In this document: piece by piece, positions 1 to 64,000 of the stretch
Layout of the letters: each line of letters starts with the position of its first letter
How positions within the stretch are numbered: the stretch's first letter is position 1
Source: Acidimicrobiaceae bacterium
GTDB lineage: Bacteria > Actinomycetota > Acidimicrobiia > Acidimicrobiales > RAAP-2
Assembly: GCA_947372925.1 (NCBI GenBank)
Contig: CANBVQ010000002.1
Coordinates: 1 to 64,000 of the forward strand
DNA: 64,000 nt
Reading direction: 5' to 3'
Notes under the pieces: generated by a model
What the model was told of the DNA's origin: nothing
What the model saw: only the letters and a program-made list of their open reading frames with translations
Database searches by the model: none
Program-made: the position numbers and the translations under genes

Positions 1-421
1 GATGAAAAAACAGTTATTGATAGTTTTATCTTTGATAATTTTAGAGAATCATGAGATCGAATCCTTACGTAACAAGAATTATTCTTATTCACTGAAAAAT
101 TATAGGTTAAAAAAATTTGATAGTGAATATAGGGAGAAAGCTTTCTCCATTGTGTGTTTTTCTCATTCCAGTGATATTCGTTTGATATAATATAGGATTT
201 TTTAAATAACGATTCTGAAATTTTATTTGCTAAAAATTTTCCAATGTATGCAAACAAGCCTATGGGGAAATTGTGCATTAAAATAAACTCAAGGTGAAAA
301 TATTATTTTGAAGATAGTTCGATTTTAAACTGGAAATGTAATATAATGATATATTTTTGATGAAACAAGGGTGTGGTGTATCCGAAGAGATGAATTTTGA
401 AGCAGTGGTGTCTGTACGAAG

Positions 422-541
422 AGATTTGGTGAGGACCGACTTTCCCAGCACTTAAGTGATAGTATCATAGGCGCAGAGCGGTTTCACGGTCGAGTTCGGG
501 ATGGGTTCGTGTGTGTCACGCTCGCAATACCCACCAAATCT
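422..541 (-). rRNA. rrf: 5S ribosomal RNA
   Basis: Complementary ends AGATTTGGTG/CACCAAATCT close the terminal stem; conserved 5S core (cccatcccgaactc on the minus strand); lies downstream of 23S. Confidence 0.93.
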
Positions 542-664
542 CATCGCACAGACGTTGTTTGTGCTTCTTCAATGTGTGTGTTTGTTTAGAGAGATAACAA
601 CTTCACATACGATTTTTTTGTGTTGAATCGTATCGAGTTTTTATAGTTTCATAACCATATACTT

Positions 665-3735
<3,071 letters not shown>

Positions 3736-4047
3736 ATCGTTTTAATCAAATTAAATAATAAAAGATGCTCGTGCTCGCTATAAAATTCTCAAGGATCTCT
3801 GCAGCAAAACCTGAGCACAACGACAAGACCGTCGAAATGAGTATTTTGCGGGGTGAGAGGCCAACGATTATGGCGTCACCGAGGAGTGTGTCACTCCCCC
3901 AAAACGAAAGAACGAGAGTCTGATCTAATCACCAGGCACCTGACGCGCTACTTGACCGAAGTCTTTTGCACCAGTGGTTTGAGAAAAGAGACCAAATAAC
4001 CAGTATTCAACTCGGTAGCTGAAGGACCATTGTGGTCCTTTAAAGCT

Positions 4048-5578
<1,531 letters not shown>

Positions 5579-5808
5579 ATTTTCAGATCACCGAAGTGAT
5601 CCTTCGAATCAGAGAGTCGGGAGTGGGACTCTAAACCACTCCCAACAAACCAGCTTCCCCACGGGGTGGTTCCACTGGTGTACTTCTTTTTATACAACCG
5701 GACGCCTATTTAGAGACAGGCGGCCGGCCGTACTGGCTTTTGGCTCTCGTTCTTCCGTTTTCAAGGAGCGACATCACACACGGCCTGAACCGGAGGTGCG
5801 ACATAACT

Positions 5809-5832
5809 TGGAATGGAATCGCTTCCATTCCA
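5809..5832 (-). other. rRNA leader hairpin, 10-bp perfect stem with GCGA (GNRA) tetraloop
   Basis: TGGAATGGAA-TCGC-TTCCATTCCA on the plus strand; between the candidate promoter and 16S. Confidence 0.6.
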
Positions 5833-5866
5833 TTGCCTCCAAGCAAGCTTGGTGGCAAGGTGTTCT

Positions 5867-5896
5867 ACCCTAGCAGTTCTTTTCCAACCAATGCAA
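5867..5896 (-). promoter_or_regulatory. Candidate rRNA operon promoter (TTGCAT-18-TAGGGT)
   Basis: On the minus strand, TTGCAT (5891-5896) and TAGGGT (5867-5872) with an 18-nt spacer, upstream of a BoxA-like 'CTCCTTGAAAAC' and 16S. Confidence 0.5.
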
Positions 5897-5986
5897 ATCG
5901 CATCGGCCGGGAGAGTTCAACTTCGAAATCTCCGGAACAGCAGGGAGGTACACAGTAGCAGGTATGAGTGACACCCGTGCACTCAA

Positions 5987-7366
5987 CTAGAGCGCGTTGA
6001 GTCGTTCCTCCGCAAACATCACGTCACCAGCGAGTCGATAGGCCTGCACCAAGTAGGCCTTGGGCCCCGACGCGCCGGGTGATCGACGGCGATTGAGTGC
6101 TTCACCGTGGGCAAAAAGGCCCGTAAAACTCGACAATTGTTCGTGTTGAGCTACGAGCGACTCGAGGGTTACTCCCCCGCGAACGGCCTCACCCACCAGG
6201 GCGCCGACCAATTCGTGGGCCTCTCGAAATGGCATGCCTTGTTCGACAAGCGCCTCAGCCACATCAATTGCTACAAGCAGTTCGTCATCAGCGGCGGCGG
6301 CCATCACTTCGGTATTGATCGTGATGCTGCGGTAGGCGCCGGCCAGTGCCGTTCCGACATTGACCACCGTGCGGATGGAGTCAAAGAGTGGCTCCTTGTC
6401 CTCCTGGAGGTCACGGTTGTACGCCAACGGCAGACCCTTGAGCATGGTCAAAAGGCCAGTCAAATTGCCGACCAGCCGTCCGCTCTTACCACGAGCCAAT
6501 TCGGCCACATCGCTGTTCTTCTTCTGGGGAAGCATGGAGCTGCCCGTGGTGAACTCGTCTCCGAGGGAGGCAAATCCGAATTCGGCGGTCGTCCAGAGAA
6601 CGAGCTCTTCACCCAAGCGAGAGAAGTGCACACCGATCAACGCCAGGTCAAAGAGGACCTCGGCGACAAAGTCGCGATCACTGGTCACGTCCATGCTGTT
6701 GGCAAAGGCGTGCCGGAAACCAAGCTGCTGGGTCACGAAAAGCGGATCAAGCGGCAGCGAGGAGCCGGCGATAGCGCCAGCACCGAGCGGAGAGATACTC
6801 AACCGATCACGGGCGTCGAAGAGTCGATCAATGTCTCGCAGAATGGCAAAACAGTGCGCTTGCAGGTGGTGAGACAACAGCACTGGCTGCGCCCGCTGCA
6901 TATGGGTGTAGCCCGGCAAATAGGCGCCGTGATTGTTGTCCCCTACTTCGCGCAGAGCCGCAATGAGATCCAACAACACCGTGGCCACCTGCGTGATGGC
7001 GTCGCGCGTAAAGAGGCGCAAGGTGGTCGCCACCTGATCATTGCGACTACGTCCGGTGTGAAGCTTGGCGCCGACCGAACCAGCCAGTTCTGTCACACGA
7101 CGCTCAATCGCCATATGAATATCTTCGTCATTGGCGTGACGGACAAACTCGCCGCGCGAGAACTCCTGCTCCACAGCGTCCAGCGTTTCAATCAGTATCG
7201 AACCTTCGGCTTCGGTGAGAATGCCAATGCGCACGAGACCCGTGACGTGGGCCCGAGAGCCCATGATGTCGTGTCGATACAGCGCGCGATCAAAAGAGAA
7301 GCTCTCCGAAAGATTCCAGAGCGCATCGCTCATTGAGGATTCGAAACGTCCGCCCCAGAGCGTCAT
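5987..7366 (-). CDS. argH: Argininosuccinate lyase
   Basis: MTLWGGRFE start, GSSMLPQKKNSD signature; last gene of the arg cluster. Confidence 0.97.
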   Translation of the reverse strand: MTLWGGRFESSMSDALWNLSESFSFDRALYRHDIMGSRAHVTGLVRIGILTEAEGSILIETLDAVEQEFSRGEFVRHANDEDIHMAIERRVTELAGSVGAKLHTGRSRNDQVATTLRLFTRDAITQVATVLLDLIAALREVGDNNHGAYLPGYTHMQRAQPVLLSHHLQAHCFAILRDIDRLFDARDRLSISPLGAGAIAGSSLPLDPLFVTQQLGFRHAFANSMDVTSDRDFVAEVLFDLALIGVHFSRLGEELVLWTTAEFGFASLGDEFTTGSSMLPQKKNSDVAELARGKSGRLVGNLTGLLTMLKGLPLAYNRDLQEDKEPLFDSIRTVVNVGTALAGAYRSITINTEVMAAAADDELLVAIDVAEALVEQGMPFREAHELVGALVGEAVRGGVTLESLVAQHEQLSSFTGLFAHGEALNRRRSPGASGPKAYLVQAYRLAGDVMFAEERLNAL

Positions 7367-8580
7367 GACTGCGGTGGGGTTGAGTTTTTGGCACCCTGAC
7401 GAGCGGCCCAGGTCTTAACGCCCAAACCGTAGATCTTGACGAATCCTTCGGAGTCGGCGTGCTGGAACGTGTCTGAGGCGTCGTACGTTGCCAATCCGTG
7501 GTCGTACAGCGCCACCGGGCTGCGACGGCCAATGACCGTCATCATGCCAGGCGCATCGAAGCGCATTCGAACGTCACCGGTGATGGCCCGCTGCGTTTCG
7601 TTGATGAAGGCGTCCAGCGCTTCCTTAAGAGGTGAGAACCACATACCGTCGTAGACCAATTCGGCCCAACGCAGGTCGAGGCGAGCCTTTTCGCGAGCGA
7701 GGTCACGCTCCAGGCAGAGATCTTCAAGGGCGGCGTGAGCCGTGATGATGGCGAGAGCACCGGGGCACTCGTACACCTCACGAGACTTGATGCCAACGCG
7801 ACGGTTTTCCACCATATCGATACGTCCGGCTCCGACGGAACCAGCCCGCTCGTTCATCAAGGTGATGATGTCACCTAGCGAAAGGGTCTTTCCGTCAACG
7901 GCAACGGGGATGCCAGATTCGAATGAAATGGTGGCCTCCGTTGGTCCGCTCACGCGAACCTTGGTCAATGTGTACGGCTCGGTTGGCGGCTCAGCCCAAG
8001 GGTCCTCAATGTCGCCACACTCAATAGCACGACCCCAGAGATTCTCATCAATGGAGTAGATCTTTTCCTTGGTGGCCGAGATTGGAATGTTCCACTTGGC
8101 GGCGTAGTCGACCGAGTCGGCCCTCGTCATACCCCAGTTTCGGGCCGGTGCGAGTACTTCCAGGTCTGGCGCCAAGGCGTGGGTGCCGACTTCGAAACGA
8201 ACTTGGTCGTTGCCCTTCCCGGTGCAACCGTGGGCCACCGCGTCGGCGCCGAAGGCTCGAGCTTGGGCCACGAGGTGTCGAACAATCACCGGGCGACTCA
8301 GCGCCGAGACGAGGGGATACTTTCCTTCGTATCGCGCGTTGGCCACAATCGCCGCACCACAGAACTCCTGGGCCATCTCCTTGCGCGCGTCAACGACCAC
8401 GCAGTCAAGGGCGCCAGCGGCTAGTGCTCGCTCGCGAAGTACCGAGGGGTCGGCAATGTCGCTTTGACCCACGTCAACCGCGACGCAGATTACTTCTACA
8501 TCCCACTGCTCGATCATCCAGCGAACGGCCACCGACGTGTCCAATCCACCGCTGTACGCCAATACGACTCGCTTTGCCAT
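7363..8580 (-). CDS. argG: Argininosuccinate synthase
   Basis: VVLAYSGGLDTSV N-terminus, GCTGKGNDQVRFE motif. Confidence 0.97.
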   Translation of the reverse strand: MAKRVVLAYSGGLDTSVAVRWMIEQWDVEVICVAVDVGQSDIADPSVLRERALAAGALDCVVVDARKEMAQEFCGAAIVANARYEGKYPLVSALSRPVIVRHLVAQARAFGADAVAHGCTGKGNDQVRFEVGTHALAPDLEVLAPARNWGMTRADSVDYAAKWNIPISATKEKIYSIDENLWGRAIECGDIEDPWAEPPTEPYTLTKVRVSGPTEATISFESGIPVAVDGKTLSLGDIITLMNERAGSVGAGRIDMVENRRVGIKSREVYECPGALAIITAHAALEDLCLERDLAREKARLDLRWAELVYDGMWFSPLKEALDAFINETQRAITGDVRMRFDAPGMMTVIGRRSPVALYDHGLATYDASDTFQHADSEGFVKIYGLGVKTWAARQGAKNSTPPQS

Positions 8581-8582
8581 GA

Positions 8583-9068
8583 CTACTTCTTTCCTTTAAC
8601 TGAAACTTCTAAACCAGAGAGGCGACAGAGGTCGTCACGCAATGTGGCACCCCCGTAGTTTTCCTTGGCGATGACCAAAATTGTGTCATCACCGGCGACT
8701 GTTCCAAGGACCCCTTGGAGAGAACTGCGGTCCAGCGCTGAGGCCACCACGTGAGCACAGCCCGGAGGTGTGCGAATCACAACCAGATGACCGGCGTTGT
8801 CAATCGCCACCGCCCACTCCCCCATCATCCGACGCAGATGGTCCAGTGGTGCGGCGCCGCGACTGGGCTGCTCGGGGAGCTTGAAGCGCCGCTGCCCGTC
8901 ATCGTCGCGACTCTTCACGGCGCCAATTTCCTGAAGGTCTCGGGTCACGGTCGCCTGAGTTGCCACAATGCCACCCTTCTCTAGGTGCTTAACAATCTGG
9001 GCCGCCGTCGAAACGACTTCGGCCTCAATGATCTCTGAAACTCGGTGTTGGCGTTGACTCTTGGTCAC
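8583..9068 (-). CDS. argR: Arginine repressor
   Basis: ArgR N-terminal wHTH (ATQATVTRDLQEIGAVK) and C-terminal domain (GTVAGDDTILVI); GTG start overlaps the argF stop. Confidence 0.93.
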   Translation of the reverse strand: MTKSQRQHRVSEIIEAEVVSTAAQIVKHLEKGGIVATQATVTRDLQEIGAVKSRDDDGQRRFKLPEQPSRGAAPLDHLRRMMGEWAVAIDNAGHLVVIRTPPGCAHVVASALDRSSLQGVLGTVAGDDTILVIAKENYGGATLRDDLCRLSGLEVSVKGKK

Positions 9069-9982
9069 TGGCTCTCCTTCATCCAACGAAGCACGCCGAG
9101 CATGGCCGACGTGCGGTGTCGTACTTCTTCCCAAATCAGCGAATTTTCGCTATCTAAAACTTCATCGGTAATTTCTTCGCCCCGATGCGCGGGGAGGCAG
9201 TGCAGAATTACCGGACTCTCGGCCGCGGCCACCAAGGCTGCATTCACTTGAAAATCTGCGAGGTCCCGTCGACGTTGGACCGCCTCGGCCTCCATGCCCA
9301 TGGAAATCCAAGAATCGGTGTAAATCGCCTGGGCGCCAGCAACGGCATTGATTGCTGTATCCGCAAGACGAATAGTTCCGCCGAATTGACTGCGCGACGC
9401 GATCGAGGCGACAGCCTGCTCATCGAGCTGATACCCGTTAGGAGCCCCGACGACAACATGGGCGCCTAGGCCAATAAGTGCGGTAGCGAGTGAACGTGTC
9501 ACGTTCGTCGCGTCACCCACGTAGGCCACTGTCACACCCTGCAGGCTGCTGAGGTCACCGCCCCCAAAGTGTCCGGCCAGCGTTAAAACATCGGCCACCG
9601 CTTGCGTGGGGTGTGTCTCATTCGAAAGGAGATTGATGAAACTCGTCTCGGGGGATGCCGCGATCATTCGGGCGAAAACACCGTGGTTCTTGACCCGAGC
9701 CGCAATGATTGATGAGGTCTGCGCCAGCGTCCGGGCCACATCTTCGGCCGATTCACGGTCGTCAAGGCCAATCTCATCCTGGGTAAAGACAGCCACGTTG
9801 CCACCCAGGCGCTGCACCGATGAGATGGACGAAGCACGTGTCCGAAGGCTGGGCCGCTCGAACACGAGCGAGACCCCGACACCGGCCAACTCGTCGCCCT
9901 TCACTGGTGCGAGTGCGAGCTCGTAAATACGGGCCAGATCGGCGTGTGATGTTTCACCTATGGATATGAACTGTCGACTCAT
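9065..9982 (-). CDS. argF: Ornithine carbamoyltransferase
   Basis: FERPSLRTRAS, NETHPTQAVAD and HCLPAHRGEEI motifs; start chosen at MSRQFIS, overlapping the argB stop. Confidence 0.93.
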   Translation of the reverse strand: MSRQFISIGETSHADLARIYELALAPVKGDELAGVGVSLVFERPSLRTRASSISSVQRLGGNVAVFTQDEIGLDDRESAEDVARTLAQTSSIIAARVKNHGVFARMIAASPETSFINLLSNETHPTQAVADVLTLAGHFGGGDLSSLQGVTVAYVGDATNVTRSLATALIGLGAHVVVGAPNGYQLDEQAVASIASRSQFGGTIRLADTAINAVAGAQAIYTDSWISMGMEAEAVQRRRDLADFQVNAALVAAAESPVILHCLPAHRGEEITDEVLDSENSLIWEEVRHRTSAMLGVLRWMKESQ

Positions 9983-10770
9983 GCGACTACCTCCGTTTGC
10001 AGTGCTGCTCCGCTCAAGACGTCCCGAATCGCATGGGGGCGTGACCCATTGGCAATCACGACGCGTTGTGCTCCGTGAGAAAGTGCGGCGATACAAGATT
10101 CGAGTTTTGGGCGCATTCCCTCTTTCGCCTCACCCGACTCGAGGAGCGTGCGTGCCTGAGTGGCCGACATGGATGAAATTCCCGAACTGGCATCGTCGGC
10201 ATTAGTGCGCACTTGGTCGATGTCACTGAGGAGGAGGAGAGAATCGGCGTGCAGTGCACCGGCCAGTGCGCCAGCCACAGCGTCAGCATTGCAGTTGAGT
10301 AACTGACCGTGCACGTCCGTGGCAAATGGCGCCACCACCGGCAAGTGTCCGTTACTCAAGAGTTCATTGAGATACCTGGGTTCGACGGTCACGTCGCTGC
10401 CGACAAAACCAAGGTCGTCCTGGGCGGCGACTGCGGAAATGAGGCTGGCCGACGTGCCACTGCAGCCGACCACCGACAGACCTCGAGCACTTAACGCGGC
10501 GCAGAGCGTGGCATTCACCATTGATAACCCCATGACTACCGCACGAAGTGTGGGGCCGTCAGTGACGCGCAAGCCATGTACGAAGGAACTCGCTACACCG
10601 GTTGCGGTGAGCAGTTCGGAGATCTGTGGTCCCCCACCGTGCACCAACACCACATTGGTGCCCGACTGTTGAGCGTCGCGGATATCGCTCGCCAGTGAAT
10701 CCAGCAGTGCGGCGGCATCACTGGTCGCCTCGAGGGCGTGGCCCCCGACCTTGATGACAAGAACACTCAC
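9979..10770 (-). CDS. argB: Acetylglutamate kinase, short form
   Basis: VIKVGGHAL, VHGGGPQISELL and LLLLSDIDQV motifs; overlaps the argC stop. Confidence 0.88.
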   Translation of the reverse strand: MSVLVIKVGGHALEATSDAAALLDSLASDIRDAQQSGTNVVLVHGGGPQISELLTATGVASSFVHGLRVTDGPTLRAVVMGLSMVNATLCAALSARGLSVVGCSGTSASLISAVAAQDDLGFVGSDVTVEPRYLNELLSNGHLPVVAPFATDVHGQLLNCNADAVAGALAGALHADSLLLLSDIDQVRTNADDASSGISSMSATQARTLLESGEAKEGMRPKLESCIAALSHGAQRVVIANGSRPHAIRDVLSGAALQTEVVA

Positions 10771-11780
10771 GGGGCGATACCAATCCGGCTCAGTCCGGCA
10801 GACTCGTCGAAACCGAGGGCGACATTCGCGGCTTGCACCGCTTGGCTTGCGGCCCCCTTGCCCAAATTGTCGAGTGAACTCATGGCAATCAGCCAGCCGG
10901 TGCGGGGATCGACCGTGGCGCTCACGAAACAGAGATTGCTGCCGACGGCGTCTTTGAGCGACGGTGGATTGGGCGTCACCACGACAAACGGGTCGTCAGC
11001 GTAAGCCTCTCGAAGAGTCTCGAGGGCCACTTCAGTGGTGATGTCCATCTTCATGCGGGCATAGGCCGTCACCAACATGCCCCGGCTAACCGGCACGAGA
11101 TGGGGTGTAAAGAGCAACTCGGCGCCGAGTTCCTGCTGCATTTCGATGGTGTGGCGGTGACCTACAAGTCCGTACGCCTCGGCATTGCCATGCAGTCGGG
11201 GAAAGTGCAGACGGTCACTCGGCGTTCGACCCGCACCCGAAACTCCACTGAGTGCATTGACCACAATCCCCGTGGTGTCGATGACGTCACGGTCAATAAA
11301 TGGAGCTAAAGCGAGGGCGGTGGCCGTCGGGTAGCAGCCAGGGGCCGCTACAAGCTGGGCGTCACGAAGTTCGCTCCGATGCCGCTCCACCAGGCCGTAG
11401 ACCGCGGTTTTCAGCAATTCGGGGTTGGCGTGAGCATGGCCGTACCACGCTTCATACTCCACGGGGTCCTTGATGCGATAGTCCGCCCCCAGGTCAATGA
11501 CGACTCGACCCTGTTCGAGGAGGCGAGGCACCAGCGACTGACTAGCACCATGAGGCAGGGCCAAGAAGACCACTTCGGCGTGGCTCGCAAAGACGTCCTC
11601 GGTCGATCCGTACACCTCGGTCGGGAAACGACCCGCCAAGGACGGGACGTGACTTGCTACTGACTTCCCAGCCGCACTCTCACCAGTCATCAAGACCAAG
11701 GAAAGGTAGGGGTGGTCGGCAATCAACCGAACCAGTTCAGATCCGGCGTAGCCTGAGGCTCCAACAACAGCAGTTTGCAT
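10767..11780 (-). CDS. argC: N-acetyl-gamma-glutamyl-phosphate reductase
   Basis: VVGASGYAGSELVRL and AAPGCYPTA active-site motifs. Confidence 0.96.
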   Translation of the reverse strand: MQTAVVGASGYAGSELVRLIADHPYLSLVLMTGESAAGKSVASHVPSLAGRFPTEVYGSTEDVFASHAEVVFLALPHGASQSLVPRLLEQGRVVIDLGADYRIKDPVEYEAWYGHAHANPELLKTAVYGLVERHRSELRDAQLVAAPGCYPTATALALAPFIDRDVIDTTGIVVNALSGVSGAGRTPSDRLHFPRLHGNAEAYGLVGHRHTIEMQQELGAELLFTPHLVPVSRGMLVTAYARMKMDITTEVALETLREAYADDPFVVVTPNPPSLKDAVGSNLCFVSATVDPRTGWLIAMSSLDNLGKGAASQAVQAANVALGFDESAGLSRIGIAP

Positions 11781-11819
11781 ATTGCTATTTTATGCACAAA
11801 CTTGCTGTTTATTGCAAGT
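11776..11819. promoter_or_regulatory. Two candidate ArgR operators (ARG boxes) in the argC/DMT divergent promoter
   Basis: Perfect inverted repeats TGCATA-N9-TATGCA (11776-11796) and ACTTGC-N8-GCAAGT (11800-11819), overlapping the inferred argC promoter. Confidence 0.55.
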
Positions 11820-11826
11820 AGGGGAA

Positions 11827-12708
11827 ATGTCTCGTCGCGGGTGGATGCTGTTCTTAGTAGTGAGCACGCTCTGGGGGCTGCCCTATTTCATGATCAGAAT
11901 TGCCGTCCGGGAGCTCGATCCAGTCAGCGTCGTACTAGGTCGCACCCTGCCGGCGGCCCTTGTTTTACTGCCAATTGCTTGGCATTCCGGGTCGCTGCGG
12001 ACACTTCGTGGGCATATGAAGTGGCTCGTGCTCTACACCGTGGTGGAATTCGGCATCCCTTGGTACCTCATGGCGAGCGCCGAGCAGCACGTCACCAGCT
12101 CGCTCGCCAGCCTCATTATCTGTGCCACTCCCCTGATTTCAATCGTGATCACTAAGTTTCTCCATCCTCAGCGCACGATTGGCCGTCAGCGTCTTATCGG
12201 CCTGGCCTTAGGCAGCATCGGGGTGTTGACCCTCGTGGGCCTTGATATTTCCACCGACTCGGCCTGGTGGATTGGGGCAATGTTCCTGGTCGCGGTGGGT
12301 TACGCCGGTGGACCCCAGGTGATTTCGACCAAATTGACCGAAGTCTCAGGCTTGGCTGTTGTCGCGGTGAGTGTCGCCATTGTGGCGGCCGCGTACACCC
12401 CACTCGGCGTGGCCCGTTGGCCTAGTCACGTCTCTGGCACTACCTGGCTTGCACTCGTGGCCTTGGCCCTGTTCTGCACGATTGGGGCCTTCCTGCTCTT
12501 CTTTGCGCTCATAAAAGAGGTTGGTCCGGCCCGCAGCACGGTGGTGACCTATCTCAATACCGCAATTGCCGTCGGACTAGGGGTGGTTTTTCTTCACGAG
12601 CCACTGACTGCGGGAATGATGATTGGCTTCCCCATCATCGTGGCGGGGTCAATATTTGCAACCTCGGCGACGAAGTTGGTTAGCGAAGAGTCGCACCCAA
12701 CTGCATAG
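11827..12708 (+). CDS. EamA/DMT-superfamily transporter
   Basis: About 10 predicted TM segments, EamA-like repeats (TLWGLPYFMIRIAV; LFFALIKEVGPARSTVVTYLNTAIAVGLGVVFLHE); SD AGGGGA before the ATG at 11827. Confidence 0.85.
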   Translation: MSRRGWMLFLVVSTLWGLPYFMIRIAVRELDPVSVVLGRTLPAALVLLPIAWHSGSLRTLRGHMKWLVLYTVVEFGIPWYLMASAEQHVTSSLASLIICATPLISIVITKFLHPQRTIGRQRLIGLALGSIGVLTLVGLDISTDSAWWIGAMFLVAVGYAGGPQVISTKLTEVSGLAVVAVSVAIVAAAYTPLGVARWPSHVSGTTWLALVALALFCTIGAFLLFFALIKEVGPARSTVVTYLNTAIAVGLGVVFLHEPLTAGMMIGFPIIVAGSIFATSATKLVSEESHPTA

Positions 12709-15145
12709 CAGCTTCCAACAGTGCGGTTCGGGCGGCCAAAATAGCCTCTTCACTTAACGTTCCGTCTTCGCGACTGAGGCGGATGGCGTAGGTCAAGCTG
12801 CGAACATCCGAAGCAAGACCGGCACCCTGGTAGACGTCAAAGAGCTCCACTGACTCCACTGCGTCTGAGGCGACACGTAAAGCCGAGCGGAGTCGTAGGG
12901 CCGAGACCGACGTCGGCGTGACGAGGGCGAGATCGAAGTTCGCCGAAGGAAATCGGCTGGGTACTGGTGTCTTCACGTCGCGTCGCAGAATCTTGATCGG
13001 CTCAACGAAAACACTGAAGTCCAGCTCGATGAGCCCTAGGCGCCGACCGGAAAACTGCTGGCTCCCAAGGAGTTCAAGCAGAGCAGGATCGACTTCGCCC
13101 ACGCGACCCGCCACAGCACTAGTGGCCACGTCGACGAGATCGGCGTATCGAGTTGGATGCCAACCGAGCGGGGCCACTCCATCGCGAACCTCCACTTCGA
13201 GCAGGGCGAGACGATCGGCGATCACCGACCAGCTCGCTACGGCACTTTGTGCGTCATCGCCATCACGACCGAGTACGGCCGTAACGACTTCACGTTCGTG
13301 CGGGAGCTGCAGTGTCGTAGCTCCGGCTTCGCCACCACGCGCCACACGGGGGGTCGGCGCAACGTCGGGATGTTGCGCGACGACGCCAATTTCAAAGATG
13401 GCCTCATTGGCAAAACCACGATCGGCGTTACGGAGCCAGGCTCGGACCAGCCCAACGAGAGCCGAGGAGCGGAAGATCGACTCTTCAGAGGCGAGAGGGT
13501 TGTTAATCCTGATGACCGGCTCACCAGCGTGCGTGAGGGCGTGGTCCTCCTCACTGATCAATGATGCGGTCCACGCTTCGCTCCAGCCGAGACCGAGCGC
13601 GATAGAGCGAACCAACCGTCGCGTCTGTTGGCGCGACGAGAGGCCGCCGGGCGCAGCCCAGGTCGGAGTGCGGCGGAGGAGGCGGCGATAGGAGTAGAGC
13701 CGGGCAATCTCTTCAATCAGATCGGCCCGACCAAGTGCGCTGTGACGGATGTCGAGGCGAGATGAAGGAATGCTGACTTCTAGCTGGTCACCCGCATGCA
13801 CGACAGTGCAGTTGATGGCCTCCAAGTAGCGGGCGCACTCCTCCAGGGCAATCTCGGTGCCGAGGAGAGCCAGCACGTCGCTGGCCTTCAAGACGATCGT
13901 CGGGAGCACGGGCAGGACGCCGTGCGCTTCGTGATGGGCCACCACCCGCAAATCGGGGCAGGTCTCACGCAGGAGTGCCACAAACCGCGCTGCCGCCTCG
14001 CGCCGACCCTGGAAGTGCACGCCCCGTTCAAAGCGATGCGAAGCCTCCGACCGCAAACCCAGACGCTTACTGGTACGAGCAATCGTCATTGGATCGAAGA
14101 AGGCCAACTCCAATAACACGTTGGAGGTGGATTCGCGTATCTCACTCGACTCGCCGCCCATAATGCCAGCGAGACCGATAACGGTGTCGTTGCCGTCAAC
14201 AATGACGCAGTCCACGCCCGTATCACCAAGACCACGACCGGGTTGACCCAGCGTTCGCTCGGCACCGTCAAGGGTCTTCAATACCTCGCCATTACGGGCC
14301 TGCCGGACGCCAAGGTGCTGCCCTGCGACCAGTGCGGCGTCGTAGGGATGGGTTGGTTGACCACGTTCGAGCATGACGTAGTTCGAAGCGTCGACCACGT
14401 TGTTAACGGCGCGCATACCCGCCTGCTCCAAGCGGCGCTGTAGCCAGCGAGGCGAATCACCAACGCGCACTCCGCTGATTTCCAATACGTCGAGTGCCCC
14501 GCAGAGTTCGGCGGCTGCAATTGCGGCTGAGGCCGTTGACTGACCACCGTCAACTTCGAGGCCCGAGGCGGGATCAACAACGTCAGCGGTAAAGCGCGAA
14601 GCTAGGTCGCGCGCAATACCGAGCATGCTCCACGCGTCAGGGCGATTGCCCTCAGGGGAAATGTCAAAAATGAAGTCTTGCTCAATACCTAAGAGCTCGG
14701 TTAGCGCCACACCGGGTGCCACGCCAGGGTGCGAGTCAAGAATGAGGAGACCCGCGTGGTCGTCGCCGATGCCTAATTCGCGCCCACTGCAGAGCATGCC
14801 GTAGGAGGTGATGCCCTTCATCTTTCGCTCGGCAATTGCGAAGTCCCCGGGCAGCACGGCGCCCACGGGTGCGAGCGGAACGTAGTTGCCCACTTCAAAG
14901 TTCATGGCACCACAGACAATCTGCAAGGGTCCATTGCCGGCATCAACAATCACGCGACGGATGCGATCCGCGCCTTCGATCGAGTGAATCTCGTCGACCC
15001 GCACGGCCACTACGTCGCTGAGACCGGCACCAACTTCTTCAATACCTTCAACGACGAGACCCAGGTCGTCTAGGGTGTCGCGAATAAGGCCAATGTCACT
15101 GGGGAGAGCGACAAGGTCGCGCAACCAGGAAAGAGAAGCCTTCAC
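12680..15145 (-). CDS. pheT: Phenylalanyl-tRNA synthetase beta subunit
   Basis: Full-length 821 aa; N-terminal tRNA-binding domain (VCGAMNFEVGNYVPLAPVGAVLPGDF), B3/B4/B5 domains; adjacent to pheS. Confidence 0.97.
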   Translation of the reverse strand: MKASLSWLRDLVALPSDIGLIRDTLDDLGLVVEGIEEVGAGLSDVVAVRVDEIHSIEGADRIRRVIVDAGNGPLQIVCGAMNFEVGNYVPLAPVGAVLPGDFAIAERKMKGITSYGMLCSGRELGIGDDHAGLLILDSHPGVAPGVALTELLGIEQDFIFDISPEGNRPDAWSMLGIARDLASRFTADVVDPASGLEVDGGQSTASAAIAAAELCGALDVLEISGVRVGDSPRWLQRRLEQAGMRAVNNVVDASNYVMLERGQPTHPYDAALVAGQHLGVRQARNGEVLKTLDGAERTLGQPGRGLGDTGVDCVIVDGNDTVIGLAGIMGGESSEIRESTSNVLLELAFFDPMTIARTSKRLGLRSEASHRFERGVHFQGRREAAARFVALLRETCPDLRVVAHHEAHGVLPVLPTIVLKASDVLALLGTEIALEECARYLEAINCTVVHAGDQLEVSIPSSRLDIRHSALGRADLIEEIARLYSYRRLLRRTPTWAAPGGLSSRQQTRRLVRSIALGLGWSEAWTASLISEEDHALTHAGEPVIRINNPLASEESIFRSSALVGLVRAWLRNADRGFANEAIFEIGVVAQHPDVAPTPRVARGGEAGATTLQLPHEREVVTAVLGRDGDDAQSAVASWSVIADRLALLEVEVRDGVAPLGWHPTRYADLVDVATSAVAGRVGEVDPALLELLGSQQFSGRRLGLIELDFSVFVEPIKILRRDVKTPVPSRFPSANFDLALVTPTSVSALRLRSALRVASDAVESVELFDVYQGAGLASDVRSLTYAIRLSREDGTLSEEAILAARTALLEAAMQLGATLR

Positions 15146-16212
15146 GAGAACTGCCTTAGAAAACGAATGTCGTTATCGGTCAGCGCGCGCATGTCGGCAA
15201 TCTGGTGACGCATCTGGGCGCAGCGGTCAATACCGAATCCAAATGCAAAACCACTGAACTCGTCAGGGTCAATCCCCACGGCCGCAAAGACGGCAGGGTC
15301 GACCATTCCGCATCCGCCAAGTTCAATCCAACCCGTGTGCGAACAGGTGCGACAACCAGCCCCCCGACAGATAGTGCAGGTAATTTCAAACTCGGCAGAC
15401 GGCTCCGTAAAAGGGAAGTAGGCCGGACGAAGTCGCGACGCAATGTCGGGACCAAAGTACGCCTTCGTAAAGGTCTCGATAACGCCAGCGAGGTCGGCGA
15501 AGGTGATCCCGCGGTCGACGACGAGGCCTTCAATCTGATGGAAGGCCGCTAGATGGCGGGCATCCGGCGTGTCACGGCGAAAGCATCGACCGGGCATAAC
15601 GGCGTGAATTGGCAGGGTTCCAGCGGCGACCGCGGCTTCCATTAAGTGAATCTGTGTCGGCGAGGTATGCGTCCGCAGGAGCACCGTCTCGGGCTCCCCC
15701 AGATCGAGATAAAAGGTGTCCCACATGCCACGGGCGGGGTGGGCCGGAGGGATATTGAGGGCTTCGAAGTTGTACCAGTCGGTTTCAATTTCAGGACCTT
15801 CAGCGACCGTAAAGCCCATGCCCACAAAGACATCTTCGAGAGACTGCTGCGTCAGCGCCACGACGCCGGGGTGTCCAGCCGAAAGAGGCAATTGGACTCG
15901 ACTGGCGACCACATCACCGAGCACCAAGCGATCGACTTCGTACCGCGCTGACTTCTCAGCTGCCTCGAGAATGGTTAACCGTGCCGCGAATACCTCTTCA
16001 ACTCGACGACGGGCGTCTTGGAGCTTGGCGCCAGCGCTCTTGCGCTCCTCGGGTTCGAGGCCGCCCAGAGTCTTTTGCAGGTTGACGAAGGGAGAGCGCT
16101 TGCCAATCAGCAGTGGTTCGGCCTGTCGTAGCTCCTCAGCACTCACCGTCGACTCGGCGTTCGCTATGGCCTCGGCCACCAGCGATTCGAGTTGATCAAG
16201 CGGGCTGTTCAT
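15142..16212 (-). CDS. pheS: Phenylalanyl-tRNA synthetase alpha subunit
   Basis: Class II motifs (PARGMWDTFYL, RTHTSPTQIHLME, GFGIDRCAQMRH). Confidence 0.97.
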   Translation of the reverse strand: MNSPLDQLESLVAEAIANAESTVSAEELRQAEPLLIGKRSPFVNLQKTLGGLEPEERKSAGAKLQDARRRVEEVFAARLTILEAAEKSARYEVDRLVLGDVVASRVQLPLSAGHPGVVALTQQSLEDVFVGMGFTVAEGPEIETDWYNFEALNIPPAHPARGMWDTFYLDLGEPETVLLRTHTSPTQIHLMEAAVAAGTLPIHAVMPGRCFRRDTPDARHLAAFHQIEGLVVDRGITFADLAGVIETFTKAYFGPDIASRLRPAYFPFTEPSAEFEITCTICRGAGCRTCSHTGWIELGGCGMVDPAVFAAVGIDPDEFSGFAFGFGIDRCAQMRHQIADMRALTDNDIRFLRQFS

Positions 16213-16236
16213 GGAGTCAATGTTAGAGGCACGGCC

Positions 16237-16983
16237 CTAGCGAATTCGGTGACGTGCCCGTTGTCCGGCAAAGAGGGTGAGTGCCGCTGCAATCGAGACA
16301 TTGAGAGACTCGGCTTTCCCGCTCATGGGGATTGTTACCACAAGGGTCGCCAGCGCGCTTTCGCTTTGGCTGAGACCCTCAGCTTCATTGCCGAGCACGA
16401 AGAGGTGATTGGCTGGCAGGGTGACCTCATCGAGATTCTCACCACCACGCACCACGGTCGCGAACGAAGTTCCTCCCCCTCGATGGAACCACGTCAGGGC
16501 GTCCTCTAGAGACTCACACAGCACAACGGGAAGGTGAAAGATCGAGCCGGCGGTGGCTCGCAGAGTCTTGGGATTAAAGGGGTCGACGCTATGGCCAGTC
16601 AGAATGACCGCCGAGGCACCTGAGGCGTCGGCCGAACGAACAATGGTTCCGACATTGCCGGGGTCGCGCACATCGTGCAGAACAATCACCGTGCCCACCG
16701 GCTCGATGCCATCGAGTGTCGCCACGGGCATGCGGATCGAAGCAATGATTGGCTGAGGCGTGGTGGCATCAGCGATTTTTTCGATGACGCCGGGCTCCAG
16801 CGAGAAGACTCGTACGCCGGCATCTTCGAGCCGTGTAACGAGGGGAAGAAACTTGGAAGTCGCGTCATTAGCAACGTAGACGCCTTCAAATTCGACTCCA
16901 GCCACGAGGGCGGATTCGATGAGGTCTGGTCCTTCGAGGACACAGACTCCTTCGCTCCAGCGAAGGGAACGCTTGGTCACCAA
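16237..16983 (-). CDS. TrmH/SpoU-family RNA 2'-O-methyltransferase
   Basis: VLHDVRDPGNVGTIVRSADASGA and FVLGNEAEGLS SPOUT motifs. Confidence 0.92.
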   Translation of the reverse strand: MVTKRSLRWSEGVCVLEGPDLIESALVAGVEFEGVYVANDATSKFLPLVTRLEDAGVRVFSLEPGVIEKIADATTPQPIIASIRMPVATLDGIEPVGTVIVLHDVRDPGNVGTIVRSADASGASAVILTGHSVDPFNPKTLRATAGSIFHLPVVLCESLEDALTWFHRGGGTSFATVVRGGENLDEVTLPANHLFVLGNEAEGLSQSESALATLVVTIPMSGKAESLNVSIAAALTLFAGQRARHRIR

Positions 16984-17037
16984 CCGCCGGAGCCGACGAA
17001 TCTTTTGATGCGTCGACCCCAGCGGTTCGATGATGAC

Positions 17038-17397
17038 CTACTTAGCGAGGGCGGCCGAAGCCTGCTCCACGATTGCGCCGAATGCGGCGCTGTCGGTGAC
17101 GGCCAATTCGGCCAACAGACGACGGTCTACTTCGATACCAGCGGCATTCAGACCCGCAATGAAGCGGCTGTAGCTCATGTCGTGCTCACGGGTCGCAGCG
17201 TTGATGCGCTGGATCCAGAGTCGACGCATTTCGCCCTTACGTGCGCGACGGTCACGGAAGGCGTAAACGCCTGCGTGTTGTACGGCCTGGTTGGCAGCAC
17301 GGAAGGTACGACTGCGGTCACCGTAGTAACCCTTCGCGGCTTCCAATACGGCCTTGTGGTGCTTCTTAGCGTGTACGGCTCTCTTTACGCGTGCCAT
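17038..17397 (-). CDS. rplT: 50S ribosomal protein L20
   Basis: [26 protein letters not shown]. Confidence 0.98.
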
Positions 17398-17423
17398 GGT
17401 GTTTCTCCTCTACCTTTTCGTTC

Positions 17424-17618
17424 CTACAGACCCATCAACTTCTTGATGTTCTTCGCCTGTCCTGGCGAGACATCGGCCTCACGGCCCAGTCGGCGCGTAC
17501 GCACCGATGACTTGCTCTCAAGCAAGTGTCCGCGGAATGCCTTGCGGCGGCGGAGCTTGCCCGTAGAGGTCACTTTGATGCGCTTCTTCGCACCACTGTC
17601 AGTCTTCATCTTTGGCAT
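17424..17618 (-). CDS. rpmI: 50S ribosomal protein L35
   Basis: MPKMKTDSGAKKRIKVTSTGKL. Confidence 0.97.
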   Translation of the reverse strand: MPKMKTDSGAKKRIKVTSTGKLRRRKAFRGHLLESKSSVRTRRLGREADVSPGQAKNIKKLMGL

Positions 17619-17620
17619 TA

Positions 17621-18259
17621 TTAACTCTCTTCTGTTTCGGTCACTACTGCTGTTTCAGTCACAACTGCTGATTCGTTCACTACTGCGGGGGCTGGAGTCT
17701 CCGGAGAGTCTCCGGCCTCGGCCGACTTGGGCTTGCCCTTTTTGTCGGGACCCAAGACCATGATCATGTTGCGTCCTTCGCTCTTGGCTGCTGCCTCGAC
17801 GCGACCCTTACCCTCAACGCGCTCAATGATTCGATCCAAGATCAAAGCACCGAGTTCGGGGTGGGCGATCTCTCGACCGCGGAACATAATCGTGATTTTC
17901 ACCTTGTGACCTTCGGCCAAGAACTTCTCAACGAGGCGGGTCTTGGTATCGAAGTCGCCGTTCCCAATCTTGGGGCGGTACTTCATCTCCTTGAGCCCAA
18001 CGTTGACGCTCTTGCGACGCGACTCCTTGGCCTTTTGTGCCTCGTCAAACTTGAACTTTCCGTAGTCCATGATTCGGCAAACTGGAGGATTAGCCGTCGG
18101 AGCAATCTCCACTAGGTCTAAGTCCATGTTGCGGGCCATTACTAGGGCCTCGCGGACAGTAGTAATGCCGTGCTGATTGCCTTCGTGGTCAATCAAGCGA
18201 ATCGTTTCGACCCGGATGCGTTCGTTGACGCGGTGGTCGGTGGTAGGTGCGGCGATAAT
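17621..18259 (-). CDS. infC: Translation initiation factor IF-3, likely non-canonical AUU/AUC start
   Basis: IF3 core (NERIRVETIRLIDHEGNQHGI...; VKITIMFRGREIAHPELG). AAGGAG immediately precedes ATT (18257-18259)/ATC (18254-18256); the ATG-type start of the supplied ORF at 18376 looks too far upstream. Confidence 0.92.
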   Translation of the reverse strand: MIAAPTTDHRVNERIRVETIRLIDHEGNQHGITTVREALVMARNMDLDLVEIAPTANPPVCRIMDYGKFKFDEAQKAKESRRKSVNVGLKEMKYRPKIGNGDFDTKTRLVEKFLAEGHKVKITIMFRGREIAHPELGALILDRIIERVEGKGRVEAAAKSEGRNMIMVLGPDKKGKPKSAEAGDSPETPAPAVVNESAVVTETAVVTETEES

Positions 18260-18408
18260 TCTCTCCTTGCACTCGAACGTCGCCGACGGCGACGCCACGG
18301 CAAGCGAGGCGAACATTGTTCGTATCGACACTGGCGCACTTGGAGTGGCCAGGTGGGATCTAACGAGTAGCTCCACTTGCTGTGAACTGCCCGATTAGGT
18401 TAGCAGGC

Positions 18409-18723
18409 ATGTCAGACGAGTTCGAATACGACGAAGATTCCCCCGAAATGCTCAGCGATGAGGATTTGACGGCCCTGCGGGAGGCGCCCGTGGACGTCGT
18501 GGTCTGCAATCACCTCTACCACATGCTCCAATTGGCCACTATTCATCTGGCCGATACTCCCCCGCGACTGGCTGAAGCCCAGCTTTTGATAGACGCCGTT
18601 GGTGGAGTTGTTGATGCCACCGGCACAAGGTTGGGTCAGCCGTCAGAATTGATCCGTGAGGCCCTCACCCAGATTCAGATGGCCTTCGTTCGAGCCTCCA
18701 GCGGTCAGTTACCGACCGAATAA
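18409..18723 (+). CDS. DUF1844-like protein
   Basis: MLQLATIHLADTPPRLAEAQLLIDAVGGVVDATG resembles the DUF1844 core; TAGGTT lies 7 nt upstream of the ATG. Confidence 0.7.
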   Translation: MSDEFEYDEDSPEMLSDEDLTALREAPVDVVVCNHLYHMLQLATIHLADTPPRLAEAQLLIDAVGGVVDATGTRLGQPSELIREALTQIQMAFVRASSGQLPTE

Positions 18724-18917
18724 ACGTTCACGGCCTCGTCGCGGCCTAAAAGCCCTACGCGACGCGTTGCTGAGACGGTGGCTCCCACCTGAATCGAACG
18801 CGTTCCATCGCCAATAGCGACGCAGTGGAAGTAGAACTGCACGCCCTGGTCAGAAGTAATCCAACCGTCACCGCGCTGGACGTCAAACGACGTGACGGTT
18901 CCCGCGATGGTGCTCAT
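18705..18917 (-). CDS. Cold-shock-domain-like small protein
   Basis: GTVTSFDVQRGDGWITSDQGVQFYFHCVAI resembles a CSD fold (RNP1 degenerate). Confidence 0.65.
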   Translation of the reverse strand: MSTIAGTVTSFDVQRGDGWITSDQGVQFYFHCVAIGDGTRSIQVGATVSATRRVGLLGRDEAVNVYSVGN

Positions 18918-19453
18918 GCGCCGAGTGAGCCACTCCGCAGCACGTTGGCCATCTCAAGAGCCGTGTGGGCCGATTCGCGGCCCTTGTTCGTCTCGTCCGG
19001 CAACGAGCGCACGAGGGCCTGCTCAATAGTGTCGGTAGTGAGAACGCCAAAGATCACGGGCACCCCAGTGTTCAACTGGACGTCCTGAACGCCGCGGGCA
19101 CACTCCCCAGCCACGACGTCATAGTGACCAGTGTCACCGCGAATGACGGCACCCAGGGTTATGACGGCGTCGTACGGACGAGGAGCGGTCGCGTAGGCCT
19201 TAGCGAGCAGTGGGAGTTCGAAGGCACCAGGCGCCCAGGCGATTGAGATGTCAGACGCAGCGACGCCGGCTTCCTCGAGCGCATCGAGAGCGGCCTTGAG
19301 TAGTCGGGTCGTTATGCCGCCGTTGAACTTGCCACAAGCGATGCCGACACGGAGACCCTGGCCTTCGTGGGCACCGTTGAGAACTTCACCAGCGCGTGCA
19401 GACTGCACCTCGGCGACGGCGAGGTCGAGTTCAGTGTCCTTACTGCTTGTCAT
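18914..19453 (-). CDS. ribH: 6,7-dimethyl-8-ribityllumazine synthase
   Basis: WAPGAFELPLLAKA, ALGAVIRGDTGHYDVV; start chosen at MTSSKDTEL. Confidence 0.95.
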   Translation of the reverse strand: MTSSKDTELDLAVAEVQSARAGEVLNGAHEGQGLRVGIACGKFNGGITTRLLKAALDALEEAGVAASDISIAWAPGAFELPLLAKAYATAPRPYDAVITLGAVIRGDTGHYDVVAGECARGVQDVQLNTGVPVIFGVLTTDTIEQALVRSLPDETNKGRESAHTALEMANVLRSGSLGA

Positions 19454-20663
19454 CGAGATTCTCCAAGAAGTGACCCATACGCTCCCGCTTGGTGCGTAGG
19501 TAGTTGATGTTGTGTTCGGTCGGAATCGACTCAATCGCGACGCGCTCGACGATATTGAGGCCGAACCCGTCGAGTCCGCCGTACTTAGCGGGGTTGTTGG
19601 TCATGATTCGCAGATCACCAATTCCGAGATCAACAAGGATTTGGGCCCCGATGCCGTATTCGCGAGAGTCCACGGGCAGCCCTTGCTCGAGGTTGGCGTC
19701 GACCGTGTCGTGGCCCTCTTCTTGTAAGGCGTAGGCGCGAATCTTGTGGCCGAGGCCGATTCCACGACCCTCGTGCCCGCGCAGGTAGACCACCACGCCG
19801 GAGCCCTCGCTTGCGATGCGGGCCAGCGCTGCGTGTAGCTGGGGTCCACAGTCGCAGCGCAGCGAACCTAAAACGTCGCCCGTAAGGCACTCGGAGTGAA
19901 CGCGGACCAGCGTGGGGCTCGATGCGTCAATCTCGCCAAAGACCATGGCCATGTGCTGCTGACCATCGAGGACGTTCTCGTAGACCATCACTTTGAACTC
20001 ACCGTGTTCGGTGGGCAAGTTGGATTCAGCCACGCGCTTAACGAGCTTTTCGTGGCGGCGGCGGTATCGGATGAGATCGGCGATGGAGACAATCGGAAGG
20101 TTGTGCTTCTGGGCGAACTCGGTCAACTCGGGAAGTCGGGCCATGTCGCTCTTGTCGTGAGTCACAATCTCACAGAGCACGCCCGAAGGGGCCTTGCCGG
20201 CCATGCGACAAAGGTCCACGGTGGCCTCCGTGTGACCCGCGCGCTTCAAGACGCCACCTGGACGGTAACGCAAGGGGAAAATATGGCCCGGTCGGTTGAG
20301 GTCAGATGGACGAGTGGCGGGATCGATCAGCGAGCGAATGGTGGCCGCTCTGTCGCTGGCTGAAATTCCTGTCGTCGTGCCGTGTCGGTAGTCCACCGAC
20401 ACTGTGAAGGCCGTACGGAGAGCCTCGGTGTTGGCCACGACCATAAGCGGAAGGTCTAGCTCGTCGGCGCGCTCGGGCTCCAAGGGGCTGCAGAACAGGC
20501 CGGAGGTGTGCTCGAGAAAAAAGGCCATGGCCTGAGGCGTTACATCCTCGGCGGCCATGATCAAATCGCCTTCGTTTTCGCGATCCTCGTCATCGACGAC
20601 AACGACCATGCCCCCACGGCGAATCTGCTCAATGGCTTCTTCAATTGTGTTGAGCACGCTCAA
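19440..20663 (-). CDS. ribBA: Bifunctional 3,4-DHBP synthase/GTP cyclohydrolase II
   Basis: DDEDRENEGDLI (RibB) and SECLTGDVLGSLRCDCGPQL/GHEGRGIGL (RibA). Confidence 0.97.
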   Translation of the reverse strand: MSVLNTIEEAIEQIRRGGMVVVVDDEDRENEGDLIMAAEDVTPQAMAFFLEHTSGLFCSPLEPERADELDLPLMVVANTEALRTAFTVSVDYRHGTTTGISASDRAATIRSLIDPATRPSDLNRPGHIFPLRYRPGGVLKRAGHTEATVDLCRMAGKAPSGVLCEIVTHDKSDMARLPELTEFAQKHNLPIVSIADLIRYRRRHEKLVKRVAESNLPTEHGEFKVMVYENVLDGQQHMAMVFGEIDASSPTLVRVHSECLTGDVLGSLRCDCGPQLHAALARIASEGSGVVVYLRGHEGRGIGLGHKIRAYALQEEGHDTVDANLEQGLPVDSREYGIGAQILVDLGIGDLRIMTNNPAKYGGLDGFGLNIVERVAIESIPTEHNINYLRTKRERMGHFLENLDDKQ

Positions 20664-21646
20664 ACCTCCAGATCAAGACGAATATCTTCACCCAAACGCT
20701 TGATGGCCACAAATCGGCCTCGACGTAGAGCGGAGATCGTTTCAGTCTCTAGTGAGGCTAACGCCGGCAGAGCACTCGTCAATCCGGCCAAAGCGGGGGC
20801 AACGTACCAGACGATTCGCTGCACCAGACCAGCCGTAACAAAGGAGCTCACCACCGCTGGCCCGCCCTCGATCAGTACCTGCACGACACCCTCGGCGCCG
20901 AGGCGATCGAGCAATTCGTCGAGTGGACCTTCATACTCTTCGCAGGGTCGGACTTTCGCCGACTCGCCGGCTCGACCCAGGACAATGCGTCGTGGTTCGT
21001 AGGTTCCCTCACGGAGTCGTGCCGTCAGCGTGGGGTCGTCGCTGCGCACCGTGCCGGCACCCACGATGATCGCCTGAGACTCAGCCCGAAGAACGTGTCC
21101 GTCGTAGCGAGCCTCCTCCCCCGTAATCCACTGGCTCGATCCGTCCGCCATGGCCACTGCGCCATCGAGGGTCGCCGCCACCTTGGCTACCACGTAGGGG
21201 CGACCGGTGGCTCGGTGATGGAGATAGGGCGCCAACTCTTCGCGCACCTCGTCGGCCTGGACGTCGGTAACGAGTTCAATATTGGCCTCACGAAGACGCG
21301 CCAGACCGCGGCCGGCGACGTGGGAGTCGGGGTCGCCGATGGCCACGACCACCCGGGCAATCCCCGCATCGATAATGGCCTCCACGCACGGTCCGGTTCG
21401 ACCAGTGTGCGAACAGGGCTCCAGCGTGACCACCAATGTGGCACCGCGGGCGGCGTCACCCGCTTGGGCTAATGCCTCGATTTCGGCGTGATTGCCACCG
21501 GGTGCGCGAGTCCCGCCTTCACCGACAATCGCACCGGTTGATGCGTCAAGAACTACTGCGCCAACCCAAGGATTCGGTGGAGCGAGCAAGCGAGAACCAC
21601 CCGCGAGTTCACGCGCGCGCTCCATGGCGTTGGCCCATTGGCTCAT
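20660..21646 (-). CDS. ribD: Bifunctional riboflavin deaminase/reductase
   Basis: NHAEIEAL and LEPCSHTGRTGPC zinc-deaminase motifs plus reductase domain. Confidence 0.95.
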   Translation of the reverse strand: MSQWANAMERARELAGGSRLLAPPNPWVGAVVLDASTGAIVGEGGTRAPGGNHAEIEALAQAGDAARGATLVVTLEPCSHTGRTGPCVEAIIDAGIARVVVAIGDPDSHVAGRGLARLREANIELVTDVQADEVREELAPYLHHRATGRPYVVAKVAATLDGAVAMADGSSQWITGEEARYDGHVLRAESQAIIVGAGTVRSDDPTLTARLREGTYEPRRIVLGRAGESAKVRPCEEYEGPLDELLDRLGAEGVVQVLIEGGPAVVSSFVTAGLVQRIVWYVAPALAGLTSALPALASLETETISALRRGRFVAIKRLGEDIRLDLEV

Positions 21647-21648
21647 CG

Positions 21649-22335
21649 TTACGCTGCGGTAGCGGCCGCGGCGCGGAGGATGGCCGCCGCTTGCAGTGGA
21701 TTTTCTTGTCCGAAGATTGCGTTTCCGGCAACGAGGACGTTGGCCCCTTCGCCCACGGCGATGGGTGCCGTAGTCGTGTCAATCCCACCATCGACTTCAA
21801 TATCCACGGCGAGGCCACGAGCATCTACGGCTTCACGGGCTGCACGGACCTTGGGCATGACGTCCGCAATAAACGACTGTCCACCGAATCCCGGGAAGAC
21901 GGTCATAAGCAGGAGGAGATCAATCTCCTCGAGAAATGGTTCAACGGCGCTGAACGGTGTGTCGGGATTCGCCGCAAGACCCACGCGCAGTCCGAGGTCG
22001 CGACATTGCGCGAGTAGTTCGTGGGTGCCACCGACCTCGACGTGCACCGTGCAACCGTCGGCGCCGGCTTTGGCGAAGGCCTCTAAATATTTACCGGGTT
22101 CGGTCATCATCAAGTGGCAGTCGAAGAACTTGTCGGAGTACTTACGCAGCGACTTCACCACTGGCGGACCGATAGTGAGATTGGGCACGAAGTGGCCATC
22201 CATAACATCCACGTGAAGCCAATCGGTCTCACCATCAACAGTCACGATGCCACTCGATAGGGAACCGAAATCGGCTGACAGGATTGATGGGGCAATACGG
22301 AGTGTTCCAGCGGGACCAGCGTTGACCTTGCTCAC
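21649..22335 (-). CDS. rpe: Ribulose-phosphate 3-epimerase
   Basis: IAPSILSADFG, HVDVMDGHFVPNLT, MTVFPGFGGQSF. Confidence 0.96.
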   Translation of the reverse strand: MSKVNAGPAGTLRIAPSILSADFGSLSSGIVTVDGETDWLHVDVMDGHFVPNLTIGPPVVKSLRKYSDKFFDCHLMMTEPGKYLEAFAKAGADGCTVHVEVGGTHELLAQCRDLGLRVGLAANPDTPFSAVEPFLEEIDLLLLMTVFPGFGGQSFIADVMPKVRAAREAVDARGLAVDIEVDGGIDTTTAPIAVGEGANVLVAGNAIFGQENPLQAAAILRAAAATAA

Positions 22336-22339
22336 GAAA

Positions 22340-23227
22340 TCAGCCTACGTTCAAAGTGGTCGAACCCCATCGAATGGGTTCGGATAAACGTGCTCCGCGC
22401 CACCAATCACCACTCTCGAGTCGGCGAGATCCTTCGGACTGAAGAATTGTCACCTCAATGGTTCCATCGTCAGCATGGAACAGGAGCCCTCGCGCGAAAG
22501 AGATGCTGCCGGAAGGACCTGTTACGTCGGGGGCCAGGGCGGCCCCATGAATCCGTACTCGTTGCCCGTTGATGTAGGTAAACGCCCGACCGAGTCGGAC
22601 CACGCGAGTCAACATTTCAGCCGATAGTTCCGGCTCCAGAATGAAATCCTGGGGACCCAGCTTCGCGGCGTACGTAGCCTCACCCTCTTGGGCGGTGGGG
22701 ACGGGAAGGGGCGAATGCGCCACGACTTCCACACAGAGGTGGGCGCCGAGTTCGGCAAGTTCATTAAGCAGGGCGAGGGACGTCTTGTCACCAAGCGGGG
22801 TTGACGCTTGCGCAAAAATCGGACCAGTATCCAAACCGGCTTCGAGCCCCATGATGCAGACGCCGGTTTCGAGATCGCCCGCCAGAAGGGCTCGTTCGAC
22901 CGGCGCGGCGCCACGCCACTTCGGGAGCAGCGAAAAGTGCACGTTGATCATGGGCACGACATCGAGGAGCGACTGTGGAATCAGTTTGCCGTACGCCACC
23001 ACTACGCCGAGTTCGGCGCCGCAACTCGACACCATGTCGAGTGAGTGCCAAACGGGTATGCCCAACTCGCGAGCCATCTGCGCCACCGGCGTGGCGATCA
23101 TCTCTGAACCTCGACCTCGTCGTTTGTCCGGCTGAGTCACCACGCCGAGTACTTCGTGCCCTGCATCCACCAGCGCACGCAAGGTTGGCGTGGCGGGACT
23201 CGGCGAACCGAGGAAGACCAGCTTCAT
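22340..23227 (-). CDS. fmt: Methionyl-tRNA formyltransferase
   Basis: MINVHFSLLPKWRGAAPVERALLAGD signature. Confidence 0.96.
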   Translation of the reverse strand: MKLVFLGSPSPATPTLRALVDAGHEVLGVVTQPDKRRGRGSEMIATPVAQMARELGIPVWHSLDMVSSCGAELGVVVAYGKLIPQSLLDVVPMINVHFSLLPKWRGAAPVERALLAGDLETGVCIMGLEAGLDTGPIFAQASTPLGDKTSLALLNELAELGAHLCVEVVAHSPLPVPTAQEGEATYAAKLGPQDFILEPELSAEMLTRVVRLGRAFTYINGQRVRIHGAALAPDVTGPSGSISFARGLLFHADDGTIEVTILQSEGSRRLESGDWWRGARLSEPIRWGSTTLNVG

Positions 23228-23751
23228 TAACGACGAAACAATCGGTTGAGCCCGTCGGGGTCATTTGTTGGCAGAGTGGTTAACCGCTTGCGCAGTTCCT
23301 TCTTGGCTTTCTTCTGTTGATCTTCATTAAGACGTTCCACCAGCAAAATGCCGTCGAGGTGGTCCATCTCGTGCTGGAATATCCGGCCCTCGAATTCGTC
23401 AGTTTCCACCGAGATCTCATTACCGTCGAGGTCGTAGCCCACGAGGAAAATCTCGTTGGGACGAGTAATTTCCCAGCTCAAACCCGGGACTGACAGACAG
23501 CCCTCTTCGTAGGTCCATTCGCCGGACGATTCGACAATGCGAGGATTGATGACGACCACGGGACCTTCGCCCTTGTCGTAGACGAACATCCGCTTTTGAA
23601 TCCCGATCTGGTTCGCCGCCAGACCCACACCAGGCGCTTCGTACATGGTTTCAATCATCGTGTCAGCGAGTGCTGCGATCTTGCCGTCAATGTCGGCTAC
23701 TTCATTCGTGACCTGGTTGAGAACGGGGTCACCGTAAACGCGAATTTGCAT
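23227..23751 (-). CDS. def: Peptide deformylase
   Basis: GVGLAANQIG, EEGCLSVPG and FQHEMDHLDGIL motifs. Confidence 0.96.
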   Translation of the reverse strand: MQIRVYGDPVLNQVTNEVADIDGKIAALADTMIETMYEAPGVGLAANQIGIQKRMFVYDKGEGPVVVINPRIVESSGEWTYEEGCLSVPGLSWEITRPNEIFLVGYDLDGNEISVETDEFEGRIFQHEMDHLDGILLVERLNEDQQKKAKKELRKRLTTLPTNDPDGLNRLFRR

Positions 23752-23778
23752 GGTACTCACGGAGAAACGCTACCTTGC

Positions 23779-25482
23779 CTAGGAAATTGCGAGGCGCATA
23801 GCCCCAGTGGGGCGTTCGGCCCGAGCGAGGAGTGCTCGAAGTTCGCCATTTGATGGGGCCTGCACAATAAAGCGCTCCCCGACAGATTGGACCGATACGC
23901 CGGCTTCACGAAGGGCTGCGGCGTAGGCCGGTCCGGCGACTCCCCCGATTTCGGCCAGTGCCCCGAAGGGCGGTAGGTCGAGCAATTCGGCGGTGACCAC
24001 CTCGTCTTGCATAAAACGAGCAAAATCAGCCGTCCGAAGTGACTGGAGGACGTCATCGCCTCCGCGTCGGGTCTGCACCACGACCAGACCACGTCCGTCA
24101 CGGCGACCACCGACGAGTCGTCCGGCCTTGGCCACGGCGTAGATGGCGTCTCGCCGGGCCTCTTCTCTCGTTCCGAGAAGGTACTGGTCAAAGTCGACAA
24201 AGATGACCACGCCGCAGCGGCGTACGTGGCGGAAAATTGCTTCCGTACCCACCACCACTCGCGTGCTCGATGGTGGCGCGTCGCTCGTGGCCGTGAGCTC
24301 CAGGACCGGCTGACCCAGCTGCAGCGCAACATCGCGAGCCAGCGTTGTGACACCACTGCGAATCGTGCGAGGCTTCGTTGCGCCGCAGTCCCGACAGAAC
24401 GGTTCACGTGGTGCGTGGGCCTGTCGGCACTGTAGGACACCGTCAACGTCCACCTCAGGCTCTCCGCAACTTTGGCAACGAAACAGTTCGCCGCATCGTC
24501 GGCAGGCCAAGAGTCGGCCACCACCGAGTCGTTGGAGAATTACCGCTACGGCGATTCCGTCGACGGAGTCGAGCGCCGCATGGGCTGCCCGAAGGGACTC
24601 TTGTGAGAGTGCTCCATCGCGGGGATCAGCCAACCTCCGATCGATGACCTCGATGCGGGGCCAGCGACCCTCAATGTCTTCGTCGACATTCACCGAACCG
24701 AACAGTTCGAGCAGAAGGGGCGATGGCATGGGAGAAGTCACCCACAGCGGCGCGTTGTCACGCTCGGCCCGATGGGCGACCGCTCGAACGGCATTCCATG
24801 TCGGCGACTGTTCGGCAACGTAGGAGTCGTCATCACCGTCGAGCACGACGACACCGGCCAAACGCGGTGAGGGCGCAAAGGCCGCACCCCGGGCGCCCAC
24901 GATGACGGGCCATTCGGCGCGGCACTTATCCCACTCATCGAACGTAGCCACAGGAATCCCACGATGCGTGAGGCGCGTCGCCAGGCGCTCGGCCCAGCCT
25001 TCGGTCGGCGTTAGTACCAGGAGCGATCCCCGACTGTCGAACGTCTGAGCGAGCGCCGAGAGAACGATGTCGAGGGGGTCTCGAGTGGGCCCACACTGCC
25101 AAAGGCCCGGGGCGTACGTCGGACCCGTGTGATCCACGGGAACTTTCTTAGGGGCCGTAGGAAGGGTCTTCCACAGCTTCATGGTGCAACTGGCGCTCAG
25201 GGCGCGCGCTAGTGGCGACACCCAGTATTCGCTAGCCCAGTGGAGAAATGGAAGAAGCTCGGCGGGCGGTCCATAGCCCAGCCACTTCCCAATCGTTTTG
25301 AGTTCGCGACCCTCCAGCGGAACGTCGTCTTCGAGGACCCAGGCTCGCACTGAACGTCCGTGAAAGTCGAGTCGAACGCGATCACCGATACCGACGACCA
25401 TGCCGTCAGGTACGAGATAGTCGAATTCGCGATCAACGGCCGCTACTTCCGTAACGACGCGAACGGCCCGCTGGGCGGACAC
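23779..25482 (-). CDS. priA: PriA-like primosomal protein N' with degenerate helicase motifs
   Basis: PriA N-terminal domain and zinc-binding cysteines (CRRCGELFRCQSCGEPE...FCRDCG); Walker A and DEEH box not recognisable; located between metK and def. Confidence 0.85.
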   Translation of the reverse strand: MSAQRAVRVVTEVAAVDREFDYLVPDGMVVGIGDRVRLDFHGRSVRAWVLEDDVPLEGRELKTIGKWLGYGPPAELLPFLHWASEYWVSPLARALSASCTMKLWKTLPTAPKKVPVDHTGPTYAPGLWQCGPTRDPLDIVLSALAQTFDSRGSLLVLTPTEGWAERLATRLTHRGIPVATFDEWDKCRAEWPVIVGARGAAFAPSPRLAGVVVLDGDDDSYVAEQSPTWNAVRAVAHRAERDNAPLWVTSPMPSPLLLELFGSVNVDEDIEGRWPRIEVIDRRLADPRDGALSQESLRAAHAALDSVDGIAVAVILQRLGGGRLLACRRCGELFRCQSCGEPEVDVDGVLQCRQAHAPREPFCRDCGATKPRTIRSGVTTLARDVALQLGQPVLELTATSDAPPSSTRVVVGTEAIFRHVRRCGVVIFVDFDQYLLGTREEARRDAIYAVAKAGRLVGGRRDGRGLVVVQTRRGGDDVLQSLRTADFARFMQDEVVTAELLDLPPFGALAEIGGVAGPAYAAALREAGVSVQSVGERFIVQAPSNGELRALLARAERPTGAMRLAIS

Positions 25483-26679
25483 TTAACCCAGGTTCAGCGC
25501 GCGACGAATGTCGTCGACTCGGTTCGTCTGCTCCCACGTAAAGCCCTGGTCGCTACGTCCGAAGTGTCCGTAGGCCGCAGTCTTTTGGTACGTAGGTCGA
25601 CGCAAGTCCAAGTCACGCGTAATCGCAGCCGGACGGAGGTCAAAGATCTCACTCACGGCCTTGGCAATCTTGGCGTTATCGACCGTCTCGGTACCAAACG
25701 TCTCGACCAGGACGGAAACGGGGTGGGCCACACCGATGGCGTAGGCCACCTGAACTTCGCAGCGACTGGCCGCACCAGCGGCGACCACGTTCTTGGCCAC
25801 CCAGCGAGCGGCGTAGGCCGCCGAGCGGTCAACCTTGCTGGGGTCCTTGCCGGAGAATGCACCGCCACCGTGGCGTGCCATACCGCCGTACGTGTCAACG
25901 ATGATCTTGCGACCGGTCAGACCGGTGTCAGCGTGAGGGCCACCAAGAACGAACTTGCCCGAAGGGTTGATGTACACCTTCAAGTTGCTCAAGTCGAGGT
26001 CGGTAGGAAGAAGTGGGTCAATGACGTGCTGACGTAGGTCGTCAGCGATGGTGCGCTGATCCACCGTGTCGGCGTGCTGCGTTGAAATCAAGACTGAGTC
26101 AATACCAACGGGACGACCACCCTCGTAGGCAATGGTGACCTGGGTCTTACCGTCGGGGCGGAGGTAGGCCAGCTGTCCGCTGCGCCGAACTTGGCTAAGG
26201 CGCATCGAGAGGCGGTGGGCCAGCCAGATTGGCAGTGGCATGAAGTCGTCGTTGTCGTTGACGGCGTATCCGAACATCATGCCCTGGTCACCAGCACCCT
26301 GGGCGTTGAGAATGTCTTCGCCACCGGTCCCGGTGCGCTTCTCGAGTGCGGTGTCGACGCCACCGGCAATGTCGGGGCTCTGCTTGTCGAGCGCCACGAG
26401 CACGCCACAGATATTGCCGTCAAAACCCTTGGCTCCGTCGTCGTAACCAATGTCCACAATCGTTTTGCGAGCAATCGCAGTGATGTCGACAACGGCGTTA
26501 GAAGTGATTTCTCCAGCGACCACACAGAGTCCCGTGGTGAGCAGGGTCTCGCACGCCACGCGTGAGGCGGGGTCCTGGGCCAACATGGCGTCTAGGACGG
26601 CATCAGAGACCTGGTCAGCGATTTTGTCAGGGTGTCCTTCGGTTACCGATTCGGACGTAAAGAGTGTGCGCTCAGCCAT
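25483..26679 (-). CDS. metK: S-adenosylmethionine synthetase
   Basis: [17 protein letters not shown] and [12 protein letters not shown]; start at MAERTLF. Confidence 0.98.
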
Positions 26680-27910
26680 GTGTTCCTCCGTGGATTCTCT
26701 CAGCAACCTTAGACAAGAGTTCGTACGCGACCTGTTCTTTTGAAGTCATTGCCACACAGTAGGGCTCCGCGCCCTGGCTCAAGATGACAACCTCATTAGT
26801 GGCGTGGTCGAACCCCACGCCGTCGGCCGAAACGTCATTAGCCACTAAGAAATCACAGTTCTTACGCAACAACTTGGCTTGGGCGTTGGCCAGAACGTCA
26901 TTAGTCTCAGCGGCGAAGCCCACAATGATCTGACCGGGCCGCTTGCGTTCGCCCAAGGTCAGAAGAATGTCCTGTGTGGGCACCAACTCAATCGTGGGCA
27001 CCCCGGCATCCTTCTTTATTTTGCTTGTGGCCGGAGCCACGGTGAAGTCCGCCACGGCCGCGGCCATAACGACAACGTCGGCCGTTCCCGCTTCGCGAAG
27101 CACTGCGTCAGCCATCTCGGCCGCGCTCGAAACCGAGACGACGGAAATAGCGCGCGATACATCAGGGGCCAACGTCAGCGATGCCGTCGAAATTAAGGTC
27201 ACGTCAGCACCGAGGCGAGCGGCCACTTCCGCGATGGCGTATCCCTGCTTGCCGCTGGACCTATTCGTAATGACTCGGACGGGGTCGATCGCCTCTCGCG
27301 TGCCTCCAGCGGAGACCACAACACGACGACCTCGAAGCAGGCCTCCGGCCCGACCATTCACGATGTCAAGCACGAGCGATGCGATCACTTCTGGGTCGGG
27401 CAAGCGACCTTTGCCCGAGTCGCCACCGGCCAACACGCCGTCTTCGGGCTCGAGAATCATGACGCCCCGTCGGCGCAGGGTGGCAAGGTTCTCCTGCACG
27501 GAGGGCTGCTCCCACATCTCTGTATGCATGGCGGGACACAGCAGAACGGGGGCTCGCGAGGCCAACAACGTCGCCGTCAACAAATCGTCACTCAGCCCCA
27601 TGGCGTAACGAGCAATCACGTGGGCCGTCGCGGGGGCGACCACAATGAGATCGGCGTTCTGTCCCAGGTAGGTGTGAGGGATTGGCGTGGTGGGGTCGCC
27701 ATAGAGCTTGGTTCGAGCGGGCTCACTGGCGAGTGCCGAGAACGTGACTTCGCCTACGAACCGAGTCGCGTCTGGGGTGAGAATTGGTGAGACGAAGCAA
27801 CCGGCATCTCGGAGTCGGCGCAGAACCTCTACGGCCTTATAGGCGGCGATGCCACCGGCAACGCCTAGGACAATCCGTGGTTGGTCTTGCTTATGCTTCG
27901 ATGAAGTCAT
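26672..27910 (-). CDS. coaBC: Phosphopantothenoylcysteine decarboxylase/synthetase
   Basis: [18 protein letters not shown] and [26 protein letters not shown]; start at MTSSKHKQ. Confidence 0.96.
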
Positions 27911-28238
27911 CGAAGGCTCGCTGGCGCTCTGCGGCCATCGCCTTTTCGGCCTCTTCGGCTGCGACTTCGGCGGCGAGAATCTCTTCTTCACTCATGCGGT
28001 GCATCACAAGCTTGCCTTCGCTGAGTTCTTCAAAGGCCATAGTCAAAGACTTGTTGGAGTTGGAGTTGACCTGGGGTGGAATTACGTTGACCTGACTGCG
28101 CCCAAGGCCGCTCCAGTACGTCGTAATTTCACGGGCGCGCATCGAGGCCACACGGACCAGGGTGAACTTGGAGTTCTCACACGACTCGAGCATGGGCTCA
28201 ATTTGTGGATCAACGAGGGTTGGGCGCTCAGCACTCAC
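27891..28238 (-). CDS. rpoZ: RNA polymerase omega subunit
   Basis: NSKFTLVRVASMRAREITTYW; between gmk and coaBC. Confidence 0.9.
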   Translation of the reverse strand: MSAERPTLVDPQIEPMLESCENSKFTLVRVASMRAREITTYWSGLGRSQVNVIPPQVNSNSNKSLTMAFEELSEGKLVMHRMSEEEILAAEVAAEEAEKAMAAERQRAFDDFIEA

Positions 28239-28260
28239 AGGAAATCCTTTGGAAATTTGG

Positions 28261-28824
28261 TCAGTCTCGGGACTGACGAACGTCGTTCAGTATACCCAAA
28301 ATCTCAGTGATTGTCTCATCGAGGGTGTGGTTGGTGACCACAAAGTCAGCGATTTCACGGCCCACTGAGGTTTCGAAGTCCGAACTACCGAGCCGTAGTT
28401 GCACGTGGTCATCGGTATCGCCTCGGGCTCGGAGGCGAGATTCGAGCTCTTCAAGGGACGGAGGTAGGAGCAAAATCACGGTCGACTGGGGGTGGCGGCT
28501 CTTTACTTGAGCGGCGCCTTGGATTTCGATCTCGAGGAGAACATCGGTACCGGCCGGTGGATTGGGGACCGGGGTGCCGTACAGATTGCCGTGAAATTCG
28601 GCCCACTCGTAAAAGCGATCGTCAGCAATCGCCTCTTCGAACGTCGCTCGATCAACAAAAACGTACTCACTCCCTGTCTCACTGGGACGAATAGCGCGAG
28701 AGGTCCAGGATCGGCTGAGCCACAATCGAGAGTCACGCTCAATCAGGAGCCGAGCAACAGTCCCCTTGCCGACACCGCCGGGACCGATAAGAACGAAAAC
28801 TGATGAATCAGCGACCGAGGGCAC
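28261..28824 (-). CDS. gmk: Guanylate kinase
   Basis: VFVLIGPGGVGKGTVARLL P-loop, SRSWTSRAIRPSETGSEYVFV; GTG start at 28824 is a best guess. Confidence 0.94.
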   Translation of the reverse strand: MPSVADSSVFVLIGPGGVGKGTVARLLIERDSRLWLSRSWTSRAIRPSETGSEYVFVDRATFEEAIADDRFYEWAEFHGNLYGTPVPNPPAGTDVLLEIEIQGAAQVKSRHPQSTVILLLPPSLEELESRLRARGDTDDHVQLRLGSSDFETSVGREIADFVVTNHTLDETITEILGILNDVRQSRD

Positions 28825-29137
28825 GAAAGAGCTCGGCTCGTTGCTTGGGACCAAGCCCGCGCACACGGCGCGTCTGCGCAATAGAAGCGTCTTGCATAAT
28901 CCTCTTGGCCTTCACCTCGCCAATGGTCGGCAGCGCGCTGATCAAGTCGAATGCGCGCATCTGCGCCACGCACTCTTCGCCGGCTGCGAGAGTAAAGAGA
29001 TCGGCGAGCGACAACTCACCCACTTTGACCATCCGCTTCACTTCAGCACGACGTCGTCGATTCGCTACGGCCAACTTCGAGGCGGCGACACGCTGTTCTT
29101 GACTGAGGCTGGGCGGGGTCGGAGACACGCCGGTCAC
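28808..29137 (-). CDS. mihF: Actinobacterial integration host factor
   Basis: LSLADLF...LPTIGEVKAKRIMQDASIAQTRRVRGLGPKQRAEL (mIHF C-terminus). Confidence 0.92.
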   Translation of the reverse strand: MTGVSPTPPSLSQEQRVAASKLAVANRRRRAEVKRMVKVGELSLADLFTLAAGEECVAQMRAFDLISALPTIGEVKAKRIMQDASIAQTRRVRGLGPKQRAELFRALGR

Positions 29138-29161
29138 AATAGTGGGCGAATCGAACCTCTG

Positions 29162-30001
29162 CTAGAGAAGTGCAGAGGAGAGGTCGTCGCGGAGTCGCTG
29201 TGCGGCGTCAGCTATCGCTCGGCGCTCCGGCCCCGCGTCACTGATACTCCGTGACGCATTGACCAGAACGCTGCCCTTGCGACAACGCTCGAAGAGTCGC
29301 CCCACGTCGCTAGCCGTGGCCCCCTGGGCGCCGACTCCGGGCACGAGGAACGGTCCGTTCATTTCCTCGAGGGGAAACTCGGAGCGATCGCGAGTGGCCC
29401 CAACGACGGCACCGAGGTGACCGAGGGCGCCGGGGCTCGACTCGTTTCGCCCGGCGATCGAACGGAGCAGAAAGTCTTCAACTCGTTCGCCGGAGTCCAC
29501 GCGGGCCGTTTGAATGGGACGCCCCTCGGGATTCGAGCTGGCCACGACTACAAAGAGGCCTTTGTTATAGGTGGCGGCCGTCTCAATGAGAGAACTCATC
29601 GCATCAAGACCCAGATAGGGACTGACCGTGAGGGCATCGGCAGCCAGTGGCGATGCGGGGTGGAGCCACGCGTCGGCGTAACCGTCATTTGTAGAGCCGA
29701 TATCACCGCGCTTAGCGTCGGCGATGATGAGCACATTGGCCTCTCGGGCCTCCACGAACAGGCGCTCGAGGGCGTGAAAGCCGGCGGCGCCGAACCGCTC
29801 AAAGAATGCCACCTGGGGCTTGATAGCCACTGCTGTCCCCGCCACGGCTTCGAGCATCCGGAAGGCGAAGAACTCGAGGCCCGTGATGTCATCGCCACGA
29901 CCCCAGGCACGTAGGAGCGCAGCGTGGGGGTCAATGCCTATACAGAGCGGTCCGAGCTCCTGCGAACGTTCCAATACTTCGTCACCAAACCAATTAGCCA
30001 T
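29162..30001 (-). CDS. pyrF: Orotidine 5'-phosphate decarboxylase
   Basis: LCIGIDPHAALLRAWG, IKPQVAFFERFG, IADAKRGDIGSTNDGYADAWL. Confidence 0.96.
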   Translation of the reverse strand: MANWFGDEVLERSQELGPLCIGIDPHAALLRAWGRGDDITGLEFFAFRMLEAVAGTAVAIKPQVAFFERFGAAGFHALERLFVEAREANVLIIADAKRGDIGSTNDGYADAWLHPASPLAADALTVSPYLGLDAMSSLIETAATYNKGLFVVVASSNPEGRPIQTARVDSGERVEDFLLRSIAGRNESSPGALGHLGAVVGATRDRSEFPLEEMNGPFLVPGVGAQGATASDVGRLFERCRKGSVLVNASRSISDAGPERRAIADAAQRLRDDLSSALL

Positions 30002-30911
30002 GGGCTCTCCCTCGAACAGCGTCTAACGATGTCTCATGCTTCGTCAGCCATCGTGCAATTTGACGTTGAATTTTCCATGGCGCCCGGGGCGAAGCGAGGC
30101 TGGCCGTCCCGACGCCGACCGCGTTAGCACCGGCCGAAATGAGAGCGATGGCGTCGGCACCACTCCACACTCCCCCAATACCCACAATCGGTGCATTCGG
30201 CAGGGCGCGTCGAACGTCGTAGATGGCTCGAGTCGCGATCGGCAACAGCGATCGTCCGCTCACTCCACCACCACCGTTGCCCAAAATTGGGCGGCCGGTC
30301 TCGGGGTCGAGCACCATGCCGGTCAAGGTGTTACCAATGACGAGTGCTTCGGCTCCGGCCTCCAGTGCCGCCGTCGCCACATCAATCAAATCGGGAGCCG
30401 TGAGCGTTAGCTTCACCCAGAGTGGGAGCCCCGCAGTGCGGCAGGCGCCCACCAGTTCAGCCGTCGCCGCGGGCGAGTTAGCAAAGATGGCGTTGCGGGC
30501 TTCCAGATTCGGACAACTGGCGTTGATCTCCAGTGCGGTGATCTCGGCACCTCGCATGGCATTGGCCGCATCGGCGAACTCCTCGGTACTGCGACCCCAA
30601 ATCGAACCGACCACCGTGGCACCGTGCGCACGGAGCTCGGGCAGCCCGTGCTCGCGCCAGGCGAGAACGCCGGGGCCGGCCAGGCCGACGGCGTTGATCA
30701 TGGCGTCGCCGGCAGGAGCGACACGGGGCGCGGGATTACCGGCCCAGGCGAATTCGGAAAGTGACTTGGTCACCACGGCACCCAACGTGCTGAGGTCGCC
30801 GTACTCAGCGAGCTCGGCTCCGTGCCCGACCGTGCCCGATGCCGTTACCACGCACGTCCGCAAACTCACCGATCCAACGGTGGTCCCCAGCGTCGTGTCA
30901 CGGAGACTCAC
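29994..30911 (-). CDS. pyrD: Dihydroorotate dehydrogenase, class 1-like
   Basis: EINASCPN catalytic-Cys motif, [44 protein letters not shown] start at 30911 overlapping the carB stop is inferred. Confidence 0.93.
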
Positions 30912-33900
30912 GAATGCAGCTCCTGCAGGGAGGTGACTCGCCAACCCTGTGCGCGGGTATCGGCGATACCGCGGGCGGCGGCGAGTCCCGCGGCCATCGT
31001 TGTCAGACAGGGCACGTTGTGCGTCATGCAGGCGGAGCGAATCTTGGCGCCGTCCGCACGTGCACCACGCCCCGATGGGGTGTTAACCACCAGCTGAACT
31101 TGATCGGAGCCGATGAGTTCTACGGCGTCGTGAGCCACGTCGCGGAGCCCTACTTTGGAAACCAGCGTCTCGACCGCGACGTCATTGCTCCGCAGAAAGT
31201 CAGCGGTACCGATCGTGGCGGCGAGCGTGAACCCTAACTCGCGAAGCTGGCGTGCCAACTTCAATCCTGCTGCCTTGTCTCGATCGGCCAGCGATAGAAA
31301 GACCTGGCCGGAATCGGGAAGGCGAAGACCCGACGCGAGCTGCGCTTTGGCGAAGGCAATGCCGAAGCTCTCGCCAATGCCCATTACCTCACCCGTTGAA
31401 CGCATCTCGGGGCCGAGAATGGTGTCGACACCTGGGAAGCGATTAAAGGGCAACACGGCCTCTTTTACGCTGACGTAGGTCGGTTCCGGCGTATCGGCCG
31501 GCAAGATGCCTTCCGCTCGCAGATCGGCCAACGTCGTTCCGAGCATGACCCGGGCCGCGATGGCCGCCAGGGGCACCCCAGTCGCCTTGGCTACGAAGGG
31601 CACTGTTCGACTGGCTCGAGGGTTGGCCTCGAGCACGAAGAGTTCTTCATCCTTGACGGCGAACTGAACATTCAACAGACCGACCACCGACAACCGCTCG
31701 GCCAACCGTCGCGCCGAGTTTCGAATCTCTTCGATGATCGCCGGTGAAAGGTTCTGCGGGGGCAGCGCGCAGGCCGAGTCGCCAGAGTGCACGCCGGCCT
31801 CTTCGACGTGTTCCATAACACCGGCAATGTACGAGTCGCCAGTGGCATCGCGCAGGGCGTCAACGTCGACTTCGACCGCATCTTCGAGGAATCGGTCAAT
31901 CAGCACGGGGCGATCAGCCGAAACGCCACCCTCCCGGGCGAGAGCGCCGTGAGCACTCAGCAGACCGGTCATAACCCGCTTCAGCGAGTCATCGTCGTAC
32001 ACAATCTCCATCGCGCGACCACCGAGTACGTACGAAGGACGCACCAAGACTGGGTAGCCCACAACCTGAGCCACGGCGCGTGCCTCTTCGAGGGTCGTCG
32101 CGGTATTTCCGGGAGGCTGAGCAATACCCAGTTCATCGCAGATGGCCGACCACTGCTTGCGGTCCTCGGCCTGGTCGATGGAGGCCACGGGTGTTCCGAG
32201 GATCAGTGCGGGGTCTAAGCCACCGGCCAGCTTCAAGGGCGTCTGACCGCCCAGGGAGACGATGACACCCTTCACTACGGCGCCGTCCACGCAGGCCGCC
32301 TGCTCGGCTCGAATGATGTTGTCGAGGTCCTCACTGGTGAGCGGCTCAAAGTAGAGGCGATCCGATGTGGTGTAGTCCGTAGACACGGTTTCGGGGTTGC
32401 AATTGACCATCACGGTTTCGTATCCATCGGCACGCAGGGCCAAGGATGCGTGAACGCAGCAGTAGTCGAACTCAATCCCCTGGCCAATGCGGTTGGGGCC
32501 GGAGCCCAGGATGATGACGCGATCCTTAGGCGACGTGACGACCTCGGAGTCGTCTTCCCACGTGGAGTAGTGATACGGCGTCGTGGCATCAAACTCAGCG
32601 GCGCACGTGTCGACCGTCTTAAAAGTCGGCAGGACGCCTTGCGCTTCTCGCAGTTGGGCGATGTCTTTGCGAGTCGAGTTGACAATGCTGGCAATCTGGG
32701 TGTCCGAAAAGCCGAGCTGCTTGATTCGACGCCAAGTCCTTCGATCCCATGTCGCCAAGTCGGTAGAGGCGATTTCGATTTCCGCGTCGACAATGATCTG
32801 CAGCTGATCAACAAACCAGGGGTCGATGCGAGTGGCGGCCACCACTCGTTCGGATGAAACACCGGCCCGCAGCAATGCGTGCAGCACAAAGAGTCGGTCC
32901 GGGGCACCGATACCGGCACGGAGTAGCAGTCGCTCCGCCGTGGCGTCGTCCATACCTTCGATGAATTCGGAGTACGGGTGATCGCCCCCAAAGCCGAGCC
33001 AAGACTGCTCGAGTGAACGCAGTGCCTTCTGGAGCGACTCGGGAAAGGTGCGGCCGATGGCCATGACTTCACCGACGGACTGCATCCGGGTGCCCAGGAT
33101 GGCTTCAGCGCCAGGCAGCTTCTCGAAGGCCCAGCGTGGAATCTTGGTCACGACGTAGTCGATGACCGGTTCGAAGCTGGCCGGAGTGGCCCGAGTGATG
33201 TCGTTCGGAATCTCATCGAGGGTGTAACCGACCGCGAGACGGGCGGCAATCTTGGCAATGGGAAACCCCGTGGCCTTTGAGGCCAAGGCCGAAGAACGCG
33301 ACACCCGGGGGTTCATCTCGATAACGAGACGCTCACCATTCTCTGGATTGACGGCAAACTGCACATTCGATCCACCGGTCTCCACACCGACACGGCGCAA
33401 CACTGCGAAGGCGTCGTCTCGCATCTCTTGATACTCAACGTCACTCAAGGTCTGGGCCGGGGCCACCGTGATGGAGTCACCGGTGTGAACTCCCATGGGG
33501 TCAAAGTTCTCAATGCTGCACACGATGACGCAGTTGTCATTACGGTCGCGCATTACTTCGAGTTCGTACTCTTTCCAGCCGGCGATGGACCGCTCAACAA
33601 GAATTTCCCGAACGGGTGATGCGGCGATCCCCTCACCGGCCAGGACTACCAGCTGTTCGGCGTCGGCGGCGATGCCCGTTCCGGCACCACCCAGGATGTA
33701 GCTCGGACGAATGATGATTGGATAGCCAATCTCTTGGGCGATGACTACGGCCTCGGCCACCGAGTGGGCGAAACCCGACCGGGGAACCTCGAGGCCAATG
33801 TCGGCCATCGCGGCCTTGAACTGCTCGCGGTCTTCGGCGGTAGCAATCGCTTCAGGCTTGGCGCCAATGACTTCAACACCGAGCTCCTCGAGGACTCCAC

Positions 33901-34213
33901 GACGAACTAGCTCCATCGTTAGGTTTAACGCTGTTTGTCCGCCGAGCGTTGGGAGCAACGCGTCAGGACGTTCCTTGCGAATGATGTCGGTGACCACGTC
34001 GGGATCGAGTGGCTCGATGTAGGTCACATCGGCGGTCGTGGGGTCGGTCATGATCGTGGCCGGGTTGGAGTTAATCAAGATGACCTTGTAACCCTCCTCG
34101 CGCAGTACCTGGCAGGCCTGGGTCCCCGAGTAGTCGAACTCGCAGGCCTGGCCAATAACAATTGGTCCCGAACCGATGACGAGAATGGATGAGATATCAG
34201 TACGGCGCGGCAC
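30908..34213 (-). CDS. carB: Carbamoyl phosphate synthase large subunit
   Basis: 1101 aa; duplicated ATP-grasp ([27 protein letters not shown]). Confidence 0.98.
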
Positions 34214-35304
34214 TAGGCCACCTCCATCGTTCCGTGGCGTAACAGCGTTTCAAAGCGGTCAAAGAGATACCGTGCGTCGTGAGGACCGGGGCCGGCTTCG
34301 GGGTGGTATTGAACCGAGAAGCACCGCTCGGCGGCCGAGGCCACACCTTCGATAACTCCATCATTGAGGTTGACGTGCGTCACCACAGCGCGCTGCAACG
34401 AATCAGGTGTGACGGCGTAGTTGTGGTTCTGGGCCGTGATTTCGACGCGTGACGTGGTGAGGTCCTTCACCGGGTGATTGCTCCCGTGGTGACCGAAGGG
34501 CAGCTTGTAGGTCGAGCCACCGAGGGCGCTCGACAGCAGCTGGTGGCCGAGGCATATCCCAAAGATTGGAACTTCACCGAGGAGAGAGTTCACCACGGCG
34601 ATCTCCTTCGGGAGTGCCGCGGGGTCACCCGGGCCATTCGATAAGAACACCCCGTCGGGCCGAAGCGCTCGTACTTCATCGGCCGAAGTCGACGAGGGCA
34701 CCACGGTGACTCGAAAACGATCAACAAGCTGATTGACCATCGTGGTCTTGATGCCGTAGTCAAAGGCGACGATGTGAAGATCGCCGTCGCCGCGCGTAAA
34801 GGCCGTCGGAGTCGAGACGCGACTGACGTAGTCGGTGCCGTCGGTGCCAACGGCGACGCGTGCAGCCGCTTCAATGGCTGCGACGGGAGCCGTACCGAAG
34901 GCCCCGGGCAGGGCACCGAAGTTACGGAGGTGGCGCGTCAAACGGCGAGTATCGATACCAACAATGGCGGGCACCTGATGGCGAATCAGCATGGCCTCAA
35001 TCGACTCTTCGCTGCGCCAGTTGGAGGGAACGTCAGTAAAGTCGCGAGCCACCACACCGGCACACCATGGGCGAATCGCCTCGTCGTCGATGGGTGTAAC
35101 GCCGTAGTTGCCAATGTGGGGATAGGTGAAGGCAATGACCTGTCCGGCGTAGCTGGGGTCGGTGATGACCTCTTGATACCCCGAGAGGGCGGTGTTGAAG
35201 ACGAACTCTCCCGTAGAGATGCCACTTTCGGGTTGGTAACCGGCGGCGTACCCCTCAAAGGTGGTGCCGTCTTTCAATACCAGAACTGCGGGTTGGCGCT
35301 TCAC
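34213..35304 (-). CDS. carA: Carbamoyl phosphate synthase small subunit
   Basis: Glutaminase motif [28 protein letters not shown]-terminus. Confidence 0.98.
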
Positions 35305-36620
35305 TGAATAATTCCTTCCAACTGAATGAGACGACCGCGCACCACGGTGGCGCGAGCCCGGCCGTGGATGGTGCGGCCGTGATACGGAGTGTTACGAGCG
35401 CGGCTCGCCAAGCTGTCACGGTCTACGACGTACGAAGCGTTCGGGTCAAAGACGACGAGGTTGGCATCTTCACCAACGGTGACTGCTCCCCCGTGGGCGC
35501 TATGACCCACGCGTACGTCTTGTTCTCGCAGTTGAGCCACGCGAGCGGGACCACGCGAGAGAACATTAAAGAAGACCTGCGGATCGGCTCCAGCGCCACC
35601 TAGGGCTTCGAGAGTCAAGCCCGCGGCCTGTTCGAGGCCGAGCATGCCGGGAGGTGCCTCATCAAAGGCCATGTCCTTGGATTCGGGCGTGTGGGGTGCG
35701 TGGTCGGTGGCCACGGCGTCAATCGCCCCAGCGCGCAGTGCAGCTCGGAGAGCGGCAACATCGGAGGCGGTTCGTAGCGGCGGGTGAACCTTGAACTCTG
35801 GATCGAACGTCTCGCAGGCCGTCTCGTCCAGTGTGAGGTGATGAGGGGCCACTTCGCACGTCACCGGCAGACCTTGAGCTCGGGCCTCAATGACGAGGGC
35901 AATCGAGCGCTCCGTGGACAAGTGGAGGAAGTGCATTGAACAGCCGGTCAAGCGAACCAGTTCAATGTCGCGCATCACCATGAGCTCTTCGGCGATGGCC
36001 GGACGGCCCGTGAGGCCCAACTTGGACGAGGAGGCGCCTTCGTGCATCGAGCCACCTTGAGCCAGCGATTCATCTTCGCAGTGCTGCGCGAGTGTCACGC
36101 CCAGTGGCTGGGCGTACGTCAGGGCTCGACGCATCAGCCCGGCATCCTGGACGCCGTTGCCATCGTCTGTAAAAAGTCGAACACCCAAAGCAGCCAGCTT
36201 GGCAATCGGAGCCATCTGCGAACCCTGGCGACCGACGGTAATCGCTCCCGCAACCGCAACGTCGACGGCGGCACTCTTGCCGCGTTCGAGGACGTAGCCC
36301 ACCATTGCAACCGAGTCCAGCGCTGGCTCGGTGTTCGGCATCGCCACCACCGCGCTGTACCCACCGAGCGCGGCAGCGAATGCGCCCGTCTCAATCGTCT
36401 CGGCCGACTCTTTGCCGGGCTCGCGAAGATGGGTATGGAGGTCAACGAAACCCGGCCCCACCCAACAGCCGGCGGCATCGATTTCGACTGCGCCACTCGG
36501 GGCCGTGATGCCAGGACCAACTTCAACAATTCGACCGTCAGCAATCAGCACGTCGCCAACGAACGACTCGAGCGGACCGACGATGAGACCGCCGCGGATC
36601 ACCAGTGTGGAATTAGTCAT
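35301..36620 (-). CDS. pyrC: Dihydroorotase
   Basis: GFVDLHTHLREPGKE and AVATDHAPHTPESK. Confidence 0.97.
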   Translation of the reverse strand: MTNSTLVIRGGLIVGPLESFVGDVLIADGRIVEVGPGITAPSGAVEIDAAGCWVGPGFVDLHTHLREPGKESAETIETGAFAAALGGYSAVVAMPNTEPALDSVAMVGYVLERGKSAAVDVAVAGAITVGRQGSQMAPIAKLAALGVRLFTDDGNGVQDAGLMRRALTYAQPLGVTLAQHCEDESLAQGGSMHEGASSSKLGLTGRPAIAEELMVMRDIELVRLTGCSMHFLHLSTERSIALVIEARAQGLPVTCEVAPHHLTLDETACETFDPEFKVHPPLRTASDVAALRAALRAGAIDAVATDHAPHTPESKDMAFDEAPPGMLGLEQAAGLTLEALGGAGADPQVFFNVLSRGPARVAQLREQDVRVGHSAHGGAVTVGEDANLVVFDPNASYVVDRDSLASRARNTPYHGRTIHGRARATVVRGRLIQLEGIIQ

Positions 36621-37605
36621 TGGGGTCACTTTCTAACGTCGCGCCGGCGGTGGTGAGGTAGAGCACCGCCATGCGGACCGGCACACCATTTCGCACCTGT
36701 TGTTCGATAACGGCCGCGGAAGAATCGGCCACCTGGGAGTCAATCTCCACCCCACGGTTCATAGGACCCGGGTGCATGATGATGGCTTCAGGGCGAAGCA
36801 GCTTGGCCCGACGCGCGGTGAGTCCGTAGGTGGAGGTGAACTCGCCAAGACTCGGTACAAATGCGCCGGATCCACGCTCCTTTTGAAGTCGCAGGAGTCC
36901 CACTACGTCGGCCGTTGCCAATGCTTCATCGAAGTTGGTGGCCACCGTAACGGGCCATTGAGCAATGTCGGAAGGCAAGAGCGTCCCTGGAGCCGCCACT
37001 GTGACGTGGGCACCGAGGCGGGTGTAAACCTCGATATCGCTCCGAGCGACCCGGCTGTGCCGGATATCACCGACGATGAGAACTTTCAGGCCAGCAAAGA
37101 GTTCGCTACCCGACTCCCGCCCAGACGTGCCGGCGCGAGCCGCCAGCACCTGGCGGACCGTAAAGGCGTCGAGGAGACCTTGTGTTGGATGCTGATGTTG
37201 ACCATCGCCGGCATTAATGACACGCACGTGGGGAACGTACCGAGAGACCTGAACCGGGGCACCGGAACTGCTGTGTCGCATCACCACCGCGTCGATACCC
37301 AGTGCGTCGATTGTGTTGATGGTGTCTCGGAGCGACTCGCCCTTCTTCACACTCGAAGAGGCCACGGCCAGACTCAGGACGTCGGCACTTAAGCGCTTGG
37401 CTGCCGTTTCAAAGCTCAAACGGGTGCGCGTCGACTCCTCAAAGAAGAGTGAGGCAATGACTTTGCCCTTGAGGGCAGGTACTTTCTTAACCGCCCGTGA
37501 ATTGACCTCAACAAATGACTCGGCGGTGTCGAGGACTTCGACAATGGCGCGTTGTGAGAGCGTGGCCAAGGAAACGAGGTTGCCGCCCGCTATGGAATCA
37601 ATCAC
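36613..37605 (-). CDS. pyrB: Aspartate carbamoyltransferase catalytic subunit
   Basis: FFEESTRTRLSFE and MHPGPMNRGVEID. Confidence 0.98.
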   Translation of the reverse strand: MIDSIAGGNLVSLATLSQRAIVEVLDTAESFVEVNSRAVKKVPALKGKVIASLFFEESTRTRLSFETAAKRLSADVLSLAVASSSVKKGESLRDTINTIDALGIDAVVMRHSSSGAPVQVSRYVPHVRVINAGDGQHQHPTQGLLDAFTVRQVLAARAGTSGRESGSELFAGLKVLIVGDIRHSRVARSDIEVYTRLGAHVTVAAPGTLLPSDIAQWPVTVATNFDEALATADVVGLLRLQKERGSGAFVPSLGEFTSTYGLTARRAKLLRPEAIIMHPGPMNRGVEIDSQVADSSAAVIEQQVRNGVPVRMAVLYLTTAGATLESDPND

Positions 37606-38171
37606 TTCTTCACCAACGTTCCGATCCAGACGCCGTCAAGCGTCGCGTCAATGGCTTCTTCTTGTGACGTGGGCAGGTTCTTGCCGACGTAGTCCGCTCG
37701 GATGGGTAGTTCGCGATGCCCGCGATCGACCATGACGGCCAACTGAATCGCCTGAGGGCGCCCCCAGTCGGCGAGAGCGTTGAGGGCGGCACGAATAGTG
37801 CGACCCGTGTAGAGCACGTCATCGACCAGCAGCACCACGCGGTCGGCCAGGTCAGCGTCGACGGAGGTTTCGGCCGATTCGAGTACCGGACGGATGGTCA
37901 CGTCATCTCGATAGAACGCCACGTCGAGAGTTCCCGTTTCGATATCGACGCCAGATACTTCATGAATCACGTCGGCTAAACGTTCGGCGAAACAGATTCC
38001 GCCGGTCTGCAACCCAATGATGACGAGGTTGGCGATGTCCTCATTGCGCTCAAGGATTTCGTGAGCCATACGACGAACGGCCCGTTGAACCTCTTCGGGA
38101 GAAAGGAGTTGGGATTTGGGAACGAAAACCGTTCCCCGTTGGCGCGTGTTGAGACGCTCTCGTTCTGCCAC
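37602..38171 (-). CDS. pyrR: PyrR bifunctional regulator/uracil phosphoribosyltransferase
   Basis: VVLLVDDVLYTGRTIRAALNAL PRPP-binding motif; GTG start preceded by GGAGGG. Confidence 0.97.
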   Translation of the reverse strand: MAERERLNTRQRGTVFVPKSQLLSPEEVQRAVRRMAHEILERNEDIANLVIIGLQTGGICFAERLADVIHEVSGVDIETGTLDVAFYRDDVTIRPVLESAETSVDADLADRVVLLVDDVLYTGRTIRAALNALADWGRPQAIQLAVMVDRGHRELPIRADYVGKNLPTSQEEAIDATLDGVWIGTLVKK

Positions 38172-38181
38172 AATCCCTCCA

Positions 38182-38214
38182 GTCGTACGAGCCTCACAGG
38201 ACTCGCTTCACGAC
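38182..38214 (-). promoter_or_regulatory. PyrR-binding RNA hairpin in the pyr leader
   Basis: On the minus strand, GTCGT-GAA-GCGAG-TCCTGTGAGG-CTCGT-ACGAC: two stems, purine bulge, and AGUCCUGUGAGGCU matching ARUCCNGNGAGGYU at every position; ends 1 nt before the GGAGGG SD. Confidence 0.85.
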
Positions 38215-38247
38215 GTTTCAGGTGTTCACCCTAGCAGGGCGAACCGA

Positions 38248-38958
38248 CTAGTTCGAGTTGAGCGTCGTTACCACGAAGGTCAAGATCACCGTAGAAAGTG
38301 CGACCCAGACCCAGAAGTACCGGACCAGACGCACCTGGAACCAGCGGTCGTGGCCAATGGCTCCAACGGCCGCCCGCGTGGCCGAACCGAACGCTAGGAA
38401 GGCCAGAATCAGGGCGTGAATCACCGCCGAGACGCCGAGCGCCAGCATGCAAGAACCGTACGTCGTGTAGATCCACAGCGAACTGTCGTGCTCTACGCGC
38501 CAATACTGGGGCACCTGACGTAGCTGGACAATGCTCAAGACGATGTACGCGACGACAGCCAGTCCGGCGATGATAGAAATCGCCACAAAGGCCTTGCTAC
38601 CAGCTTCGTTGGCTCGCAAACGGGACTCGCCGAACCAGAAAATGGCGGCACTAGCGACCATAACGAGAGCAAGAATCCACGCAAAACTCGCGGAGAGTGG
38701 GGCTTCAATGATGTGCTGCATGCTGCCACCAGCGTCGAGCACCCCTTGAACCTCTTCAGCCGAGCGACCATTGGCTGGAAGACCAGTAATGGCCATCCAG
38801 TTCCCGCTTGTGTTAACCGCTCGCAAATAGAGATACGTGAAAATCAGCGCACCGGTAGTCACGACGTCTCCGCCGATGAAGAGCCAGATGCCTAGGCGTT
38901 GGCGATGGTCGACGACTTCGGGTGCTTCGTGATGTGAAGTTGCGTTGAGGTCATTCAT
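38248..38958 (-). CDS. Heme-copper oxidase subunit III-like protein
   Basis: HRQRLGIWLFIGGDVVTTGALIFTYLYLR and 5 predicted TM segments; downstream of CoxI. Confidence 0.85.
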   Translation of the reverse strand: MNDLNATSHHEAPEVVDHRQRLGIWLFIGGDVVTTGALIFTYLYLRAVNTSGNWMAITGLPANGRSAEEVQGVLDAGGSMQHIIEAPLSASFAWILALVMVASAAIFWFGESRLRANEAGSKAFVAISIIAGLAVVAYIVLSIVQLRQVPQYWRVEHDSSLWIYTTYGSCMLALGVSAVIHALILAFLAFGSATRAAVGAIGHDRWFQVRLVRYFWVWVALSTVILTFVVTTLNSN

Positions 38959-40802
38959 GACTTTGCCTCTCCGTAGGTGTAGGGGTCAGAGGTAATAACA
39001 GGAAGTACTTCGAAGTTTTCGAGCGGCACCGGAGTTGGCACCATCCACTCGAGAGACTTGCCACCCCAGGGGTTGGGGCCAGACGGCACGCCCGAACGCC
39101 ACGAGGTAATGACCGCACCCAGCAATACGAGCATGCCGGCCATAATCATGTAGGCACCGATAGTGGTGACGAAGTTGGTGTGCTCAAAGATCAATGCGTA
39201 GCTCGAGTAGCGACGCGACATGCCGCGAAGTCCCGAGACGAACATCGAGATGAAAGTCACGTGCGTTCCGATGAAGACCAACCAGAAGGAGATTCTGCCC
39301 ATCTTCTCGTCGATGAATCGTCCCGAAACCTTAGGGAACCAGTAGAAAAGTGCGCCAATTGCGCCAAAGAGAACCGAGCCGACAAAGACGTAGTGGAAGT
39401 GCGCCACCACAAACATGGTGCCGTGCATCTGGTTATCGACGGGAATGTCTGACAGGTAGATGCCAGTAATACCGCCAACGATGAAGTTGACAATGAAACC
39501 AAAGACCCAAATCATCGGCATCTTCATCCAGATATTTCCGCGCCAAATTGTCCCGAGCAGCACCAGGAAAATCACACCCGTCGGAATCGAAATCAATTCC
39601 GTGGTCAGCATGAAGGGGCCACCCAGCGTGGGGGCCCATCCCGTAGTGAACATGTGGTGAGCCCAGACCAGTGCACTAAGACCGCAGAGTCCGGCCATGC
39701 CGCCAACCACCGTTCGGTAGCTAAAGAGGGGCTTGCGGGAGAAGACCGAGGCAATTTCCAAAATGGCCCCGACGGCGGGCAGCAAGATCACGTAGACCTC
39801 GGGGTGACCCATAAGCCAGAAGAGGTTTTCCTGCAGCCAGCCCGTTCCACCACCGGAGGCAATAAAGAAGCTGGTGCCGACCATGCGGTCGGCCAAGTTG
39901 AGTGCCATTACGACAAGGAAGAATGGAAATGCGTAGAGGCCAAGGCCGGCCGCAAAGATTGAGGCCCACGCGAAAATCGGCAGGCGCTCCATCGTCATTC
40001 CCTTGGTGCGCATCGTCAGAACGGTGCAGATGGTGTTTACGCCAGCCACCGTTGTCGAGATGGTGAAGGTAATGATTGACATCGCAAAGAGGTCAAACCC
40101 GATGCCTGACTGATCGGAGATTGGACCCTGCGTCACCCAGCCCATGTCCATCGCGCCAATCGCCAGTGACCCGAGCAAGAGCGGGATAGCGGCAATCAAC
40201 GTCCAGAGGCTCAGTGCGTTGAGTCGAGGAAACGCCATGTCGCGAGCGCCGACCTGGATTGGCAAGACGAAGTTGGCCCACGGACCGGCCACCGCAACAA
40301 TCAAGCCCAAGATCATCAACATGCCGTGCACGCCGAGGAATCCGTTGTACACCTGCTGGTTTACGAAGTGGTTTCCCGGGGTAAGCAAGTTCGTTCGGAT
40401 GCCCATGGCCAAGATGCCACCAGCACCAAGCAAAACCATGGTGGCGATGATGTACTGCACACCGACAACCTTGTGGTCCGTCGTGTACTGGAAGTAGCGC
40501 TTTCGACCGAGATCTTTTCCGGCGAGATACATCTCATCGGCGTGGTTTTGATCACGACCGGTGAACCACTTACCGGGACCGGTGAGCGCACCGATGCCGA
40601 GCAAGAAGCCCACAACCCAGCCACACCCCGTCAGGACGGTGACCTGATCGGCGAAGCCTTGACCCGAATCATCGAGGAAGTGGTGACTGAGCGCCCAGGC
40701 GATAAAGCCGAAGACTAAGCCGCTTACGGCGGCGGTGCCAAAGTTCAAGCGGCGAAGAAATCCGCCGCCAACAACGTGGTGCTGTTCAAGAGTCGAATTC
40801 AT
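38955..40802 (-). CDS. ctaD: Heme-copper oxidase subunit I, divergent
   Basis: GHPEVYVILLPAVG, WAHHMFTTG, VVAHFHYVF, VGARDMAFPRLNA; 615 aa. Confidence 0.95.
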   Translation of the reverse strand: MNSTLEQHHVVGGGFLRRLNFGTAAVSGLVFGFIAWALSHHFLDDSGQGFADQVTVLTGCGWVVGFLLGIGALTGPGKWFTGRDQNHADEMYLAGKDLGRKRYFQYTTDHKVVGVQYIIATMVLLGAGGILAMGIRTNLLTPGNHFVNQQVYNGFLGVHGMLMILGLIVAVAGPWANFVLPIQVGARDMAFPRLNALSLWTLIAAIPLLLGSLAIGAMDMGWVTQGPISDQSGIGFDLFAMSIITFTISTTVAGVNTICTVLTMRTKGMTMERLPIFAWASIFAAGLGLYAFPFFLVVMALNLADRMVGTSFFIASGGGTGWLQENLFWLMGHPEVYVILLPAVGAILEIASVFSRKPLFSYRTVVGGMAGLCGLSALVWAHHMFTTGWAPTLGGPFMLTTELISIPTGVIFLVLLGTIWRGNIWMKMPMIWVFGFIVNFIVGGITGIYLSDIPVDNQMHGTMFVVAHFHYVFVGSVLFGAIGALFYWFPKVSGRFIDEKMGRISFWLVFIGTHVTFISMFVSGLRGMSRRYSSYALIFEHTNFVTTIGAYMIMAGMLVLLGAVITSWRSGVPSGPNPWGGKSLEWMVPTPVPLENFEVLPVITSDPYTYGEAKS

Positions 40803-40811
40803 TTCGCCCTC

Positions 40812-41549
40812 CTAGTTCGTCGCTGGCTGCGAAGCCAGCCAGTGCTCGAAGTTCTTCTTGGTCAATACATGAACGCGGGTCACCATGAAGGCGTGGTTCA
40901 GGCCGCAAATTTCCGTGCAGCGGATGTCGAACGTACCCACTCGGTTGGGGGTCACTGCGGTCGTTGTGATAGCACCGGGGTTGGCGTTCACCTTGATGCC
41001 CATCTGCACAATCCAAAAACCGTGGACTACATCTTTGGATGTGACTTCGAACTTAACGTCTGTGTCAACCGGCAAGTAGAGATCGTGCGAGTGAACCTGG
41101 GTACCGGCGTAGCCGAAGGACCAGACCCACTGCTGCCCAGTGACATCGATAGTCATCTCCGACTTGGACTCCGCCCCGTTATCAACGGCCAGCAGGGCGA
41201 GGCCCCAGACCAACAAGAACACGGTTAGCAGCGTTGAAACGACGAGCCAAACGCTCGTTACTGGGCTATTACCGCGGATCGGTGGCCCATCCGGTGGGAT
41301 GCCCTCACCCTTGTAGCGCCACTTCGTAAGAGCCACAATCACGACGGCGTAGACCAACGCTGCGACAGGAGCTGCGGCGACGGTGAAAACAACCATCGTC
41401 AGAATGCTGAGATGCATGGTGTTGCTAGCGGACGTGGGCATCAACCAAGGTGTCCCGTAGATGCCGATGACCACACCCAGTACCGTGATGGCCAGCCAAA
41501 TCCAGAAGATCTGGCGGAGATTCTTTTTCTGATTGTCGTTTGACGTCAT
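40812..41549 (-). CDS. ctaC: Heme-copper oxidase subunit II with CuA site
   Basis: GQQWVWSFGY, SKDVVHGFWIVQ, and CuA motif CTEICGLNHAFM. Confidence 0.95.
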   Translation of the reverse strand: MTSNDNQKKNLRQIFWIWLAITVLGVVIGIYGTPWLMPTSASNTMHLSILTMVVFTVAAAPVAALVYAVVIVALTKWRYKGEGIPPDGPPIRGNSPVTSVWLVVSTLLTVFLLVWGLALLAVDNGAESKSEMTIDVTGQQWVWSFGYAGTQVHSHDLYLPVDTDVKFEVTSKDVVHGFWIVQMGIKVNANPGAITTTAVTPNRVGTFDIRCTEICGLNHAFMVTRVHVLTKKNFEHWLASQPATN

Positions 41550-41558
41550 CGTGCTCTC

Positions 41559-42302
41559 CTACTTAACCGTCAATGTGCCGGACATGTAGCCGTACGTCGA
41601 CATGGCTGAACCGAACTGGCCGATGCGCGTACCACCACAGGGGTATTCGCAGTTCCACTGGTAAACACCCTTGCTACCGACGTAGAAGCTGAACGTCACC
41701 ACGACTGGATCCTTCGGGTAATACCCAGTCCCCTGCGGTGCGCAAATAGATGCATCGGGCTCTGCGGGGTCGCAGACATCTACTAGATCATTCGGCGGGA
41801 TTGGTACTGAAACGAAGATGTCACGGCCACTACCGGGAATGCCGCGCAAGGTAAAGGTGTGCCCGACGTGTTCGGGATCCCAGTGCTTCACCTTTTGTCC
41901 GTTCACCCAGGCAACGTTGTCCACCGTGCCGATGACGTGGCCAAAATACGGATTGTTCAAAGACTCACCACCGTCGTACTGGTTGACCGTGATGGTGACG
42001 AGCGAATTCTCCGGAACGACAAGATTGTTATTGGTGTAAGCGACCCAGTCAGGGTGAGCGCCGCCATTTTTTCCGAAAACGGTGCCGAACTGCGAGTCCG
42101 GGTAGGCGCCGATAGTTAGCGCGACGTGCTTCACGGTCTTCGGAGCTCCGTCCACGGTGACAGTGGAGGCACCGACATTGGTGGCCACCAGTGCGTCTTG
42201 GGTCGGCTGAGCGTGAGCGAGGGCGATTCCAGCCACGGCAATCACGATCGCACCAAGCGCCACTGACGCGAGTGATGCGACGACGGCTTTAAAACGTGTC
42301 AT
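41559..42302 (-). CDS. Exported cupredoxin-like protein with degenerate CuA-like motif
   Basis: N-terminal signal/TM; C-terminal WNCEYPCGGTRIGQFGSAM; first gene of the coxII-coxI-coxIII unit, SD AAGGGGGG. Confidence 0.7.
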   Translation of the reverse strand: MTRFKAVVASLASVALGAIVIAVAGIALAHAQPTQDALVATNVGASTVTVDGAPKTVKHVALTIGAYPDSQFGTVFGKNGGAHPDWVAYTNNNLVVPENSLVTITVNQYDGGESLNNPYFGHVIGTVDNVAWVNGQKVKHWDPEHVGHTFTLRGIPGSGRDIFVSVPIPPNDLVDVCDPAEPDASICAPQGTGYYPKDPVVVTFSFYVGSKGVYQWNCEYPCGGTRIGQFGSAMSTYGYMSGTLTVK

Positions 42303-42355
42303 CTGAATTCCCCCCTTGTTTCCAAACCACATAGAAAAAACTTCGTAGTCGTCAT

Positions 42356-42383
42356 ACCATACGCCTTAGCGACATCGTGTCAA
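42356..42383 (-). promoter_or_regulatory. Candidate cox operon promoter (TTGACA-16-TATGGT)
   Basis: TTGACA (minus, 42378-42383), 16-nt spacer, TATGGT (42356-42361); implies a leader of about 45-50 nt. Confidence 0.6.
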
Positions 42384-42400
42384 GGGTTTAGTCTGAAGAC

Positions 42401-42715
42401 GTGGACCAGAAGCAAAAGACGGAACTGCGCATCCACTTTGGACTGCTACTGGCCGAAGTTATATGTATTCCCGCATTTATCTTTGAATTGAGCCGTGCCC
42501 TGGGGGGCAACACGCTTTCTTGGGCCTACGTCTTTGAATGGCCGATTCTCGGTCTCTACGCCATCTACGTCTGGCGGAAGTTACTTCGAGAAGAGCGGGG
42601 CGAGATGACAGCGAAGCCCGCTGCCCTCAATGAGCAGCACGACCAGCAGCTCGACGAATGGAATGCCTACCTCGCCAAAGTTCACGGACTCCCTCAGTCC
42701 GAAGGTGATGAGTAG
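42401..42715 (+). CDS. Small two-TM membrane protein, divergent from the cox genes
   Basis: Two hydrophobic segments and a charged tail; GTG start with TAGTCT 6 nt upstream. Confidence 0.65.
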   Translation: MDQKQKTELRIHFGLLLAEVICIPAFIFELSRALGGNTLSWAYVFEWPILGLYAIYVWRKLLREERGEMTAKPAALNEQHDQQLDEWNAYLAKVHGLPQSEGDE

Positions 42716-43416
42716 CGATCTACAGCCTGTAACAGCGAGCCATCGCGGGCCGCGAGACGCCGGATTAACACGACAAAGAGTGGCACAGCCCAAACGTCTC
42801 CACAGATCCACAAAATGGCGGCCGCCAGTTGCTGTGAACCGAAATCACCCGGCATCTCCATACCCGGCATAGAGGCCATGGAGTGGTACCAGGCAGCCTT
42901 AGTGAATATTGACATCGACATGGCCAGAACAAACATCACGACCGTGGTGAGTACCACGCCTCCCAACTGCCATCGCATCTGAATCGGTCGCTGCTCTGAG
43001 TGGGGGGCCAGTACAACGGAGAAGAACCAGACTCCGGAGAGAAAGAACAGTGGCTCGACCAGTAGCGATCGCATGACTTCGCTACCCATCGATGCGTCAA
43101 AAACAGCCGGAAGATGAAAGATCACCATCGTCGCATTGAGCACCACCAGCGGAACCAGCGGGTGGATTCGCTGAGACAAGGGTGGCACTTCCCCACTGGC
43201 CACCAGACACAAAGGGGCCAAGAACATCAACACGATGTGGCTAATCATGTGATTTGGTAACGAAGAAGCCGCCCAGGTTGAGAATGGCGGTATCGCCGAG
43301 ATCACCAGGAGAACTGAACCGGCGGCCAGCCACAACTTGTTCGTGGCGGTAATTCGACGGAGGTTTAACCGCCACAGCCCCCACAGTCCCACGACGAGCA
43401 GGGGGTACTCAATCAT
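42694..43416 (-). CDS. ctaG: CtaG-family cytochrome c oxidase assembly protein
   Basis: Polytopic; LPNHMISHIVLMFLAPLCLV, DQQLAAAILW-type signature (QQLAAAILWICGDVWAVPLF); between coxII and the SCO fusion. Confidence 0.85.
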   Translation of the reverse strand: MIEYPLLVVGLWGLWRLNLRRITATNKLWLAAGSVLLVISAIPPFSTWAASSLPNHMISHIVLMFLAPLCLVASGEVPPLSQRIHPLVPLVVLNATMVIFHLPAVFDASMGSEVMRSLLVEPLFFLSGVWFFSVVLAPHSEQRPIQMRWQLGGVVLTTVVMFVLAMSMSIFTKAAWYHSMASMPGMEMPGDFGSQQLAAAILWICGDVWAVPLFVVLIRRLAARDGSLLQAVDRYSSPSD

Positions 43417-45158
43417 TTTTTCAAGGAGTCAATCGCGCGTTCCAAGACGCGCGCCGTAGAGGCACGTCCCGCAGAACCCGGTGCGGGGTCATCGCCCACG
43501 ATGTAACGAATCTGTCCAGCCTCATCAATGATGTAAATGACGTTGGTGTGGATACTCATGCCGTGCTCACCACCGGAGGTCACGGTGATGCCATAAAGGC
43601 TGAACACATCGACGAGCTGTTGCGCTGAACCGTTTAGGAAGTACACGTTATTCGTGTTCGCCAAGTCGTATTCACCCATGAAGTGCGAAATGTCAGTCGC
43701 ACTGTGATCTTGAAGATTGGCCGCTACCACCACCATGGCGACTTGGCGGTCGGAGTTTGCGTAGTGATTAACAACATCAAGTAACTGGTGCCCAATTTGA
43801 GGACACTCCTCGTAGCAAACCGGATCGAGGAAACTCAACAGAATGACCTCACCACGATGCTCGCCGAGTGAAAAAGGTTCGCCCTGATGGTCGGTGAGTT
43901 CGAAGGGTGGGGCGGGAGCCGACACCGCCGAGACATCACCGTTGTAGACCTGGTACAGCGTTGCCTCCACGGGGCGCATGAGGGCGCCGCCCCCGATAAC
44001 GACTCCAACAAGCAGCGCCGCTGATCCGAGGGCGATAGCGGCGTTAGCGAAGGCCGCTCGACCGTGTGGACCAACGCGAAGAGACAAGGGTGCCGCAGTG
44101 CGCATTCCGGGGCTGACGGTAAAGCTAATGAGCGCCACGAGAATCAGTGAGTTTGGATCAGTGGCAAGTCCTCCGAACAGCCCCGTGTCTTGAATCAAGA
44201 CCCAGCCGGCGAGCGAACCGATCACGAGAGAACGCGCGGGCCACGCGAAGCCCGACACGGTGCTACGCCAGAGTCCAACCCCGGTGGTCATCATCCAGAC
44301 CACCAGCATGATGTTGATCCCCGGGCCGGCCGCGCGTACGACACCAGCAAAAACATGTCCGAGCCCTGCCAGCAATCCCGGCTGAGGCACCTCGGTCATT
44401 TCGAGAATCATCGCGTTTAGCGCATTGTCCTGCCCGTTGGACCAGAACCCATTGTTAGGTAGCGCCTGGAGAATGGCGCCGAGAATCAGAATTCCCCCGA
44501 GTAGGCGTGTAACCACGGCCTGATAGACGTGAGGGAAGCGTTCCGTCGACATTGCGACCGCGAAGCCGGCTATGACGTAGAAGATTGGGGCGCCAGGCCA
44601 ACCGAAGAGGAACGATGGCGCGTGGCCAAACAGTCCACCGAAGCCAGTAACGATCCAAATAATCAGTGCCCAAATGGCCGACAGCCTGCCAGCGATTCGG
44701 CTCGTCCGGCCGCTAGAGCTGAGCAGAAGAATTCCGAGGCCCAGCTGCAGCCAAACAACAGACTGCGCCAAGGCGATGGGATGTTGATTCCAAAGCTCCA
44801 CCGCACCGTTGATGACGCCGTGCCACCACGTTGGCGCCGCTTCCTTCGACGGTTCTAGAACTTGGCTGCCGAGACCCAAAGGCATAGCCGTCTGCAGCTG
44901 AAGAATTCCATCGAGAATCCAGAGCAGTCCAAGTCCGGTTCGCAGAATGGTCCGCCCTCGCGGTTCGCTCCATTCTGGCGAGTTAAATCCGCCGCGAACA
45001 CTGCGCAGGGCCAGAAGCACTGAGAGCAGCACAGCGATGCCCAGTAGCCAAACAAAATTCGAGTGGAGTCCTTCGCGAAAGAGATTCACGATGGTGGGGT
45101 TATGGACGTCGACCCCTTGACCCATTCCCGGCATTACTCCGTGAGCCATTCGCAGCAT
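43413..45158 (-). CDS. Polytopic membrane domain fused to a SCO1/SenC domain
   Basis: About 380 aa of TM helices followed by a SCO domain (FLDPVCYEECPQIG CxxxC; HTNVIYIIDEAGQIRYI distal His). Confidence 0.85.
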   Translation of the reverse strand: MLRMAHGVMPGMGQGVDVHNPTIVNLFREGLHSNFVWLLGIAVLLSVLLALRSVRGGFNSPEWSEPRGRTILRTGLGLLWILDGILQLQTAMPLGLGSQVLEPSKEAAPTWWHGVINGAVELWNQHPIALAQSVVWLQLGLGILLLSSSGRTSRIAGRLSAIWALIIWIVTGFGGLFGHAPSFLFGWPGAPIFYVIAGFAVAMSTERFPHVYQAVVTRLLGGILILGAILQALPNNGFWSNGQDNALNAMILEMTEVPQPGLLAGLGHVFAGVVRAAGPGINIMLVVWMMTTGVGLWRSTVSGFAWPARSLVIGSLAGWVLIQDTGLFGGLATDPNSLILVALISFTVSPGMRTAAPLSLRVGPHGRAAFANAAIALGSAALLVGVVIGGGALMRPVEATLYQVYNGDVSAVSAPAPPFELTDHQGEPFSLGEHRGEVILLSFLDPVCYEECPQIGHQLLDVVNHYANSDRQVAMVVVAANLQDHSATDISHFMGEYDLANTNNVYFLNGSAQQLVDVFSLYGITVTSGGEHGMSIHTNVIYIIDEAGQIRYIVGDDPAPGSAGRASTARVLERAIDSLKK

Positions 45159-45169
45159 TACAAACTCGC

Positions 45170-45577
45170 TTACTTATCCGCGTACCACGTGGCGAAACAT
45201 GCCGACAGCACACCATTAACAAAACCTGGACTGCCATCAGTGGAGTAGGCCTTGGCCAGCTCCACAGCTTCATCAATAACTACCGCGGTAGGCGGGCAGT
45301 CAGGTAGACGTATTTCGCACAGTGCCAACATCATGATGAGTCGGTCCACGAGGGGCATCCGATCAAACTGCCAATCATTGGCGTGCGAACTAATGATCTC
45401 TTTAGCCCACCCCTTGTGAGTCTCAAAACTCTCGAGCAACGCGAATGCGTACGCGTCAGGGCGGAGGGGAAGTTCAGTTAGGACCGATTCAACTGAGCGT
45501 TCTTTGATTGCTGCTTCGTACGCCACTTCGAGGGCACGTTCGCGAGCCCGATGACGTTGTTCGCCCAGTTCGCTCAC
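45170..45577 (-). CDS. nusB: Transcription antitermination factor NusB
   Basis: RHRARERALEVAYEA; PPTAVVIDEAVELAKAYSTDGSPGFVNGVL. Confidence 0.95.
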   Translation of the reverse strand: MSELGEQRHRARERALEVAYEAAIKERSVESVLTELPLRPDAYAFALLESFETHKGWAKEIISSHANDWQFDRMPLVDRLIMMLALCEIRLPDCPPTAVVIDEAVELAKAYSTDGSPGFVNGVLSACFATWYADK

Positions 45578-45580
45578 CGG

Positions 45581-46147
45581 TTAGGCCCGTGTGATGTAGT
45601 CGCCGGTGCGCGTATCTACCTTGATGTTTTCACCGGGTCCCACAAAGAGAGGTACCTGTACCACGAAACCTGTCTCCAAAGTGGCGGGCTTGCGGGCACC
45701 AGAAACACGGTCGCCTTGAACACCGGGTTCGGTCTCGGTAATGATGAGTTCGACCGAAGCGGGCATTTCCACGCCGATCACTTCTTCGTTGTGCAAGATA
45801 ACGAGAGCCTTGCCGGACTCCTTGAGAAAGTTGATAGCCGTTCCCAAGGATTTTTCCTGCACGGGGATCTGGTCGTAGTTGGTCTGGTCCATGAAGACGT
45901 AGTCCTCACCGTCGCGGTACAGGTACTGCATGTCCCGCTTGTCGATGATGGCCTGCTCCAGACGTTCGTCGGCACGGTACGTACGTTCGATGACCTGACC
46001 GGTTCGGAGGTTGCGCAGCTTGGTGCGCACAAAGGCGCCACCCTTGCCGGGCTTGACGTGCTGGAACTCGATAATGGTGAACAGACCATCTTCAACGTTC
46101 AGCGTTACGCCGTTCTTAATGTCGTTACTGGAAATTGCGGGCATCAC
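45581..46147 (-). CDS. efp: Elongation factor P
   Basis: EFQHVKPGKGGAFVRTKLRNLRTGQVIERTYRADE; GDRVSGARKPATLETG. Confidence 0.97.
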   Translation of the reverse strand: MMPAISSNDIKNGVTLNVEDGLFTIIEFQHVKPGKGGAFVRTKLRNLRTGQVIERTYRADERLEQAIIDKRDMQYLYRDGEDYVFMDQTNYDQIPVQEKSLGTAINFLKESGKALVILHNEEVIGVEMPASVELIITETEPGVQGDRVSGARKPATLETGFVVQVPLFVGPGENIKVDTRTGDYITRA

Positions 46148-46201
46148 TGACCTAACTCTTCATTTCGTGCGTGGTTAGTGTACGCCCTGCGGCGTGAATT
46201 C

Positions 46202-46642
46202 CTATGCCTTCAGATGTGCGAGGACGGCGTGAGCTGCCAATTCATACCCGAGGGCGCCAAATCCCGCAATGGAGCCACTCACAGCCCCAGCGACCGTGGA
46301 GAGGTGACGGAAAGGCTCACGGGCGGCTGGATTCGAGAGGTGAACTTCAATCTTGGGTCCGCTGAACGTCTCCAGGGCATCGCGTAGCGCCCAAGAGCTG
46401 TGGGTTAGCGCTCCGGGATTGAAGACAATCGCCACCGCATTTGTTCGTGCCTCGTGAATTGTCTCAATCAGCGTGGCTTCAGAGTTCGACTGCAAGGAGT
46501 GGACCGAAAAGCCGGCCGGCGTCACGACTGCGGTGAATCGACGCTCGTGGTCGGCGAGCGTTTCTTTCCCGTAGATCTCGGGACTGCGCTCCCCCAGAAG
46601 ATTCAAATTCGGACCCGATAGGAACAGGATTACACCACTCAT
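46202..46642 (-). CDS. aroQ: 3-dehydroquinate dehydratase, type II
   Basis: FLSGPNLNLLGERSPEIYG; FNPGALTHSSWALRDAL. Confidence 0.96.
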   Translation of the reverse strand: MSGVILFLSGPNLNLLGERSPEIYGKETLADHERRFTAVVTPAGFSVHSLQSNSEATLIETIHEARTNAVAIVFNPGALTHSSWALRDALETFSGPKIEVHLSNPAAREPFRHLSTVAGAVSGSIAGFGALGYELAAHAVLAHLKA

Positions 46643-47688
46643 TTGACTCCTCCAAATGCTTCGAGAACAATTTCCACGTCACGACGGCTGATACCCGAGA
46701 CGGTTTCAAACCCATTCAACCCTGGCAGAACAAACGTTAGATCGTGGTGGGCCTTCTTATCTTTCGCCATGGCATTGATCAGGGCGTCAATAGAGAGGCC
46801 CTGAGGCAACTCAGCGTGCAGCCCGAAGACACTGAGTGCTTCGTCGTGGCTCGCCACTGCATCATCGCCAACACGGCCCAGATGGCGGGCGAGACGCACC
46901 GCAAACGCCAACCCAATGGCGACGGCCTCGCCGTGACGAATATCAAGCTCCTGGCCGCCAAGTTCTAGTGCTTCAATCGCGTGGGCCAACGTGTGGCCAT
47001 AGTTCAAGAGGGCGCGCAGGCCGCCTTCGCGCTCATCGGCCGACACGATGCGGGCCTTTAGCTCAACGGCCAAGAGAACCTGGTCCTCCAACGAGAGGGC
47101 TGACATCATTGGAGGTGTCAAGCCATCAAGGAGGCAGCACTTCACGATTTCACCGCGACCGTTGAGAATCTCTCGGGGTGGAAGTGTTTCGAGGAAGTCG
47201 AGATCACAGAGGACAGCGAGGGGTTGATGGAAGGCGCCCATCAAGTTCTTCCCCGTCACCAGATTGACGGCCGTCTTGCCCCCAATGGCGGCATCAACTT
47301 GGGCTACAAGCGACGTAGCAACGTGGACGACTGCAATTCCACGGAGATAGACCGCCGCGGCGAATCCCGCCAAATCGGTGACCGCCCCACCGCCAACACC
47401 GACCACCACGTCGTGACGTGAGAGTTCGAGCTTGGAAAACTCCGTACAGAGGCGTTCAACCTGAGCTGCCGACTTGGCCTCTTCGCCATCGGGCACGGTG
47501 ATGGTCGTAGTGGGCAGTCCAGTTTCAAAATCGGCCCAAGGTTGGCCGAGGAGCGACTCCGAGGTGACAAGTACGGCCCGTGCGGCTCGAGGCGCTTTAG
47601 CGGCGATGGCCTCAGCCAGCTGGTGACGCACACCATGCCCCACGACAACCATGTAGGAGCGATCGGCGAGCAGAACTGGAACCTTCAT
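46639..47688 (-). CDS. aroB: 3-dehydroquinate synthase
   Basis: GVGGGAVTDLAGFAAAVYLRG; LLNYGHTLAHAIE. Confidence 0.97.
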   Translation of the reverse strand: MKVPVLLADRSYMVVVGHGVRHQLAEAIAAKAPRAARAVLVTSESLLGQPWADFETGLPTTTITVPDGEEAKSAAQVERLCTEFSKLELSRHDVVVGVGGGAVTDLAGFAAAVYLRGIAVVHVATSLVAQVDAAIGGKTAVNLVTGKNLMGAFHQPLAVLCDLDFLETLPPREILNGRGEIVKCCLLDGLTPPMMSALSLEDQVLLAVELKARIVSADEREGGLRALLNYGHTLAHAIEALELGGQELDIRHGEAVAIGLAFAVRLARHLGRVGDDAVASHDEALSVFGLHAELPQGLSIDALINAMAKDKKAHHDLTFVLPGLNGFETVSGISRRDVEIVLEAFGGVK

Positions 47689-47693
47689 GCCTG

Positions 47694-48188
47694 TCATATT
47701 CTCACGCATTCAAGAACGTGCTCAACCACTTCACCCAGAGAACCATTGGCATCAATCTGCGTAGTGGCAACTTCGCGATACCAAGCCTCACGCTCGTTAC
47801 GCAATTGACCTAGACGTTGAGCCAAATCGCCAGCCAACAAAGGCCTGTCCCCCGCCTGGGCTCGCCTCATCAACACGTCGACATCGGCGTCCAGCCAAAC
47901 AACCATCGGCTCCCGCTTCAAGAGATCACGACACTCTTCAGTTACGACTACCCCGCCGCCGGTAGCAATGACGATGTCCTCTTCGAGCAAGGTGCGTAGT
48001 AGCGCCAACTCAATGGCTCGAAAGGCTGGTTCGCCCTGCTCGCGAATGATGTCCGGGGCGGACGCTCCCACCTGGCTCGAGATAGCGGCATCGAGGTCGA
48101 CGAAGCTGATCTGCAGGGCGCCGGCTACCGCCGGGCCCACCGTGGACTTACCTACGCCCGGGAGTCCTACTAAGACAATCCGGGCCAC
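47694..48188 (-). CDS. aroK: Shikimate kinase
   Basis: IVLVGLPGVGKSTVG P-loop; ATGGGVVV. Confidence 0.96.
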   Translation of the reverse strand: MARIVLVGLPGVGKSTVGPAVAGALQISFVDLDAAISSQVGASAPDIIREQGEPAFRAIELALLRTLLEEDIVIATGGGVVVTEECRDLLKREPMVVWLDADVDVLMRRAQAGDRPLLAGDLAQRLGQLRNEREAWYREVATTQIDANGSLGEVVEHVLECVRI

Positions 48189-48190
48189 GA

Positions 48191-49381
48191 CTACTCGGGT
48201 CGAGCAGCGCTCGGGGTCTCACCCATGTGCTGGAGATAGTTATCGGCGTTCCGCTTGAACTCGGCGACAGAGTCGCCTCCGAATTTGCGCAGCGCTTCGC
48301 TAGCGAGCACGAGGGCCGTCATCGCCTCGGCGATAACTCCCAAAGCCGGTACGGCAGTCACGTCGGTGCGCTCCTTGAAGGAGACCGTTGACTCGCCAGT
48401 GGACACATCGACCGTCTCAAGTACTGGTCGGTTCAGTGAGGCCAAGGGCTTCATGGAGACGCGCGCAATTAGCGGGGCTCCACTCGTCATGCCGCCTTCC
48501 AGGCCGCCGGCGTGGTCGGTGCGGCGCATGAAGCCACCGCTGGAGTGCGCGCTGGTATCAACCGCAATGGCGTCGTGAGCGACCGATCCGCGCTGCGTGG
48601 CCTGAGCCATGCCGTCACCAATCTCTACGGCCTTAACCGCTTGAATGCTCATGAGTGCTCCGGCGAGCAGCCCGTCCATCTTGCGGTCCCAGTGCACGTG
48701 ACTACCGAGTCCGGCGGGTACGCCGTACGCGATTACCTCGGCGACGCCACCGAGGGAGTCGCCCTCTTTCGCCGCTGCCTTGATTTCCGTAATCATCGCC
48801 GCTTCAACCTCGGGGTTATTGCAACGAACTTCACTCTCGTCAATACGATTGAGATCCTTGGCTCCAGGTCGATCTTGTGAATCACTGGCGACCGCACCAA
48901 TGCGAACCACGTGACTCACGATGTCGATACCCAGCTCGGCGAGTAAGGCTTTAGCCAATGCTCCGGCCGCGACGCGGGCGGTCGTCTCACGGGCACTCGC
49001 ACGCTCCAGGACATCACGGGCATCGTCGAAGCCGTACTTCTGCATGCCGACGAGATCGGCGTGACCAGGACGAGGGGCCGTCAATTTGGTCGTCGGCGTG
49101 CCGGGTGCGACCGACATCTCCACTTCCCACTTAGGCCACTCCGTATTGAGAATCTCGATTGCCACGGGCGATCCCAAGGTCCGACCGTGGCGGACACCAC
49201 CGGTAATACGAATTTCGTCACGTTCAAAACGCATGCGTGGGCCGCGGCCATAGCCGAGACGGCGTCGGGCAAGCTGGTCCCCGATTTGCTCCACCGAAAT
49301 AGGTAGTCCGGCCGGAAGACCTTCGACAATGACGGTCAATGACGGGCCGTGGCTTTCGCCGGCAGTTAGAAAGCGCAACAT
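48191..49381 (-). CDS. aroC: Chorismate synthase
   Basis: RFLTAGESHGPSL; RRLGYGRGPRMRFERD. Confidence 0.97.
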   Translation of the reverse strand: MLRFLTAGESHGPSLTVIVEGLPAGLPISVEQIGDQLARRRLGYGRGPRMRFERDEIRITGGVRHGRTLGSPVAIEILNTEWPKWEVEMSVAPGTPTTKLTAPRPGHADLVGMQKYGFDDARDVLERASARETTARVAAGALAKALLAELGIDIVSHVVRIGAVASDSQDRPGAKDLNRIDESEVRCNNPEVEAAMITEIKAAAKEGDSLGGVAEVIAYGVPAGLGSHVHWDRKMDGLLAGALMSIQAVKAVEIGDGMAQATQRGSVAHDAIAVDTSAHSSGGFMRRTDHAGGLEGGMTSGAPLIARVSMKPLASLNRPVLETVDVSTGESTVSFKERTDVTAVPALGVIAEAMTALVLASEALRKFGGDSVAEFKRNADNYLQHMGETPSAARPE

Positions 49382-49395
49382 AGGTAGAGCCTAGT

Positions 49396-49416
49396 AAAAA
49401 ACGGCTCGCGGACCCG
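49396..49416 (-). terminator. Candidate intrinsic terminator after nfuA
   Basis: On the minus strand, CGGGTC-CGC-GAGCCG stem (one mismatch) followed by TTTTTT. Confidence 0.45.
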
Positions 49417-49421
49417 AAGGT

Positions 49422-50069
49422 CTAACGCTCGTAGAAGGGATTTGAGCCTGAGTCGTGGTCTGTGACGTCAACGACTCCGACGAGCACGGGAATCTCTTCC
49501 TTCAGCGTCGTCTCAATACCCTGCGAGAGCGTCATGCGGCTCATGGCGCATCCCTGGCATCCGCCGGAGAGGCGGACGTAGGCAATCTTCTCGTCGTCGT
49601 CGAGAGCCACCAGGTCGGCACGACCACCGTGGGATGCGATGGAGGGGTTGATGGCAGCCTCGAGAACTTCGAGCGCCTTCACGGCCAGAGCGCCACCGAG
49701 GCCCTTGGCCAAAATGTCAGCCGGAACTCCGGGGTTCATCTCTTCGGAGGTTGGCGAGTTGGGGTTGACCAGCACGAGTCCGCCGCCGTTGTCGTCGGAG
49801 AACTCGAGTCGAGATCCGCGGAGACGGGCCGCGCTCTTCACGGGCACAACAATCGTGATGTCTCCGTCGAGGACAATCTCTACGGGCTCTTCGAGTCCAT
49901 CTTTGTCCTGGAAGAAGAGGTCGTATGAGTAGCCCGCACCACGCACGCCGGTCACTTCGACCCAGAGGCCCAGTGAGTCGTGATTCTCTTCATTAGCCAA
50001 CGCGTCCATCACGATGGTTCGCGCTTCGGGCGTCAGGGTAATTAGGGGCGTGGACTCTGATGTGGTCAT
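49422..50069 (-). CDS. nfuA: NifU C-terminal-domain Fe-S carrier (NfuA-like)
   Basis: C-terminal LSGGCQGCAMSRMTLSQGIE (CxxC NifU domain) and an N-terminal HesB-like region. Confidence 0.85.
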   Translation of the reverse strand: MTTSESTPLITLTPEARTIVMDALANEENHDSLGLWVEVTGVRGAGYSYDLFFQDKDGLEEPVEIVLDGDITIVVPVKSAARLRGSRLEFSDDNGGGLVLVNPNSPTSEEMNPGVPADILAKGLGGALAVKALEVLEAAINPSIASHGGRADLVALDDDEKIAYVRLSGGCQGCAMSRMTLSQGIETTLKEEIPVLVGVVDVTDHDSGSNPFYER

Positions 50070-50124
50070 GAGTGAAAGTCTAAAGGTCACCTATCTCGCA
50101 GAAAACAACTACTAACTTGGCATC

Positions 50125-50850
50125 GTGAGTGAAGCACCCCTAAAAGCCCATGAATGGATCAGTTTTGAAGATGCCGACGAGGAGCGCACGTGGGTCTTTG
50201 ACGTCACGTTCCTAGAGAGCAACTGGACCTGCATATTTGGCAACGGATGCCAGGGAGTTCTCACCAGCCCCGCCGAAGAGCTAGTCCAAGGGTGCTGTAG
50301 CCATGGTGCCCACTTTGTTGACAAGCAAGACACCAAGCGTGTCGAGAAGGCCGCCAAGCGCCTCACGGCCGACCAGTGGCAATTTAAGAACAAGGGCAAA
50401 GACGGGATTACTAAGACCGACAAGGATGGCGACACCACCACCAAGCTCGTCAAGGGTGCTTGCATCTTCTTGAACCGACCCGATTTCCACCGTGGTGCCG
50501 GATGCGCCCTTCACGTCTTGTCAATGGACACCGGGGAAAGTTACATTCCGCTGAAGCCCGAGGTCTGCTGGCAACTCCCCTTGCGCCGAGAAGAAGAAGT
50601 GGCTGATAACGGCCACATCACCTCCACCATCATGCAGTGGGACCGCAAGCACTGGGGCGAAGGCGGCGATGAATTCCACTGGTGGTGCACCGAGTCACCT
50701 GACGCCTTCATCGGCAAGAGCCGGGTGGTCGATTCAATGAGTGAAGAAATTATTGCGATGGTCGGTCAAAAGACGTACGACACATTGTTGAACTACTTAG
50801 CGGCACGACACGCAACTCCCGTGCCACACCCGGCTATTCGCCGGCGTTAG
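50125..50850 (+). CDS. Conserved Cys-rich protein, possibly CxxCxxCC/YkgJ-like metal-binding
   Basis: WTCIFGNGCQG...QGCCSHG...KGACIFLN...GAGCALH...CWQLPLR; GTG start with TAACTT 6 nt upstream. Confidence 0.55.
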   Translation: MSEAPLKAHEWISFEDADEERTWVFDVTFLESNWTCIFGNGCQGVLTSPAEELVQGCCSHGAHFVDKQDTKRVEKAAKRLTADQWQFKNKGKDGITKTDKDGDTTTKLVKGACIFLNRPDFHRGAGCALHVLSMDTGESYIPLKPEVCWQLPLRREEEVADNGHITSTIMQWDRKHWGEGGDEFHWWCTESPDAFIGKSRVVDSMSEEIIAMVGQKTYDTLLNYLAARHATPVPHPAIRRR

Positions 50851-51062
50851 TCCTCGGTACGAAGCGGATCTTCGTCGTCGCTGAACTGCGCACGGGGCAA
50901 GCCGCCAAGAATTTCTTCAAAACGGTCTTCTTCCGCACGGCACCACTCAGCGTGCACGTCTTCTGGCTCGGCTCCACACTCGTCACAGGCAACCGCCCGT
51001 GGACCAGTGGTGTGCTTCAATTCGCGTGCTTCGACGAAGCGACGGTGGCGACCCTTTTTCAC
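50847..51062 (-). CDS. Small zinc-ribbon-like protein
   Basis: MKKGRHRRFVEARELKH...ACDECGAEPEDVHAEWC; GGAG before the GTG at 51062. Confidence 0.55.
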   Translation of the reverse strand: MKKGRHRRFVEARELKHTTGPRAVACDECGAEPEDVHAEWCRAEEDRFEEILGGLPRAQFSDDEDPLRTED

Positions 51063-51175
51063 AACAACTCCTCGCTGGTCCCGCATATGGCAAGACGGAG
51101 ACTGAGGAACAACGAAGTTCCGAACAGGCAGTCTACCGACTCGAGGTGACTTGACTGCGCCCATAGCATGGGACC

Positions 51176-51400
51176 GTGGCTGAATCCTTTAATCCCCAAG
51201 ACATGGTCCTTCGATTTCGCGAGCGTGCCGACGCCGTCCAGCGACGGGGCCTGCCGCCAATTGAGGGCGCCGATCGCCAGCGTTTCATAGAGGCGGCGCG
51301 GCTCGACTTCCAGGACTACGCCATGATTGGTGACGCCACCGCCACACTCGAAGATGGCATTTTGCGACTCGAGATCGACCTGCGACCACCGAGCAACTAG
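51176..51400 (+). CDS. Small conserved hypothetical protein
   Basis: 74 aa; TAGCAT 6 nt upstream of GTG; ends 1 bp from the convergent gene. Confidence 0.55.
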   Translation: MAESFNPQDMVLRFRERADAVQRRGLPPIEGADRQRFIEAARLDFQDYAMIGDATATLEDGILRLEIDLRPPSN

Positions 51401-51401
51401 C

Positions 51402-51851
51402 TCAGCGGGGGGTTCCGGTCCGACCAAGGACCCGGTAGAGACGAAGCATCCCGAAATAGAGATCGCCAAAGCCCTGACTAAAATTCTTAAGGGCGGCCGC
51501 CCTCTTGGCGGGGTTGGTCGCCGCTTCGTCACACTGTGTGGTGGCTGTCGCGAGGGTGTCGTACCCCTGGGCCAGGAGTTCGGTGGCCTGCGTGTCAGGA
51601 GTCGGCAGATGATCATTGGCTCCATGGATCTCAAGGTTGAGAACGCTGCAGAGCGTATGGAGATCGGCCTGCGTCGACGATGGTGCACGGAGATACTTCA
51701 CCGTCTTACTGATGTCGGCGTGGAGGGCGTGGTACCCCTTGTCCTGATTCGCTTCATTCATCCACTTGACCGTTAGGGCTTTGGTGGTCGTCGTGCCACA
51801 ACCCGCCAGGACCAGTCCGCAAACAACAATGATCGCTACGGTGCGCTTCAC
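51402..51851 (-). CDS. Putative lipoprotein
   Basis: Signal peptide with lipobox (VLAGC); overlaps the tyrS stop. Confidence 0.65.
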   Translation of the reverse strand: MKRTVAIIVVCGLVLAGCGTTTTKALTVKWMNEANQDKGYHALHADISKTVKYLRAPSSTQADLHTLCSVLNLEIHGANDHLPTPDTQATELLAQGYDTLATATTQCDEAATNPAKRAAALKNFSQGFGDLYFGMLRLYRVLGRTGTPR

Positions 51852-53122
51852 GCGAGGACGACGAGGTGGGTCTGTCGACGACCACGGCGGAGCACTACGT
51901 AACGATCGTGGAGCACGTCAGAGAAATCAACGGTTTCGCGTTCGGCCTTGAGGTTGTTCAAATAGACCCCGCCCTGATCAATGAAACGTCGAGCCTCGCC
52001 TCGCGACGTCGCCAGGCCGGACTCCACCAAAAGATCGAGCAGTGGTGCGCCCTCCATGATGGCCTGGCGGCTCACCGTCGAAGACGGCGCATCGGCCATT
52101 ACTTGCATCAGCGTTGCTTCATCGAGATCGCGAATCGCTTCGGAAAACAGTGCCCGACCGGCCTGCTCGGCGGCCTGGGCCACCTCACGACTGTGCACGT
52201 ACGCCACGACTTCATTGGCGAGGGTTCGCTGCGCCAATCGCTCGTGCGCCCGCTCCTTGGTCGCCACGTCGAGCTCATTGATTTCATCGTGCGTGAGGAA
52301 GGTGAAGGATTTAAGGAGATGAATGACCAGGCTGTCTTCAGTATTCAAGAAGAACTGGTGCATCGCGAAGGGAGAAGTCATCTCGGGGTCGAGATACATC
52401 GCCCCCGACTCAGACTTACCGAACTTGGTGCCGTCCGACTTCACGAGGAGCGGCGAAGTCACGCCGAAGGCTGAGCCGCCGGCCACCTTGCGAACAAGTT
52501 CGGCGCCCATGGTGATATTGCCCCACTGGTCGGAACCTCCGAGCTGCATGGTGCAACCATGTGCCTGATACAGGTGGAGGAAGTCGTACGCCTGGAGCAG
52601 CATGTAGGAAAACTCAGTGAATGAGATTCCCACGTCGGGCCGATCAAGGCGACTCTTCACGGAGTCCTTGGCAATCATCTGATTCACCGTGAAGTGCTTT
52701 CCGGTATCGCGCAGGAAATCAGTGAGAGAAATAGTGGTTAACCAGTCAGCGTTGTTAAGCAACAGGGCCTGACTCGAACCCGCGGTTGACGAGAAATCCA
52801 GGAACTTTTCTAACTGTCGACGGATACCGGACACATTCTCCTGAAGCTCATCCATGGAGAGCAGCTGACGCTCCGTGGCCTTGTGGCTAGGGTCGCCAAT
52901 GAGCCCCGTTCCCCCACCGGCTAGGGCGATGGGGCGATTTCCCGCGAGCTGGAGTCGGCGCATGCTCGTCAGTTGGAGCAGGTTTCCGAGGTGTAGAGAT
53001 TTTGCGGTGGGATCAAATCCGGCGTAGAGCGTGACGGCTCCAGCATCCAACTGGCCAAAGATGGCCTCATCTGTGAACTGGTGAAGAATGTTGCGAAATT
53101 CCCAGTCTTCCCGAATACCCAT
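51848..53122 (-). CDS. tyrS: Tyrosyl-tRNA synthetase
   Basis: AGFDPTAKSLHLGNLLQL; KFGKSESGAMYLDP (KMSKS-type loop); C-terminal S4-like domain. Confidence 0.97.
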   Translation of the reverse strand: MGIREDWEFRNILHQFTDEAIFGQLDAGAVTLYAGFDPTAKSLHLGNLLQLTSMRRLQLAGNRPIALAGGGTGLIGDPSHKATERQLLSMDELQENVSGIRRQLEKFLDFSSTAGSSQALLLNNADWLTTISLTDFLRDTGKHFTVNQMIAKDSVKSRLDRPDVGISFTEFSYMLLQAYDFLHLYQAHGCTMQLGGSDQWGNITMGAELVRKVAGGSAFGVTSPLLVKSDGTKFGKSESGAMYLDPEMTSPFAMHQFFLNTEDSLVIHLLKSFTFLTHDEINELDVATKERAHERLAQRTLANEVVAYVHSREVAQAAEQAGRALFSEAIRDLDEATLMQVMADAPSSTVSRQAIMEGAPLLDLLVESGLATSRGEARRFIDQGGVYLNNLKAERETVDFSDVLHDRYVVLRRGRRQTHLVVLA

Positions 53123-53152
53123 AGTCAAAGTGTAGAAGACGCCTGTTGAGAA

Positions 53153-53893
53153 TTAGAGCGGAGGTGTCGTCGTCGGCAGGAGATCTTGAACCCAGTGAAT
53201 GATCGTGGGCCACCAGCCCGCGATTTCGCTTACCCCGAGGGCGATCAGAAAGATTCCGCCGATCATTCCGATGAGCTGACCCTTTCGACGCAAGGCACCG
53301 GAAACTCCCGTGGCCCACTCGCTTGCAATGGCCGCCACCACGAACGGCGCACCCAATCCCAAGCAGTAGATGAAGGCCAGGCCCGTCCCCCGCCACGCAG
53401 TCGAAGTACTCGAAGTTGCCGCCAGGCCCATAATCGCACCCAACGTGGGGCCAATACACGGGGTCCAACCAAGAGCGAAGAGCAGCCCCAAGACAAAGGC
53501 GCCAACCAGAGTCGCTCGTGGCAGAAAGTGGCTGCGCCGTTCGCGCTGCAGGAAACCGAGTGGTAGCCATCCGGCAAAAAAGAGGCCGAGCAGGACAGTC
53601 ACACTTCCGAAAATGATCTCCAGGCCACGATGGTGAGATCGCAAGAGCTGACCGAGGCCGCCGAAGAGATATCCGAAGGTAAGAAAGACCACCGTGAAGC
53701 CCAGCACAAAACTGAGCGAGCCGAGCACCGCTCGGCCCCGCGAGGCCTTGGCGCTGCCTTGACCCATCACTCCCCCGAGGAAACCGAGGTATCCCGGAAG
53801 CAGCGGCAGTACGCACGGCGAGAGAAAGGAGACCAGGCCGGCCGCAAAGGCCACCGGGGCCGCCGCAAAGAAACTGCCGGCCAATCCAATCAT
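53153..53893 (-). CDS. ccdA: CcdA-like cytochrome c biogenesis/thiol-disulfide membrane protein
   Basis: FLSPCVLPLLPGYLGFL and ALGWTPCIGPTLGAIM. Confidence 0.93.
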   Translation of the reverse strand: MIGLAGSFFAAAPVAFAAGLVSFLSPCVLPLLPGYLGFLGGVMGQGSAKASRGRAVLGSLSFVLGFTVVFLTFGYLFGGLGQLLRSHHRGLEIIFGSVTVLLGLFFAGWLPLGFLQRERRSHFLPRATLVGAFVLGLLFALGWTPCIGPTLGAIMGLAATSSTSTAWRGTGLAFIYCLGLGAPFVVAAIASEWATGVSGALRRKGQLIGMIGGIFLIALGVSEIAGWWPTIIHWVQDLLPTTTPPL

Positions 53894-55551
53894 GCGGGCG
53901 TCACCAATTCATTGGCCACTCGAGCGAGCGAGCGCTCTAGCCAGGCGTGGAACTCAACGTTGGAAACGGGGGCACTCGGAACAGCCTCGATCACTGTGAC
54001 CCCATGGTGACTCCGCGCTGCCGCCAGAGCCGCGCGCAACTCCGCAACCGTCTCGACCACGACCGACGCCAAACCAAAGCCTGTGGCCACCTTTGAAGGC
54101 TGTGGCGTTCGAGGCGTGGTGAAGAGTTGTTCAAACTCCTGAGGATCCAAAATGCTCTTTTGGGGGAGGAAATCGAAGATATGACCACCGTTATTGGCGA
54201 CGACAACGAGGGCAATGGAAGCATCTGGCGGATCGACCAGCGCTGAGGAGTCGTGGAGAAAGGTGAGGTCACCAATCAACCCGATGGCGCCACTGTTGGC
54301 GCCGATACCAAAGAGCGTCGACGTAACGCCATCAATACCGTTTACTCCTCGGTTCGAAAAGACCCTTGAGGTTCGCGCCGGCGCAAACCACTCCACTTCG
54401 CGAACGGGCATCGAGGAACCCAGGAGCAACGGCATCTCGGTTTCGTTGCTCGCGCGAACAACCTCTCGCGCGATGAGCGCTTCGGTGAGCTTGCTCGCTT
54501 CAAGGTCCAAGCCCGCGAAGTTCTCGTGCGCTCGAGTTTCGACAGTTCGCCAGAGCTCGACGTATGCCGCATCGGCGATACCCTCGGGAGCCACGCCCAG
54601 CCCGCTTCCAAAAAGAACGTGAGAGATCACGCGATCAGGATCAGACACGGGTCGACCGGTGTCGAGGCCAATCACCGGAACGCCCCACGTCTTAATGGTG
54701 GCATTGACCACCTTGGAGGCCACGAGTCCCCCAATTCGAACGACCACGTCCGGCTTGGCCAGCTGGGCAAAGCCCTCATTGCGCAGAAGGCCATCAACGT
54801 ATGCAGTTGCGTGCATCGTGGTGACGTCACCCACGACAACCCAATTCATTTGCCGCGCCGCCTCGACATCGCTGGGGGTCACCCCGCTGCCAAAGACGGC
54901 CAAGACGCGTTGACCAGCCACAGTGGGCGTCACTGCGGGGAGCGACTCTGCTTGAGATGACCGTGGCGACAGTGTCGCAACAGCTGGAAGTGGTTGCGCC
55001 TCGCCGACGAGCGGCTCGATGAAGGCTGCATTGAGATGGACGGGACCACCAGGGCCATCGGCACCGCGTGCGGCATTCCAAAGTTCGGTCGCCAGGTCGC
55101 GCCAGCTACTGCTTGCCGAAGGCTGCGCCACCCCCGGGTCGAGTGCTCGACGCACCATTGGTCCGAAGAGATCGTGTTGGGGAATCGTTTGTGGAGCTCC
55201 GACCCCGTGCAGTTCGGGTGGGCGGTCGGCCGTAATAACGATGAGAGGGACGTAGGCCTGATCTGCTTCGGCCACAGCTGCGTGGAGTTCGGCGGCGGCC
55301 GTGCCACTCGTCACCACGACCACTACTGGCAACCGACTCTCGAGTGCGCGACCAATCGCGTAGAAGCCCGCACCGCGTTCGTCCAGGCGAATAGATACCT
55401 GCAGCTCACTTCGTCTCGCCAGCGCGAGCGTCATTGGCGTCGAACGTGAGCCAGGGCAAATAACTACATCGCGCAGACCACAGGCAATCCACTGGTCCAC
55501 CAGCGTGGCGACGTAAGTCGCCTGAGTATCGCTGGGGCTCACTACGCTCAT
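53890..55551 (-). CDS. menD: SEPHCHC synthase
   Basis: VICPGSRSTPMTLALAR; FSNRGVNGIDGVTSTLFG; ThDP-binding LIGDLTFLHD. Confidence 0.95.
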   Translation of the reverse strand: MSVVSPSDTQATYVATLVDQWIACGLRDVVICPGSRSTPMTLALARRSELQVSIRLDERGAGFYAIGRALESRLPVVVVVTSGTAAAELHAAVAEADQAYVPLIVITADRPPELHGVGAPQTIPQHDLFGPMVRRALDPGVAQPSASSSWRDLATELWNAARGADGPGGPVHLNAAFIEPLVGEAQPLPAVATLSPRSSQAESLPAVTPTVAGQRVLAVFGSGVTPSDVEAARQMNWVVVGDVTTMHATAYVDGLLRNEGFAQLAKPDVVVRIGGLVASKVVNATIKTWGVPVIGLDTGRPVSDPDRVISHVLFGSGLGVAPEGIADAAYVELWRTVETRAHENFAGLDLEASKLTEALIAREVVRASNETEMPLLLGSSMPVREVEWFAPARTSRVFSNRGVNGIDGVTSTLFGIGANSGAIGLIGDLTFLHDSSALVDPPDASIALVVVANNGGHIFDFLPQKSILDPQEFEQLFTTPRTPQPSKVATGFGLASVVVETVAELRAALAAARSHHGVTVIEAVPSAPVSNVEFHAWLERSLARVANELVTPA

Positions 55552-55556
55552 GGACA

Positions 55557-56309
55557 ATGCCTTCCTTACCAGTCGAGTCTCAGGGCTCCGGAGAAACGTT
55601 CCTCTGGCTGCACGGCTTCACGCAGACGAGACGTTCCGCTCGGAACTTCCTCTCCATTGTTGCAGGAAGCCACGCGGTTGTGACCCCCGACCTCCCAGGC
55701 CACGGGGAGGCCAGCGGGATTTCCGGTGACCTTGACGCCACGGCGCAGATGGTTCGAGCTATCTGCCCGCCAGAACCACTTTTCCTTGGGGGTTACTCCA
55801 TGGGCGGAAGAGTTGCACTCCACGTCGCACTTCAAAATCCCGACGCCGTCCGGGCCCTCGTACTTCTCAGTGCCACCCGTGGCATTCCGGCACCGAACGA
55901 TCGAAGAAACCGAATCGCGGACGATGAGCAGCGTGCGCAACGAATCGAGACAGTGGGTGTTGAAATCTTCCTCGATGAATGGCTAGCCGGACCACTGTTT
56001 GAGTCACTCCCCCACGACCCCGAGGAACGGCACTCACGTAGTTCCGATGGTGCCGGTCTGGCCTCATCTCTGCGTAACTGTGGAACGGGAACGCAGCGGT
56101 TCCTGGGGGACGAACTCGCCAAACTCACCATGCCCGTTCTCTTGATTGCGGGCGCCAATGACGAAAAGTTTGCCGGCGAAGCACTTGAAATGGGCTTGAG
56201 TTTTCCTGATGCCCACGTGGCTCTGATCCCCGACGCGGGTCACGCCGCACACCTCGAACAGCCCGAAGCGGTAGCCCGCATCGTTCTGGAATTCCTCGCT
56301 ACCTACTGA
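55557..56309 (+). CDS. menH: Alpha/beta hydrolase, MenH-like (SHCHC synthase)
   Basis: LHGFTQTRRSARNFL; GGYSMGGRVALHVAL nucleophile elbow; next to menD. Confidence 0.85.
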   Translation: MPSLPVESQGSGETFLWLHGFTQTRRSARNFLSIVAGSHAVVTPDLPGHGEASGISGDLDATAQMVRAICPPEPLFLGGYSMGGRVALHVALQNPDAVRALVLLSATRGIPAPNDRRNRIADDEQRAQRIETVGVEIFLDEWLAGPLFESLPHDPEERHSRSSDGAGLASSLRNCGTGTQRFLGDELAKLTMPVLLIAGANDEKFAGEALEMGLSFPDAHVALIPDAGHAAHLEQPEAVARIVLEFLATY

Positions 56310-57166
56310 GCAAGGAGCACAACCGCGATACCGGCGCCAATCGTGAGTTGGATGTGAGATGTGATCTGCAGTAGTGGCAGCAAGGCGCGCCCTTGGAAGT
56401 TAGTGAAGACCAACCGATGCAATGGGACCAGGTACAGCAGACCGAAGAGAAAACCAAACTTCAAGGCCCCACCCGCACCAAGCGCAACACCGAGCACGCA
56501 CGCTACGTAGAGCCAGGAAGCACGTCGTCGACCCAACCGCGCAGCCAGCGTCTTCTTTCCGGACTCAATGTCCCCGGCCACGTCGCGAAGATTGTTTGAC
56601 TCCAACATCGCACAGGCCATGGAACCGCACATCAGCGCCAGCCACCAAGTCCTCGACGGGACATGCTGGTTTTGAAGGTAGGCCGTACCAACGGTGGCCA
56701 CGAACCCGAAATAGATCATGACGAAAAGTTCACCAAAGCCGAAGTAGCCGTAGGGCTTCGGACCACCGGTGTAGAACCATCCGGCCAGTACGGCGCTGAC
56801 GCCAATCGGAACCAGCCACAACGTGGTGGCAAATGCCAGCATGAGACCCACGAGTGCAGCGAGAAAGAACCACGCGAAGGCCATCGTGCGCACCAAGTTC
56901 TTGTGGACGAGCCCCGAAGCGGTGAGTCGAAAGGGGCCCACGCGATTCTCGTCGGTGCCCTTTACGCCATCAGAGAAATCATTGGCGTAGTTCGTGCCGA
57001 TCTGTAGCGCCAGGGCCACGACCGCAGCACCAAGCGTGCGCGTGGCATTCATCGCCGTCGGCCGTACCGACAGCGCTCCCACGACGACCGGAACAATTGC
57101 GGCCGGGAGGGTTCGCGCTCTCGCTGCGAGCACCCACCGACGCACTGGTCCGGGCGCGGGACTCAC
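56303..57166 (-). CDS. menA: 1,4-dihydroxy-2-naphthoate polyprenyltransferase
   Basis: [37 protein letters not shown]. Confidence 0.95.
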
Positions 57167-58065
57167 GGACGCTTGGGGAAACGAGAGAAGTCGGGACGCC
57201 GGTGCTCCACGAAGGCGTTACGACCCTCTTGTCCCTCTTCGGACATGTAGAAGAGCATCGTGGCGTCACCGGCCAGCTGCTGGATACCGGCCAAGCCATC
57301 GTCGGCAGCGTTGAAGCCGGCCTTCAGCATGCGTAGCGCAATGGGTGAGAGTTCCAGCATCTGGCGGCACCACGCCACCGTTTCGCGCTCGAGATCGGCC
57401 AGTGGCACGACCGTGTTGACGAGTCCCCAGTCCAGAGCGGTCGCCGCGTCGTACTGACGGCAGAGGAACCAAACTTCCTTGGCTCGCTTGAGACCAATGG
57501 TTCGAGCCAGTAGTGAAGAACCGTAGCCACCGTCAAAGGAGCCGACCATGGGTCCGGTCTGTCCGAAGCGAGCATTGTCGGCGGCGATCGAGAGGTCGCA
57601 GACCAGATGCAAGATGTGTCCACCACCGATGGCGTAGCCCGCAATACTGGCGATGACCGGCTTGGGCAGGCGGCGAATCTGAATCTGAAGATCCAAGACG
57701 TTGAGTCGTCCTACGCCGTGGCGGGCCACTTCGTCATCACCGATATATCCATCGTTGCCACGAATCTTCTGGTCGCCACCGGAGCAGAAGGCGTCCGGAC
57801 CGGCACCGGTCAAGATGATGGCCCCGACCGAGATGTCATCACGGGCCCGCTCGAATGCGTCGGACAACTCAAAGAGTGTTTGGGGGCGAAAGGCGTTACG
57901 GCGCTCCGGGCGATTGATCGTAATTTTGGCAATGCCTTCGGCGACGTCGTAGAAGATGTCTTCGTACTCCCCGATGCGGTCCCACGCGGGGAGAGGGGCG
58001 TTACGAAATGCTTCGACGGGGTCGACGGGCGAACCCTTAATGACTGTTTCTTCCATGGCGACCAC
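57163..58065 (-). CDS. menB: 1,4-dihydroxy-2-naphthoyl-CoA synthase
   Basis: [42 protein letters not shown]. Confidence 0.97.
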
Positions 58066-58077
58066 GCTACCGGCGCA

Positions 58078-59652
58078 TCACACTGGCGCGACAAGTACGC
58101 CGTCGTGTTCGCCGACCCCCGGGCGATTCTCGTGCGTATCCAGACGAGCCTGGAGTTCTTCCCGTACGCCCTTGAGTGAAGGGTCACCGAATCGGTTAAT
58201 GCGCTGGAGCGGATCGTCGACGAGACTGTAGAGCTCCCCTTCAGTGCCGTCGTGGGCATATCCGGCCGCGTAACGGGTGTAGAGCCACTCTTCAGTCAGG
58301 ACCGACCGGACGTGAATATCGACACCGAAAAGAGCCGAGTCCCATTCGGTAATAGTTGCGTCCAGATTCCGCGAGTGAGCGTCATCGTTCGAGATTGGCA
58401 GAGCCGGTTCTTCGGCCCACTCCGGCTGCGCGATACCAGCGACGGAAAGGAACGTAGAGGCCAGCGAAACCAGACTCACGGGGGTATCAACTACTGCCGG
58501 GTTGACACCGCTGGACTTGGCGGGCCGCCAAATCAACGGGAGTCGCATGAGCGCGTCCACGTGATAGGGACCCTTGAACAAGAGTCCGAAGTCGCCCTGG
58601 AATTCGCCGTGGTCAGTCGTGAAAATGATGTCCACGTCGTCGCCCCAGCCCCGTTCGTCAATAACGCGCAGAACACGTCCGATGGCCTCATCAATGAGCT
58701 CCACCTCGACGGCATTCAAGGCATTGACTTCACGGATCTGATCTTCCGTCAATGATGCCGGCACCCACTTCGCCGGGGCCTCGTAGTTAGAAACGAGAGT
58801 CCCGTCGTACCACATGCGCCAGTGGCGGGCCTTGTCGTCCAAAATCGCTTCGCGCTTGGTCCGATCTCGTTCGTATCCAACTGGCAGATCTACATCGCGC
58901 CAATTCACGCGATTGATTTCTGACTGTGGTGGATCCCAAGGGTGGTGAGGGTCGGGGAAGCTCATCCAACAGAACCAGTCGTTTTCCGCCTCAAGGGAGT
59001 TCAGCCACGCGATTGTCCGATCGGCCACCCAGTCGGTGTGGTACCACTCCTTGGGAATCACGTTGTGCTTGACCTGCGGGGCATCGGTATCACCACCACC
59101 GGCGGCGTTGACATTCAGTTCGCCGTCGAGGACTTGATAGAAAGCCCCCATCATCTCGGGATGGTGCTCAGCCACCCAACGGGCGTAGTGCAACATGCCG
59201 GCGGCCCCGTGGGTCGCCATCTCGAGATGATCGAATCCACGGTGCACCCCCCGACGACCGTCGTACCAGGGCTGCTCAACGGTAGGCACACCAAGTGACG
59301 AGAGGGAGTTCTCCGTGAACTTACCGAACACGTCCAAGAACGGCTCGAAGTGGGCCTTGCCGATAATCGAAGTCTTGTAGCCCTCGTCGTGAAGGGCGGC
59401 AGCGACGCTCGGTGCATCGACGCGCAGCGGAACACCATTCATCCACGCGCCGTGCTTCGAGGGGAACTGCCCCGTCAACATCGAGGACCGAGATGGCATG
59501 CAGACCACTGAGGCGGGCTGGGCCCGGGTGTAGCGGATGCCTTCGCGGGCGAGCTGGTCGACGACGGGGGTCCGAGAGTAGATACCGCCGTTGACACCAA
59601 TCGTGTCAAACCGCTGCTGGTCAGTGGTGATGAAAAGAATCTTGCGACCCAT
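58078..59652 (-). CDS. Type I sulfatase
   Basis: VVCMPSRSSMLTGQ (CxPSR formylglycine motif); FTTDHGEFQGDFGL. Confidence 0.92.
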   Translation of the reverse strand: MGRKILFITTDQQRFDTIGVNGGIYSRTPVVDQLAREGIRYTRAQPASVVCMPSRSSMLTGQFPSKHGAWMNGVPLRVDAPSVAAALHDEGYKTSIIGKAHFEPFLDVFGKFTENSLSSLGVPTVEQPWYDGRRGVHRGFDHLEMATHGAAGMLHYARWVAEHHPEMMGAFYQVLDGELNVNAAGGGDTDAPQVKHNVIPKEWYHTDWVADRTIAWLNSLEAENDWFCWMSFPDPHHPWDPPQSEINRVNWRDVDLPVGYERDRTKREAILDDKARHWRMWYDGTLVSNYEAPAKWVPASLTEDQIREVNALNAVEVELIDEAIGRVLRVIDERGWGDDVDIIFTTDHGEFQGDFGLLFKGPYHVDALMRLPLIWRPAKSSGVNPAVVDTPVSLVSLASTFLSVAGIAQPEWAEEPALPISNDDAHSRNLDATITEWDSALFGVDIHVRSVLTEEWLYTRYAAGYAHDGTEGELYSLVDDPLQRINRFGDPSLKGVREELQARLDTHENRPGVGEHDGVLVAPV

Positions 59653-59654
59653 GG

Positions 59655-60053
59655 TTACTTTCCTTCTCGCTCTTCGGCAATGCGCTGAATTTCATCGAGG
59701 GCGGCGTAGGTTCCGCCGCCAATCACGAGCGCCAAGACGTCGGGTTCGGCAGTCGTGGAGTAGACGCAGAGCGAATCCTGGGGCCCAATTTCGATGACGT
59801 CGATGGTGCCCAGATGTGATCGGTAGAGCGGCGAGACGATGCTGTAGGCAAACCGACGAGCAATGTCGTCACTCACAATGATGTTCTCGGGCATAGACAG
59901 TCCGTTAGCCAAGTGGATGGTCCGCAACGTGCCTTCCATGTCACACGATGTGATGCCGGGGAACCATTCGGGGATGGAGGCGGGCTTGCGCACAACGCCC
60001 CACACCGTGTCGGGTGAGGCCTTGATCCTGCGCTCGTATCTAATCGTCGCCAC
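59655..60053 (-). CDS. SRPBCC/polyketide cyclase-like protein
   Basis: IRYERRIKASPDTVWGVVRKPASIPEWFPGI is typical of the SRPBCC fold. Confidence 0.75.
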   Translation of the reverse strand: MATIRYERRIKASPDTVWGVVRKPASIPEWFPGITSCDMEGTLRTIHLANGLSMPENIIVSDDIARRFAYSIVSPLYRSHLGTIDVIEIGPQDSLCVYSTTAEPDVLALVIGGGTYAALDEIQRIAEEREGK

Positions 60054-60104
60054 GTTGCTCCTCAGAATTCACCTTGTGGTTGCGTTCACTCGTAATGTAA
60101 AAGT

Positions 60105-61199
60105 ATGGCGAATTTAGTGGCACTCGAAATGCCAATTGGTGAATCTCTCGTAGATTCCATGAAAACGTGCGCCGATAACCACGAAGCCTTCACCATTCTC
60201 GACCCAAGGCTCAGCGAGACACGACGTTCCGAACTCCTCGACATCCTCCGGCCAACCCACCTGATCGATTCGTCTGGACGGCGCCGAGCCCTCGGCGGAG
60301 ACCCCGTTGAAGAAGGAGACGGAGCGGTCGTGCTGACCTCCGGCTCGGCCGGTCGACCGAAGGCCGCAGTCTTGACCTGGCAGGCCCTTCTCTCAAGCGC
60401 CACGCTGACCACGCAAGCACTCACGCGCGATGGCGAGCAACGATGGCTCGCCGTCATTCCCCCAACTCATATTGGTGGGCTCGCCGTCTTGTTGCGATCA
60501 GTTTTAGCCAACGTGGCTCTGCTCTTTGATGCCAGCATCGAAACGGGGGCCGCGCTAGGTGCCACGCACGTCTCGGTGGTACGGACTCAACTAGTTCGCT
60601 ACGACACCTCGAATTACCAGTGTGTCCTCCTCGGTGGAGGACCTCCTCCACCATTCGTTCCCGACAATGTGACCACGACATGGGGCATGACCGAAACCGG
60701 TTCGGGCGTCCTCTACGACCACCGGCCCCTACCGGGTGTCGAGTTCACCATCGTCGACGGTGAACTGTTAATCAAGAGTCCCACGCTCTTTCGGGCCTAC
60801 CGTGATCGACCGAGACCCGAAGTATCAGCGAACGGCAGTGACGGCTGGTTTCCCACAGGTGATGGTGCCACCTTCCTCGACGGAGCTCTCCACATTCAGG
60901 GTCGCCTGGCCTACGTGATCACCAGCGGTGGCGAAAAGATTTGGCCCGAAGATCTTGAGGAGCTCTTTCGAGACATCGAAGGCGTCGACGATCTAGCCGT
61001 CGTAGGCCGTGATGACGCCGAGTGGGGGCAGCGAGTCACTGTCGTCGCCGTCAGCCATCGCGATCAGAACGAACTACTGGAACTCTGCCGAGCGCTCGCT
61101 CGCGAACGATTCGGCCCCTGGGCGCAACCGAAGGCCATCGAACTCGTCTCGTCGATTCCCCGCACCAGCAACGGCAAGATTGCCCGAGGCTTGCTCTAA
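60105..61199 (+). CDS. menE: Acyl-CoA synthetase, MenE-like (o-succinylbenzoate-CoA ligase)
   Basis: VVLTSGSAGRPKAAVLTW; WGMTETGSGVLYD; RTSNGKIAR; clustered with other men genes. Confidence 0.85.
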   Translation: MANLVALEMPIGESLVDSMKTCADNHEAFTILDPRLSETRRSELLDILRPTHLIDSSGRRRALGGDPVEEGDGAVVLTSGSAGRPKAAVLTWQALLSSATLTTQALTRDGEQRWLAVIPPTHIGGLAVLLRSVLANVALLFDASIETGAALGATHVSVVRTQLVRYDTSNYQCVLLGGGPPPPFVPDNVTTTWGMTETGSGVLYDHRPLPGVEFTIVDGELLIKSPTLFRAYRDRPRPEVSANGSDGWFPTGDGATFLDGALHIQGRLAYVITSGGEKIWPEDLEELFRDIEGVDDLAVVGRDDAEWGQRVTVVAVSHRDQNELLELCRALARERFGPWAQPKAIELVSSIPRTSNGKIARGLL

Positions 61200-61963
61200 C
61201 CAACGCCGCCGGTGGGCTGATTGATCGTTCCACCGTCCACCACGACGGTCTGACCCGTCATCCACGACGAGGCGTCCGATACCAAGGTGAGACAGATCGT
61301 GGCGATGTCATCGGGCTCACCAAGACGGCGCAGCGGAATGTGGGCGCTGATGGCCTCTTCGCCGTTCTCCCAGAGTCCGCGAGCCAGTTCTGTCCGAACG
61401 AGTCCCGGAGCGACGGCATTGACACGAATACTTGGAGCCAGTTCGTATGCCAGTTGCTTGGTGATGTGAATGACGGCCGCCTTGGTTACGTTGTACCAAC
61501 CAATGCCGGGTTCAGGACCCAGGCCACCAATGCTGGCGACGTTCAGAATTACTCCCCCGTGTTCCTTCATCCACGCGTTGTAGGCGGCACGGCAGTGATA
61601 AATAATGCTGGCCTGGTTAATTTCAAAAGTTTTTTGAAGTCGCGTGTCGTCGATCTCCAGTAGTGGTCCGAAGTAAGGGTTGGTAGCCGCATTATTGATC
61701 AAAATATCGACGCGCCCGAAGCGGTCCATGGTGGCGTCGATGACGTGCTGGGCGTCCTCGCTGCGTCCCACGTGACCAGTGGCCGTAGCCACCCGATCCA
61801 GGTCCGAGTTAAACGTGGCGAGTGCTTCGGCCAGATTCTCGGCCTTGCGTGAAGTCAGCATGACCGATCCACCGGCCTCGTGAATCCGGTGGGCAATGGC
61901 CAGTCCAATACCCCGACTGGCCCCGGTGATGATTGCAACTTGCCCGTTTAGAGAAATGTTCAT
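61196..61963 (-). CDS. SDR-family oxidoreductase
   Basis: TGASRGIGLAIA Rossmann motif; NVASIGG...YNVTKAA catalytic residues; VVDGGT. Confidence 0.9.
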   Translation of the reverse strand: MNISLNGQVAIITGASRGIGLAIAHRIHEAGGSVMLTSRKAENLAEALATFNSDLDRVATATGHVGRSEDAQHVIDATMDRFGRVDILINNAATNPYFGPLLEIDDTRLQKTFEINQASIIYHCRAAYNAWMKEHGGVILNVASIGGLGPEPGIGWYNVTKAAVIHITKQLAYELAPSIRVNAVAPGLVRTELARGLWENGEEAISAHIPLRRLGEPDDIATICLTLVSDASSWMTGQTVVVDGGTINQPTGGVG

Positions 61964-62077
61964 CCCGTGACTTTACGAGTCTTTCTCGAGACTTTGGGAA
62001 TAGTGGGAACTTTTGTCGTAGCCATTTTGCACAATGGGTTTCCACCCACCGTCGGGTGAACTAGCGAAAGGCCGCCC

Positions 62078-62536
62078 ATGCGCAGCATTGACAAAATCTC
62101 ACTCATTGACCACGAAAACGAGACCATGGGTCCTCGGGCTCAACCCCACATGTACCCAGTACTCAATCAACTCCTCACCGCGCTGGTGCCCGGAGGACTG
62201 GGCCACGTGGCCGTTGGGACGAGCTGTGGAGGCTCACCGATCATGTTCGCCGCCAACGGCTTTCCCGGAGCTCGACAGGTCTTCGAGCACGGCGCCGATG
62301 GTGCGGAGCGCGCCCTCATTGGCTACGTGGAAGAGCACTTCCACGATTTCCAAGTGGGTGAAATCGTCATTGCCTCCGGCGATGGCGCCTTTGTTGACAT
62401 TGCCGCCAAGTATCAATCACGAGGCACCAAGATCACCGTGATTGCCAACCGTGGCACCCTGTCTCACTCCTTACGTCACCTCGCTGACGAAGTCATCTAC
62501 CTGCCCACCGATTGGCAGTTGACCTACGCGGCATAG
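62078..62536 (+). CDS. Putative NYN/PIN-like domain protein (LabA/DUF88-like)
   Basis: ISLIDHEN N-terminus and VIASGDGAFVDIAAKYQSRGTKITVIANRGTLSHSLRHLADEVIYLP. Confidence 0.6.
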   Translation: MRSIDKISLIDHENETMGPRAQPHMYPVLNQLLTALVPGGLGHVAVGTSCGGSPIMFAANGFPGARQVFEHGADGAERALIGYVEEHFHDFQVGEIVIASGDGAFVDIAAKYQSRGTKITVIANRGTLSHSLRHLADEVIYLPTDWQLTYAA

Positions 62537-62548
62537 TCCTCGTACAGC

Positions 62549-62578
62549 AAAAGGCCCCGCCGTTTGGCGGGGCCTTTT
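62549..62578. terminator. Bidirectional intrinsic terminator
   Basis: AAAAGGCCCCGCC-GTTT-GGCGGGGCCTTTT, a perfect 13-bp stem between convergent genes. Confidence 0.93.
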
Positions 62579-62593
62579 GTTTCGAACGAAGCG

Positions 62594-63181
62594 TTATCGC
62601 TTGAGTAACTTCCACGTCGCGGGCAGCGCGACACCGGCGATACCGGCCTTGATGAGGTCACCGAGCCAGAAGGGCGTAAAGCCCCAGGCAATGGCTTGCG
62701 ATGGTGAGACGCCCAAGTTGAAGCCGAGCCATGTGACACCGAGGATGTAGATAATCGCCGACGAAAGAACCATTGAAGCCACGGCGGACATCACCTTGCG
62801 GTCAGCCCGACGAGTGGCGAGCCATCCGCCGACTGCGCCCGCCACAATGAAGCCCAACAGATAGCCGAACGTCGCACCGTGCACCACGTGCCAACCGCCC
62901 GAGTGCTGCGTGAACCACGGCACACCGGCGAGGCCGGCGACGAGATACAGAGACATTGAGAGTGCCGAGCGAACGGGACCAAAGGAGGCGCCCACGAGCA
63001 GGACGGCCAGCGTCTGACCAGTCACCGGAACTGGGGTGAAGCTGAGCGGAATAGAGATCTGGGCCAGAAGACCGACGAAGAGGGCCCCTCCGAGAATCAT
63101 CTGCACATCGTGCAAACGCGAACGTGAGATCAGGTCACCCAAGACTCGCGGCTGGGGCATCGTGACAACTGCAGTATTCAT
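62594..63181 (-). CDS. bioY: Biotin transporter BioY
   Basis: QISIPLSFTPVPVTGQTLAVLLVGASFGPVRSALSMSLYLVAGLAGVPWF. Confidence 0.95.
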   Translation of the reverse strand: MNTAVVTMPQPRVLGDLISRSRLHDVQMILGGALFVGLLAQISIPLSFTPVPVTGQTLAVLLVGASFGPVRSALSMSLYLVAGLAGVPWFTQHSGGWHVVHGATFGYLLGFIVAGAVGGWLATRRADRKVMSAVASMVLSSAIIYILGVTWLGFNLGVSPSQAIAWGFTPFWLGDLIKAGIAGVALPATWKLLKR

Positions 63182-63274
63182 GAAGTCTCCTTTGAGTGAC
63201 TAAAGACTAGGAGTTTCACTGATTCGTTTGAGACATTTGCGACCAAAGTGCTGAGCGGTCTATACGCTTCCTTC

Positions 63275-64000
<726 letters not shown>

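Follow-up and report, generated by a model that had tools for sequence, protein, structure and literature searches.

Loss of K-channel residues and an invariant helix VIII glutamate in a clade of A-family cytochrome c oxidases from Actinomycetota and Chloroflexota

The definition of the type A (A1) haem-copper oxidases includes six His ligands, a Tyr in helix VI, a D-channel and a K-channel with Lys354, Thr351 and Ser291 (P. denitrificans numbers; Sousa et al. 2011, PMC3084760). The K-channel terminates at a tyrosine (PMC8079940). The D-pathway delivers about seven of the eight protons per cycle, and the K319M exchange mainly blocks haem a3 reduction and has been described as completely inhibiting (PMC12901375); a natural loss of this Lys therefore needs compensation. 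The main text of Degli Esposti et al. 2021 (PMC8239418) describes a deep COX1 clade ('2TM') whose members have two additional N-terminal helices and are encoded near ctaG, and it reports archaeal family A enzymes in which the K-channel is altered or lost. Both K-channel losses and a COX1 clade with two extra helices are thus already published, and the clade reported here is a variant thereof. It is an old question whether an oxidase can do without the K-channel, as is the split of chemical and pumped protons between the channels, and both have so far been addressed with nearly inactive mutants.

The window analyzed here is a stretch of 64,000 nucleotides (contig CANBVQ010000002.1, positions 1 to 64,000) from an Acidimicrobiaceae bacterium, and the oxidase-cluster genes and residues given with coordinates below lie on its minus strand. 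The coxA gene (38955..40802; 615 aa) encodes cytochrome c oxidase subunit I (PF00115, E = 1.2e-118) and scored 541 bits against TIGR02891, under the cut-off of 670.75. About 100 additional residues at the N-terminus of CoxI are predicted to form two extra transmembrane helices (residues 21-42 and 50-70) in an AF2 model of moderate confidence (mean pLDDT 70). Subunit II with its CuA site and three likely transmembrane segments is encoded by coxB (40812..41549; TIGR02866 above cut-off, PF00116). A membrane protein without a Pfam match (38248..38958) overlaps the end of coxA and is subunit III-like by position and by being kept in orthologous loci. Upstream of coxB lies a secreted cupredoxin-like protein (41559..42332), again without a Pfam match, which is present in 18 of 19 same-locus relatives. 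It carries CxxxC, GHTF and a Met without an obvious second His, and is found upstream of coxB in both of the oxidase cassette types described below. The operon also holds a CtaG-type oxidase assembly factor (42694..43416; PF09678, E = 2.6e-22) and a SCO1/SenC copper chaperone domain (43413..45158; PF02630, residues 417-549), the latter fused C-terminally to a membrane region of about 400 residues. Both copper assembly factors are retained across the same-genus genomes.

The genome (1.49 Mb, 96 % complete) contains two CoxI genes, and the second one, on another contig (C8), is canonical with Lys, Asp and the HD pair. No haem A synthase (CtaA, PF02628) was found in this genome. A CtaA match was found in 23 of the 24 other genus genomes searched, so that its absence here is probably an assembly gap. 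A search of the same genome for a bd oxidase found none.

Bovine residue numbers follow an aligned bovine COX1 sequence, which agreed at 16 positions of known identity and in its length (514). At the K-channel Lys site (bovine K319), the window enzyme has Ile411, encoded by ATT (39570..39572) within IPTGVIFLVLLG. The Ser site in helix VI (bovine S255) is Leu348 (39759..39761), and T408 is the only one of the three type A K-channel residues that remains (I411, T408, L348). Neither the adjacent turns of helix VIII (IPTGVIFLVLLGTIWRG) nor the stretch of helix VI at its channel end, ahead of K357, contains a Lys. In CoxII, Thr98 (41256..41258) stands at the entrance of the K-channel, the position of E62 in bovine subunit II. 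As Ile411 and Leu348 in CoxI and Thr98 in CoxII replace channel residues, the K pathway is absent as a unit from both subunits. At the Mg site, the (His/Thr/Gln)-Asp pair of most A-type enzymes is His460-Gly461 here (39420..39425, within HGTMFVVAHFHY; bovine H368-D369); the His is kept and the Mg-ligand Asp is replaced by Gly (GGC, 39420-39422).

All six His ligands (H159, H333, H382, H383, H468 and H470) and the cross-link Tyr337 of helix VI (bovine Y244) are present, and the D-channel is complete from Y117, N177, the entrance Asp188 (40239..40241; bovine D91), N195, S198 and N256 to the terminal Glu335 (bovine E242; codons of Glu335 to Tyr337, 39792..39800). Compared with the type A (A1) definition of PMC3084760, the enzyme has the His ligands, the Tyr and the D-channel and lacks the K-channel. 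The preliminary description of this locus had reported the ATT codon, the Asp to Gly exchange and the retention of the haem and CuB ligands together with the D-channel Asp and Glu, all of which the alignment bears out; its proviso of a displaced Lys is answered by the absence of any Lys in the adjacent turns. Leu348, CoxII Thr98 and three gained residues go beyond it. These are Glu402 in helix VIII (39597..39599, in TTELISIPTG; bovine M310), Ser405 (39588..39590; bovine A313) and Asp452 in the periplasmic loop between helices IX and X (39447..39449; bovine N360).

The preliminary description had also left room for a known family with another channel, and the diagnostic residues of types B and C are absent. 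Type B was ruled out since Thr, Ser and Tyr form its alternative K-channel at the Lys, Thr and Ser positions, where the window enzyme has Ile, Thr and Leu. Type C (cbb3), with its Tyr in helix VII and Ser and Tyr at the Thr351 and Ser291 positions, was ruled out by the helix VI Tyr, T408 and L348. CcoN sequences have Ser at HH+25 and Leu or Ile at HH+19, and Glu402 is not at the cbb3 channel position. Nitric oxide reductases (no cross-link Tyr; H-X-Arom-X-E and HH-X-Arom-Arom-X17-E) were ruled out by Tyr337 and by Ile404 at HH+21. Glu402 was also rejected as an equivalent of the helix VIII Glu of these reductases, as A, C and NOR sequences share a distance of +24 from HH to Pro, yet the NOR Glu occupies +21 and Glu402 occupies +19.

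These residues also bear on whether the main function is still O2 reduction. The second, canonical CoxI of the genome could carry respiration, and K-pathway mutants of A-type oxidases retain peroxidase-type partial reactions, both of which would suit a main function as NO reductase or peroxidase. However, the cross-link Tyr is retained and the NOR Glu motif is absent, the operon holds a CuA subunit and copper-assembly genes, and the solved structures that match best in sequence and in fold are O2 reductases. Such a change of function is considered very improbable.

CoxI sequences were collected from named genomes, the class and the phyla Chloroflexota and Actinomycetota and aligned with MAFFT (165 sequences). 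The comparison covers 161 sequences, 85 of the K-less clade and 76 with the K-channel Lys (K-containing), gathered by similarity and not by random sampling. With channel columns removed, a FastTree tree unites exactly the 85 K-less sequences, which come from Actinomycetota and Chloroflexota, in one clade (support 0.996). When B, C and NOR outgroups were included (IQ-TREE), the clade had a UFBoot value of 100 without sequence L174 and 82 with it. K-containing A2 oxidases were the sister group on this tree (99), and the loss of the Lys is therefore derived. The clade is one of soil and groundwater bacteria; its named members include Ktedonobacterales, groundwater Actinomycetota, Chloroflexi and bog or palsa Acidimicrobiaceae. 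A search of 349 Pseudomonadota genomes, which included no positive control, gave no close relatives at E ≤ 1e-138. One CoxI match was split into two adjacent stretches (L157/L158; G187:C28:196714-198474), possibly by an indel or a frameshift.

Three groups were observed within the clade. Group a (n = 27) is A2-like and has YSHPAVY, the D-channel Asp and the Mg Asp. Group b (n = 27), which includes the window enzyme, has GHPEVY, the D-channel Asp and Mg-site Gly, and its catalytic and D-channel residues are intact and invariant. Group c (n = 31) has GHPEVY and Gly or Ala at the Mg site, its D-channel Asp is mostly replaced by Arg or Lys, and bovine N98 is replaced by Glu in 31/31. Groups b and c join with a support of 100 (IQ-TREE). 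They nest within a YSHPAVY background (group a and the K-containing A2 oxidases) in the same tree, and the D-channel Glu may therefore have been regained. The Mg site is Gly in 57 of the 58 members of groups b and c and Asp in 27/27 of group a. Since the A2-like K-less enzymes retain the Mg Asp, its loss is separate from that of the K-channel, and the two changes, which the preliminary description had listed together, are better treated as distinct traits. Group c CoxI (L022-L034 except L032, L042, L044, L045, L168-L173, L180-L183 and L186) is without the entrances of both channels.

Seven other genomes of the genus, found in the first search, contain orthologues with 67-83 % identity, all of which are K-less with HG at the Mg site. 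Twelve further genus genomes contain a different CoxI of group c (about 39 % identity) in which the K-channel is absent and the D-channel Asp is lost (GARRMAFPRIEA), and wherever the contig was long enough this gene was found at the same locus (aroQ-efp-nusB-SCO...pyrR-pyrB). A group b or a group c oxidase cassette thus alternates by species at one chromosomal place (36613-46642 in the window; loci L015-L034), and no genus genome of the first search contained both. This alternation between aroQ-efp-nusB-SCO and pyrR-pyrB looks like cassette replacement. The coxA orthologues are under strong purifying selection (dN 0.13-0.21, dS >1.4). A sequencing error or pseudogene was rejected as the origin of the missing Lys, because it is missing in all orthologues read from the own and related genera and because of this selection.

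The bovine K319 site is hydrophobic (I/V/F/L; Thr twice) in 85/85 clade members and Lys in 76/76 K-containing sequences, all of which also have Trp at bovine W323, a residue not found there in the clade. Ser or Thr occupies the bovine S255 site in 76/76 K-containing sequences and neither occurs in the clade. Glu402, Ser405, Asp452 and Q116 are invariant in the clade (85/85). Among K-containing sequences Glu402 has no counterpart (0/76), Ser405 occurs in 7/76, and the Asp452 site is S, A, V or I in most. Counting residues from the HH motif, without an alignment, gave the same result on Glu402 for 83 of 85 members, the other two not being parsed properly. The columns of the two extra N-terminal helices are filled in 85/85. 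Loss in CoxII runs parallel: among 41 CoxII partners of K-containing CoxI, 40 have Glu at the bovine E62 site and one has a gap, whereas no CoxII partner of K-less CoxI from the window group or the A2-like group has this Glu, and 4/26 from group c do. We also searched 397 Actinomycetota genomes with a profile of K-containing A2 oxidases and examined the best 30 matches, of which 27 (some overlapping with the earlier set) have the Lys without Glu402 and three are K-less with Glu402; no K-containing intermediate with Glu402 was found among these 30. Gain of Glu402, loss of the K-channel and loss of the CoxII Glu share one branch and therefore represent one historical event, not repeated covariation.

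The preliminary description had read the enzyme as active with altered proton entry and unlike standard A-type oxidases. The intact catalytic site and D-channel, the missing K-channel and the constrained gene are consistent with this reading, which needs correction insofar as the enzyme is not singular, being one member of a monophyletic clade that spans two phyla. We infer from these residue patterns, with a probability of about 0.5, that it is an active cytochrome c:O2 oxidoreductase with CuA and an A-family fold, in which the D-channel would carry all protons and Glu402 would serve as a relay. Its clade lost the K pathway once, as a unit (the Glu of CoxII together with the Ser and Lys of CoxI), while Glu402, Ser405 and Asp452 became fixed. 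The D-channel (Y117, D188, N177, N195, S198, N256 and E335) would supply both chemical and pumped protons, and Glu402 would locally donate or relay protons to the haem a3/CuB/Tyr337 site, substituting for the K pathway in the reductive half-cycle. This reading is favoured because Glu402, in the same helix as the lost Lys, comes directly after a conserved Thr (bovine T309) lining CuB, and because Ser405 occupies a position in contact with haem a3 (bovine A313). Against a relay, helix periodicity places Glu402 on another face than T408 and position 411.

In group c, the missing entrances of both cytoplasmic channels mean that another entry seems to be needed. It is possible, as a tentative extension, that a Glu-based path (Glu402, Ser405 and Asp452) replaces the K-channel and in group c works without the D-channel Asp, needing neither known cytoplasmic channel. 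Alternatively, chemical protons might enter from the periplasm through the altered Mg and exit region (D452, H460-G461 and E402), as in cNOR, with less energy conserved. The new invariant acids, one near the level of CuB and one in a periplasmic loop as judged from the alignment with bovine COX, would fit such a route, as would the loss of the Mg Asp in groups b and c and the group c enzymes without entrance residues. We nevertheless regard it as rather unlikely, since group a combines K loss, D452 and E402 with a retained Mg Asp, the NOR Glu occupies HH+21 and not the HH+19 of E402, and the D-channel of group b is complete.

A Lys-free cytoplasmic path resembling the K-channel, with waters leading from E349 (bovine position 256) to T408 and Tyr337, seems less likely still. 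The E349 position is acidic (E/D) in 85/85 clade members, T408 is invariant, and the smaller residue at bovine W323 could leave space for water. However, the Ser and the CoxII Glu are also lost, the Lys site is bulky and hydrophobic, and Glu at the E349 position is common in K-containing enzymes too (59/76).

The role proposed for Glu402 in the D-channel reading would be particular to this clade. Four sequences elsewhere in the tree (L055, L062, L063 and L153) have Met, Leu or Ala for Lys and no Glu402, and they are separate K losses. Glu402 is therefore not an obligatory substitute, and its role as a general rescue of Lys loss is unsupported. The CoxII Glu is missing as well in L055, L063 and L153, the three with CoxII read. 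In two further sequences elsewhere in the tree (L208 and L209) Lys is replaced by Gln, again without Glu402.

The literature searched, which covers the main text of PMC8239418, contained no mention of an invariant helix VIII Glu, of the CoxII Glu co-loss of the clade or of a group lacking both channel entrances, and papers on archaeal orders and assembly proteins contained no description of the K-less clade. Natural, conserved K-less enzymes and relatives without both entrances offer one invariant new Glu as a mutation target. The clade would show whether one channel suffices for pumping by a haem-copper oxidase and what compensates for the loss.

The archaeal family A losses (PMC8239418, main text) and the six dispersed sequences named above resemble the window enzyme in being otherwise A-type without the Lys, but they lie elsewhere in the tree and lack Glu402. 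With the '2TM' COX1 clade it shares two extra N-terminal helices and a caa3-type CtaG in the gene cluster, whereas the main text of that study (PMC8239418) describes no bacterial clade that combines complete K loss with an invariant Glu in helix VIII. The K-containing A2-type (YSHPAVY) oxidases of Actinomycetota (L075, L150, L190-L194 and L236-L260) are the sister group and several have the N-terminal extension; unlike the window enzyme, they have the Lys, the Ser and, where read, the CoxII Glu, with Ala in place of E335 and no Glu402. The A1-type aa3 enzymes (Mycobacterium bcc-aa3 CoxI, PDB 8hcr/7rh6/6adq, and the second CoxI of the own genome) are the best sequence match and among the best fold matches. 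They share the fold, the six His, the Tyr, the D-channel and the GHPEVY Glu with the window enzyme, which differs from them in lacking the K-channel Lys and Ser, the CoxII Glu and the Mg Asp and in having two additional N-terminal helices, Glu402, Ser405 and Asp452.
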